From Actinomycetota bacterium (GTDB lineage Bacteria > Actinomycetota > Aquicultoria > SKW223): a DNA stretch of 46,691 bases. The stretch's first letter is position 1, and every line of letters starts with the position of its first letter. The translations under genes were made by a program, and so were the position numbers. Under the pieces are notes generated by a model. That model searched no databases, had not been told where the DNA came from, and was given only the letters and a program-made list of their open reading frames with translations. The stretch lies in the NCBI GenBank assembly GCA_026417515.1, contig JAOADC010000012.1:1-46691 (forward strand), given 5' to 3'. Shown piece after piece: positions 1 through 46,691 of this stretch.

Positions 1-150
1 GAACTTGATGATCTCTTCAAAGTAATGAATGAAATTGGTGTGAACGAATTATCTGAAGAATGCAGGATATCGATGATGAAGTGGAAAAATAAAGTATGCC
101 TCCACGCTGGAGATTGGCAGTTTGAAGCAGAAGATACAAGAAAAGGTTGA
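1..150 (+). CDS. C-terminal fragment of an unrecognised protein
   Basis: Frame 1 is the only + frame open from the window edge. It reads 49 residues to a TGA at 148-150, and the gene's start lies outside the window. The fragment is acidic and ends in VCLHAGDWQFEAEDTRKG. I do not recognise a family, and it does not match the zinc-binding tail of YabA that precedes rsmI in Bacillus. It would overlap the rsmI start by 29 nt, which fits a tightly packed operon. It could also be a chance open frame. Confidence 0.45.
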   Translation, partial: ELDDLFKVMNEIGVNELSEECRISMMKWKNKVCLHAGDWQFEAEDTRKG

Positions 151-973
151 AAAGAAGGGTACACTTTATATTGTTCCAACTCCTATAGGCAATCTGAAAG
201 ACATTACGCTTAGAGCAATTGAAGTCCTAAAAAATGTCGATTTCATTTTTGCTGAAGATACAAGAGAAACAATAAAACTTTTAAGGCAGTTCGGAATAAA
301 AACAGAAGTTGCTACTTACCTAGGTGGATACCATAAAAAAATTGAAGAAATTCTTCGATTGATATTTTCAGGCAAGGACATTGCTATTGTTTCAGATAGG
401 GGAACACCTTGCGTGAACGATCCTGGATATGAGTTGGTCGCAAAAGCGTATGAAAACAAGGTAAAAGTGGTACCCTTGCCAGGGCCTAATGCTGCGATAA
501 CTGCACTTGAAGCATCCGGTTTTCCTACAGATGAATTTTTTTATCTCGGATTCTTCCCAAAGAAAGGCAAACAGAGGAAGTCAATAATCGAGTTCATTGC
601 CAGGGAAAGAAGGACAGTTGTTTTTTATGAATCTCCAAAACGATTGTTATCCACCTTGAAGGATTTACAGATCGAGATAGGGGACGATAGGTTCTGTTTT
701 ATAGCCAGAGAACTAACTAAAGCACACGAAGAGTTGATAAGAGGAAGGCTCTCAGAAGTAATAGAAAAACTTCAAAGTCGTAGCAGGGTTTTGGGAGAAT
801 TTGTAGTTGTATTAGGTCCTTCAGAAAAGATTGAAAATTTAGAATCTGAGGCTGTAAAACTTGCTCGCTTGCTTACAAATGAAGGCTTACAACCAAAAAA
901 AGCAGCAAAGATAGCATCAAACATTTTCAATGTTAAACAAAGAGTAATTTATGAGTATTTATTGAGAGATTAA
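122..973 (+). CDS. rsmI: 16S rRNA (cytidine(1402)-2'-O)-methyltransferase RsmI
   Basis: RsmI uses S-adenosylmethionine to 2'-O-methylate C1402 in the decoding centre of 16S rRNA. The 283-residue length is typical. The family motifs are present in order: TPIGNLKDIT at residues 20-29, EDTR at 45-48, a loop SDRGTPCVNDPG at 91-102 and PLPGPNAAITAL at 118-129. Together these form the tetrapyrrole-methylase-type fold. The usual SDAG is SDRG here, a small deviation beside the SAM pocket. The start is TTG at 122, nine bases after GGAG at 109-112; no ATG, GTG or TTG lies between it and the conserved core. Its TAA overlaps the stop of the convergent abrB gene by four bases. Confidence 0.95.
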   Translation: MKQKIQEKVEKKGTLYIVPTPIGNLKDITLRAIEVLKNVDFIFAEDTRETIKLLRQFGIKTEVATYLGGYHKKIEEILRLIFSGKDIAIVSDRGTPCVNDPGYELVAKAYENKVKVVPLPGPNAAITALEASGFPTDEFFYLGFFPKKGKQRKSIIEFIARERRTVVFYESPKRLLSTLKDLQIEIGDDRFCFIARELTKAHEELIRGRLSEVIEKLQSRSRVLGEFVVVLGPSEKIENLESEAVKLARLLTNEGLQPKKAAKIASNIFNVKQRVIYEYLLRD

Positions 974-1224
974 GCAGATTCGATTTCTTCTGAAATGGAT
1001 TTTTGACAGCGGCTACAGAGTTTCTTTCCTTTGAACTCTTTAAGAGATCTGGATGAACCACAGAAAATGCAGGACTCAGTATGTCTTCTTATAACTACTT
1101 CATTTCCTTGAAGAATTATCTCAAGCGGATCTCCTGGCTTGATTTCAAGAACATTACGGAATTCTATTGGGATAACAACACGACCAACAGGGTCAAGGTG
1201 GCGCACCACCCCTCTTATCTTCAT
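970..1224 (-). CDS. abrB: AbrB/SpoVT-family transition-state regulator with C-terminal Cys4 motif
   Basis: This 84-residue protein has the N-terminal AbrB swapped-hairpin DNA-binding domain (residues 1-48, core LDPVGRVVIPIEFRNVL). The tail CIFCGSS...LCSRC has two CxxC pairs and looks zinc-ribbon-like, as in clostridial AbrB homologues. AbrB proteins bind AT-rich DNA as tetramers and repress many stationary-phase genes. I chose the ATG at 1224 rather than upstream in-frame codons because AAAGGAGG lies nine bases before it. The gene is divergent from metG, as in Bacillus, and has its own promoter. Targets here are unknown; autoregulation is a reasonable inference from the family. Confidence 0.93.
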   Translation of the reverse strand: MKIRGVVRHLDPVGRVVIPIEFRNVLEIKPGDPLEIILQGNEVVIRRHTESCIFCGSSRSLKEFKGKKLCSRCQKSISEEIESA

Positions 1225-1263
1225 TTTTACTGGCCTCCTTTGATTTATAATAGATGTCAATTT

Positions 1264-1292
1264 ATTCTAAACTCTATGAGCAATATTGTAAA
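1264..1292 (-). promoter_or_regulatory. sigma-A type promoter of abrB
   Basis: Read on the minus strand, a -35 TTTACA (1292-1287) and a -10 TAGAAT (1269-1264) are separated by exactly 17 bases. The predicted start of transcription lies about 30 bases before the abrB ATG. Recognised by consensus match only. Confidence 0.7.
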
Positions 1293-1332
1293 CTTGCTCA
1301 AAAAAATGGTAAATAAGTGAGGTGAAAGTGAT

Positions 1333-2850
1333 TTGGAAAAATTTTACATAACAACTGCGATAGATTACGTCAACGCTTCTCCACATATTGGTCATGCTTT
1401 AGAAAAGGTACAGGCAGATGTGATTGCAAGGTATCAAAGGCTGAAAGGCTTAAAAGTATTTTTTCTTACAGGAACAGATGAGCATGGAACGAAAATCCTT
1501 CGCGCATCCAAAGAAGAAGGAATTTCAACTCAGGAGTTTTGTGATTTAAGGAGTTCTGAGTTCAAAGAACTAGCCCGACAATTAAATATCTCAAACGATT
1601 ATTTCATCAGAACAACCGATAAGAGACATGAGAAAGCTTCACAGAAGCTATGGTTATCATGCAAGAAAGATATATATAAGTCGAAATACCGTGGATATTA
1701 TTGTGTAGGATGTGAAGCATACCTTACTGAAAAGGATCTTGTTGATGGTTGCTGTCCAGTTCATGGAACAAAACCAGAGATTATTGAAGAAGAAAACTAC
1801 TTTTTTAGATTGAGTGCCTACAGAGATAAACTTTTGGCATTCTACGAAGAAAACCAAGATTTTGTTTTTCCTAAGGAAAGATTTAATGAAGTCTACTCCT
1901 TTGTTGAATCAGGACTTGAAGACATATCGATTTCTCGTTCCAAGTCAAAATTGGCCTGGGGGATTGAGGTACCGGATGATCCTGATCAGGTTATGTATGT
2001 TTGGTTTGATGCTCTTACCAATTACATATCAGCAATTGGTTACTCTGACGACGAGAAAACATTTAATGAGTATTGGCCAGCAGATATGCATGTCATAGGT
2101 AAGGATATTTCTCGCTTCCATTGCATTTTATGGCCAGCAATGCTTATGAGCGCTGGTCTCCCCCTGCCTAAGAAAGTCTTTATTCATGGTTTTCTAACTG
2201 TCGAAGGGGAGAAGATGTCAAAATCAAAGGGAAATGTAGTAAATCCATTTGAAGTCATTTCAGAATTTGGCTCTGATGCACTTCGTTATTATCTGATAGC
2301 TGAAGTTCCTACCACTGAGGATGGTGATTTTTCCAGATCGAGATTCATTGAAAGATACAACTCTGATCTTGCTAATGATTACGGAAACTCATTTTATAGG
2401 ATGCTAAAACTTGCTTTAAAGAACCAGATAAAGATCTTGAGAAAACCTGAACAGTTGAGCGAAGAGGATATAAGGTTTATTAAAGAAGTGGATTCAAAGT
2501 TTTCTGATTATCTTAAAGCGATGGAGGCATTAAGATTAAAGGATGCCTGCCAGATTGCTCTGGACTCAGTTAGATCTGTAAACAAATACATTGATTTATC
2601 TGCCCCATGGTCGGTTGCAAAAACTGATGTTTATGCATTTGAGAGAATCCTTTATATTATTTTCGATGCTTTAAGGAGGGCTTCGATAATCCTAAATCCA
2701 GTTATTCCAAATGCATCATCAAAAATGTTTGCCTCAATGGGAGTTGATCCAACTTCTATAAAATTGGAAGACGCAGGCAGTTATGGAACAGTTTCTCAGT
2801 ATGTATTAAATGAATCTGAACCATTATTTCCAAGGATAGAGAAAGAATGA
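1333..2850 (+). CDS. metG: methionyl-tRNA synthetase
   Basis: MetG charges tRNA-Met with methionine in the cytoplasm. It is a class I synthetase with the HIGH motif at residues 18-21 and KMSKS at 294-298. A zinc knuckle is formed by C124, C127, C141 and H144, the single-knuckle pattern known from Thermus-type MetRS. The alpha-helical anticodon-binding domain follows. At 505 residues it lacks the C-terminal tRNA-binding (EMAP-like) domain present in the roughly 660-residue Bacillus enzyme. The start is TTG at 1333, preceded by GAGGTGA with good spacing. It overlaps tatD by four bases (ATGA), so translation is probably coupled. Confidence 0.97.
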   Translation: MEKFYITTAIDYVNASPHIGHALEKVQADVIARYQRLKGLKVFFLTGTDEHGTKILRASKEEGISTQEFCDLRSSEFKELARQLNISNDYFIRTTDKRHEKASQKLWLSCKKDIYKSKYRGYYCVGCEAYLTEKDLVDGCCPVHGTKPEIIEEENYFFRLSAYRDKLLAFYEENQDFVFPKERFNEVYSFVESGLEDISISRSKSKLAWGIEVPDDPDQVMYVWFDALTNYISAIGYSDDEKTFNEYWPADMHVIGKDISRFHCILWPAMLMSAGLPLPKKVFIHGFLTVEGEKMSKSKGNVVNPFEVISEFGSDALRYYLIAEVPTTEDGDFSRSRFIERYNSDLANDYGNSFYRMLKLALKNQIKILRKPEQLSEEDIRFIKEVDSKFSDYLKAMEALRLKDACQIALDSVRSVNKYIDLSAPWSVAKTDVYAFERILYIIFDALRRASIILNPVIPNASSKMFASMGVDPTSIKLEDAGSYGTVSQYVLNESEPLFPRIEKE

Positions 2851-3611
2851 TTGATTCACACGCTCATCTTGAAATGTTAGTAGATCCAGAAAACAAGATA
2901 AGAAGTGCTTTTCAACAGGGTGTTAAGAGAATACTAACAGTTATCGAACCAACAGAAGATTGGAAAAAAGCAATTAACTTGGTCGAGAATTTTGACCATA
3001 TACTTTTTTCTGCTGGAGTTCATCCTCATAATGCAAAACTTAATGAACCACAAGTTGAAGAACTTTTAATAAATTTGCTCGAACACAAGAAGGCGGTTGC
3101 AGTAGGTGAAATTGGGCTTGACTATCATTATATGAATTCAGATCCTCAAAAACAGAAAGAAGTTTTCATTAATCAACTGAGGTTGGCAAGGGAATTTAAA
3201 AAACCTGTAATTGTTCATACAAGAGATGCGTTTGAGGATACAATCCGCATTTTGGAGAGTGAAGGATATTTAAATGAAATGACGCTCTTCCACTGTTTTT
3301 CTCTGGGACCAAACGAGATTGAATTCCTGATGAAAAAAGGTTGTTATGTTTCTTTTGCTGGAAACTTTACCTATCCAAAAGCCGATAGAATTAGGGAAGC
3401 ATTAAAAAAAGCAAAGATTGATAAGATAATGTTTGAGACCGACTGTCCGTTTTTATCTCCACAGCCAGTAAGGGGGAAAAAGAATGAACCTGCGTTTGTT
3501 GCCTTTAATTACAGGGAGGCATCAAGAATTTTAAACTTACATATTGAAGAACTTGTTAAAAAGGTAGAAGATAACTTTCAAAAATTCTTTAGAATATTTG
3601 ACAGAGACTGA
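2847..3611 (+). CDS. tatD: TatD-family metal-dependent deoxyribonuclease
   Basis: A 254-residue TIM-barrel hydrolase of the TatD family, probably a Mg2+-dependent 3'-5' exonuclease or DNase. The metal ligands are visible: DSHAHLE at residues 3-9 (H5, H7), GEIGLDYHY, HTRDA and the FETDCPFLSP segment. Length is typical. It follows metG directly, the same pair as metS-yabD in Bacillus, and shares the metG transcript through a four-base overlap. The physiological substrate of this family is still debated. A strong promoter for the next gene lies within its last codons. Confidence 0.94.
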   Translation: MIDSHAHLEMLVDPENKIRSAFQQGVKRILTVIEPTEDWKKAINLVENFDHILFSAGVHPHNAKLNEPQVEELLINLLEHKKAVAVGEIGLDYHYMNSDPQKQKEVFINQLRLAREFKKPVIVHTRDAFEDTIRILESEGYLNEMTLFHCFSLGPNEIEFLMKKGCYVSFAGNFTYPKADRIREALKKAKIDKIMFETDCPFLSPQPVRGKKNEPAFVAFNYREASRILNLHIEELVKKVEDNFQKFFRIFDRD

Positions 3612-3625
3612 TTTTTGAATATAAT
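3598..3625 (+). promoter_or_regulatory. full-consensus sigma-A promoter upstream of the 3D-domain gene
   Basis: TTGACA at 3598-3603 and TATAAT at 3620-3625 are both perfect consensus hexamers with a 16-base spacer. The -35 lies inside the end of tatD and the -10 just after its stop. It would start a transcript about 26 bases before the 3D-domain gene, separating it from the metG-tatD transcript. Confidence 0.8.
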
Positions 3626-3658
3626 CTTAATTCTCTTGCGACGGCTTAAAAATATCAT

Positions 3659-4630
3659 ATGCGAAGCATAAATTTAAGGCTGTCGCGGACTGATCTTCTT
3701 TTAGTCGCAGCTTTAATTTTTATCGCAGCAATTTTCGCAGCAACTTTTGTACCATCAAAGGTTGTTTTAATAGAAGACGGAAGAAAAGTTGAAATAAAAA
3801 CCAGAAAGATTTTAGTCCGCGATGTGCTAAAAGAAAATCAAATATCGGTATCATCATTTGACAAGGTCTATCCTTCGCTTGATTCATGTGTTTCAGATTC
3901 GTCCAATCGGATAATCATCAAAAAAGCAAGAAGGGTACTTATCTCTAAAAGGGGCTTTAAAGAATCCCATATCACCTTTGCCAGGAACTTTAAGGAACTT
4001 TACCAGGAACTTGGATTGAAAGACAGAAAAAGCATATTTGTAAGACCTTCAGGTAATTTGGACAGCCAGACAATCTTAATTATCGAAAAAGCAAGACAGG
4101 TGGAAATCAACTATCTCGTCTACTTTGATGAGCGAGGAAGGGTCGTTTCAGCGAAAAAGAACGCCGGTGTTAAAAAGGTTAAAATGCGCAAATTGTACAG
4201 TGGGGATACACTTGTTGCCTCCCTAATTTTAGAGGAAAAGGTACTTAAACAGCCAGTAAAGATTATGCCTAAAAAAGTCGTTGCCAGAAGTATGGTTAGG
4301 GGAAGAAAGATAACAAGTAGAGGCGACTCTCGTCAGGTAAAACTCTCAGATTCGAAAGTTTTTGAAATGGTTTCAACTGCTTACGCACCAGGTGCAGGGG
4401 CGGGATACATAACTGCCACGGGTGCTAGAGCAGGCTATGGAATTGCAGCAGTAGATCCCTCAGTGATTCCATTGGGAACGAAACTTTACATTCCAGGTTA
4501 TGGATATGCTGTTGCTCTGGATACAGGAGGAGCCATTAAGGGAATGAGGATAGATCTTTGCTTTGATAGCAGAATAGAAGCTTTGAACTGGGGAAGAAGA
4601 AGGGTTACCGTTTACATTGTTGAAAAATAA
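3659..4630 (+). CDS. YabE-like cell-wall protein with DUF348 region and C-terminal 3D domain
   Basis: A 323-residue exported protein. Residues about 12-32 form a single hydrophobic segment after a basic N-terminus, a signal anchor or signal peptide. Residues about 35-150 resemble DUF348 repeats. The last 85 residues form a 3D domain: AYAPGAGAG, a TATG turn, AVDPSVIPLGTKLYIPGYG, DTGGAIKG, IDLCF, with the conserved aspartates that name the fold. Related proteins (Bacillus YabE, Rpf-like factors) act on peptidoglycan, probably as lytic transglycosylases. It sits between tatD and rsmA exactly as yabE does in Bacillus. No clear SD precedes the ATG at 3659, although the promoter is excellent. Confidence 0.9.
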   Translation: MRSINLRLSRTDLLLVAALIFIAAIFAATFVPSKVVLIEDGRKVEIKTRKILVRDVLKENQISVSSFDKVYPSLDSCVSDSSNRIIIKKARRVLISKRGFKESHITFARNFKELYQELGLKDRKSIFVRPSGNLDSQTILIIEKARQVEINYLVYFDERGRVVSAKKNAGVKKVKMRKLYSGDTLVASLILEEKVLKQPVKIMPKKVVARSMVRGRKITSRGDSRQVKLSDSKVFEMVSTAYAPGAGAGYITATGARAGYGIAAVDPSVIPLGTKLYIPGYGYAVALDTGGAIKGMRIDLCFDSRIEALNWGRRRVTVYIVEK

Positions 4631-5487
4631 TGCTAAATGAAGAATTTGAATCCACTTTATTGCTGGCAAAACTTAAAGAATTTGGAATAAAACCAACCAA
4701 AAAACTAGGACAGCATTTTCTTTTTGATAAGAACATTCTAAAAAAGATAGTTAATACAGTTCCTGAAATTGATAAAAAAACAGTTTTGGAAATAGGTCCT
4801 GGACCTGGTGCGCTAACCCTTGAGATGCTTAAATGTGGAGCAAGAGTTATTGCCATTGAGAAAGATGAACGCTTCATTGAATTCTTAAGAAGAAATGTGC
4901 AGATTCATTTCAGAGAAAGCTTAGATCTGATCCACTCTGATGCACTTAAAGTTGATGTTTCTTGTTTAAAACCACTACCAACAGTGCTTGTTTCAAACCT
5001 ACCATACAACATTGCTGCCACGTTGATAGTGGAATACCTAAAGAAATATGAGTTTATTGACTTATACGTAGTAACTGTCCAGCGAGAAGTTGCACAGCGA
5101 CTTGCTTCTGAACCAAACAACAAGCATTACGGTTCACTTTCGGTTAAAGTCAGCGCTGTTGCAGATATGAAATTATTATTTAAGATAAAGCCTGGTGCAT
5201 TCTTGCCGCCACCAAAGGTTGAGTCTCAGGTTATCTTATTAAAAAGGAATCCAAAGATTTCGGTATCTGAACTTGAGGATTTTTTTGATTTCGTCGATCT
5301 TTGTTTTGCTCACAGGCGAAAGACTCTTGTTAACAACCTTCTAGAAGCAGAAATATTCTTCAGTAGAAATGAAGCGATAGAGTTTTTAAGAAACTTCAAA
5401 ATGAAGGATAACGCTCGACCAGAGGAAATTGAATTAGAAACATATCTTAATATGTTTGAGCATTTAAAAAGCCTATTAAAACAGTGA
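4630..5487 (+). CDS. rsmA: 16S rRNA dimethyladenosine transferase RsmA (KsgA)
   Basis: RsmA dimethylates two adjacent adenosines near the 3' end of 16S rRNA during late 30S assembly. The 285-residue protein shows the family opening KKLGQHFLFDKNIL, the SAM-binding loop EIGPGPGALT and the catalytic NLPYN motif. The small C-terminal domain includes the segment FAHRRKTL. The ATG overlaps the preceding TAA by one base (TAATG). Loss of this enzyme gives kasugamycin resistance in other bacteria. The neighbours match the Bacillus yabE-ksgA-veg order, although the intervening rnmV and yabG are absent. Confidence 0.97.
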   Translation: MLNEEFESTLLLAKLKEFGIKPTKKLGQHFLFDKNILKKIVNTVPEIDKKTVLEIGPGPGALTLEMLKCGARVIAIEKDERFIEFLRRNVQIHFRESLDLIHSDALKVDVSCLKPLPTVLVSNLPYNIAATLIVEYLKKYEFIDLYVVTVQREVAQRLASEPNNKHYGSLSVKVSAVADMKLLFKIKPGAFLPPPKVESQVILLKRNPKISVSELEDFFDFVDLCFAHRRKTLVNNLLEAEIFFSRNEAIEFLRNFKMKDNARPEEIELETYLNMFEHLKSLLKQ

Positions 5488-5513
5488 AGAAATGCACAAA
5501 TTTTAATAAAATC

Positions 5514-5542
5514 TTGCAAATGTAACAAAAGTAGCATATAAT
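5514..5542 (+). promoter_or_regulatory. strong sigma-A promoter of the veg operon
   Basis: TTGCAA at 5514-5519 and TATAAT at 5537-5542 are separated by exactly 17 bases, 24 bases before the veg ATG. The Bacillus veg promoter is also one of the strongest vegetative promoters, so position and quality both fit. The same hexamer pair with the same spacing recurs upstream of livK. Confidence 0.85.
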
Positions 5543-5566
5543 ATTCCAAACTTCACAGGAGGAACA

Positions 5567-5851
5567 ATGGAACACGCCGAAGTAGAAGCATACCAGGCTA
5601 TCTTGAAAATCCGTTCTACTCTAAGCAGTCTTGTTGGAAGCAAATTCAAATTTAAAACAAATTTGGGTCGTTGCAGAGTACATGAAGCTGAGGGGTATAT
5701 CAAAGAAGTATATCCTCATCTTTTTGTAGTTTATTATGAGGATACACCTGATGGAAAGTGCGTATCGTATACCTACACCGATGTATTAACAAAAACAGTG
5801 GAAATCTTTCACTGTGAAACAGGATGCCATCTCTTTCCCTGGATAAATTAG
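5567..5851 (+). CDS. veg: Veg family protein
   Basis: A 94-residue protein with the Veg core: a small beta-barrel read from residues about 22-80, including NLGRCRVHEAEGYI, YPHLFVVYY and VSYTYTDVLTKTVEIF. In Bacillus, Veg is abundant in growing cells and promotes biofilm matrix expression by interfering with SinR, but its biochemical role is not settled. No sinR is seen here. AGGAGG lies four bases before the ATG and a consensus promoter precedes it. Three cysteines (two near the C-terminus, in FHCETGCH) are not a feature I know from Bacillus Veg. Confidence 0.9.
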   Translation: MEHAEVEAYQAILKIRSTLSSLVGSKFKFKTNLGRCRVHEAEGYIKEVYPHLFVVYYEDTPDGKCVSYTYTDVLTKTVEIFHCETGCHLFPWIN

Positions 5852-5858
5852 TATCTCA

Positions 5859-6755
5859 ATGAGTAACGCCGTTCTTCTAAAATCTTTCGCAAAACTTAAC
5901 CTGTTCTTAAAAATTCTTGGAAAAAGAAACGATGGATACCACGAAATTGAAAGCCTTTTCCAGTCTATAGATTTTTGTGATCATCTGAGAATTGAAACCA
6001 TCGATTTCAACAAGGATGTTGTTTATTTCAGCACAGATAAAGTTCACCCAGAAAAGAGCACTGTAAAAAAAGCACTGTTAGAGGTGAGAAACCTAACCAG
6101 GCAAAAGGGTAAGGATTTTCCTAATGTAAAAATTGAGGTTAAGAAAAACATACCAATTGGCTCTGGCTTAGGCGGGGGCAGTTCCAATGCTGCAGCAGTT
6201 ATAATTGGGCTAAATGATATTTTTAACATTGGTTTAAGTCAAAAAGAAATGCTTGAAGTTGCCTCAAAAGTTGGTTCAGATGTTCCCTTCTTTATCTATG
6301 GTGGTCTGTGTGTGGTAAGAGGAAGAGGAGATATTGTTCAACCATTGGATATAGATTTTGATGCCGAGTTTGCTATTACCATTCCGAATGTAGCAATTTA
6401 TAGTGGTCAGGCATACAAAGCGTGGGAAGAGACAGAAAGAACTGATAATAATTTTTTCAGCCTAGAAGAAGCAATTAACCAGATAAAGAAGTCGAATCTC
6501 AATAAGGAGCATTTATTTTACAATTCATTTGAAAAGATAATTTTAAGTTCATATCCTGAGGTAAGAAAGGTATTTAATGAATTTGAAAAGTCGGGGCTTG
6601 AGCCAGTCTTATCAGGTAGTGGTTCAGCGGTGTATGCAGTTTTAAGAAAAGATAGTGATAAAGAAAAAATTGTTTTTGAACTTGGTAAAAAAGGGTTTAA
6701 TATAATTTTTGCAAAAACGGTGAAACCTGGAGTGGCGGAGATATCTCAAAAATGA
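5859..6755 (+). CDS. ispE: 4-diphosphocytidyl-2-C-methyl-D-erythritol kinase
   Basis: IspE phosphorylates CDP-methylerythritol in the non-mevalonate (MEP) route to isoprenoids. It belongs to the GHMP kinase family: FAKLNLFLKILGKRNDGYHE near the N-terminus, the ATP-binding PIGSGLGGGSSNAAA loop around residues 95-110, and the C-terminal motif SGSGSAVYAV. At 298 residues it is full length. It begins seven bases after veg, as in Bacillus, and overlaps the next gene by four bases. Its presence shows that this organism makes isoprenoids by the MEP pathway. Confidence 0.96.
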   Translation: MSNAVLLKSFAKLNLFLKILGKRNDGYHEIESLFQSIDFCDHLRIETIDFNKDVVYFSTDKVHPEKSTVKKALLEVRNLTRQKGKDFPNVKIEVKKNIPIGSGLGGGSSNAAAVIIGLNDIFNIGLSQKEMLEVASKVGSDVPFFIYGGLCVVRGRGDIVQPLDIDFDAEFAITIPNVAIYSGQAYKAWEETERTDNNFFSLEEAINQIKKSNLNKEHLFYNSFEKIILSSYPEVRKVFNEFEKSGLEPVLSGSGSAVYAVLRKDSDKEKIVFELGKKGFNIIFAKTVKPGVAEISQK

Positions 6756-7504
6756 TTACAGCAATTGTTCTAGGTGGGGGGCAGCTTAAAGAACAGTCCC
6801 TTCCAAAAAGCTTGATTGAGTTTCAGGGATCTCCTTTGATTGTCCGCATTACTGAAGCGCTTGAAAAGTCTTCATATGTTAGTTCCATCATACTAATTGT
6901 TCCAGATGAAGTAAGAAATTCGGTGGATGGAAAGTTCAGCAAAGTCAAAGCATTTGTTTCATCAGGAAAGGATTTGATCGAAAAGATTTATGAAGCATTA
7001 GATTATGTGGATACTGAGTATGTCCTCATTATGCCAGTTGATGTTCCTTTTATCAATGAAGAGGTGATCGATGGATTTATTTTGGAATGCTTGGAGAAAA
7101 AGGGTGATGCTTTCTATCCAATAATTTCAAAACAAGTTATTGAGAAGAGATTCCCTGGCACGAAGAGAACATATGGAAAATTAAAGGAAGGCACTTTTAC
7201 AGGCGGAAATGTTTTTCTAATAAAAAAATCTCTATTTTATCTGAACAGAAATTTCATTGAAGAAATTTATGCTGCAAGAAAAAATGCCTTTAAAATGGCA
7301 CGCGTAGCAGGAATTGGAATCTTCTTAAAAGGTCTGTTAGGTATCCTTCGAATAAGAGATGCTGAAAAAAGAGTTTCTAAATTGTTTAACAATGCTGAAC
7401 TCAAAGCAGTTATAACAAAATATCCAGAAATTGGTATAGATGTTGATAAGATTGAGGACTTAGAAATGCTGAAAAAACTCGAGAGGGTAGGAAGCAATGC
7501 CTGA
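6752..7504 (+). CDS. MobA-like NTP-transferase domain protein
   Basis: A 250-residue nucleotidyltransferase-fold protein. It begins MITAIVLGGGQLKEQSLPK, the GGG-plus-basic signature of sugar/cofactor nucleotidyltransferases, and has VDVPF at the metal site (around residue 90). It ends with the segment GIDVDKIEDLEMLKKL, typical of MobA-like and IspD-like enzymes. The substrate cannot be named from sequence. Neighbouring ispE makes IspD-like cytidylyl transfer tempting, but IspD motifs are not clear, and in other genomes a related protein sits next to ispE without a proven role. It overlaps both flanking genes (ATGA with ispE, eight bases with ridA). Confidence 0.8.
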   Translation: MITAIVLGGGQLKEQSLPKSLIEFQGSPLIVRITEALEKSSYVSSIILIVPDEVRNSVDGKFSKVKAFVSSGKDLIEKIYEALDYVDTEYVLIMPVDVPFINEEVIDGFILECLEKKGDAFYPIISKQVIEKRFPGTKRTYGKLKEGTFTGGNVFLIKKSLFYLNRNFIEEIYAARKNAFKMARVAGIGIFLKGLLGILRIRDAEKRVSKLFNNAELKAVITKYPEIGIDVDKIEDLEMLKKLERVGSNA

Positions 7505-7892
7505 TTATTTGAAGCATTCACCCTTTCCTTTAGGACCGTATTCAACAGCTGTTAAATACGGAAATTTACTTTTTGTCTCCGGGCAGATCCCGGTTGATGA
7601 AAACGGGGAGGTGGTTGGAAAGACAGTTAAAGAGCAGACTTTGAAAGCTCTTGAGCAGCTTTACAGGGCTGCTGGATGGCCTGACGCGAGTTCAAACTGC
7701 CTTGCGGTCAGAGTATACACTACTGATATAGAGAAGGCAGCAGAACTCAATGAGGCCTATCTTAGGTTTCATGAAGATAACAGGCTTCCTCTGCCAGCAA
7801 GGGAGCTTGTTGGAGTGAGCGCTTTACCAAAAGGTGCTCTTGTTGAGATTGCTGGCATATTTGCTTTAGAAAGTCACTGGGAGGAAAAATGA
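7497..7892 (+). CDS. ridA: RidA family reactive enamine/imine deaminase
   Basis: A 131-residue YjgF/YER057c/UK114 protein. RidA hydrolyses the reactive 2-aminoacrylate made by PLP enzymes such as serine or threonine dehydratase, protecting other PLP enzymes. Visible family marks are [20 protein letters not shown] near the N-terminus, the catalytic arginine in [15 protein letters not shown], and a VEI segment near the C-terminus. The usual VEIEA is VEIAG here. It holds the position of yabJ in the Bacillus purR-yabJ-spoVG cluster, but purR is missing. The start ATG overlaps the upstream gene by eight bases. Confidence 0.95.
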
Positions 7893-8152
7893 AGGTTACA
7901 AAAGTTGATGTAAGGTTAAGAAACGATGAAAACACAAAGCTCAAAGCCATAGCATCAGTAACTTTTGATGATGAATTTGTGGTTCATGGCATCAGAGTTG
8001 TTGAAGGCGAAAAGGGTATGTTTATTGCTATGCCTTCAAAGAAGACTGCTGACGGAAAGCATAAGGATATTGCTCATCCTTTAAAAACAGAAACCCGGCA
8101 GATGATTCAAGAAGCAGTGCTTGCTGAATACGCTAAGAAGAAGAGCGAGTAG
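7889..8152 (+). CDS. spoVG: SpoVG family regulator
   Basis: An 87-residue protein matching SpoVG along its whole length, with [20 protein letters not shown] at the N-terminus and the conserved [20 protein letters not shown] centre followed by [12 protein letters not shown]. SpoVG proteins bind DNA and RNA site-specifically and affect septation, capsule and virulence genes in Firmicutes and spirochaetes. They are widespread in non-sporulating bacteria, so the name does not imply sporulation. It overlaps ridA by four bases (ATGA). Confidence 0.95.
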
Positions 8153-8180
8153 CAGTTCTGGTTCATTAAAAAACAGAATA

Positions 8181-8208
8181 TTGATTTAACGAGTCAGGCT
8201 AATATAAT
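8181..8208 (+). promoter_or_regulatory. promoter of tRNA-Gln (and possibly glmU)
   Basis: TTGATT at 8181-8186 and a perfect TATAAT at 8203-8208 with a 16-base spacer, about 20 bases upstream of the tRNA. No terminator is visible between the tRNA and glmU, so glmU may be read from the same start. Confidence 0.75.
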
Positions 8209-8227
8209 TATTATTTTGCCTGCATTT

Positions 8228-8302
8228 TGGGGTGTGGCCTAGCGGTAAGGCACGGGACTTTGGATCCCGCCACCGGAGGTTCGAATCCTCCCACCCCAGC
8301 CA
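8228..8302 (+). tRNA. tRNA-Gln (anticodon UUG)
   Basis: A complete 75-base cloverleaf. The seven-pair acceptor stem runs TGGGGTG (8228-8234) against CACCCCA (8292-8298), followed by discriminator G and an encoded CCA. The anticodon stem CGGGA/TCCCG closes the loop CTTTGGA, giving anticodon TTG. The T loop is TTCGAAT. glmU begins 20 bases downstream. Confidence 0.96.
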
Positions 8303-8322
8303 ATTTGTTTTGGAGGTTTCAA

Positions 8323-9723
8323 ATGAGCCTGTCCTCAATCATTATGGCAGCTGGAAAAGGAAAAAGGATGAACTCTTCCATTCCTAAGGTCTTGCATAAG
8401 GTTGCAGGAAAGCCGATGATAGAGCACATACTGAATATTCCCTTTCAGTTGAAAGCTTTTCCAATTGTTGTTGTTATCGGTCACAACGGTGAGGAGGTTG
8501 AAAAGTTTCTATCAACTCTTCCAGAAAATACTGAGGTTGTCTGGCAAGATAAGCTTTTAGGAACAGGCGATGCAGTGATGAGAGCCCTGCCTTCTGTAAA
8601 AAACAGATCAGAGCACGTTCTTGTTTTATGTGGAGATACGCCTTTGCTTACTCTTCAAACGGTCAGACATCTTGTGGATAGTCACTTAGAGAGAAAACCT
8701 GCCTGCACCATCCTGACTGCAAAAATTGATAATCCGGCAGGTTATGGGAGGGTAATCAGAGACGAAGATGGTTTTGTCGTAAAGATTGTTGAAGATGTTG
8801 ATGCAACAAAAGAAGAAAAGCAAGTAAACGAAGTAAATGCTGGAGTTTATGTATTTGATGTAAACCTCCTCGAGGAGGGCTTGGAAAGCCTTGATTCAAG
8901 CAATAATCAAAACGAATATTATTTGCCAGAAGTAATCAATTATTTTGTTACAAAAGGATATAGAGTTGATGCTGTTAAAGCAAAGAATGCAGAAGAGATC
9001 AGAGGTGTTAACTCAAGAACAGAACTTTATCATGCCAATAAAGCATTTTTTATGAGAAAGGCTTACGAACTTATGGAATCTGGGGTAACCATAATTGACC
9101 CACAAAATACATATATTGAGGCGGATGTTTCAATTGGTAAGGACACAATTGTCTATCCAAACACCTATCTTCAGGGATTTACTGTAATTGGCTCGAACTG
9201 TGAGATAGGCCCCAATTCTTTCATAAGAGATTGCAAGATAGGAGATGGGGTGGTTTTTGTCGGTTCATATGCAATAGAGAGCGAAGTATCAGATCAGACA
9301 AAGGTAGGCCCCTTTGCTTATTTGAGACCAGGAACAAAGGTGGGAAAAAATGCAAAAGTTGGCACCTTCGTGGAAATCAAGAACACTGAAGTTGGCGATT
9401 TTTCTAAGGTGCCACACTTAAGCTACATTGGGGATGCTCATATTGGACAAAATGTTAATATAGGTGCAGGTACAATTACTTGCAATTACGATGGGGTGAA
9501 AAAGCACAAGACAGTGATTGAAGACGAAGCCTTCGTTGGTTCTGATACGATTATGGTTGCTCCATTAAAAGTGGGAAAAGGTGCCTATACTGCTGCTGGA
9601 TCTGTCTTAACGGAAGACGTTCCACCTTATTCACTTGGCATAGCGCGAACAAGACAGGAAAACAAGGAAGGTTGGGTCAAGCGAAAGAGCCTCAAAAAGG
9701 AGGTAACTGATGGGGAAGGTTGA
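8323..9723 (+). CDS. glmU: bifunctional UDP-N-acetylglucosamine pyrophosphorylase / glucosamine-1-phosphate N-acetyltransferase
   Basis: GlmU makes UDP-GlcNAc, the entry sugar nucleotide of peptidoglycan, by acetylating glucosamine-1-phosphate and then uridylylating it. The N-terminal half has IIMAAGKGKRMNSSIPKVLH, the Rossmann-type nucleotidyltransferase loop, and LCGDTPLL. The C-terminal half is a left-handed beta-helix of hexapeptide repeats containing GPFAYLRPGT and IGAGTITCNYDG. I start it at ATG 8323, after TGGAGG at 8311-8316; the open frame extends upstream only because it reads through the tRNA. The 466-residue length is normal. The end overlaps prs by 14 bases. Confidence 0.97.
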   Translation: MSLSSIIMAAGKGKRMNSSIPKVLHKVAGKPMIEHILNIPFQLKAFPIVVVIGHNGEEVEKFLSTLPENTEVVWQDKLLGTGDAVMRALPSVKNRSEHVLVLCGDTPLLTLQTVRHLVDSHLERKPACTILTAKIDNPAGYGRVIRDEDGFVVKIVEDVDATKEEKQVNEVNAGVYVFDVNLLEEGLESLDSSNNQNEYYLPEVINYFVTKGYRVDAVKAKNAEEIRGVNSRTELYHANKAFFMRKAYELMESGVTIIDPQNTYIEADVSIGKDTIVYPNTYLQGFTVIGSNCEIGPNSFIRDCKIGDGVVFVGSYAIESEVSDQTKVGPFAYLRPGTKVGKNAKVGTFVEIKNTEVGDFSKVPHLSYIGDAHIGQNVNIGAGTITCNYDGVKKHKTVIEDEAFVGSDTIMVAPLKVGKGAYTAAGSVLTEDVPPYSLGIARTRQENKEGWVKRKSLKKEVTDGEG

Positions 9724-10714
9724 GAAAAAATACCAGCTCTCAACTGTGATTCCAAGGGAACGCATTCTGGTTTTCAGCGGCAGGTCTCATAGAAATCTTG
9801 CAGAAAAGATTGCTTCAGAATTGGGTTTTGAACTTGGCAAAGTAAAACTTTCTACTTTTGCCAATGGTGAAATATACTGCAGATTTGAAGAGAGTGTAAG
9901 AGGAGCAGATGTTTTTGTTGTGCAAACTATGTTCGGCAGAGTAAACGATTATTTGATGGAACTATTGATTATGATAGATGCTCTTAAAAGGGCAAGTGCT
10001 GAAAGAATAACTGTCATTATACCCCATTATGGTTATGCAAGGCAGGATAAAAAAACCTTATCAAGAGAGCCGATCACTGCAAAACTGGTCGCGGATATCA
10101 TAACAGTAGCTGGTGCCAGTCGTGTGGTAACAATGGACCTGCACGCAGGACAGATTCAAGGCTTTTTTAACTGCCCAGTTGATCATCTTACTGCGTTGCC
10201 TGTGATACTAAATTATTTCAAAGAAAAATACGGTGAGAAATTGGAAAACTGGGTTGTTTGCTCTCCTGATGTTGGGCGTGTTAAAACAGCAAAGAAAGCT
10301 GCCGATGTTTTAGGTGCTGAGCTTGCTGTGTTGCACAAATCCAGACCTGAACACAATGTAGCTCAGGTTGCACAGGTTGTTGGAGATGTAAAAGGGAAGA
10401 ATGTTCTAATTATCGACGATATGATCGACACAGCAGGAACTATTATAAGTGGTGTAAAGGCCCTTAAAAGCGGAGGTGCTGAAAAAATTTATGTGGCTGC
10501 AACTCATGGGCTTTTTTCAGGACCAGCAAAACAAAGAATAGAGGAATCTGAGATAGAAGAATTGGTCGTAACTGATACTGTACCATTTTATGAGAGTATA
10601 AATATAAGCAAAGTAAAGGTGGTTTCGGTTGCAAGCATTTTTGCGCAGACGATAAAGAATATCCACGAGGACGTTTCAGTAAGTGATATGTTTCAGGGAC
10701 TTGATCACGCTTAA
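9710..10714 (+). CDS. prs: ribose-phosphate pyrophosphokinase
   Basis: Prs converts ribose-5-phosphate and ATP to PRPP, the precursor for purines, pyrimidines, histidine, tryptophan and NAD. The 334 residues include the class I marks: FANGEIYCRFEESVRGADVF, the Mg-binding YGYARQDKK segment and the PRPP loop VLIIDDMIDTAGTI near residues 222-236. A ten-residue N-terminal extension precedes the usual start. AAGGAGGT lies five bases before the ATG, inside glmU, and the glmU-prs-ctc order is that of Bacillus gcaD-prs-ctc. Confidence 0.97.
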   Translation: MGKVEKKYQLSTVIPRERILVFSGRSHRNLAEKIASELGFELGKVKLSTFANGEIYCRFEESVRGADVFVVQTMFGRVNDYLMELLIMIDALKRASAERITVIIPHYGYARQDKKTLSREPITAKLVADIITVAGASRVVTMDLHAGQIQGFFNCPVDHLTALPVILNYFKEKYGEKLENWVVCSPDVGRVKTAKKAADVLGAELAVLHKSRPEHNVAQVAQVVGDVKGKNVLIIDDMIDTAGTIISGVKALKSGGAEKIYVAATHGLFSGPAKQRIEESEIEELVVTDTVPFYESINISKVKVVSVASIFAQTIKNIHEDVSVSDMFQGLDHA

Positions 10715-10736
10715 AAAATAGAAGGAGGGATATCGA

Positions 10737-11378
10737 ATGGCAGAAAACTTTCTTATACAAGCAGGCAGTAGAGAAAGAACTGGCAAAGGAGATGCCAGAA
10801 AATTAAGAAAAAGAGGTTTTGTTCCAGGAGTAGTTTATGGTGCCGATAAAGACCCTGAACATATTTTTGTTGACAGAAATGAAATTTCAAAGTTGGTTCA
10901 TCAGGAGACAACCATACTTAATTTAAAGATAGAAGGAAAAAATAAGCCAGAACAGGTGATTATCAGAAAGTTCGATAAGGATCCTGTATCTGACGAAATC
11001 CTCCATGTTGATTTTCAAAGGGTTAAGATGGACGAGGAAATAAGTGCTATAGTGCCCATCATCCTCTTAAACGATGAGATATGTGTTGGAGTTAAGAAAG
11101 GCGGAATTATTCAGCATGGAATCCGTGAAGTTGAGGTTGAGTGTTTGCCAAAAGACCTTCCTTCTCACATAGAAGTTGACATTAAGGACCTGGACATTGG
11201 TGACACGATAAAGGTTGCTGATTTAGTAGTTCCTCAAGGTGTTAAAATTGCTGAAGATTCAGAAGAAATAGTGGTAACAATTGTTCCTCCTGTAATCTAT
11301 GAAGAAGAAGAAGTTACAACTGAAGAAGCAAGAGAAGTTCCAACTGTTGCTGAGACAGAGAAAAAGACAGAGGACTAA
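10737..11378 (+). CDS. rplY: 50S ribosomal protein L25 (general stress protein Ctc type)
   Basis: L25 binds 5S rRNA in the large ribosomal subunit. The protein has the two-domain TL5/Ctc form. The L25 RNA-binding domain covers residues about 1-95 (RERTGKGDARKLRKRGFVPGVVYG). A beta-rich TL5 domain follows to about residue 185 (LPSHIEVDIKDLDIGDTIKVADL), and then an acidic Glu-rich tail. At 213 residues it is a typical long form. GAAGGAGGG precedes the ATG. It lies between prs and pth as in Bacillus. Confidence 0.96.
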   Translation: MAENFLIQAGSRERTGKGDARKLRKRGFVPGVVYGADKDPEHIFVDRNEISKLVHQETTILNLKIEGKNKPEQVIIRKFDKDPVSDEILHVDFQRVKMDEEISAIVPIILLNDEICVGVKKGGIIQHGIREVEVECLPKDLPSHIEVDIKDLDIGDTIKVADLVVPQGVKIAEDSEEIVVTIVPPVIYEEEEVTTEEAREVPTVAETEKKTED

Positions 11379-11392
11379 CCAGTAGTTGATTA

Positions 11393-11962
11393 ATGTATTT
11401 GATTGTTGGCTTAGGTAATCCTGGAAAAGATTACGAACTTACTCGACATAATACTGGTTTTCTGGTAGCTGATAGAATTGCAGATAGGTTTAGAATTCGC
11501 TTTGAAAAAGAAATCTGTAGTGCTCTGATTGGCAAAGGAAAAATATCTGATAGCGAAGTTTTGATTGCAAAACCACTCACTTATATGAACCGTTCAGGAA
11601 TAGCTGTTAAATGTTTGGCTGATCATTTCAGCCTTTCTGTTGAAAAAATAATTGTCATTTACGACGACATTGACCTTCCCCTTGGAGGCTTAAGAATAAG
11701 AGAAAAAGGTGGATCTGGAGGCCATAAGGGTGTTGCCTCAATAATTAGAGAACTTGGGACAGATGAATTTATTCGTATAAGAATAGGTATAGGTAGACCT
11801 CAGAGTGCCAAAGTGGATATTGTTGAGCATGTTCTTTCCCCTTTCTTACCAGTTGAAAAGGAAGAAATCAAAGCGACCATTGAGGAAGCTGTTGATGCAG
11901 TGGAATGGATAATACAGAAAGGCGTACAATCAGCAATGTCGAAGTTTAATAACAAACCATAA
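11393..11962 (+). CDS. pth: peptidyl-tRNA hydrolase
   Basis: Pth recycles peptidyl-tRNAs dropped from the ribosome by hydrolysing the ester bond. The 189-residue protein has GLGNPGKDYELTRHNTGF with catalytic H19, the PLTYMNRSG segment with the conserved asparagine, and YDDIDLPLGGLRIREKGGSGGHKG. The SD before the ATG is weak (AGTAGTTGATTA), so translation may depend on coupling with rplY 14 bases upstream. It ends one base before mfd, the spoVC-mfd order of Bacillus without the small fin gene. Confidence 0.96.
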   Translation: MYLIVGLGNPGKDYELTRHNTGFLVADRIADRFRIRFEKEICSALIGKGKISDSEVLIAKPLTYMNRSGIAVKCLADHFSLSVEKIIVIYDDIDLPLGGLRIREKGGSGGHKGVASIIRELGTDEFIRIRIGIGRPQSAKVDIVEHVLSPFLPVEKEEIKATIEEAVDAVEWIIQKGVQSAMSKFNNKP

Positions 11963-11963
11963 G

Positions 11964-14900
11964 ATGAAGGACTCACAGATAAAACAATTAACAACTTATT
12001 TTCAGGAAGATTTTCTTAATCTAATCGAAAAGGAAAGATTCTATATTCCAGAATCAGCAAGGGCTTATTTTGTTGCCTGCGCACCTGAATTAATTAGAAA
12101 GAAGATCATATTCGTACCGACAAGCGGATCATTGCTCGAAGATTATTTTTACGAGGCAAAATCGTTTTTCAATGGACATATCTTTATGTTTCCAGATTTT
12201 GAAGTTCTTCCACACGAGAAAGCAAAGATTGAATCTGCTTTGCAATCAAAAAGGATTGAATTCTTAAATTCAATCAAACAGGAAACTGAACCATTCCTTG
12301 CTTTTGTTCATCCATTTGCTTTCTTAAGGAAGTTTCCTCCACTTGCAGAGTACCAGCCAACGAAAGTAGTGCTTCGTGTAGGAGAGATACATCCTTTTGA
12401 AGACTTAATCGATGAACTCGAAAGAATGGGATATGAACGCGTTGATGTTTGTGAACATGAAGGAACATTTGCCCTTAGAGGAGGCCTTTTGGATATTTTT
12501 CCAGCTGAGTCTGAAAGTCCCTATCGGATTGAATTCTTTGGAGATGAGATTACCGATATAAGAGAGTTTGATATTGTTTCGCAAACTTCAATTAACAAGA
12601 TTGGTTCTATTGAAATTGGATGGCGTTCAGATACTCCTCGAATCAATACAGAAAATCTCAATGATGAAATTGCCAATCAAATTCTCAAATTAAAGTCAGA
12701 CGGCTATTCACTTTCTGGTTACTGGCCTCTGATCTTTGAAAGGCTGGAATCGCTCAAGGATTATCTTTTAAACGAAGAATATCTTTTTGTTTTTGAGAAC
12801 CTGGAAAAGTTGGAGCATGAAATAATCAATTACTATCAGCAGTTAAAGGATCCCGTTGAATCTGGTTTTGCTGTAACAAGTGACTCAGAAAGATACTTTG
12901 TATCTGCTGAAGAAATTATTGAATTTTTATATTCAACAAATCATATCGAAATCGGAGTTTTGAAAGGGAGTTCTGAAGAAATCGTTTTTGAAGAGATAGA
13001 GAAAAGAGCTCTTCGTGATCGAATGCTTTTCTATGAATATCTTAAGGGATTGGAGGAAATTGTAGTTATAAAAGGCGCCGATTTAAATCAGGATAGGGTT
13101 GAGAATTCAGTCAGAAAATCAGTTGAAAAGTTGAATATCAGATACAGCATCATTCCTGGTTATTTAAGATCAGGTTTCATCTTAAGAAGCAAGGCTGTCG
13201 GTTTTGTTCCTGCATTTTTCTTTACCGGTGGTCAGGTAATGATGAAATCTCGAAAACAGATTCGTGTAAAGGGAGAAAAGTTTTTTGATCTAAAACCCTC
13301 TGATTTAGTCGTCCATCCAAGATACGGTATCGGTAGGTACGAAGGCATTGAAAAACAAGTAATCGACGAGTTTTTAAGAGAGTATGTTGTAATTGAATAT
13401 GCTGATGGAAGAATCAAGATACCCTTAGAGCAGGCAGATGTAATTACAAAGTACTATGGAGAAGAAGAAAAAGTACAACTGGATAGAATAGGTTCCAACG
13501 AATGGCAGAAAGCCAAGCAGAAAGCCCAGCGATCAGCAAGGAAGCTTGCTTTTGATCTCCTGAAAGTTTACGCAAAGAGAAGTCTTATAAGAAGAAAGCC
13601 CTATGATATAACCAATCCCTGGATTTACGAGTTTGAATCACTTTTTCCTTACGAAGAGACCTTAGATCAGGCAGCAGCAATAAATGATATTTATATGGAT
13701 ATGGCATCTGAATATCCAATGGAAAGGCTCATAATTGGCGATGTTGGCTATGGAAAGACGGAAGTTGCCATGAGAGCCTCTTTTGTTGCTGTGGTCAATG
13801 GAAAACAGGTAATAGTTATGGCTCCAACGACGGTGCTCAGCGAACAGCATTTTTCTAACTGGAAAGATAGATTTCAACACTTTCCAGTTACAATTGGATA
13901 TCTTTCGCGTTTTCAATCTCCTGCTCAGAGAAAAAGAACGATAGAGGAGTTCAACCTTGGAAAAATCGATATTTTAATAGGGACGCATGCTGTACTTTCT
14001 AAGGAGATTGATCTTAATAATGTCTCACTGGTGATAATAGATGAAGAGCATAGGTTTGGTGTCAACCAGAAGGAAATATTTAAGGCAAGAAAGCCTGAAA
14101 TCGATATCTTAATGTTATCTGCAACACCGATACCGAGGAGTTTGCAAATAGCCCTTTCTGGTTTAAGACCAATAAGTTTAATTGAAACCCCTCCACCAGG
14201 AAGGCTTCCTGTTGTAACTCACGTGGGCGAATTCGATGAGATACTTGTTCTTAACGCATTAAAGCGAGAGATAGAACGCAACGGTCAGGCACTCTATGTC
14301 CATAACGATATTTCAAAACTTCCTCAGCTTACTCAATATTTCTCGAGTAAACTTGAGAACGCTAGGGTGGCTTTTGCACACGGACAGATGCCAGAAAAGC
14401 AGCTTGAAAAAACTATGCTTGAGTTCTGGGAGGGTAAATACGACATCCTGGTCTGCACTACAATCATCGAATCAGGTCTTGATATGCCAAATGTAAATAC
14501 TCTCGTGGTCGATGGAGCAGAAAAACTTGGATTAGCGCAGGCATATCAACTTCGTGGCCGAGTGGGTCGATCTTACAGGCAAGCCTATGCCTATTTCCTC
14601 ACAAGAAAATCATTCCTGACGGAAAGAGAAGAAAAAAGGCTTAGAGCTTTGCTTGAAATGTCAGGATGGGGTTCTGGTTACAGGCTTGCTTTAAGGGATC
14701 TGGAAATAAGAGGAGCGGGTAATCTTTTAGGCGCAGAACAACATGGACATATGGTAAGGGTTGGTATTGGTTATTTTCTCGAACTCTTAAAACAGGAAGT
14801 CGAGATGCTAAAGACAGGAAAGAAGGAAACTAAGCCAAAAGAACTGAGTATAGATCTTCCAATCGATATCCATATTCCAGACGATTATATAGATAGTCTG

Positions 14901-15272
14901 CGTGTCAAATATGAGATTTACCATCGTGCAGCACAATTAAAAACAAAAGAGCAAATGGAAGAGTTGAAAAATGAAATCAGAGATAGGTTTGGCGAACTAC
15001 CAAAAAGCGTCAAAAACCTGATTAAGTACGGTCTTGTTAGGAATCTTGCCAAGGAAGCAGGCATAAATTTCATCAAGTACGGTGATGGAATACTTACCTT
15101 CAGGGGTAAGATTCCTGCAAGTGTACTTATTAGAGAGATTGAAGAACTGAAAGACGCAAGAGGTACATTAAATCAGGTAAGCAAAGAGATTACCAGGAAG
15201 GAAATTTTAAGTTTCTTAATAAATGTTTTTGCTGGTATAATCTCAAAGATTAAACTCGAAGGGAGTAATTAA
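11964..15272 (+). CDS. mfd: transcription-repair coupling factor Mfd
   Basis: Mfd displaces RNA polymerase stalled at DNA damage and recruits UvrA. The 1102-residue protein shows the full domain order: a UvrB-like N-terminal region, the RNA polymerase interaction domain (LVVHPRYGIGRYEGIEKQ, around residue 445), and the RecG-like translocase with Walker A GDVGYGKTE near 590, the DEEH box near 692 and QLRGRVGRS in motif VI. A TRCF C-terminal domain covers about 960-1060. The start ATG follows pth by one base. No truncation or frameshift is visible. Confidence 0.97.
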   Translation: MKDSQIKQLTTYFQEDFLNLIEKERFYIPESARAYFVACAPELIRKKIIFVPTSGSLLEDYFYEAKSFFNGHIFMFPDFEVLPHEKAKIESALQSKRIEFLNSIKQETEPFLAFVHPFAFLRKFPPLAEYQPTKVVLRVGEIHPFEDLIDELERMGYERVDVCEHEGTFALRGGLLDIFPAESESPYRIEFFGDEITDIREFDIVSQTSINKIGSIEIGWRSDTPRINTENLNDEIANQILKLKSDGYSLSGYWPLIFERLESLKDYLLNEEYLFVFENLEKLEHEIINYYQQLKDPVESGFAVTSDSERYFVSAEEIIEFLYSTNHIEIGVLKGSSEEIVFEEIEKRALRDRMLFYEYLKGLEEIVVIKGADLNQDRVENSVRKSVEKLNIRYSIIPGYLRSGFILRSKAVGFVPAFFFTGGQVMMKSRKQIRVKGEKFFDLKPSDLVVHPRYGIGRYEGIEKQVIDEFLREYVVIEYADGRIKIPLEQADVITKYYGEEEKVQLDRIGSNEWQKAKQKAQRSARKLAFDLLKVYAKRSLIRRKPYDITNPWIYEFESLFPYEETLDQAAAINDIYMDMASEYPMERLIIGDVGYGKTEVAMRASFVAVVNGKQVIVMAPTTVLSEQHFSNWKDRFQHFPVTIGYLSRFQSPAQRKRTIEEFNLGKIDILIGTHAVLSKEIDLNNVSLVIIDEEHRFGVNQKEIFKARKPEIDILMLSATPIPRSLQIALSGLRPISLIETPPPGRLPVVTHVGEFDEILVLNALKREIERNGQALYVHNDISKLPQLTQYFSSKLENARVAFAHGQMPEKQLEKTMLEFWEGKYDILVCTTIIESGLDMPNVNTLVVDGAEKLGLAQAYQLRGRVGRSYRQAYAYFLTRKSFLTEREEKRLRALLEMSGWGSGYRLALRDLEIRGAGNLLGAEQHGHMVRVGIGYFLELLKQEVEMLKTGKKETKPKELSIDLPIDIHIPDDYIDSLRVKYEIYHRAAQLKTKEQMEELKNEIRDRFGELPKSVKNLIKYGLVRNLAKEAGINFIKYGDGILTFRGKIPASVLIREIEELKDARGTLNQVSKEITRKEILSFLINVFAGIISKIKLEGSN

Positions 15273-15273
15273 C

Positions 15274-16239
15274 TTGAAGGCAAAGCGTATCCTTACATTT
15301 GGAGCAGCATTGCTCGCACTTTTGCTTATCTTTACTGGTTGCAGCAAAAAACCTGAAGCACAGAAGCTTCAAGATAAGGTGGTTGCTGAGGTAAATAACG
15401 CAAAAATATACAACTCTGAATTGGAAGCGCAACTTAACTCTGTCTTAGGAAGCCACGCCTCTCAGTTCCAGGGAGAAGAGGGCCAGAAAATGCTTGCGCA
15501 GTTCAGAAAGCAGGTACTAGAACAACTTATAGAATTTGAACTCATAGTTCAACAATCTGAAAAAGAAGGTATAAAAGTAACAGACGATGAGGTTAATAAA
15601 CGGATAGACGAGATAAAGAAACAGTTTCAATCTGAAGCGGATTTTAAGTCTGCCCTTAGCCAGGCAGGAATTACTGAAAGCGAACTTCCAGGAAAAATAA
15701 AGAAGCAGATTCTTGCTGAAAAAATGATTCAAAAACTGTTCAAAGACATAAAAGCTGATGAAAAGGAAATGAAGGAATTCTACGATAAAAACAAAGCAAA
15801 TTTCTTCACATCTGAGACTGCTGAATTTGCTCATGTGATGGTCAGAGACGAAAAAACAGCAGAAAAGGTAATTGAGGAAATCAAGAAAGGGCTTAAGTTT
15901 GAAGAAGCAGTAACCAAATACTCAGTTGATCAAATGACCAAAAACAATAAAGGTACCTTTGGCGCCTTAACAAAAGATGTGATTGAGCAGATGTTTGGTC
16001 CTGATTTCGTAAAGGTCATCTTCAGTATGAAAGAAGGAGAAGTCTACAGCAAGCCATTGCCAACATCTTCCGGATACCACGTCATAAAACTTATAAAAAT
16101 AAAACCTGCACACCAGAGAAGTTTTGAAGAAGCTAAGACTGATGTTAAAAACCAGTTACTACAGAAGAAGCAACAGGAAGTCTACACGAAGTGGATAGAG
16201 GACATAAAGAAGAAGGCAAAAATTAAGCGCTACATATAA
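15274..16239 (+). CDS. peptidyl-prolyl cis-trans isomerase lipoprotein (PrsA/SurA type)
   Basis: A predicted lipoprotein foldase of 321 residues. The signal peptide ends in IFTGC with C23 as the lipidated cysteine. A helical SurA-like chaperone domain (about 30-180) is followed by one parvulin rotamase domain (about 182-275: AEFAHVMV, FEEAVTKYS, GTFGALTKDVIEQMFGPDF, SSGYHVIKL) and a helical tail. It probably helps exported proteins fold outside the membrane. The start is TTG 15274, preceded by AAGGGAG inside the end of mfd. In Bacillus spoVT follows mfd; here this gene takes that place. A strong terminator follows. Confidence 0.92.
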   Translation: MKAKRILTFGAALLALLLIFTGCSKKPEAQKLQDKVVAEVNNAKIYNSELEAQLNSVLGSHASQFQGEEGQKMLAQFRKQVLEQLIEFELIVQQSEKEGIKVTDDEVNKRIDEIKKQFQSEADFKSALSQAGITESELPGKIKKQILAEKMIQKLFKDIKADEKEMKEFYDKNKANFFTSETAEFAHVMVRDEKTAEKVIEEIKKGLKFEEAVTKYSVDQMTKNNKGTFGALTKDVIEQMFGPDFVKVIFSMKEGEVYSKPLPTSSGYHVIKLIKIKPAHQRSFEEAKTDVKNQLLQKKQQEVYTKWIEDIKKKAKIKRYI

Positions 16240-16263
16240 AAACTGATGCGATGAAATTTTTCG

Positions 16264-16299
16264 GGGCGGTTTACGATAAGTAAGCCGCCCTCTTTTCTT
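16264..16299 (+). terminator. rho-independent terminator after the prsA-like gene
   Basis: GGGCGGTTTAC (16264-16274) pairs with GTAAGCCGCCC (16280-16290) across a five-base loop, an 11-pair stem with one G-U, followed by TCTTTTCTT. It is GC-rich against an AT-rich background. It ends only about 14 bases before the mazG start codon. Confidence 0.9.
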
Positions 16300-16313
16300 G
16301 AAAGTTATTTGAA

Positions 16314-18417
<2,104 letters not shown>

Positions 18418-18499
18418 AAAGTTTTGATTTAGACCTTATTTAAAATTGAAAAGCAATTTATGGTATTATTTGTAGCAACAACACAATAAGGGCGCAGCA

Positions 18500-18865
18500 T
18501 TGAAAAGCAGCAAGAAAGTTGCAAAAAGAATTTTAGAAAAATTGATGCTATTTTTCCTATCGATACTTTTCCTGTTCGTTGCCATAAAAATATATGGACA
18601 ACTTGATAGAGCGCTTTTTATAAGAGATCGCCATCAAGCTGAGTTGGACGAGCTTAATAAGCAGTATCAATCGATTCACAGAGAAAGACTCAAATACGAA
18701 GAGGCGATTGAGAAACTAAAGAAGGACGATTACATAGAACTGGTTGCACGTAAACAGTTAAGAATGATAAAACCTGGAGAGAAATCATACATCGTGGTTT
18801 TCAAGGATTCAGAAAACGAACCAGAAAAAGATAGTTCTCTCCTCGAGTTGTTAACCACCAAGTAA
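18500..18865 (+). CDS. DivIC/FtsB-like septum formation initiator
   Basis: A 121-residue membrane protein. A basic N-terminus is followed by one transmembrane helix (about residues 15-32), a coiled coil (about 42-75, heptads in QAELDELNKQYQSIHRERLKYEEAIEKL cited here by position only), and the family motif DYIELVARKQLRMIKPGE. DivIC/FtsB proteins form a complex with FtsL and activate septal wall synthesis at the division site. The start is TTG 18500. Position after eno is shared with actinobacterial FtsB, and position before the S1 gene with Bacillus DivIC. The SD is weak (AAGGGCG). Confidence 0.88.
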   Translation: MKSSKKVAKRILEKLMLFFLSILFLFVAIKIYGQLDRALFIRDRHQAELDELNKQYQSIHRERLKYEEAIEKLKKDDYIELVARKQLRMIKPGEKSYIVVFKDSENEPEKDSSLLELLTTK

Positions 18866-18876
18866 AATCATATGGG

Positions 18877-18906
18877 TTGATTTTGTTTTACCTAAGAAAC
18901 TATAAT
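18877..18906 (+). promoter_or_regulatory. sigma-A type promoter upstream of the S1 protein gene
   Basis: TTGATT at 18877-18882 and a perfect TATAAT at 18901-18906 with an 18-base spacer, just after the divIC stop. It would transcribe the S1 protein, DUF501 and ppx genes. Confidence 0.65.
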
Positions 18907-18938
18907 GTTTTAGTTTAATTAATAAAGATAGGAGTTTG

Positions 18939-19289
18939 ATGGTTTTGGAAAAGAAACAGACTGTCAAGGGCAAAGTTGTTAAGGTAACCAAGTTTGGAGC
19001 CTTTGTAAAGCTCGAAGACGGAAGCGAAGGAATGATTCACATTTCACAGATATCTGACGATTATGTCAGGTCTGTGGAAGATTACTTGCGAGTAGGAGAC
19101 GAGATAGAGGCTAGACCCTTGAGAAGAAATGATAAAGGGGTATTGGAACTCAGCCTGAAAAGTTCAAATATAAAACCAAAAGAAAAAACCGATTTTAACC
19201 CTGAATTTGAAAAAATGCTCAAGGAATATATGAGAAGAAGTGAAGAGAGCCACGGAATTCTCAAAAGACGCAGGGAAGGCAAAAAGTAA
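18939..19289 (+). CDS. S1-domain RNA-binding protein (YabR/GSP13-like)
   Basis: A 116-residue protein with one N-terminal S1 OB-fold (residues about 5-72: VKGKVVKVTKFGAFVKLEDG, GMIHISQIS, VGDEIEAR, LSLKSS) and a basic C-terminal tail ending RRREGKK. Bacillus YabR and GSP13 are comparable small S1 proteins thought to associate with ribosomes or RNA. I take ATG 18939 as the start, although GGAG is only four bases away; TTG 18945, ten bases from the SD, is a real alternative. The last 50 bases overlap the DUF501 gene. Confidence 0.88.
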   Translation: MVLEKKQTVKGKVVKVTKFGAFVKLEDGSEGMIHISQISDDYVRSVEDYLRVGDEIEARPLRRNDKGVLELSLKSSNIKPKEKTDFNPEFEKMLKEYMRRSEESHGILKRRREGKK

Positions 19290-19827
19290 ATTCCTAAAAG
19301 TCTTAGAAAGTATAATTAGCCATAGTCTAAATCCTGCTGAAACTGAAGACGAAGAATTTTTTAAAAAAGTAACAGGCAGATATCCCCATCCAGATTCTGT
19401 GGTTTTAAAAAGATGTCGTTTTGGAAAGCCAGTGGCTTTTGCATCGATGCCTGTTTCTTATGGAGAGCCTTTTCCAACTATGTTTTGGTTAACCTGTCCT
19501 TATCTTCTCAAACTTTGCGGAAAACTTGAAAGCGCACTTCTTCATAGAACCTTAGAAGCAGAGATTGAAAGAACTGAAAGATTGAGAAAAGAATTCTATG
19601 AAGCGCAGATGAAAATGATAAATATCAGGAAAGAGGTTGCCAGGGCTACCTTCTTAGATCTCCCTCGCTCAGTGCTTGAAACAGGTATCGGTGGAGTAAG
19701 AAATCTTATGAGAGTTAAGTGTTTGCACGCACACATGGCTGCAAGTTTTGCTGGAATTGAATCACCTGTAACAAAAGCACTCTATGAATCAATAACTGTT
19801 TTTGAGTGTGAAGAAGGGTGTTTTTGA
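19240..19827 (+). CDS. DUF501 family protein
   Basis: A protein of up to 195 residues with the DUF501 pattern: GRYPHPDSVVLKRCRFGKPV, then PFPTMFWLTCPYL, a helical RTLEAEIERTERLRKE segment, and GIGGVRNLMRVKCLHAHMA with conserved cysteine and histidines. Function is unknown. In Actinobacteria the family sits between ftsB and ppx, as here. The start is uncertain: the only normal codon before the conserved part is GTG 19240, which overlaps the S1 gene by 50 bases and has only a weak SD (GAGAAG). An ATT start nearer to the S1 stop is conceivable. Confidence 0.85.
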   Translation: MKRATEFSKDAGKAKSKFLKVLESIISHSLNPAETEDEEFFKKVTGRYPHPDSVVLKRCRFGKPVAFASMPVSYGEPFPTMFWLTCPYLLKLCGKLESALLHRTLEAEIERTERLRKEFYEAQMKMINIRKEVARATFLDLPRSVLETGIGGVRNLMRVKCLHAHMAASFAGIESPVTKALYESITVFECEEGCF

Positions 19828-20730
19828 TTGATGGTTAAATCTGTAATCGATGTTGGAACAAACTCCACAAGATTGCTTGTTGCTAAGGTATCTGACGGTA
19901 AGGTTTCAGAAATAGTTCGATTGACCAAAATCACTCGGTTGGGTGATAAACTGAATGCAACGGGAAGGATATCCATCGAATCTGCAAAGAGGACTGCTGA
20001 TGTAATCAATGATTACTTAAATATTGCAAAAAAAGAAAACGCTAAAGTTATAGGTGTTTTCGGGACTCAGGCACTGAGAGAAGCCTCAAATAGAGATGAA
20101 ATTCTTGATTACTTTGAATCTGCAACTGGCAAACAGGTGAAAGTAATTAGTGGAGAAGAAGAGGCTATCTACTCATTTAAGGGTGCCACTCTTGAGCTAG
20201 GGGATAAAAAGAAGGTTGTTGTTGACATAGGCGGAGGTTCAACTGAAATCGCTTTTGGTGCAGGGCAGCCTGAATCAGTGGTAAGCACTGATCTGGGATG
20301 TGTGAGGTTTACTGAAAAATATGGTTTAGTAAATCGAGTAAGCAAAGATAAGGCTGAGGAAATAGTTAAAGAAATAGAAAACCAACTAAGATTAAGTTTC
20401 AGCAAAAAAAATTTAAGTGATTACCAGGCAGTTTTTTTGGGAGGAACAGCCACCACGCTGGCTGCTATTGCCCTGGGGCTTGAAAAGTACGATAGAAAGA
20501 AGGTTCATCTAACCTCTATCAGTAGAAGTACTATAGAAAATATAGCCTTCGAGCTTTCACTTCTTGATGCTAAAGAAAGATCGAAGTTTAAGGTTATCGA
20601 AAAGGAGCGATTAGAAGTAATTGCCGCTGGAGCTCTTATACTCTTAGGAATCATAAATGTATTTGAGATTGAAAACATAATAGTATCAGAGACCGATCTA
20701 CTGGATGGCCTACTTGTTTTTGCTGTTTAG
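19828..20730 (+). CDS. ppx: Ppx/GppA family phosphatase
   Basis: A 300-residue protein of the exopolyphosphatase / guanosine pentaphosphatase family with an ASKHA fold. Visible motifs are DVGTNSTRLLV (phosphate 1), FGTQALREASN, GEEEAIYSFKGA, VVDIGGGSTEI (phosphate 2) and GGTATTLAAI. It is the short form without the C-terminal HD domain of Escherichia coli Ppx. Whether it hydrolyses polyphosphate or pppGpp cannot be told from sequence. TTG 19828 has better SD spacing (AAGGG, nine bases) than ATG 19831. It begins immediately after the DUF501 stop. Confidence 0.93.
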   Translation: MMVKSVIDVGTNSTRLLVAKVSDGKVSEIVRLTKITRLGDKLNATGRISIESAKRTADVINDYLNIAKKENAKVIGVFGTQALREASNRDEILDYFESATGKQVKVISGEEEAIYSFKGATLELGDKKKVVVDIGGGSTEIAFGAGQPESVVSTDLGCVRFTEKYGLVNRVSKDKAEEIVKEIENQLRLSFSKKNLSDYQAVFLGGTATTLAAIALGLEKYDRKKVHLTSISRSTIENIAFELSLLDAKERSKFKVIEKERLEVIAAGALILLGIINVFEIENIIVSETDLLDGLLVFAV

Positions 20731-20775
20731 TAGTTGATTTTTGGTAAAATAATAGTTCTTAGGTTATTAGTTTGT

Positions 20776-20862
20776 GCCCGGGTGGCGGAACAGGCAGACG
20801 CAGTGGACTTAAAATCCACTGTCCGGATGGGCGTGTGGGTTCGAGTCCCACCCCGGGCACCA
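20776..20862 (+). tRNA. tRNA-Leu (anticodon UAA)
   Basis: An 87-base class II tRNA. The acceptor stem GCCCGGG (20776-20782) pairs with CCCGGGC (20852-20858), followed by A and an encoded CCA. The anticodon stem GTGGA/TCCAC closes CTTAAAA, anticodon TAA. A long variable arm (TGTCCGGATGGGCG region) and TTCGAGT T loop complete it. No convincing promoter of its own was seen, so it may be read from the ppx transcript. Confidence 0.96.
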
Positions 20863-20889
20863 TTTCTTTTTTAAACTCACATCAATTTT

Positions 20890-20913
20890 TTACTTTAATT
20901 AAAATTAAAGTAA
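20890..20913 (+). terminator. AT-rich perfect inverted repeat, possible terminator after tRNA-Leu
   Basis: TTACTTTAATT (20890-20900) and AATTAAAGTAA (20903-20913) are perfect reverse complements with two bases between. TAATTTT follows. The stem is AT-rich and therefore weak. It may end the tRNA-Leu transcript, or it could be a protein-binding dyad before the glutaredoxin gene, whose SD begins about ten bases downstream. Confidence 0.45.
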
Positions 20914-20935
20914 TAATTTTGGGTGGTGAATACAA

Positions 20936-21181
20936 ATGTCAGAAAAGCATTCAGTTACGATTTATACCTTGCCCACCTGACCTTATTGCCACAAAGCAAA
21001 GAGTTTCTTTGCTGAAAATGGAATTGATTTTCAGGAAAAAGATGTCTCAAACAATATGGATAACAGAAAAGAAATGCTTGAGTTATCCGGAGCTCTATCG
21101 GTTCCTGTAATTATTATCGATGACGAGGTCTTGATAGGTTGGAACGAGCCTCTTATCAGGAAGAAGTTGGGGGTGGAGTAA
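20936..21181 (+). CDS. predicted selenocysteine-containing glutaredoxin (in-frame UGA = Sec15)
   Basis: From ATG 20936 (SD GGTGGTGA) to TAA 21179-21181 one frame encodes 81 residues, interrupted only by TGA at 20978-20980, codon 15. Around it the protein reads VTIYTLPT-U-PYCHKAKSFF and later LSVPVIIIDDEVLIGW. This is the glutaredoxin fold, with the UGA exactly at the first cysteine of the CPYC redox motif, so the active site becomes U-P-Y-C. The cis-proline is in SVPV. A SECIS-like hairpin follows the UGA at the right distance. UGA is used as a normal stop in many neighbours, so a changed genetic code is unlikely. The gene abuts an AhpF-like reductase (next ATG at 21182), its likely electron donor. 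Selenoprotein glutaredoxins are known in some anaerobes. A Cys-to-stop mutation or sequencing error is the alternative. The selA, selB, selC and selD genes are not in this window. Confidence 0.85.
20986..21023 (+). promoter_or_regulatory. predicted bacterial SECIS element
   Basis: Immediately downstream of the in-frame UGA, AGCAAAG (20995-21001) pairs perfectly with CTTTGCT (21007-21013), closing the five-base loop AGTTT. A lower helix is possible (CCA 20989-20991 with TGG 21019-21021, plus two U-A pairs around a bulged G) across an internal loop. The apical loop begins 21 bases after the UGA and has G as its second base. Both features fit the known bacterial SECIS model: a loop 16-37 nt from UGA with G in its first two positions. 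It lies within the coding sequence. Confidence 0.75.
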
Positions 21182-22099
21182 ATGAAAGATCTGGTGATTT
21201 TGGGTGCAGGTCCTGCAGGTCTTACAGCATCTATCTACGCTGCCAGAAAAATGCTTGATTTTTTGGTTCTTACTAAGGACATAGGTGGACAAGCTATGTG
21301 GAGCGTGAAGGTTGAAAATTACCTGGGTTACACTCCAATAACAGGCCTTGAACTGGTAAATAAATTCGAAGAGCATGTAAAAGAGTTTGGTATTGAAATT
21401 GTTTACAGTCCAGCGCAGAAAGTCGAGCCAATTCCGGATGAAAGAATATTTCTGGTGCATACTGAAGATGGTAAGACGATTGAGACAAAGTCCGTTATAG
21501 TGGCAACTGGAAAGTCACCTCGTTATCTTAATGTGCCTGGGGAAAAAGAACATATTGGTAGAGGGATTGCTTTTTGTGCCACATGCGATGCTCCATTGTT
21601 TGCTGGACAAAATGTTGCTGTTGTTGGTGGCGGTAACGCGGCTCTTGATGCGGCTATGCAACTTACCGATATAGCAAAACAAGTCTATGTGGTTTCAATT
21701 GAGGACTGGACAGGGGACCCTGTAACTCAGAAGAAGCTCGAATCGAAAAACAATCTGACCGCTCTTAAATACTATGAAACACTTGAAGTTATTGGTGACG
21801 GTATGGTTAAAGGATTGGTTGTAAGAGATAGAAAAACAGGTGAAGAAAAAAGGCTTGATGTGACAGGCGTATTTGTTGAGATTGGAAGTGTTCCTAATTC
21901 TTATGTAGTGGAAGGAGTTTGTGAATTAAACAACCAGAAAGAAATTGTTATCAATTGCTACACTGAAACTTCCTACCCTGGTATATTTGCTGCAGGAGAC
22001 GTAAGCAGCATTCCTGACAAGCAAATTATTATCGCTGCAGGAGAAGGTGCAAAAGCTGCGCTAAGAGCCTACGAATACCTCTTGAGGCGGCCTGATTAG
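21182..22099 (+). CDS. trxB: AhpF-like thioredoxin/glutaredoxin reductase
   Basis: A 305-residue FAD disulfide reductase: FAD loop GAGPAGLTASIYAARK near the N-terminus, GGQAMWSVKVENYLGY, redox CATC around residues 138-141, dinucleotide loop VVGGGNAALDAA, and FAD motif GIFAAGDVSSIPDKQIIIAAGEGAKAA (cited by position, last 50 residues). The HRRxxxR motif that binds the NADPH 2'-phosphate in E. coli TrxB is replaced by SIEDWTGD. This region and the KQIIIA-GEGAKA segment resemble the C-terminal half of AhpF, an NADH enzyme, so NADH preference is inferred. The selenocysteine glutaredoxin ends directly before its ATG and may act as its partner, like a split AhpF. Related clostridial pairs (Cp9/Cp34) are known. 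Confidence 0.9.
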   Translation: MKDLVILGAGPAGLTASIYAARKMLDFLVLTKDIGGQAMWSVKVENYLGYTPITGLELVNKFEEHVKEFGIEIVYSPAQKVEPIPDERIFLVHTEDGKTIETKSVIVATGKSPRYLNVPGEKEHIGRGIAFCATCDAPLFAGQNVAVVGGGNAALDAAMQLTDIAKQVYVVSIEDWTGDPVTQKKLESKNNLTALKYYETLEVIGDGMVKGLVVRDRKTGEEKRLDVTGVFVEIGSVPNSYVVEGVCELNNQKEIVINCYTETSYPGIFAAGDVSSIPDKQIIIAAGEGAKAALRAYEYLLRRPD

Positions 22100-22104
22100 A
22101 ATAT

Positions 22105-23088
22105 ATGTCACTTGAATTTGGCCTTGAGGAAGAAGTATTTATCGTTGAAAGAAACAAGCCTGCACTAGACTCTCTTTATCCGCTTTATTCGCTTGTAAAG
22201 AACAATCCAAATTTTTACTACTTACATACTGCTGTAAACCTTGCTAGAGGTAAGGATATTCTAGATTTCTTTGTTGCATCAGTAGAAATCTCAACAGGCA
22301 TAGCAAGAACTCCTGAAGCAGCAATTGAACAGCTCAGGCTTATAAGGAAGGAGTTTGTAAAGGAATGCCCTCAAAAAGTAGCCTGCTTGGGTATGCTTCC
22401 TAACTATACCGAACATACAAGTCTTGTTTCAGGCTTTCACGTCCATATAAGTGGAGATTTCGATTTTAAAAAGGCAAGAATTGCTCTTGCGCACTATCTA
22501 CCAGCACTCTTACTTATAACTGCCAATTCACCTTCATTGGGAAATGATTATTTTTCCAATAGAATCCTCCAAAATCCTTTTTCGAAAGCAATAGTCGTTG
22601 ATAGTTACGCAAGATTTCAGGACATAATAATCAGTCGGAGGCTCAATACTCTTGAGATTCGTATTTTTGATCCATGTGTTGACCTTGATAGGTATCTTAT
22701 ACTACTTGAATTGATTGAAAAAATCATTCTATCAAATGAAAATGTAGAATTTGACTTCAGAAACTATGCTGAACTAAGGAAGGAATCAGCAATGCGTGGC
22801 ATTTCTTCAAAAAAGGTTGAAGCAATCGTTGATGAGATTTGTAGCAAATATGATGTTGATAAATATATTTTTACATATCCACCTGCGATACATACGAAGA
22901 AAATTTTCCTTGATTTAGGTGAAGAGCAGGCATATGCAAAATTGGATGCGCTTTACAGACAGGGCATTGAATATCAGGGCTCAAGATTGCCAAAAACACT
23001 TCGGGCGCTCCTTGGCTTTTTTGGCTACTATATACCAAAAATACCATTTTCAACCTACAAGTTTCTTAAGGAGCATGGATATATATGA
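22105..23088 (+). CDS. GCS2-family carboxylate-amine ligase
   Basis: A 327-residue protein of the glutamate-cysteine ligase type 2 (YbdK-like) family. It begins LEFGLEEEVFIVE (the metal/ATP-binding GxExE segment) and has STGIARTPEAAIEQL, the GFHVHIS motif, ITANSPSLGND and NTLEIRIFDPCVDL. It is shorter than the usual roughly 370 residues. Family members ligate glutamate to an amine, or are weak gamma-glutamylcysteine ligases; the substrate cannot be told here. It starts five bases after the reductase and overlaps psd by four bases, so it belongs to the redox operon. A role in making a low-molecular-weight thiol is a possibility, not shown. Confidence 0.8.
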   Translation: MSLEFGLEEEVFIVERNKPALDSLYPLYSLVKNNPNFYYLHTAVNLARGKDILDFFVASVEISTGIARTPEAAIEQLRLIRKEFVKECPQKVACLGMLPNYTEHTSLVSGFHVHISGDFDFKKARIALAHYLPALLLITANSPSLGNDYFSNRILQNPFSKAIVVDSYARFQDIIISRRLNTLEIRIFDPCVDLDRYLILLELIEKIILSNENVEFDFRNYAELRKESAMRGISSKKVEAIVDEICSKYDVDKYIFTYPPAIHTKKIFLDLGEEQAYAKLDALYRQGIEYQGSRLPKTLRALLGFFGYYIPKIPFSTYKFLKEHGYI

Positions 23089-23798
23089 TAAGAATAATCT
23101 TACCTTCTATCGCCATCCTTCTAATACTTATCTCTGGCATTGTCTATTATTTAAGATATATCTATTTTTTCAGAGATCCGGAACGCATTTCGCCAGCAAA
23201 TCCTGATTATCTCTATTCCCCATGTGATGGACTTGTCGTCTATGTTAAGAAAGTCGTCCGTGGGGAGATAGTTTCAGAAAAGCTTGGCAAAAAAATTCGC
23301 ATAGAAGAAATTTCAGGCAGCAAAAACGGAGAACGAATAAATATTGATGAAGGATGGTTGGTCGGCATCTATATGTCTCCACTGGATGTTCATTTCAATT
23401 ATGCACCTCAGCATTCGAAGGTAAAAAAAGTATTTTATAAATCTGCAAAAGTTAACTATCCAATGGTTGATCTATGGGAGTATATGAAGATGACATATTT
23501 GAAAAGGGCAGTAGATAACTTTTCCAAGAAATTTCATCTAGAAAATGAAAGAAATACCATAGTTCTCGATGTTTCTGGGCAGGATGTAGTCCTTATCGAG
23601 ATCGCAGATAAATTTGTTAATAAAATAGATTGTTTTGTTAAACCTGGTGATTATCTTAAGGCAGGTCAGAAAATCAGTTTTATAAGAAGGGGTTCTCAGG
23701 TCGATGTTTTGGTATCTTCAACTTCTTTCGAGCCAGTAGTAAGTAAAGGTGAAAGAGTTAAAGGAGCCATATCTCCAATTTTTAAGAAAAAATTTTAA
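23085..23798 (+). CDS. psd: phosphatidylserine decarboxylase (proenzyme)
   Basis: Psd decarboxylates phosphatidylserine to phosphatidylethanolamine at the membrane. The 237-residue protein has an N-terminal membrane segment (residues 4-24), then YFFRDPER, SPCDGLVVYV and VGIYMSPLDVHFNYAP. Near the C-terminus, in IRRGSQVDVLV, the serine is expected to become the pyruvoyl group after self-cleavage. The usual LGST or FGSR is RRGS here; the essential GS is kept. Length fits the short archaeal-type family. It overlaps the GCS2 gene by four bases (ATGA). Confidence 0.9.
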   Translation: MIRIILPSIAILLILISGIVYYLRYIYFFRDPERISPANPDYLYSPCDGLVVYVKKVVRGEIVSEKLGKKIRIEEISGSKNGERINIDEGWLVGIYMSPLDVHFNYAPQHSKVKKVFYKSAKVNYPMVDLWEYMKMTYLKRAVDNFSKKFHLENERNTIVLDVSGQDVVLIEIADKFVNKIDCFVKPGDYLKAGQKISFIRRGSQVDVLVSSTSFEPVVSKGERVKGAISPIFKKKF

Positions 23799-23851
23799 AT
23801 AAAGGCCCTTTTATGCTGTAAAATTGCAAAAATTTAGCGGAGGTCTGCAAG

Positions 23852-25639
23852 TTGAGGTTCCCTGGCAATAAAAAACTTTTATTGGGAAATGAAGCATTTG
23901 CACTAGGTGCATTCTACGGTGGAGCCCGTTATGGAACTGGTTATCCAGGAACTCCTTCAACCGAGATATTGGAGAATTTTTCAAAATACCCAGGTGTTCT
24001 GGCTGAATGGGCGCCAAATGAGAAATGCGCATTTGAAGCAGCACATGGCGCATCTCTTGCTGGGACGCGAACAATTGTTACGATGAAGCACGTGGGTCTT
24101 AATGTAGCAGCTGATCCTTTTGTTACTTCTGTTTATAGTGGCGTTAACGCAGGGTTGGTGCTGATAGTTGCTGACGATCCTGGATTCCATTCCTCTCAAA
24201 ATGAGCAGGATTCAAGGCATTATGCAAGGCTTGCATACGCGCCAGTATTCGAGCCAGCAGACTCTCAGGAAGCATTCAGTATGGTTGTCGAAGCCTTAAA
24301 TCTGAGCGAAAAATACGACACTCCTTTTGTAGTAAGGTCAACCACGAGGGTTTCTCACTCAAGTAGTTTGGTTGAAGTCGATTTTGAACCTATGGAGCCT
24401 GAAAATCGACCATATACTAAAAATCCTGAGAAGTATGTAATGGTTCCTTCTTACGCAAGAAAAAGAAAAGAATTGCTACTTAAGAGATTCGAGGCATTAA
24501 AGGAGTACTCTGAAAAATCACCATTTAACTCGGTTGAATGGGGTCATTCTTATATTGGTATTATTTCATCAGGAGTTGCTTACCATTATGCGAAGGAAGC
24601 TTTTCCTGATGCCAGCTTCTTGAAGTTAGGTTTTACCTATCCTCTTCCTGAAAAACTTATCAGGTCTTTTGCTTCAGAAGTTGAGTTGCTTTTGGTGGTA
24701 GAAGAATCCGATCCAATTTTAGAAACTGAAATAAGATCATTTGGTATAAATGTTTTTGGCAAAGAATACCTGCCTGAGGTTGGTGAACTTACACCAGATG
24801 CAGTTGCACAGGCGATATCAAATCTTTTAAAAGAAAAAAGAACAAATACGTACCATATTTCTTGGATGCCTAAATCTCCTGTTAATGACTTGCCTGCGAG
24901 GGCACCTGTTCTATGTCCAGGATGTGGTCATAGGAACCTCTTCTTTGTGCTTAAAAAACTGCGAGCGAAGGTGATGGGAGACATTGGATGTTACACGCTT
25001 GCTGTAAATCCACCGCTTTCTTCGATGGATACCTGCACCTGCATGGGAGCAGGTATAGGTGAAGCACATGGGTTTTCAAAAGCCATTCAAAAGACTTCTG
25101 ATGAAAAGATCGCTGCAGTAATAGGTGATTCGACGTTTGTTCATTCAGGAATAACAGGTTTGATCAATGCAGGATATAATCGTTCCAATATTCTTATCAT
25201 AATTCTTGACAATAGAACAACTGCAATGACAGGCCACCAGCCACATCCTGGCACAGGAAAAACTCTCATGGGCGAAAACACTTTTGAACTTGACTTTGAA
25301 AATCTGGCAAAAGTTTGTGGTGCTGATTATGTAAGAACAGTCGATCCTTATGATCTCAAGGAAACAGAAAAAGTGCTGAAAGAAGCTCAGGCAGCAAAAG
25401 GGGTTTCAGTAGTTGTAGCGAGAAGACCTTGCGTTCTTTATCAGAGAACAGAGGAAGGCTACTACTCTATTGATTTAGATGCCTGTACTGATTGTGGTGC
25501 CTGTTTGTTGCTCGGCTGCCCGGCTATTTCCAGGTTTGACGAAAAAATCATCATATCTTCAGATCTTTGCACAGCCTGTGGTGCCTGTGCCTTTGTCTGC
25601 AGATTTGATGCAATTTTTAAAATCGAGGAGGTAAAGTAG
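23852..25639 (+). CDS. iorA: indolepyruvate:ferredoxin oxidoreductase, alpha subunit
   Basis: IorA carries the thiamine-diphosphate site and iron-sulfur clusters of the enzyme that oxidises aryl-2-oxoacids (from Trp, Phe, Tyr) to aryl-acetyl-CoA with ferredoxin as acceptor. The 595 residues show an N-terminal pyrimidine-binding domain (GTGYPGTPSTEI), a central domain, and a TPP domain with CPGCGHRN and GDSTFVHSGITGLINA. Two C-terminal cluster motifs use C545, C548, C551, C556 and C573, C576, C579, C583. The start is TTG 23852 after GCGGAGGT. iorB follows immediately. It begins the amino-acid module. Confidence 0.95.
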   Translation: MRFPGNKKLLLGNEAFALGAFYGGARYGTGYPGTPSTEILENFSKYPGVLAEWAPNEKCAFEAAHGASLAGTRTIVTMKHVGLNVAADPFVTSVYSGVNAGLVLIVADDPGFHSSQNEQDSRHYARLAYAPVFEPADSQEAFSMVVEALNLSEKYDTPFVVRSTTRVSHSSSLVEVDFEPMEPENRPYTKNPEKYVMVPSYARKRKELLLKRFEALKEYSEKSPFNSVEWGHSYIGIISSGVAYHYAKEAFPDASFLKLGFTYPLPEKLIRSFASEVELLLVVEESDPILETEIRSFGINVFGKEYLPEVGELTPDAVAQAISNLLKEKRTNTYHISWMPKSPVNDLPARAPVLCPGCGHRNLFFVLKKLRAKVMGDIGCYTLAVNPPLSSMDTCTCMGAGIGEAHGFSKAIQKTSDEKIAAVIGDSTFVHSGITGLINAGYNRSNILIIILDNRTTAMTGHQPHPGTGKTLMGENTFELDFENLAKVCGADYVRTVDPYDLKETEKVLKEAQAAKGVSVVVARRPCVLYQRTEEGYYSIDLDACTDCGACLLLGCPAISRFDEKIIISSDLCTACGACAFVCRFDAIFKIEEVK

Positions 25640-26242
25640 TTGTCAGCCACAAACATAATAATTGCAGGCGTTGGAGGTCAAGGCAATATTGCAGCATCAA
25701 AAATCATTGGAGAAGCTGCCTTGATGCTTGGTTACGATGTCAAAATCACAGAAACTCATGGTATGGCACAGCGAGGTGGATCGGTCCACTCAATGGTTAG
25801 GTTTGGAGATAAGGTTTTTTCTCCACTGATTCCAAAGGGAGCATGCCAATATCTTTTATCTTTAGAAATTCTAGAAGGTTTAAGATGGGTTGAGTACCTT
25901 AAAGACGGGGCTTTTCTAATTGTCAGCACAGAAATAAGACCTCCTTATTCTGTAAGTGTGGGAAAAGATCATTATCCACAGAATATCGAAGAAATATATT
26001 CTAAGTATGGCCAATTATTGATGGTTCCAGCCAAAGAACTGGCATCTAAGGCAGGAAGTACACGTTCAGCAAATATTGTTATGCTTGGATGTCTGGCGTA
26101 CCTTACCAAAAGTATCAACAGTGAAGCCTGGATTGAAAGCATAAAGAGAAGATTTTATGGAAAAGAGAAAGTGATTGAAATAAATCTGAATGCTTTTCAA
26201 TTGGGCTACGAGTTTGCTTCAAATTCAGATAGAGGCAGGTGA
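25640..26242 (+). CDS. iorB: indolepyruvate:ferredoxin oxidoreductase, beta subunit
   Basis: The 200-residue gamma/beta-type subunit of the 2-oxoacid oxidoreductase family, partner of IorA and thought to hold the CoA-side domain. It has IIAGVGGQGNIAASKIIGEAA, then ETHGMAQRGGSVHSMVRFGD, both family hallmarks. The start is TTG directly after the iorA stop, eight bases from GAGGAGG. The genes are certainly co-transcribed and the subunits are expected to be made in equal amounts. Confidence 0.95.
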   Translation: MSATNIIIAGVGGQGNIAASKIIGEAALMLGYDVKITETHGMAQRGGSVHSMVRFGDKVFSPLIPKGACQYLLSLEILEGLRWVEYLKDGAFLIVSTEIRPPYSVSVGKDHYPQNIEEIYSKYGQLLMVPAKELASKAGSTRSANIVMLGCLAYLTKSINSEAWIESIKRRFYGKEKVIEINLNAFQLGYEFASNSDRGR

Positions 26243-26652
26243 TGAGTATGGTCAGACAGATTAATGTCTTTATGGAAAACAAAATAGGAAGACTGTATGA
26301 GATATGCAATCTGCTTGGAGAAAATGGAATAAATATAAGGGGATTTTCTCTTGCTGATATGGCGGACTTTGGCTTGCTGAGGTTGATAGTTGATAAAACT
26401 GATTTAGCCAAGGAAATCTTAAAAAAAGCTGATTTTCCTGTATCTGAATCCAAAGTAATTGTGGTTTCAGTTCCTGATGTTCCAGGTGGTCTGGCAAGAG
26501 TCTTAAAGACTTTTACTGATTCGGATCTGTCTGTTGAGTATACCTACATTGTGGCAAACACAAAAGTTGCATTTTCAGTTGATAATCTGGAGAAGGCAGA
26601 AAGTGTTCTTAGTTCAGCGGGGTTTGAAATACTAAGCGAAAACGAACTTTAA
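26242..26652 (+). CDS. tandem ACT-domain protein
   Basis: A 136-residue protein made of two ACT domains (about 5-70 and 72-136). The first reads QINVFMENKIGRLYEICNLL; the second has VSVPDVPGGLARVLKTF and ends near the stop. ACT domains bind amino acids and regulate enzymes allosterically. Stand-alone forms are often found next to iorAB and paaK genes, so this is probably a sensor for an aromatic or branched amino acid. Start choice between ATG 26242 (overlapping the iorB stop by one base) and ATG 26248 is open. A paralogue lies at 33911. Confidence 0.88.
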   Translation: MSMVRQINVFMENKIGRLYEICNLLGENGINIRGFSLADMADFGLLRLIVDKTDLAKEILKKADFPVSESKVIVVSVPDVPGGLARVLKTFTDSDLSVEYTYIVANTKVAFSVDNLEKAESVLSSAGFEILSENEL

Positions 26653-26677
26653 GAAAATTTTATATATTAAGCAAAAT

Positions 26678-26717
26678 TTGCATAATATTTGCAACATCTA
26701 AGGTTTAGTATTATAAT
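26678..26717 (+). promoter_or_regulatory. livK promoter with overlapping dyad operator
   Basis: TTGCAA (26689-26694), 17-base spacer, TATAAT (26712-26717): a near-perfect sigma-A promoter. The dyad TTGCA-TAATATT-TGCAA (26678-26694) overlaps the -35, and GCAAA-A-TTTGC (26671-26681) lies next to it, so three copies of the half-site lie just upstream of or over the -35. A repressor or activator site is likely; the regulator is unknown. Confidence 0.75.
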
Positions 26718-26748
26718 TCCTTGCATATCTCTTTTTGGGGGTACAGAA

Positions 26749-27936
26749 ATGAATAAGAAACATAGATTTATTCTTACCATTTCAATTCTCATTTTAGTTC
26801 TTTTGCTCAGTCTTACTTCCTGTGCAAAGAAGGAAACAAATAAAACTGAGGAAAGAAAACCTGAAGTATATAAAATTGGTGTCATTCTTAGCCTTACTGG
26901 AGCAGGAAGTCCTCTTGGTATCCCAGAGAGAAATGCATTAGAGATGCTTGCAGACGAAATCAATGGTAAGGGCGGTATCGATGGAATAAAGTTGGAACTG
27001 ATAATCGAAGATGACCAAACAGACCCAGCAAAGGCTTCACAGGCTGCAAGAAAGCTTATAGAAAAAGACAAGGTAATTGCTCTTATTGGTTCAAGCGTTT
27101 CTCCATGCAGTCTTGCAATCAAAGAAATTGTGGCAAGATATGGGATACCATGGATGTGTCCTTCTGCTGCAAATGCAATAACTGAAGGCGATATAAAATG
27201 GGTTTTTAGAACAGCACCCAAGGATGCTGTTGCTGTTGAGGCACTTTTAAATTACATTTCTAAGAATACAAAATATAAGCGTTTGGCAATACTCCATGAT
27301 TCAAACGCTTTTGGTCAGAGTGGCGCAGATGAAATAAAGAAACGCTCAGTTGATTTCAATGTTGAAATTGTAAGCATAGAAAAATACGAGACCAATGCTC
27401 CTGACCTCAGTTCTCAATTGACAAAGATTAAGCAGTCAAATCCAGATGCAATCATTGTATGGGGGACCAATCCTGGACCTGCCATTGCTGCAAAGAATAT
27501 GAAACAATTAGGTTTAAATATTCAATATTTTGGAAGCCATGGTATTGCAAATAAGAAGTTTATTGAACTTGCAGGAGACGCTGCCGAAGGTGTTATATTT
27601 CCAGCTGGAAAGATTTTGGTTGCTGATCAGTTAGATGATGGTGATCCAGTAAAAGAATATATGCTTGAATTTGCCAGTAAGTATGAAAAAAGATTTAAGG
27701 AAAAACCAGTAACTTTTACGGCTCATACCTACGATGCTCTCAATATTCTTGTTGAATCAATAAAAAAAGCCAAATCTATCGAACCAGAGAAACTTAGAGA
27801 AGCAATAGAAAGTACAAAAGATTATATCGGACTTGATGGAACCATAGATTACTCTAAAGAGGACCACGACGGCATCGGTATCGACGATCTTGTGATAGTA
27901 AAGATAGAGAACGGAAAATGGATCAAATTACAATAG
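26749..27936 (+). CDS. livK: branched-chain/aromatic amino acid ABC transporter, substrate-binding lipoprotein
   Basis: A 395-residue periplasmic-binding-type lipoprotein. The signal peptide ends LTSC with C25 lipidated. The mature part shows the Leu/Ile/Val-binding fold: IGVILSLTGAGSPLG, RNALEMLADEINGKGGI, ELIIEDDQTDPAKASQAARKL (cited by position, residues about 83-103) and later VTFTAHTYDALNILVE. It captures an amino acid and delivers it to the LivHM permease. The specificity is not readable; linkage to iorAB and paaK suggests aromatic or branched amino acids. I start at ATG 26749 after GGGGG because the upstream frame runs through the promoter. Confidence 0.93.
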   Translation: MNKKHRFILTISILILVLLLSLTSCAKKETNKTEERKPEVYKIGVILSLTGAGSPLGIPERNALEMLADEINGKGGIDGIKLELIIEDDQTDPAKASQAARKLIEKDKVIALIGSSVSPCSLAIKEIVARYGIPWMCPSAANAITEGDIKWVFRTAPKDAVAVEALLNYISKNTKYKRLAILHDSNAFGQSGADEIKKRSVDFNVEIVSIEKYETNAPDLSSQLTKIKQSNPDAIIVWGTNPGPAIAAKNMKQLGLNIQYFGSHGIANKKFIELAGDAAEGVIFPAGKILVADQLDDGDPVKEYMLEFASKYEKRFKEKPVTFTAHTYDALNILVESIKKAKSIEPEKLREAIESTKDYIGLDGTIDYSKEDHDGIGIDDLVIVKIENGKWIKLQ

Positions 27937-27961
27937 GGACGGGAGGAAAACCATCTCATAG

Positions 27962-28834
27962 GTGATAGAAACTCTAATTCAACTACTTATAAGCGGAGCA
28001 GTTCTTGGTTCAATATATGGACTCATTGGTGTTGGCTTTTCAGTTGTTCATACTGCAACAGGTGCAATCAATTTTGCACAGGGAGAGTTTGCTGTTTTAG
28101 GCGCTTTCCTCGCCATAAGTCTCACAGGAGCCGATCTACCACACTTCTTTGCAGTTATCATTAGCCCAATTGTATTGACTCTCTTTGTCGTTCTTTTATT
28201 TAGGATTTTCTTGACAAGGGTTGCAGATGATGCTCTCTATCTTGTGGTAGCAACTATTGCGCTTTCATTGATGCTTAAGACCTTGCTTCTTTACTTTTGG
28301 GGTAGAGAGCCTATTGGGCTTTCCTCGCCATTCCAGGGAAAGACGCTTAATATAGCAGGACTTATGCTGGGTTATGACCAACTGCTAATTATTGCTGGAG
28401 CACTAATTGCCTACATCTTCCTGCTCTTTTTCTTTTCGAAACATCCTGCAGGTAAAGCTATGAAGGCTGTCGTAGAAGAAAAAGAAATTGCTATGGCGTC
28501 AGGGTTGAATCCAGCACTATACCAGGGAGTTGCTTTTGCCTTTGGTTCATTGCTGGGTGCATTTGCAGGTTGTCTCGTTGCTCCTGTTTCAATGCTTTCT
28601 TACAACTCAGGCGGTTTATTGGGTTTAAAGGGGTTTGCATCAGCCATTTTTGCCGGGTTAGATAGACCAGAAAGAGCTGTATTTGGTGGGATAATCTTGG
28701 GTGTTATCGAATCTCTGGTGGTACTCTTCGTTCCTTCTGGTTTCAAGGATGTGGTTGCACTTATCGTCCTTCTTATCGTGCTCACCCTGAAGCCTGAAGG
28801 TTTCTTAAGTGGTGGTAGAAAGAGGCTGGCATAA
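27962..28834 (+). CDS. livH: branched-chain amino acid ABC transporter permease LivH
   Basis: A 290-residue integral membrane protein with about eight transmembrane helices. The LivH marks are GSIYGLIGVGFSVVHTATGAINFAQGEF near the N-terminus (residues about 16-43), AMASGLNPALYQGVAFAFGS and the C-terminal GFKDVVALIVLLIVLTLKPEG. It forms the membrane channel with LivM. The start is GTG 27962; GGGAGG lies 15 bases upstream, farther than usual, so translation may be modest or the start slightly different. Confidence 0.93.
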   Translation: MIETLIQLLISGAVLGSIYGLIGVGFSVVHTATGAINFAQGEFAVLGAFLAISLTGADLPHFFAVIISPIVLTLFVVLLFRIFLTRVADDALYLVVATIALSLMLKTLLLYFWGREPIGLSSPFQGKTLNIAGLMLGYDQLLIIAGALIAYIFLLFFFSKHPAGKAMKAVVEEKEIAMASGLNPALYQGVAFAFGSLLGAFAGCLVAPVSMLSYNSGGLLGLKGFASAIFAGLDRPERAVFGGIILGVIESLVVLFVPSGFKDVVALIVLLIVLTLKPEGFLSGGRKRLA

Positions 28835-29808
28835 TGCTTGGATTATTCAAGAAGTACAAGAACCTGAAAATTGTATTATTTTTTTCCCTTTTACTTGTTT
28901 TTGCAGGACTATTTCTTAACAACGAATACTACTTTGCAACCGCTTCGATTTTTGTTATCAATTCCCTCTTAATCACGAGTTTAATGATGGTCATAGGTTA
29001 CGCAGGTCAGATATCACTTGCTCACGGAGCAATCTATGGTATTGGCGCCTACACTTCAGCGATTCTAACAACAAAATTAGGAGCTCCTTTTCTTTTAGCA
29101 CTTTTAGCATCTGCTCTTGCAGGATTTCTTGTTTCTCTAATTGTAGGTGCGCCTTCCTTAAAACTAAGAGGCCATTATCTTGCTATGGCTACTCTTGGAG
29201 TGGGAGAAATAATTGTTATTCTGTTCCAGGAGTTAGATTTCTTAACTGGTGGAGTTAACGGATTTGTGGGTATTAAACCTGCAGAAATCTTTGGTTACAG
29301 TTTCGTCAACCTTACGGAATATTATGCGCTTGTATCAGTGATTGCAGTATCAATACTTGCCTTTCTTGCCATATTTGTAGATTCAAAAATTGGTAGAGCT
29401 TTAAGAGCGATAAAAAGTTCAGAGATTGCTGCCAGTTCATTGGGATTGAATCCATCTTTTTATAAACTTATGGTTTTTGGATTATCAGGAGCAGTGGCTG
29501 GATCCTGTGGTTCGTTATATGCACATCTTGATCGTTTCATATCGCCATCCACATTTTCGGTTTCTTTCAGTGTGATGATGGTTGCGATGGTTATCGTTGG
29601 TGGTGAAAGTTCGTTTGCAGGCTCGCTTGCAGCAGCTCTCATATTCTCACTTCTTAACGAATACGTTCGTCAGTTTCAGGAGTTAAGTCAATTTCTCTTT
29701 GGACTCGGGCTTTTTCTCGTTGCAATCTATATGAAGGGTGGCATTGGCAATATAGGCAAGATTTTCCCTGCAAAGTTAGAGAGGGTGAAACGCAGTGAGG
29801 CTTCTTGA
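28834..29808 (+). CDS. livM: branched-chain amino acid ABC transporter permease LivM
   Basis: A 324-residue membrane protein with about nine hydrophobic helices, the second permease half. It has the family motifs GYAGQISLAHGAIYGIGAYT near residue 50, LRGHYLAMATLGVGEII, and GRALRAIKSSEIAASSLGLNP, the cytoplasmic coupling loop to the ATPases. Its ATG overlaps the livH stop by one base and its end overlaps livG by 14 bases. Confidence 0.94.
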   Translation: MLGLFKKYKNLKIVLFFSLLLVFAGLFLNNEYYFATASIFVINSLLITSLMMVIGYAGQISLAHGAIYGIGAYTSAILTTKLGAPFLLALLASALAGFLVSLIVGAPSLKLRGHYLAMATLGVGEIIVILFQELDFLTGGVNGFVGIKPAEIFGYSFVNLTEYYALVSVIAVSILAFLAIFVDSKIGRALRAIKSSEIAASSLGLNPSFYKLMVFGLSGAVAGSCGSLYAHLDRFISPSTFSVSFSVMMVAMVIVGGESSFAGSLAAALIFSLLNEYVRQFQELSQFLFGLGLFLVAIYMKGGIGNIGKIFPAKLERVKRSEAS

Positions 29809-30532
29809 GATAAGAGAAATTTCTAAAAGATTTGAGGGAATTACAGCATTAAACAAGGTTACCTTTACTGCCAGCGAAGGGCAGTTAAAAGCTATCATAG
29901 GACCAAATGGTGCAGGAAAAACAACTCTGTTTAACGTAATAAGCGGTCTAATTCATCAGGACTCTGGAAACATTTACTTTGACGGATTGGAAATCTCAAC
30001 GTTGAAACCTTATTCTCGTGCTCGATTAGGAATTGGCCGAACTTTTCAGAAAGCTTTCGTATTTGAAGGAATGACTGTTTTTGAGAATGTTCTTGTTATT
30101 GCAGAAAATCTCAGGAAGGGTTTTTCAAAACTTTATGAAACACCAGAAAGAATTACTGAAAGTATTCTTCGAAGAGTTGGCCTTCATAACAAAAAGCACC
30201 TAAAGGCAGAACTTTTAAGTTCAGGAGAGAGGCATCTGCTTGAAATTGCAAGAGCTTTAGCTTTGAACCCGAAAATTCTCTTACTCGATGAACCTGCTGC
30301 AGGTCTGAACGATGCTGAGACTGAAAACCTGGGCAAGATTCTTCAGGGGCTTGCTTCTGAAGGCTACTGCGTCTTGCTGGTAGAACATGATATGAAATTT
30401 GTGATGAATTATGCAGACGAGGTGCTTGTCCTTCATAGAGGAGAAAAGATTGCAGAAGGTCCACCTCTTTTGATTCGGGAAGATAAGATTGTTATCGAAG
30501 CATACCTGGGGAGCGATATCTTAAATGCTTGA
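29795..30532 (+). CDS. livG: branched-chain amino acid ABC transporter ATPase LivG
   Basis: A 245-residue ABC ATPase that powers LivHM with LivF. Walker A is GPNGAGKTT (around residue 36), Walker B ILLLDEPAAGLND, and the H-loop lies in LVEHDMKFVM. The ABC signature reads LSSGERHLLEIARAL, so the canonical LSGGQ is LSSGE, which is unusual for this subfamily. The LivG-typical segment GIGRTFQ is present. The start is GTG 29795 within livM. Confidence 0.94.
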   Translation: MRLLEIREISKRFEGITALNKVTFTASEGQLKAIIGPNGAGKTTLFNVISGLIHQDSGNIYFDGLEISTLKPYSRARLGIGRTFQKAFVFEGMTVFENVLVIAENLRKGFSKLYETPERITESILRRVGLHNKKHLKAELLSSGERHLLEIARALALNPKILLLDEPAAGLNDAETENLGKILQGLASEGYCVLLVEHDMKFVMNYADEVLVLHRGEKIAEGPPLLIREDKIVIEAYLGSDILNA

Positions 30533-31238
30533 AATAAAGGGTCTCAATGCATATTACGGCCACATAAAAGCAGTTAAGGATTTTTCACTCAGGGTTAAGA
30601 AAGGTGAAATAATTGCAATTCTGGGTCCAAACGGTGCTGGAAAAACAACTTTGATAAGGTCAATTGGTGGTTTTAGTCCTCCTTACACTGAAGGTGAGAT
30701 TATCTTTAACGGTAAGAATATCACAAGATTAAAACCTTTCGAGAGATTGGGGCTGGGAATTGCTGTGCTTCTTGAGGGAAAAAGAGTTTTTCCAGGTTTA
30801 TCAGTTGCAGATAACCTTTTCATAGGTGGTTACACCTTACGAAGAAGAAAGAAGGAGTTGAAAGAAAATATCGAATCGGTGTTGGAACTGTTTCCTGTGC
30901 TAAGAGAAAGGCTTAATAAGAGGGCAAGTGTGCTATCTGGAGGAGAGCAGCAGATGCTTGCCATTGCTCGTGCGCTAATTTCCTCACCAGAGATTCTTTG
31001 TCTGGATGAACCAAGTTTTGGACTGGGCCCAAAGGTGGTTGAGGCAATTTTCAAAACTCTTGATTATTTGAGAAAGGAAAGAGGATTGAGCATTGTGCTT
31101 GTGGAGCAAGATGCAGCCCTGGCACTTAAATTCTCAGACTATAGCATTCTTATGGTTTCTGGTTCAAAAAAGATTGAAGGAAGATCAAAGGAACTCATAA
31201 ATGACAAAAGACTCTTAAATATATACTTAGGAGGTTAG
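30525..31238 (+). CDS. livF: branched-chain amino acid ABC transporter ATPase LivF
   Basis: A 237-residue ABC ATPase, the partner of LivG. It has [16 protein letters not shown] at the start, Walker [10 protein letters not shown], the LivF-typical [17 protein letters not shown], signature [15 protein letters not shown] and Walker [14 protein letters not shown], and an H-loop equivalent in LVEQDA. It overlaps livG by eight bases. It closes the transporter set, and paaK follows within a few bases. Confidence 0.95.
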
Positions 31239-31243
31239 TGAAT

Positions 31244-32545
31244 ATGAGCATCTGGAATCCTGAATACGAAACAATGCCAAGACACAGGCTTGAAGAGATC
31301 CAGTTGCAGAGGCTTAAATGGACATTAAACTGGGTTTACGAAAGAGTAGACTGGTACAGGAAGAAATTCGATAGCATAGGTTTCAAACCTTCACATCTAA
31401 GAAGTCTTGAAGATGTTAGGAACCTTCCTTTTACAACCAAGCACGATTTACGTGAGGGTTACCCTTTTAGCCTTTTTGCAGTTCCTCTAGAGCAAGTCGT
31501 TAGAATTCACAGTTCTTCGGGAACCACTGGAAAACCTGTTGTCGTAGGTTATACAAGAGGAGACCTAAATACCTGGGCTGAACTCGTTGCTAGAATTGCC
31601 ACAGCTGCTGGCGTTCAAAGAGGAGATGTTTGTCAGATATCTTTTGGATACGGACTTTTTACTGGGGGATTTGGTCTCCATTATGGATTAGAAAGAATAG
31701 GCGCAACAGTCGTGCCAGTATCGGCTGGTCAGTCTGAAAGGCAGATCCAGATAATGAAGGATTTTGGTAGCACTGTGCTTGTCTGCACTCCTTCATATGC
31801 TCTACACCTTGCTGAAGTAGCCGAACAGATGGAGGTAAGCAAGGAGGACTTAAATCTAAGAGTTGGAATGTTTGGTGCAGAACCATGGTCTGAAGGAATG
31901 AGAAAAGAGATTGAAGATAGGCTGGGTTTACAAGCGACAGACAATTATGGATTAACAGAAGTAATGGGACCTGGAGTTGCGGGAGAGTGTCGTGAAAGAA
32001 ACGGCATGCATATCAACGAGGACCATTTTCTTGTTGAGGTGATTGACCCAGAGACTCTTGAGCCAGTTGAACCTGGTGAAGTAGGTGAACTTGTTTTTAC
32101 AACCCTTACAAAGGAAGCCTTTCCAGTGATCAGATTTAGAACAAGAGACCTGACAAGACTTATTCCAGAGCCTTGTGCTTGTGGACGAACATTTATGAGG
32201 ATGGAGAAAGTAAGAGGCAGGACTGATGACATGATTATAGTCAGAGGCGTTAACATATTTCCATCTCAGGTTGAGGCTGCGCTTGTTGAAATTGAAGGAG
32301 TGGAGCCACATTTTCAAATAATTGTCGATAGAAAGGCGCATTTGGATGAGTTAGAAGTGATGGTTGAGATGAATGAAAAATTTGTAACTGATTCAATGAA
32401 GAAACTTGTGCAGTTTCAAAAAGAAGTTGAAGCAAAACTTGCTCAAAAATTAGGTATCAGAGCAAAAGTTACACTGGTAGAACCAAGAACTATTGAAAGA
32501 ACAGCAGGCAAAGCAAAAAGAGTAATAGATAAGCGACAATTATAA
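31244..32545 (+). CDS. paaK: phenylacetate-CoA ligase family protein (copy 1)
   Basis: A 433-residue AMP-forming aryl-acid CoA ligase of the PaaK type. It has the nucleotide loop [17 protein letters not shown] around residue 88, [17 protein letters not shown], the hinge segment [19 protein letters not shown] and the C-terminal [19 protein letters not shown]. It should activate phenylacetate or a related arylacetate with ATP and CoA, the same acyl-CoA class that IorAB makes. The start is ATG 31244, nine bases from AGGAGG. It is closely similar to the next gene, indicating tandem duplication. Confidence 0.92.
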
Positions 32546-32592
32546 ATAATAATGTAAAATTCTTTATAAATTTGCAATCAGGAGTGATATGA

Positions 32593-33891
32593 ATGTATTG
32601 GGAGGAGCATCTCGAGACACTTCCGAGGGAAGCCATAGAAAAGATACAGTTTCAACGGTTAAAAAGACTATTGTGTTATGTTTATGAAAATGTCCCCTTT
32701 TATAGACAGAAGTTTGATGAATATGGGATAAAACCTGAAGAATTCAAAGAAATTGAAGATATAAAGAAATTTCCCTTTACTCATAAGGACGATTTGAGGA
32801 ACTCATATCCATACAATATGTTTGCAGTGCCTCTGAAAAAGATAGTTAGGATTCATGCATCATCTGGTACAACAGGACAGGTTACTGTTGTTGGCTATAC
32901 AAAGAACGATATAGAGGTCTGGTCAAACCTAATGGCAAGGACTCTGGTCTCTTGCGGGGTTACTGAGGATGACATTGTTCAAAATGCATATGGTTATGGT
33001 CTTTTTACAGGTGGACTTGGCTTTCATTATGGCGCTGAAAAAATCGGTGCCACAGTCATACCAATGTCAGGTGGAAACACAAAAAGACAGGTCAGAGTTA
33101 TGAAAGATTTTAAAACGACTGTTTTGACCTGTACTCCTTCCTACTCTCTTTATCTTGCTGAGGTTGCTGAAGAAGAGGGCATTGATGTCGAAGAACTGAA
33201 TCTTCGTGTGGGCATATTTGGTGCAGAACCATGGTCAGAAGAGATGAGAAAGGAAATCGAAGAAAAATTGCACCTAAGAGCGCACGATATTTATGGTTTA
33301 AGCGAAGTAATGGGACCTGGTGTCGCTGTTGAGTGTGAAGAAAGAAATGGACTCCACATTTTTGAAGATCACTTTTTTGTTGAATTGATAAATCCACAGA
33401 CAGGTGAATATGTTAAAGAAGGTGAAGTTGGAGAGTTGGTCATTACAACATTGACCAAAGAAGGAATTCCAGTCATCAGATATAGGACAAAAGATTTAGT
33501 CTCACTAAACTACGAACCATGTCCATGTGGCAGACACTTTGTAAGGATGAGCAAGGTTCTGGGTAGATCAGATGATATGCTGATTATTAGAGGAGTAAAT
33601 GTTTTCCCTTCGCAGATAGAAGAAATTCTTATGAATATAGAAGGAACAGAACCACATTATATGATTGTGGTCGATCGGAAAGATTATTTAGATGTTCTCG
33701 AAGTTCATGTCGAAGTTAATGAAAAACTATTTTCAGATGAAATGAAGAAACTGCAAGAATTGGAGCGCAAAATAAAAGAAGAAATCCAATCAAATCTGGG
33801 CATCAGTGCTTCTGTGAAATTGGTTGAACCAAAGACATTAGAAAGATTTGAAGGAAAAGCAAAAAGAGTGATCGATAAAAGAAAAATATAG
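32593..33891 (+). CDS. paaK: phenylacetate-CoA ligase family protein (copy 2)
   Basis: A 432-residue paralogue of the preceding ligase with the same motifs: [55 protein letters not shown] and [19 protein letters not shown]. By eye the two copies agree at well over half of positions, with differences spread evenly, so the duplication is old and both copies are probably used. AGGAG lies eight bases before the ATG. Different acid preferences are likely but not readable. Confidence 0.92.
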
Positions 33892-33910
33892 ATTTTGGAA
33901 GGTGGTACAA

Positions 33911-34339
33911 ATGCCTGTGAAACAAATTTCTGTTTTTTTAGAGAATAAGTCTGGTCGTCTTTATGATTTGGCAAAAGTTCTTGGAGATAACCAGATTAAT
34001 ATGATAGCGCTAACTGTTGCAGAAACTGGTGATTACGGGGTTGTAAGAATAATTGCAGATAAAGCAGAAAAAGCAGTTCAGGTGTTAAAAGATAATGGTT
34101 TTACGGTTAGCGAAACAGATGTTATTGGTGTTGTGGTTCCTGACAGACCAGGAGGGCTTGCTTCAGTCTTAGAAGTTCTTAAAGGGAATAATTTAAACAT
34201 TGAATACCTGTACTGTTTTGCAGGTCCAACAAAAGATACGGCTATTGATATTATGAGAATTGAAGATGTAACAAAGGCAGAAGATATTATTAGGAGATCA
34301 GGTTTTGAGGTTCTCGAAAAGATCGATACCATCGATTAA
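33911..34339 (+). CDS. tandem ACT-domain protein (second copy)
   Basis: A 142-residue protein with two ACT domains (about 3-70 and 72-135: KQISVFLENKSGRLYDLAKVL, then VVVPDRPGGLASVLEVL). It is a paralogue of the ACT protein at 26242, to which it aligns throughout. The start is ATG 33911 with GGTGG five bases upstream; in-frame GTG 33902 lies on the SD itself and is unlikely. It directly follows paaK copy 2, so each end of the amino-acid module has an ACT protein, probably an allosteric sensor. Confidence 0.88.
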   Translation: MPVKQISVFLENKSGRLYDLAKVLGDNQINMIALTVAETGDYGVVRIIADKAEKAVQVLKDNGFTVSETDVIGVVVPDRPGGLASVLEVLKGNNLNIEYLYCFAGPTKDTAIDIMRIEDVTKAEDIIRRSGFEVLEKIDTID

Positions 34340-34405
34340 TTCGATATTCTTTCAAAAAAGAAAATTCTTTAAATTTTCATAGAAAAGTTAATTGGAGTTC
34401 ATACT

Positions 34406-34446
34406 ACCCTCCTAAAATCTATCTACAGCAAGAAGAAAAGGAGGGT
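34406..34446 (+). promoter_or_regulatory. hairpin that can mask the SD of the SHOCT gene
   Basis: ACCCTCCT (34406-34413) is the exact reverse complement of AGGAGGGT (34439-34446), the SD of the gene starting at 34452. The 25-base loop is A-rich. Folding would hide the ribosome-binding site, so translation could depend on temperature, a ligand, a protein or an sRNA. Only complementarity is shown. Confidence 0.5.
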
Positions 34447-34451
34447 TTAAG

Positions 34452-34781
34452 ATGTTTCAGTGCTTTTCTCACATTCGAGGGTTTGGACCAAGGGGCGATT
34501 TCTTTGGATTCGGCTGGTACGGTCAGTATTTTCCATGGTTCCTTATTCTGAAGATGATAATCACTATTCTCCTATTGGTACTGGTTGCTTACTTTGTAGT
34601 TAAATTACTGAAAAGGGAAGAAAATGCTTTCTCAAGTCAGAAAAAAGATGCCTTGAAGGTTGAGATTGAACAGGTAAATCTCGATGCGCTGCGCCAGCTC
34701 AATCAAAAATACATAAATAAAGAGATTTCTGAAGAAGAGTATTTGCAAATGAAGAAATCGATTCTTTCTATGCCTGAATAG
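34452..34781 (+). CDS. small SHOCT-domain membrane protein
   Basis: A 109-residue protein. Residues 1-30 are rich in Gly, Phe and Trp; residues about 31-52 form one transmembrane helix (ILKMIITILLLVLVAYFVV); and the last 40 residues are a SHOCT domain (LRQLNQKYINKEISEEEYLQMKKSIL, cited by position 79-104). SHOCT domains are short C-terminal helices of unknown function, probably in oligomerisation. It has an SD of exceptional strength (AGGAGGGT) that may be masked by a hairpin. A strong terminator follows. Confidence 0.85.
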   Translation: MFQCFSHIRGFGPRGDFFGFGWYGQYFPWFLILKMIITILLLVLVAYFVVKLLKREENAFSSQKKDALKVEIEQVNLDALRQLNQKYINKEISEEEYLQMKKSILSMPE

Positions 34782-34839
34782 AATCAAACGGACTTTTTAA
34801 ATAGCTTGCCACCTCCCTTCATATAGGTTCCTTGAATCA

Positions 34840-34887
34840 AGCCAGGGGCTTACACCCCCGGCCCCTGGCTAATAATTTTCTTTTTTT
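34840..34887 (+). terminator. strong rho-independent terminator
   Basis: AGCCAGGGGC (34840-34849) pairs perfectly with GCCCCTGGCT (34861-34870) across an 11-base loop, followed by AATAATTTTCTTTTTTT. It ends the SHOCT gene transcript and probably read-through from the amino-acid module. Confidence 0.92.
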
Positions 34888-34931
34888 GGTTTAAAATCAT
34901 TGATACTTTCATCTTTATTCGGGGGTGCTAA

Positions 34932-36056
34932 ATGGAAGAGATACTGATAAAGAAAGTTGAAAACTATGATGATTACGAGAGCATTCTTTCCTTTGCGAAA
35001 GAAACTATCGATAGTTTCTTAATGGAAGAAGCCGATCTAAAAGGCAAGCGCATTCTTTTAAAACCAAACCTTTTAATGAAAAAACCTCCAGAAGCAGCAG
35101 TAACTACACATCCTGTTGTTGTTAGGGCTTTCGCTGAACTTCTTAAACAAAAGGGAGCATCTCTTTTTATTGGTGAAAGCCCTGGAGGCAAAAACACAAA
35201 GAACTCATTTGAAAAGGCACTTAAAGTCTCAGGCCTTGAACCGATTATTAGAGATTATGACATTGATATCGTATTTTTTGATTCAGAGAGTGAAGAGAAG
35301 AACATTGGTGGTAAATTAAGAGCGAATCTGCAAATCTTTGATCCAGATGATAAATTCGATTTCATCATTAACCTATGCAAATTTAAGACACATGGTTTTA
35401 TGGGGCTTACGTGTGCTGTGAAAAATATCTTTGGATTCGTTGTAGGCACAGCGAAAGCTCAATGCCACCTGAGGTTTACTGAACCTGAAGATTTTGCGGA
35501 TATGCTTCTAGATTTAGCACTGTATATCAAACCCAGCCTTTCTGTGGTCGACGGCATCATCTCAATGGATAGAGAGGGTCCAAGCTCTGGAAGGGCTGTC
35601 AAGACAGGTTTTTTAGCAGCTTCAAGGAATCCATTCATTTTGGATTATCATCTTTCGAAGGCTGCAAAATTAGATCTGAATCGGATTTATACAATCACTG
35701 CTTCTAAAAAAAGAGGTTTACTTGACTCTGAATATGTTGTTAAGGGTGACACATTGGATTTATTAGGATTTGAGATGCCTCAGAAAACCAGAGTCCTTTC
35801 TTCTTCTCGCATCTTCAAGTGGTTCAGAGGCCAGCTTACTGCCCTTCCTTATTATGATAAAAATATCTGTCGTAAGTGTTATGAGTGTATTAAGAATTGC
35901 CCTCCACAGGTAATAAGAAAGGATTCAAAAGGCTATCCAGTGCTTAAAGATTCAGAAAACTGCATAAGGTGTTATTGCTGTGTAGAACTCTGTCCATATG
36001 AGGCTGCAAAAATTAAACAGCCTTTACTTTTAAAGATTTTTAAAAAGTATTTATAG
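34932..36056 (+). CDS. DUF362 domain protein with C-terminal 2[4Fe-4S] ferredoxin domain
   Basis: A 374-residue protein. Residues about 1-290 are DUF362 (ILLKPNLLMKKPPEAAVTTHP, GESPGGKNTKNSF, LCKFKTHGFMGLTCAVKNIFG cited by position 148-168, DGIISMDREGPSSG). The C-terminal ferredoxin domain has CRKCYECIKNCP (C313, C316, C319, C323) and CIRCYCCVELCP (C344, C347, C350, C354, with extra C349). The family is common in anaerobes and its reaction is unknown; an electron-transfer role is inferred. The SD is GGGGGTG. It stands alone between a terminator and the next gene. Confidence 0.9.
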   Translation: MEEILIKKVENYDDYESILSFAKETIDSFLMEEADLKGKRILLKPNLLMKKPPEAAVTTHPVVVRAFAELLKQKGASLFIGESPGGKNTKNSFEKALKVSGLEPIIRDYDIDIVFFDSESEEKNIGGKLRANLQIFDPDDKFDFIINLCKFKTHGFMGLTCAVKNIFGFVVGTAKAQCHLRFTEPEDFADMLLDLALYIKPSLSVVDGIISMDREGPSSGRAVKTGFLAASRNPFILDYHLSKAAKLDLNRIYTITASKKRGLLDSEYVVKGDTLDLLGFEMPQKTRVLSSSRIFKWFRGQLTALPYYDKNICRKCYECIKNCPPQVIRKDSKGYPVLKDSENCIRCYCCVELCPYEAAKIKQPLLLKIFKKYL

Positions 36057-36077
36057 TCAATTGGAATATAGATGATG

Positions 36078-36086
36078 TGATAAAAT
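36078..36086 (+). promoter_or_regulatory. possible extended -10 promoter of the Sm-like/V-ATPase region
   Basis: TGATAAAAT (36078-36086) fits an extended -10 (TGn plus TAAAAT), 20 bases before the ATG of the next gene. The -35 region is poor (TCAATT, 18-base spacer). No better promoter was seen before the V-ATPase genes. Confidence 0.35.
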
Positions 36087-36106
36087 CAAGATTTGAGGTG
36101 ATTTGA

Positions 36107-37219
36107 ATGCCGCAGTTGAGGGTTTATAGGTCCTTTATAAAGAAAGCCGCAGATTCAGGAAAGTACTTAGTCATCTGGGATGATAAAAGAAGATATGAAG
36201 GCCAATTCAAAGGGTTTGATCCACAAGGTGAATTTGTCATACTTGTTAACGTTCTCATCAAAGACGAAACAGAGGAGATAGAATCACCTGAAATCTTGAT
36301 TCCAATTGAAAATATAAAGATTGTCAGCACTGAGACGGAAAGTGAGCATTCGCGGAGAAGAAAGTTAAAAGCAGAAATTGAGACTGGCGTTTTGATGCCA
36401 GGCGTATCTCCTGAAAGTATAAGTAATATAACTGCTCCTAAACCTGAAAAGATATTTGTTGAATCAAAGACAGGTTTTCAAAAGGAATCAGAGGAACTTT
36501 CTGAAGAAGAGACGCCTTCTAAGGAAATTGAAAAAGTAGAGCCAAGTATTGAAGAAAGAGTTTCTGAGTTAGAAACTGAAGAAAAGAACGAAGCAGTCTC
36601 TGCTATTTCGGAAGAATTGGAAGAAAAGATTGAAAGTCAAGTTGAGAAGGCAGAGGAAGAAAAGATTGTAGGCGAAGATCTTGTTTCAGTTATCGACAAA
36701 GAAGTCGATACTTCAATTCTTTCAAAGGAAACTCGGGAACTTATTGAGAAGTTAAGCTCACAAAGAAGTGTGGAGGAGGTAAAGCCTTCTTCAGAAACCT
36801 TGAGTTCGACAAGCCCTTTAGAAGAGACCGCTCCAAGCGCTGAGATTCTGCCTTCTATTGAAACAATTGAAGAGCCAGAAAAGACTCAAGTTGTGGTTCC
36901 TAAACCTGAGATTCAACCAAGCGAACCTACAAAAAAGCCTGAGATGCCGGCACAGATAAAACAAAGAGAAGCGGTTGTTGAAAAGCCAGAGGCGCCAAAT
37001 ACTCAATCAAGAACTAAAACAGCAGTCATTGAGGAAAAGTCAAAAAAGGCGGCCTCATCAACTCTGTTCAAAAAAGCTACAGCAAGTAAGCCAGAAATAC
37101 CAAAGAGACGCATCGATCTTGGCACATTAATCCTCGACATAATTATTGTCATTTTGAGTATCGTTGCTATAGGAATACTTGCAGTAACCCTTTTTGACAT
37201 AAAACTTCCATTCTTTTAA
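36107..37219 (+). CDS. tail-anchored protein with N-terminal Sm-like domain and Glu-rich linker
   Basis: A 370-residue protein that I cannot assign to a named family. Residues about 1-78 look like a small beta-barrel of Sm/Lsm type (GKYLVIWDDKRRYEGQFKGF, FVILVNVLI, ILIPIENIKIVST). Residues about 80-335 are low-complexity, rich in Glu, Ser, Lys and Pro, and probably disordered. Residues about 338-366 are a single hydrophobic helix (LGTLILDIIIVILSIVAIGI) at the very C-terminus, a tail anchor. The predicted layout is a cytoplasmic barrel tethered to the membrane by a long flexible acidic arm. It begins after GAGGTGA and ends seven bases before the V-ATPase genes, so co-transcription is likely. 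It may be an assembly or stator-associated factor, or an RNA tether; neither is shown. Confidence 0.75.
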   Translation: MPQLRVYRSFIKKAADSGKYLVIWDDKRRYEGQFKGFDPQGEFVILVNVLIKDETEEIESPEILIPIENIKIVSTETESEHSRRRKLKAEIETGVLMPGVSPESISNITAPKPEKIFVESKTGFQKESEELSEEETPSKEIEKVEPSIEERVSELETEEKNEAVSAISEELEEKIESQVEKAEEEKIVGEDLVSVIDKEVDTSILSKETRELIEKLSSQRSVEEVKPSSETLSSTSPLEETAPSAEILPSIETIEEPEKTQVVVPKPEIQPSEPTKKPEMPAQIKQREAVVEKPEAPNTQSRTKTAVIEEKSKKAASSTLFKKATASKPEIPKRRIDLGTLILDIIIVILSIVAIGILAVTLFDIKLPFF

Positions 37220-37226
37220 TGAGAAG

Positions 37227-37544
37227 ATGATTGAAGACAGAATTAAGGAAGTAGAAAAGGCAGAAAACCTAGCTGCCGAAATAATAGAGGATGCGAAGAA
37301 ACAGGCAGAAGAAATCTCTTTAAATATAGCTTCTGAAAAGGAGATTTTAAGGAAAAAAATACTGAGCGAAGCATCCAGGGAAGCAGAAAAGATAAGAATT
37401 CAAGCAATTTCAATATCTGCAAAAAAAGAAGAAATAAGCAAGGAAGAGACTACCAAGAGATTAAAAGAGATTGAAGAGCGTTTTCAAAAAAAGAAAGGGG
37501 AATTGGTTGACCTTATTATAGAACGGGTAAAAGAATGGGCTTGA
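37227..37544 (+). CDS. ntpH: V/A-type ATPase peripheral stalk subunit H/G-like
   Basis: A 105-residue, almost entirely helical protein with heptad-like Glu/Lys/Ala repeats (AENLAAEIIEDAKKQAEEI). This resembles the subunit (AhaH/NtpF/G type) that pairs with subunit E to make the peripheral stalk of V/A-ATPases. Its position first in the operon, before subunit I, is that of this stalk subunit in archaeal-type operons. Assignment rests on composition, length and position. It overlaps subunit I by ten bases. Confidence 0.8.
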   Translation: MIEDRIKEVEKAENLAAEIIEDAKKQAEEISLNIASEKEILRKKILSEASREAEKIRIQAISISAKKEEISKEETTKRLKEIEERFQKKKGELVDLIIERVKEWA

Positions 37545-39511
37545 AACCAACTATAAAGTTTTCGGTTATCTGTCATCAGCAGGATGCCGGAAGGCTTCTT
37601 GATTATCTGTCGACTGAAAGAGTTCTTCATCCTGAACTACAAATTCAACAAGAACAAGGATTACTGATCAGGGAAGAAACAGAGCTTAGACAGAGACTTG
37701 CAAAGGTAGAATACTGTTTGAGCAAGATAGAACCTTTTATTCAAAAGGAAGGAATCAGATCAGCAATTGAAGAGAATAGGCCCAGTCTTTCTTATGATAA
37801 GTTCATCGAACTTGCATTGAATTTGGATGTATCGAACATCTTTGAAGAAATATCTTCTCTTTCAGAAAAAATCGAAGAGATTGAAGAAGATATAGATTTC
37901 CTGGAAAACGAATACAATAGGTTTATTCATTTTAGAAACATCAAATTATCGAAATCATCTTTTATCAATGAAAAAAGACGCCATTTCAGGGTACTTCTTG
38001 CTCAGGCCAAAAAGTCAGACTATGATCGATTTATTGAAACCTTGCCTGAACTTTCAGTGGCTTACAAAGTTATCCAGGAAGATAAGAGAAAAGAGAATTC
38101 GGTTCTATTTGTCCTCATCTACCATATCGAGCAGGACGAATCAGTAAGAAGAGGCCTTGCTGAAAACAGAGTCGAAATAGTTAATTTACCAACTGAAATG
38201 AAGGAAGATGAATCGTTTAGTGAGTATTTGGACAGAATTCAGTTAAGAAAGATTGAACTCAATCAAGAACTTATTAAATTAAAGGAAAAACTTTCAGCAT
38301 ATGTTTCACGCAGGTCTGAATTGATGGCTGCCTATGATTATTATTTTGCTGAATTAGAAAAATTCGAAAAAAGCCAACTTTTCTTGAAAACGTCAAGGTG
38401 CGTTTTGATTGAAGGATGGGTACCTCAAGAAAGAGCACGAAAACTTAAAGAAGAGGTTGAAAGACTTTTTATATGCGAAGCAACCATTTCTGAAGAAGAA
38501 AGAGTTGGAAAACCAAAACCAGTTATTCTTGAGAATAAAGGAATTCTTAAATCTGTTCAATTGCTCACTGAACTTTACGGATATCCAAGTTCAAACGAGC
38601 CCGACCCAACTCCTTTAATTGCTCCTTATTTTCTTCTGTTCTTTGGTATGTGCATTGGAGATGCTGGGTATGGTGCGCTTTTGTTACTATTAGGAATAAT
38701 ATTAAAGTTAAGGTTTAAGTTGAAGGAAACGGTAAAATCATTTGCTGACTTCTTCATTCTAGGTGGAGTTGGTGCTATCATTTTTGGCATTCTTTCAGCG
38801 AGTTACTTCTCAGTTGATGCAAAGTACCTTCCGGAGTTTTTACTGAGATTTAAGATTTTTGACCCAATTGAAAATCCTGTTGGTATTCTGGCGTTAAGCC
38901 TTGTTTTTGGATTGATTCATTTAATAACCGGTATTTTGGTCGGGGCTTACCTTTCCTTCAAGAATGATAAGAAAAGTCTGGTTTTTTTGGGTGAGATAGG
39001 CAAAGCGATGATAGTTCTTGGCGCTAGCGCTTATCTCTCTACCTTATTCATAAGAAAAAATAATTTAATAACTAACTTTGCTTCTTATACGCTTGTTGTT
39101 GGAGCTTTTCTAATTGTATTTTTCTCTTCGCCTGGTCAAAGAGGTTTGCTGAGAAGAATTCTTTCAGGTTTATATAATCTTTATGGTATGAGTTCTTATC
39201 TAGGCGATGTGAGTTCCTATGCTAGATTGATGGCGCTTATGTTAGCAGGCGTTCTCATAGGAATGGCTGTAAACATCCTAACTGGACTCTCAATTCAGAT
39301 TCTGGGTGTTTATGCAGGTTTTCCAATTGCAATCATTATTGGAATAGTGGGACATCTCTTTAACCTTGTAATGAGCATTGTTTCTGGCTTCATTCACTCG
39401 CTCAGATTACAGTTTGTAGAATACTTCAAACAGTTTTACTCTGATGGAGGTGTTAAATTCAACCCATTGGGAGTTAAGGAACGGTATATTAGAATTAGCG
39501 AGAAAGGGTAG
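37535..39511 (+). CDS. ntpI: V/A-type ATPase membrane subunit I (a-subunit)
   Basis: The 658-residue stator subunit that forms the ion half-channels against the K ring. Residues about 1-345 are cytoplasmic and largely coiled coil; the rest has about seven to eight membrane helices, beginning at YFLLFFGMCIGDAGYGALLL, a family hallmark. Later segments include LGDVSSYARLMALMLAGV and FNLVMSIVSGFIHSLRLQFVEYF, which carry the conserved arginine that faces the ring glutamate (cited by position, about residues 608-630). Length is typical. Confidence 0.95.
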   Translation: MGLKPTIKFSVICHQQDAGRLLDYLSTERVLHPELQIQQEQGLLIREETELRQRLAKVEYCLSKIEPFIQKEGIRSAIEENRPSLSYDKFIELALNLDVSNIFEEISSLSEKIEEIEEDIDFLENEYNRFIHFRNIKLSKSSFINEKRRHFRVLLAQAKKSDYDRFIETLPELSVAYKVIQEDKRKENSVLFVLIYHIEQDESVRRGLAENRVEIVNLPTEMKEDESFSEYLDRIQLRKIELNQELIKLKEKLSAYVSRRSELMAAYDYYFAELEKFEKSQLFLKTSRCVLIEGWVPQERARKLKEEVERLFICEATISEEERVGKPKPVILENKGILKSVQLLTELYGYPSSNEPDPTPLIAPYFLLFFGMCIGDAGYGALLLLLGIILKLRFKLKETVKSFADFFILGGVGAIIFGILSASYFSVDAKYLPEFLLRFKIFDPIENPVGILALSLVFGLIHLITGILVGAYLSFKNDKKSLVFLGEIGKAMIVLGASAYLSTLFIRKNNLITNFASYTLVVGAFLIVFFSSPGQRGLLRRILSGLYNLYGMSSYLGDVSSYARLMALMLAGVLIGMAVNILTGLSIQILGVYAGFPIAIIIGIVGHLFNLVMSIVSGFIHSLRLQFVEYFKQFYSDGGVKFNPLGVKERYIRISEKG

Positions 39512-39523
39512 AGGAGGTTTGCT

Positions 39524-40012
39524 ATGGAAACATTACTTGGATTGAAAGGTTTACACTGGGCATTGCTTGGAGGTGGTCTTGCAGCGGCTCTTGGAGCAGT
39601 TGGTTCATCAATTGGAGTTGCCAACGCTTCGAAGGTTGGTCAAGGAGTCTTGGCTGAAGATCCAGATAAATTTGGAAGTGTCCTCATTCTTACTTCTCTT
39701 CCTGGAACTCAAGGTTTTTACGGCTTCATCGTTGCGCTTCTCGTCTATGTGCTTTTTGGGCTTTCAAGCAACCCGAACTTACCTCTTAATGCAGGTATTG
39801 CAGTCTTTTTTGCGTGTCTGCCAGCAGCAATCGGTTTTGTTGTTTCAGCAATATTTCAGGGAACTTCTTCTCAAGCAGCAATCCTTTTGATTTCCAGGCA
39901 ACCTGAACAGATAGGTAAGGCACTGATCTTTCCTGCACTTGTTGAAACATATGCTGTTACTTCACTCGTTGTCACTGTCTTTTTCTTACTCGTTGCGAGG
40001 GCGCTTTTGTAG
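39524..40012 (+). CDS. ntpK: V/A-type ATPase proteolipid subunit K with Na+-binding signature
   Basis: A 162-residue ring subunit with four membrane helices in two hairpins, a fused double c-subunit as in E. hirae NtpK. The ion-binding glutamate is E141 in FPALVETYAV, helix 4. The other NtpK Na+ ligands are also present: L59, T62 and Q63 in SLPGTQGFYGF, and Q112 in IFQGTSSQ. Y66, which bonds the glutamate there, is kept too. The 29-residue spacing Q112 to E141 equals Q110 to E139 in E. hirae. The first hairpin has no acidic ion site, so there is one site per subunit. Na+ coupling is inferred from this. Confidence 0.95.
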   Translation: METLLGLKGLHWALLGGGLAAALGAVGSSIGVANASKVGQGVLAEDPDKFGSVLILTSLPGTQGFYGFIVALLVYVLFGLSSNPNLPLNAGIAVFFACLPAAIGFVVSAIFQGTSSQAAILLISRQPEQIGKALIFPALVETYAVTSLVVTVFFLLVARALL

Positions 40013-40013
40013 T

Positions 40014-40595
40014 ATGGGAATTGAAAGAATAATTAATAAGATAATTGAAGATGCTAAGTTAGAGGCAGACTCTATAGTTAAGGAAGCAGAAGCGAAAAGG
40101 ATAGAAGAACTCGAAAATGCAAAGAAAGAGTTCTTGGTTCAAGCAAATCAAATCATCTCTACAGCAAAGAAGGAAGCTCAGACAATTAGGCAGCGATCAG
40201 AGTCAAGAATTCTTTTAGAACAAAGAAAAGAAATTTCTATGCTTAAGGAGAGAATAGTTACTGAATTGATTGCCGAAGCGATTAGAAAGATAAAAAAAGA
40301 AGATTCCGAAACATTGAAGAAAATTTTAAAGAAGATGATTCTTAGTTCAGAGATATCAGGCGCGGTAGAAGTAAGGGCTTCAACTGATTTAAAGAAGATA
40401 TTCAATTCAAAGTTCATTGAAGAACTGAACTCTTCACTTCCTGAATCTATGTTGGTGATGTCGACTGTTGAGCCAGAAGAATCTGACGTTGAATTGGTGT
40501 TGAAAAACTACAGTGTGAAGATAAATATAAAAGATTTTTTTGATTCGAAAAGATCTGAGATTGCCAAAGAGATATTTGATTTTCTGGAGATTTGA
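40014..40595 (+). CDS. ntpE: V/A-type ATPase subunit E
   Basis: A 193-residue peripheral-stalk subunit. The N-terminal half is a long charged helix (IIEDAKLEADSIVKEAEAKR) that pairs with subunit H/G. The C-terminal half is an alpha/beta head that binds the A3B3 ring. I start it at ATG 40014, one base after the subunit K stop; the open frame further upstream lies inside ntpK and encodes unrelated hydrophobic residues. The stop TGA is followed at once by the ATG of subunit C. Confidence 0.9.
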   Translation: MGIERIINKIIEDAKLEADSIVKEAEAKRIEELENAKKEFLVQANQIISTAKKEAQTIRQRSESRILLEQRKEISMLKERIVTELIAEAIRKIKKEDSETLKKILKKMILSSEISGAVEVRASTDLKKIFNSKFIEELNSSLPESMLVMSTVEPEESDVELVLKNYSVKINIKDFFDSKRSEIAKEIFDFLEI

Positions 40596-41567
40596 ATGGT
40601 TTTAAAGATTGATAAATCAAGAATAGATTTTTTATGTGGATATCTCTTTGCAAAACAGAAGAAACTTCTCTCTGAACATCAACTTGAACTTTTGCAGAGT
40701 GTGAAGAACTTTGAAGAACTCTACTCAATCATTACAGGAACAGCATTTCACCACCTTGTTAGAGATGGTGGTTATGATTTATCTCAGATATATGTGATGG
40801 AACATGGAGCAGGAGAAGAATTTAGAAGATTATTAAAGATTGAGCCCACCATTATTTTTCTTTCGGTTTTAAATGAAGTCTTTGAAGCGATGAAGTTAAT
40901 TCTTTTAAGCGAAGAAAAGAGCAAATTTTCAAACAGGCTTTTTACCTGTGGATTCTATGGGTATGAACTTGAAAGTCCCGTCTGTATTGATACTAATGAA
41001 GGAGATGTATCCTGTTTTCTAAAGATGATTAAGAAAGAAATATCAGGATTTGAAAGTGTTTTTGATTTAGATTTAAAAGTATTTAAGGTTAAAAGATTGA
41101 TTAGGCGCATTTATGCTGATGCGATTGGTGGAGAAATGAAAGATTTTCTCCATAAACAGGAGATACTTGAAGATGTTTATCTTCTCACGCTTTTACTTTT
41201 TGAAGAGAGATATCTCCTGGAAAATGAAAGACAGAGAGATTTGATTAGTTCTCTGAATGCTCAATTCTATGATGCTTTTTTAGAGGGAGAGAGGAGGCAG
41301 GACAAGAAAGTCTTCTTTGAAAGAATTTCAAGAATTGTACCTAACCTGAGAAAACAAATTGTACAGATTATTTTTGCCAGTTCGCCAGAAGAGGCTGAGA
41401 AGGCTTTCAATATGGTAATGGAAAGACTTATTTCTGAATACTCACTAAGAACTGTAAGCGAGATCTATCCATTTATTTTTGTAAGAAGGTATATGTATCA
41501 ATTAAAAGAAATTAAACGAGCCTATGTATCTTTGATGGAAAAGCCAGTTAGTGGGGAGGCAGCTTGA
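40596..41567 (+). CDS. ntpC: V/A-type ATPase subunit C (d-type)
   Basis: A 323-residue helical protein matching the AC39/NtpC family in size and position. It forms the funnel-shaped socket that couples the central D-F shaft to the K ring. Conservation to family motifs is low, as usual; segments such as IVPNLRKQIVQIIF and FIFVRRYMYQLKEIKRAY at the C-terminus are typical. It is placed between E and F as in other V/A operons. The stop overlaps the start of the F gene. Confidence 0.85.
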   Translation: MVLKIDKSRIDFLCGYLFAKQKKLLSEHQLELLQSVKNFEELYSIITGTAFHHLVRDGGYDLSQIYVMEHGAGEEFRRLLKIEPTIIFLSVLNEVFEAMKLILLSEEKSKFSNRLFTCGFYGYELESPVCIDTNEGDVSCFLKMIKKEISGFESVFDLDLKVFKVKRLIRRIYADAIGGEMKDFLHKQEILEDVYLLTLLLFEERYLLENERQRDLISSLNAQFYDAFLEGERRQDKKVFFERISRIVPNLRKQIVQIIFASSPEEAEKAFNMVMERLISEYSLRTVSEIYPFIFVRRYMYQLKEIKRAYVSLMEKPVSGEAA

Positions 41568-41905
41568 TGCAGTCAGTAGACAGGCCATCAAATGTTTTCG
41601 TGGTTGCTGATGAAGTTACTGCAAGTTTTTATGCAACATCTGGCATACAGTTCTTAAGCGGTGAACTTTTCGAGGATGAACTGATTATTGAGTTCTTAAA
41701 TTCCTATGGATGTGAACTTCTATTGGTTGCTGAAGAATATTGGGAGAAAGTCAAGAAGTTTTCAAACTCATCTGATTTTCCACCAGTAATGCTGATACCT
41801 TCGTTTAAGACGGGCTCGACAGATAGTTTACCAGCTCTTAAAGAATTATCTGAAAGAGCAGTCGGCATAAGTTTTATAGGTGAAGAGGTTGATGATGAGA
41901 TCTAA
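41567..41905 (+). CDS. ntpF: V/A-type ATPase subunit F
   Basis: A 112-residue protein of the F subunit type, a Rossmann-like domain that binds subunit D in the central rotor shaft. It has [20 protein letters not shown], the family's opening strand-loop-helix, and VMLIPSFKT. The start is ATG 41567, eight bases from GGGGAGG; the TTG three bases upstream is less likely. Subunit A begins inside its last codons. Confidence 0.88.
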
Positions 41906-43661
41906 TGAAGTAGTTGTTGGCAGCATAAAAAGAGTTTCAGGTCCACTTGTGGTTGCTGAAGGGCTCAGTGGTGCAAAGATGTTTGATCTGGTCAAGGTGG
42001 GCGATGAAGGGCTGGTCGGTGAAATCATTGAAATGCGTTCAGAACTTGCCTTTATTCAGGTCTATGAAACAACAGACGGTTTAAAACCTGGCGATAAGGT
42101 AGTTTCTACTGGAAAACCACTATCTGTTGAACTTGGGCCAGGTCTGCTTGGAACAATATACGATGGTGTTGAGAGACCTTTAAAATCACTCGAAGAAAAA
42201 TGGGGCCATTTCATCATAAGAGGGGCTGAAGCTCCAGCATTGGACAGAAAAAAGAAATGGCATTTTATGCCTAAGGTTAAACCAGGAGATGAGGTTGAGC
42301 CAGGAGATATCATTGGAGAAGTTCAGGAAACAATAAACTTCGTTCATCGAATTATGATCCCACCTAATGCACCATCTGGTGTGGTTGAAGAGATCTACGA
42401 AGGTGGATTTTCAGTTGAAGAAACAATCTGTGTTATTAGAACAAAGGGTGGAGAAAAGTTTGAGGTTAAAATGCTCCAAGAATGGCCAGTGAGAATTCCA
42501 AGGCCATTCAAATCAAAACTGATGCCTTCAGAACCTCTTGTCTGCGGTCAGAGGGTAATTGACACTTTCTTTCCACTTGTTAAAGGTGGAACAGCCTGCA
42601 TTCCTGGACCGTTTGGAAGTGGAAAGACAGTAACGCAACATCAGCTTGCTAAGTGGTCCAACTCCGATATTGTTGTTTTTGTTGGATGTGGCGAAAGAGG
42701 CAACGAAATGACAGATGTTTTACTTGAGTTCCCAACCCTTGAAGACCCTTACACAGGTAGACCGCTTATGGAAAGAACGGTCTTAATTGCCAATACTTCA
42801 AATATGCCTGTTGCTGCAAGAGAAGCATCAATTTATACAGGCATAGCCATTGCTGAGTATTTCAGAGATATGGGCTACGATGTAACCCTTCAGGCAGACT
42901 CAACTTCAAGATGGGCTGAAGCATTAAGGGAAATCTCAGGCAGACTTGAGGAAATGCCTGGCGAGGAAGGATATCCTGCCTACCTTACAAGCAGATTGGC
43001 AGCATTCTATGAACGAGCAGGTGTTGTCCAGTGTCTGGGTAAACCTGAACGCAAGGGATCGATTACAGCCATCGGGTCAGTTTCGCCGCCTGGTGGAGAT
43101 CTCTCTGAACCTGTCGTTCAGGCAACTTTAAGGGTTGTAAAGGTTTTCTGGGCACTTGAAGATAGGCTTGCTTATGAGCGTCATTTTCCAGCCATTAACT
43201 GGCTTAATAGTTATTCACTGTATTTGAATCGAGTGGCATCATATTACGACAGAGAAGTTGCATCTGATTTCAGTGAACTTATAAAGGAAGGTATGAGCAT
43301 TTTACAGAAAGAAGATGAGTTAAAAGAAATCGTCAGGCTAGTTGGAATTGAGGCTCTTTCTGGTGAAGAAAGAATACTTCTCGAAACTGCAAGATCCATT
43401 CGAGAAGATTTTCTTCAGCAAAATGCATTTCATAGTGTGGATTCTTTTACTTCTCTTAAAAAACAGTATTTGATGCTTAAAAACATTATCAGCTTTTATA
43501 GATATGCGGTCGAGGAATTTCGGCATGGTCTTGATCTGGAAACCATCTTGAATTCACCGGTTAGAGTTGAGATTTCAAGAATGAAATTTGTCCCTGAAAG
43601 CGAGATTGAGACTCTGGAAAAAATAGAAGAAAGCATCAGATCGAATTTTAAGAGGAAGTGA
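41895..43661 (+). CDS. ntpA: V/A-type ATPase catalytic subunit A
   Basis: The 588-residue catalytic subunit. It has the beta-barrel start ([20 protein letters not shown]), the A-specific non-homologous insert (residues about 115-190, with [20 protein letters not shown]), Walker [11 protein letters not shown] near residue 237, the GCGERGNEM segment with the catalytic glutamate, and [21 protein letters not shown] start it at ATG 41895, six bases after AGAGG; ATG 41892 and TTG 41889 are less well spaced. It overlaps subunit F by 11 bases. Confidence 0.96.
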
Positions 43662-43668
43662 ATAGTTG

Positions 43669-45051
43669 ATGTACAGGGAATTTAAAAGCATAAGAGATAT
43701 TGTAGGACCACTGATATTTGTTGAGGGCGTATCTGATGCAAGACTTGGAGAACTGGTTGAAATTGATTATGGACACAAGGTTGGACTTGGTACAGTCCTT
43801 GAAACCTCGTCTGAATACGCACTCGTCCAGAGTTTTGAGTCGCCACAGGGTCTTTCACCTAAAGTAGGTAAAGTTAGGTTCAGAGGCAAGAATCTAAAAA
43901 TCGAACTTTCGGAAGAACTTCTCGGTAGAGCGTTGAATGGCCTGGGTCAACCCATCGATGGTGCACCGCTTCCCCCAGGAGAGGAAGAAAGAGACATCAA
44001 TGGTGGTGTTATCAATCCATTTTCAAGAGATTATCCTACAGATTTCATCCAAACAGGAATTTCAGCAATTGACGGGTTGAATCCTCTGGTTAGGGGACAG
44101 AAATTACCAATTTTTTCAGGTTCAGGTCTTCCGCACCAAAGAATCGCAGCCCAGATAGCCAGACAGGCTACAGTAAGAGGTGTTCAAGAACCCTTTGCTG
44201 TCGTTTTTGCAGCAATGGGAATCACTTTTGAAGAAGCTAGTTTTTTCATAAATGTATTTGAAGAAACTGGCGCTCTTTCTCGAGCAGTTCTTCTCATCAA
44301 CTTAGCAAATGATCCACCAATTGAAAGAATTATGACTCCAAGGATTGCACTGACAATTGCCGAATTTTTAGCATTTGAAAAGGATATGCATGTGCTTGTT
44401 ATTCTGACAGATATGACATATTACTGTGAGGCTTTGCGTGAAGTCTCTGCAGCGAGAAGAGAAGTTCCTGGAAGACGTGGTTATCCAGGATATATGTATA
44501 CCGACCTTGCCACAATTTACGAAAGGGCAGGAAGAATAAAGGGCAAAAAGGGTTCAATAACTCAGATTCCAATTTTGACTATGCCTGAGGATGATAAGAC
44601 GCATCCCATACCTGACCTTACAGGCTATATAACAGAAGGTCAGATTGTTCTTTCAAGGGAACTGCATAGAAAGGGAATTTACCCACCGATTGATATTCTG
44701 CCTTCTTTGTCGCGACTTAAAGAAAAAGGCATTGGAGAAGGAAAAACTCGCAAAGATCACTCACCACTTTCAAACCAACTTTTTTCTGCCTATGCTAGAG
44801 GTATAGAAGCAAGGGAACTCCTGGTTGTTCTTGGCGAAGCAGCATTAACTGATGTTGACAAAGCATATGTTAAATTTGCAGAAGAATTTGAAAAATCTTT
44901 CATCTCGCAAGGTGAATATGAGTCCAGAAGCATTGAGCAGACACTTGATATAGGTTGGAATCTTTTAAGAATTCTACCTGAGTCAGAAATCAAGAGGATT
45001 CCGCCAGATATTTTGAACGAGTTTTTTAATTCTGATAAGAGTGAGAACTGA
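43669..45051 (+). CDS. ntpB: V/A-type ATPase regulatory subunit B
   Basis: The 460-residue non-catalytic nucleotide-site subunit. It has [10 protein letters not shown] at the start, [34 protein letters not shown], and [18 protein letters not shown] in place of a Walker A loop, which marks B rather than [21 protein letters not shown] follows. ATG 43669 matches the usual N-terminus of the family, although TTG 43666 has marginally better SD spacing. Its stop overlaps the start of subunit D by one base. Confidence 0.96.
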
Positions 45052-45680
45052 TGCCACAGAAGAAAATCAATCCTAACAGAATGGAATTAATGAAGTTAAA
45101 GAAAAGGTTGAGACTTGCAGTTCGTGGTCATAAATTGATGAAAGATAAGTTCGACGAGTTGCTGAAGGAGTTTTTTGAACTTGCAAAGGGCGTGTACAAA
45201 AAGCGAAAAATCATTGAACGAAAACTTTTAGAGGCTTACGGTGTTTGGGCAAGGGAATTGGCATTACACGAATACGATCTCTTACCTGTGCTATCAAAAT
45301 CGATTTCTCGTTCGATAAGAGTTCAAAGAGTCGTCACCAGGAGAGTGGGGACTGAATACATAAGTTTTAAAACGAGCATAGAAGAAGATTTGCCTTTGAT
45401 TTTTACTTTTGAATGGAGCCCAAAGATACAAGAAACTCTAAAAAACTCAAAAGAGCTTGTAACTGAACTTATTGAACTTGCTGGAATGGAGATTTCATTA
45501 AGAAACTTAGCATCAGAGATGGAAAGGACGAGAAGAAGAGTTAATGCACTCGAACAAGTGCTTATACCTCAGATAGAGAGCCAGATCAAGCAGGTTCAGG
45601 CGAAGTTAGATGAACTCGACAGAGAATCGAGAACCAGGGTAGCCAAAGTAAAGGATATGCTTGAGAAGAGAAGTGCCTGA
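45051..45680 (+). CDS. ntpD: V/A-type ATPase subunit D
   Basis: The 209-residue central shaft subunit, a long antiparallel coiled coil. The N-terminal signature NPNRMELMKLKKRLRLAVRGHKLMKDKFDEL is typical (cited by position, residues 8-38), as is the C-terminal segment RRRVNALEQVLIPQIESQI. It rotates inside the A3B3 ring with subunit F. It is the last gene of the operon. Confidence 0.95.
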   Translation: MPQKKINPNRMELMKLKKRLRLAVRGHKLMKDKFDELLKEFFELAKGVYKKRKIIERKLLEAYGVWARELALHEYDLLPVLSKSISRSIRVQRVVTRRVGTEYISFKTSIEEDLPLIFTFEWSPKIQETLKNSKELVTELIELAGMEISLRNLASEMERTRRRVNALEQVLIPQIESQIKQVQAKLDELDRESRTRVAKVKDMLEKRSA

Positions 45681-45684
45681 AATA

Positions 45685-45720
45685 TTCGCTTAGTTTACAT
45701 CTTCATCTAAGTGAACTTTT
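45685..45720 (+). terminator. weak terminator-like hairpin after the V-ATPase operon
   Basis: TTCGCTTAG (45685-45693) pairs with CTAAGTGAA (45707-45715) with one G-U, across a 13-base loop, followed by CTTTTATC. The stem is AT-rich with a short U tract, so efficiency is doubtful. Confidence 0.45.
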
Positions 45721-45812
45721 ATCTATCAATAAGAAACTTTGTTTGATTATGATTCCATTTTTTCAATACAAACTAACCCTTAAAAAGGAAAAAAGAAAAC
45801 AATCTGTAGATT

Positions 45813-45835
45813 AGTAAAATATTTAGAGTTTTACT
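45813..45835 (-). terminator. possible terminator hairpin of the convergent tldD/pmbA gene
   Basis: AGTAAAA (45813-45819) and TTTTACT (45829-45835) form a seven-pair AT-rich stem about 16 bases past the end of the minus-strand gene. There is only a poor T run on that strand. The rest of this intergenic stretch (45681-45851) shows nothing else. Confidence 0.35.
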
Positions 45836-45851
45836 TTAAATTTATGGATAA

Positions 45852-46691
45852 TTATTTTCTTTTCTTTGCCCCTGTGATTTTAAATCCATCTATTTTTATA
45901 GCTGGAAAGAGCGAATAACCGAACAAAGGGGAAACAAGTTTGGTTTCGCTACCAACTTCAGTTACCCTTTTTAGTGCTTCTGGAACGCTCTGAGTGAATC
46001 TTAAATCATATACAGGTTCTGCTACTTCACCCTTTTCGATGAAGAAAGTTCCGTCTCTCGTCATACCTGTGATGACACCATTCTTTTCATCTTCAATGTT
46101 TGTATAATTAAGACGCGTAATAAGAATCCCTCGTTCAACCTTTGAAATCATCTGTTCAAGGGTTCTGTTTCCTGGGGAGAAGCAAAGATTGATGGGCGCC
46201 GGACCGTGTGGATTGGGTAGAGGAAGTGCATGGCCGGTCGATTTTTTCCCTTCTTTTCTTGCAGTTTCGGTGTCGTAAACAACTCCACTCACAACACCTT
46301 TGGTAATAAGTGGAACTTTTTGCTTTGAAACACCTTCAAAATCAAAAGGAATTCTGATTTGACCTTCTTCTTGAGAACTATCAAAAAGATCCACATTTGG
46401 CGAAAACACTTGAGCACCCATCTTATCTGAGATGTAAGAGCGTCCTTCTTGATACATTTTTGCGCCAAAACCATATATGGAAAAAAGCTCAACGAACTCA
46501 CTCGAGGCTTCTGGTTCAAGAATAACTTCATAATCTCCTGGCTCCACTTCAACCACTTTGCCATAATGTGATGCTTTGGAAACAGCTCTTTCAAGTTCGT
46601 TCATAATTATGAACGGTTCAAACTGATGTGATATATAAGATCCAAATCCTGAAATCTCATCCCTTTCTGCAATGAATTCGATTTTTATGAG
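45852..46691 (-). CDS. TldD/PmbA family protein, C-terminal part (5' end outside window)
   Basis: The frame is open to the window edge, giving at least 279 residues, so the ATG at 46604 is probably internal. The visible part is the C-terminal domain of the TldD/PmbA (TldE) family: GFGSYISHQFEP, VPLITKGVVSGVVYDTETA, TGHALPLPNPHGPAPINLCF, LEQMISKVERGILITRL and TRDGTFFIEKGEVAEPVYDLRFTQS (cited by position). TldD-TldE complexes are metalloproteases that cleave unfolded peptides, best known from microcin and antitoxin processing. The HExxxH metal site would distinguish the TldD partner from TldE but is not in the visible part. Confidence 0.88.
   Translation of the reverse strand, partial: LIKIEFIAERDEISGFGSYISHQFEPFIIMNELERAVSKASHYGKVVEVEPGDYEVILEPEASSEFVELFSIYGFGAKMYQEGRSYISDKMGAQVFSPNVDLFDSSQEEGQIRIPFDFEGVSKQKVPLITKGVVSGVVYDTETARKEGKKSTGHALPLPNPHGPAPINLCFSPGNRTLEQMISKVERGILITRLNYTNIEDEKNGVITGMTRDGTFFIEKGEVAEPVYDLRFTQSVPEALKRVTEVGSETKLVSPLFGYSLFPAIKIDGFKITGAKKRK

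Follow-up and report, generated by a model that had tools for sequence, protein, structure and literature searches.

A predicted selenocysteine redoxin of the Uxx-star/YruB glutaredoxin type and its probable flavoprotein reductase in an Actinomycetota bacterium

Selenocysteine (Sec)-containing glutaredoxins have been reported from the Sargasso Sea survey (PMC1088965) and have also been listed in bacterial genomes (PMC1794560). The glutaredoxin of Clostridium (Alkaliphilus) oremlandii, Grx1 (PDB 7c10 and 7c12), occurs naturally as a selenoprotein, its active site reading U(or C)PXC; recycling by glutathione has been described for it, and it has been proposed as the reductant of Sec-MsrA (PMC7642778). 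A related arrangement is the Cp34-Cp9-Cp20 system of C. pasteurianum, in which the gene for Cp9, a small CP[YW]C-type redoxin, lies between those for an NADH-dependent thioredoxin reductase (TrxR; Cp34) and a peroxiredoxin, and Cp9 shuttles electrons between both proteins (PMC3720550). The locus described here, contained in a 46,691-nucleotide stretch of DNA from an Actinomycetota bacterium (the window), belongs to a known type, since selenocysteine glutaredoxins have already been reported, as the earlier note on this DNA had recognized; to this type it adds a conserved AhpF/Cp34-like partner.

The redoxin gene occupies positions 20936-21181 of the forward strand and was delimited by translation with TGA read as U, profile matches and alignment. 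Its frame comprises 81 codons (20936-21178) with a single TGA (20978-20980) at residue 15, is closed by a TAA stop at 21179-21181, and translates as MSEKHSVTIYTLPTUPYCHKAKSFFAENGIDFQEKDVSNNMDNRKEMLELSGALSVPVIIIDDEVLIGWNEPLIRKKLGVE. The TGA takes the first catalytic Cys position of the CPYC motif, giving UPYC at residues 15-18. Upstream of the ATG at 20936, a good Shine-Dalgarno-like sequence at 20922-20929 was read directly in the context GGTGGTGA-ATACAA-ATG. The frame, single TGA, stop and Shine-Dalgarno sequence put forward in the earlier note are thus all present, and its coordinates proved exact.

The Pfam Glutaredoxin family (PF00462) matches residues 7-65 (2.5e-20; 72.9 bits vs a gathering cutoff of 22.9) with the C/UxxC motif present, and the match spans the TGA, in agreement with the homology claimed for both sides of this codon. 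In NCBIfam, the model for the Uxx-star family glutaredoxin-like (seleno)protein (NF041212) is matched at 73.1 bits, above its curated cutoff of 66, and nothing sets the window redoxin outside this family. The best-scoring NCBIfam model is that of the YruB family (YruB/Cp9; TIGR02196), with 77.0 bits, below its curated cutoff of 88.55. Scores with the YruB and Uxx-star models exceed that with Grx3, and the best PDB match is the C. oremlandii glutaredoxin 7c10 (6.9e-16). The predicted product is a Sec-containing redoxin of the glutaredoxin type represented by Uxx-star and YruB (Cp9); the name glutaredoxin holds for the family match (PF00462, Uxx-star), whereas glutathione dependence should not be assumed for a protein of the YruB/Cp9/Uxx-star type.

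The genome (1.25 Mb in 69 contigs, listed as 100% complete) encodes the full Sec machinery. The tRNA-Sec gene (selC) is located at G000:C39:10827-10915 (79.3 bits vs a cutoff of 47), with selB (405 bits) immediately 5' of it and selA (620 bits) 5' of selB; nearby is selD (353 bits), which is of the selenocysteine type and carries an in-frame TGA of its own. All four genes, whose absence would have spoken against a Sec reading, thus occur in one cluster. The region G000:C39:7488-12965 (L023) presents a compact selA-selB-selC arrangement followed by an opposite-strand LysR-type gene and then by selD with its Sec codon. A family-by-family search of the genome for other TGA-containing selenoprotein genes returned three in addition to the redoxin, encoding SelD, a PrxU-type peroxiredoxin and a thioredoxin-like lipoprotein with a UPTC motif. 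The last of these, a putative lipoprotein gene at G000:C35:19085-19348 (L151:1909-2358), has its in-frame TGA within UPTC and a strong hairpin after it.

A few bacterial lineages read TGA as a sense codon, and a genome-wide change of this kind, with TGA encoding for example Trp, was considered. However, TGA terminates two of the 14 window genes checked as well as selA, which indicates Sec recoding instead of an altered code, and the corresponding column in relatives contains Cys and never Trp. On both grounds the TGA-as-Trp code was rejected, and its probability is negligible.

Conservation of the codon was assessed by a homologue search of 60 genomes, including that of the window, at E 0.001 or better, in which 35 genomes contained a redoxin homologue. 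Nine relatives carry TGA in the identical alignment column, within UPYC, UAYC, UAFC or UPHC motifs, and all other aligned homologues have Cys (TGC or TGT), so that the column of residue 15 is Cys or TGA throughout, as expected from the alignment with Cys glutaredoxins envisaged in the initial interpretation. Among the nine Sec relatives, a filtered search detected tRNA-Sec above the cutoff in seven, and an eighth (G052) has selB above the cutoff at a contig end. In the ninth (G002), neither tRNA-Sec nor an intact selB was found; as this assembly is fragmented into about 160 pieces and contains a weak selB-like fragment, it was not counted as a contradiction.

These data also bear on whether an ordinary CPYC glutaredoxin gene might have acquired the TGA through inactivation by mutation or through an erroneous base call. 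Cys forms are common in relatives and TGC and TGT are one base away from TGA; nevertheless, nine relatives share the TGA column, the remaining frame is intact as far as the TAA with its conserved residues kept, and the genome possesses the entire Sec machinery together with three other TGA-containing selenoprotein genes. The pseudogene or error reading was rejected on the basis of the shared column and is considered very improbable. With high confidence, we infer instead that SelB and tRNA-Sec recode the TGA at 20978-20980 as selenocysteine. Standard gene callers overlook or shorten genes of this kind, and the Sec reading recovers a real redox enzyme from them: an apparently stop-broken small redox gene very probably gives rise to a working glutaredoxin through Sec.

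A candidate bacterial SECIS hairpin at 20989-21021 of the forward strand, 22 nt after the TGA, was evaluated by a strict scan, folding and null models. It has an 8-bp upper stem and an apical GUU loop, with -9.5 kcal/mol for the element and -10.8 kcal/mol for a 51-nt fold (z -1.95), and conforms with modest specificity to all four published bacterial SECIS criteria (PMC13188914). Random TGA sites in the window passed the strict scan in 42 of 800 cases and equalled the candidate in 20 of 800, while synonymous recodings of the same peptide passed in 106 of 1000 cases and equalled it in 32 (about 3%). The scan was passed by four of the nine Sec relatives and failed by five. Since the coding sequence for Lys-x-Phe-Leu by itself favours such a hairpin, the candidate is regarded as supportive only. 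The SECIS-type element sought downstream of the TGA is therefore present in form, and its limited specificity makes it modest evidence, weak on its own, for a functional SECIS.

Immediately after the TAA of the redoxin gene, a reductase gene begins at 21182 and extends in the same direction to 22099 on the forward strand. Profile and PDB matches, a motif check and the neighbourhood characterize its product as an AhpF/Cp34-like flavin disulfide reductase of the TrxR family with a CATC pair. Its best PDB matches are to the TrxR-like domain of AhpF (237 bits), wherein lies its likeness to that protein; its score with the NADPH thioredoxin reductase model TIGR01292 (299.1 bits) is below the cutoff of 343.45, and it also falls under the AhpF equivalog cutoff. 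In AhpF the redoxin domain is fused at the N-terminus; the window locus instead encodes its redoxin as a protein of its own, and its reductase misses the cutoff of the AhpF model. The HRR-type NADPH motif is absent from the 21182-22099 reductase and present in a separate canonical TrxB encoded at C63:14150-15049, directly 5' of a thioredoxin gene. Given this TrxB, ordinary thioredoxin can do without the window reductase.

A reductase of the same type lies directly 3' of the redoxin gene in eight of the nine Sec relatives. The adjacency to a probable reductase noted at the outset is thereby corroborated, with the refinement that the enzyme is AhpF/Cp34-like and lacks HRR instead of being a canonical NADPH TrxB. 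Taken together, these observations make it likely that the flavoprotein is the partner of the redoxin, and the adjoining flavin enzyme probably recharges the selenoglutaredoxin. The locus thus represents a well-supported selenoglutaredoxin whose partner reductase can be named. Because the HRR motif is missing and the protein resembles AhpF, NADH is most likely its electron source.

A different route for the same selenoprotein would be glutathione-dependent reduction, with the flavoprotein serving another redoxin or using, for example, ferredoxin. The Pfam family of the redoxin is Glutaredoxin, its C. oremlandii relative has been described as glutathione-recycled (PMC7642778), and the next gene after that of the reductase weakly resembles YbdK/GCS2-type ligases. 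On the other hand, a genome-wide profile search for GshA confined to PF04262, a family distinct from GCS2 (PF04107), found no glutamate-cysteine ligase of that family; the redoxin fits the YruB and Uxx-star models better than Grx3; and the redoxin-reductase pairing is conserved. In contrast to the C. oremlandii protein, the window redoxin is encoded directly beside a flavoprotein reductase. Glutathione dependence of the window redoxin is doubtful, and the alternative route as a whole appears unlikely compared with reduction by the adjacent flavoprotein.

The ligase-like gene itself, at window positions 22105-23088 right after the reductase, reaches only 43 bits, where the cutoff is 176, as a YbdK/GCS2-like carboxylate-amine ligase and may encode a small-thiol enzyme. 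Neither this GCS2-like gene nor the downstream Psd gene was found beside the redoxin-reductase pair in relatives.

The gene, the position of its TGA, the Sec machinery and the conserved pairing of redoxin and reductase are established by the sequence, whereas the actual insertion of Sec, the electron donor, the reduction step and the targets are inferred. Most likely, the AhpF/Cp34-like flavoprotein would accept electrons from NADH, pass them along FAD and its CATC pair, and use them to reduce the Sec-Cys bond within UPYC, after which the reduced selenol would pass electrons to protein targets, plausibly the PrxU-type Sec-peroxiredoxin. The sole AhpC-TSA family match of the genome is this Sec peroxiredoxin, with a TFVU motif (C45:28024-28422; L152:1309-1911, minus strand), which matches the PrxU model NF040737 at 398 bits and is encoded on a different contig from the redoxin. 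As the two genes are unlinked, PrxU is proposed as a target only tentatively. A selenium-to-selenium peroxide relay, from the NADH flavoprotein via the UPYC redoxin to the only AhpC-family peroxiredoxin, itself a Sec protein, is likewise tentative; if true, it would make both carrier and peroxidase selenium-dependent in a 1.25-Mb genome. The window pair may be taken as a selenium form of the C. pasteurianum Cp34-Cp9 pair, with which it shares a small redoxin beside a TrxR-like enzyme. Cp9, however, is a Cys protein with an adjacent peroxiredoxin gene, whereas the window redoxin contains Sec and the sole AhpC-family peroxiredoxin is located on another contig.

Cys versions of the redoxin occupy the same genomic place in other relatives, some of them within the single family f6, which by itself has both forms (Sec in L044, L045, L046 and L051; Cys in L036, L039, L041, L043 and L047). 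Cys-form redoxins occur in genomes with tRNA-Sec and in genomes without it. The presence of Sec in some related genomes and of Cys in others at this position offers a useful natural comparison of what selenium contributes. An additional contig scan with a Cys-pattern alignment returned Cys homologues and was used for neighbourhood comparison only. In a phylum-level relative, two Cys glutaredoxin-like genes stand in tandem (L034:1501-1722 and 1757-1963).
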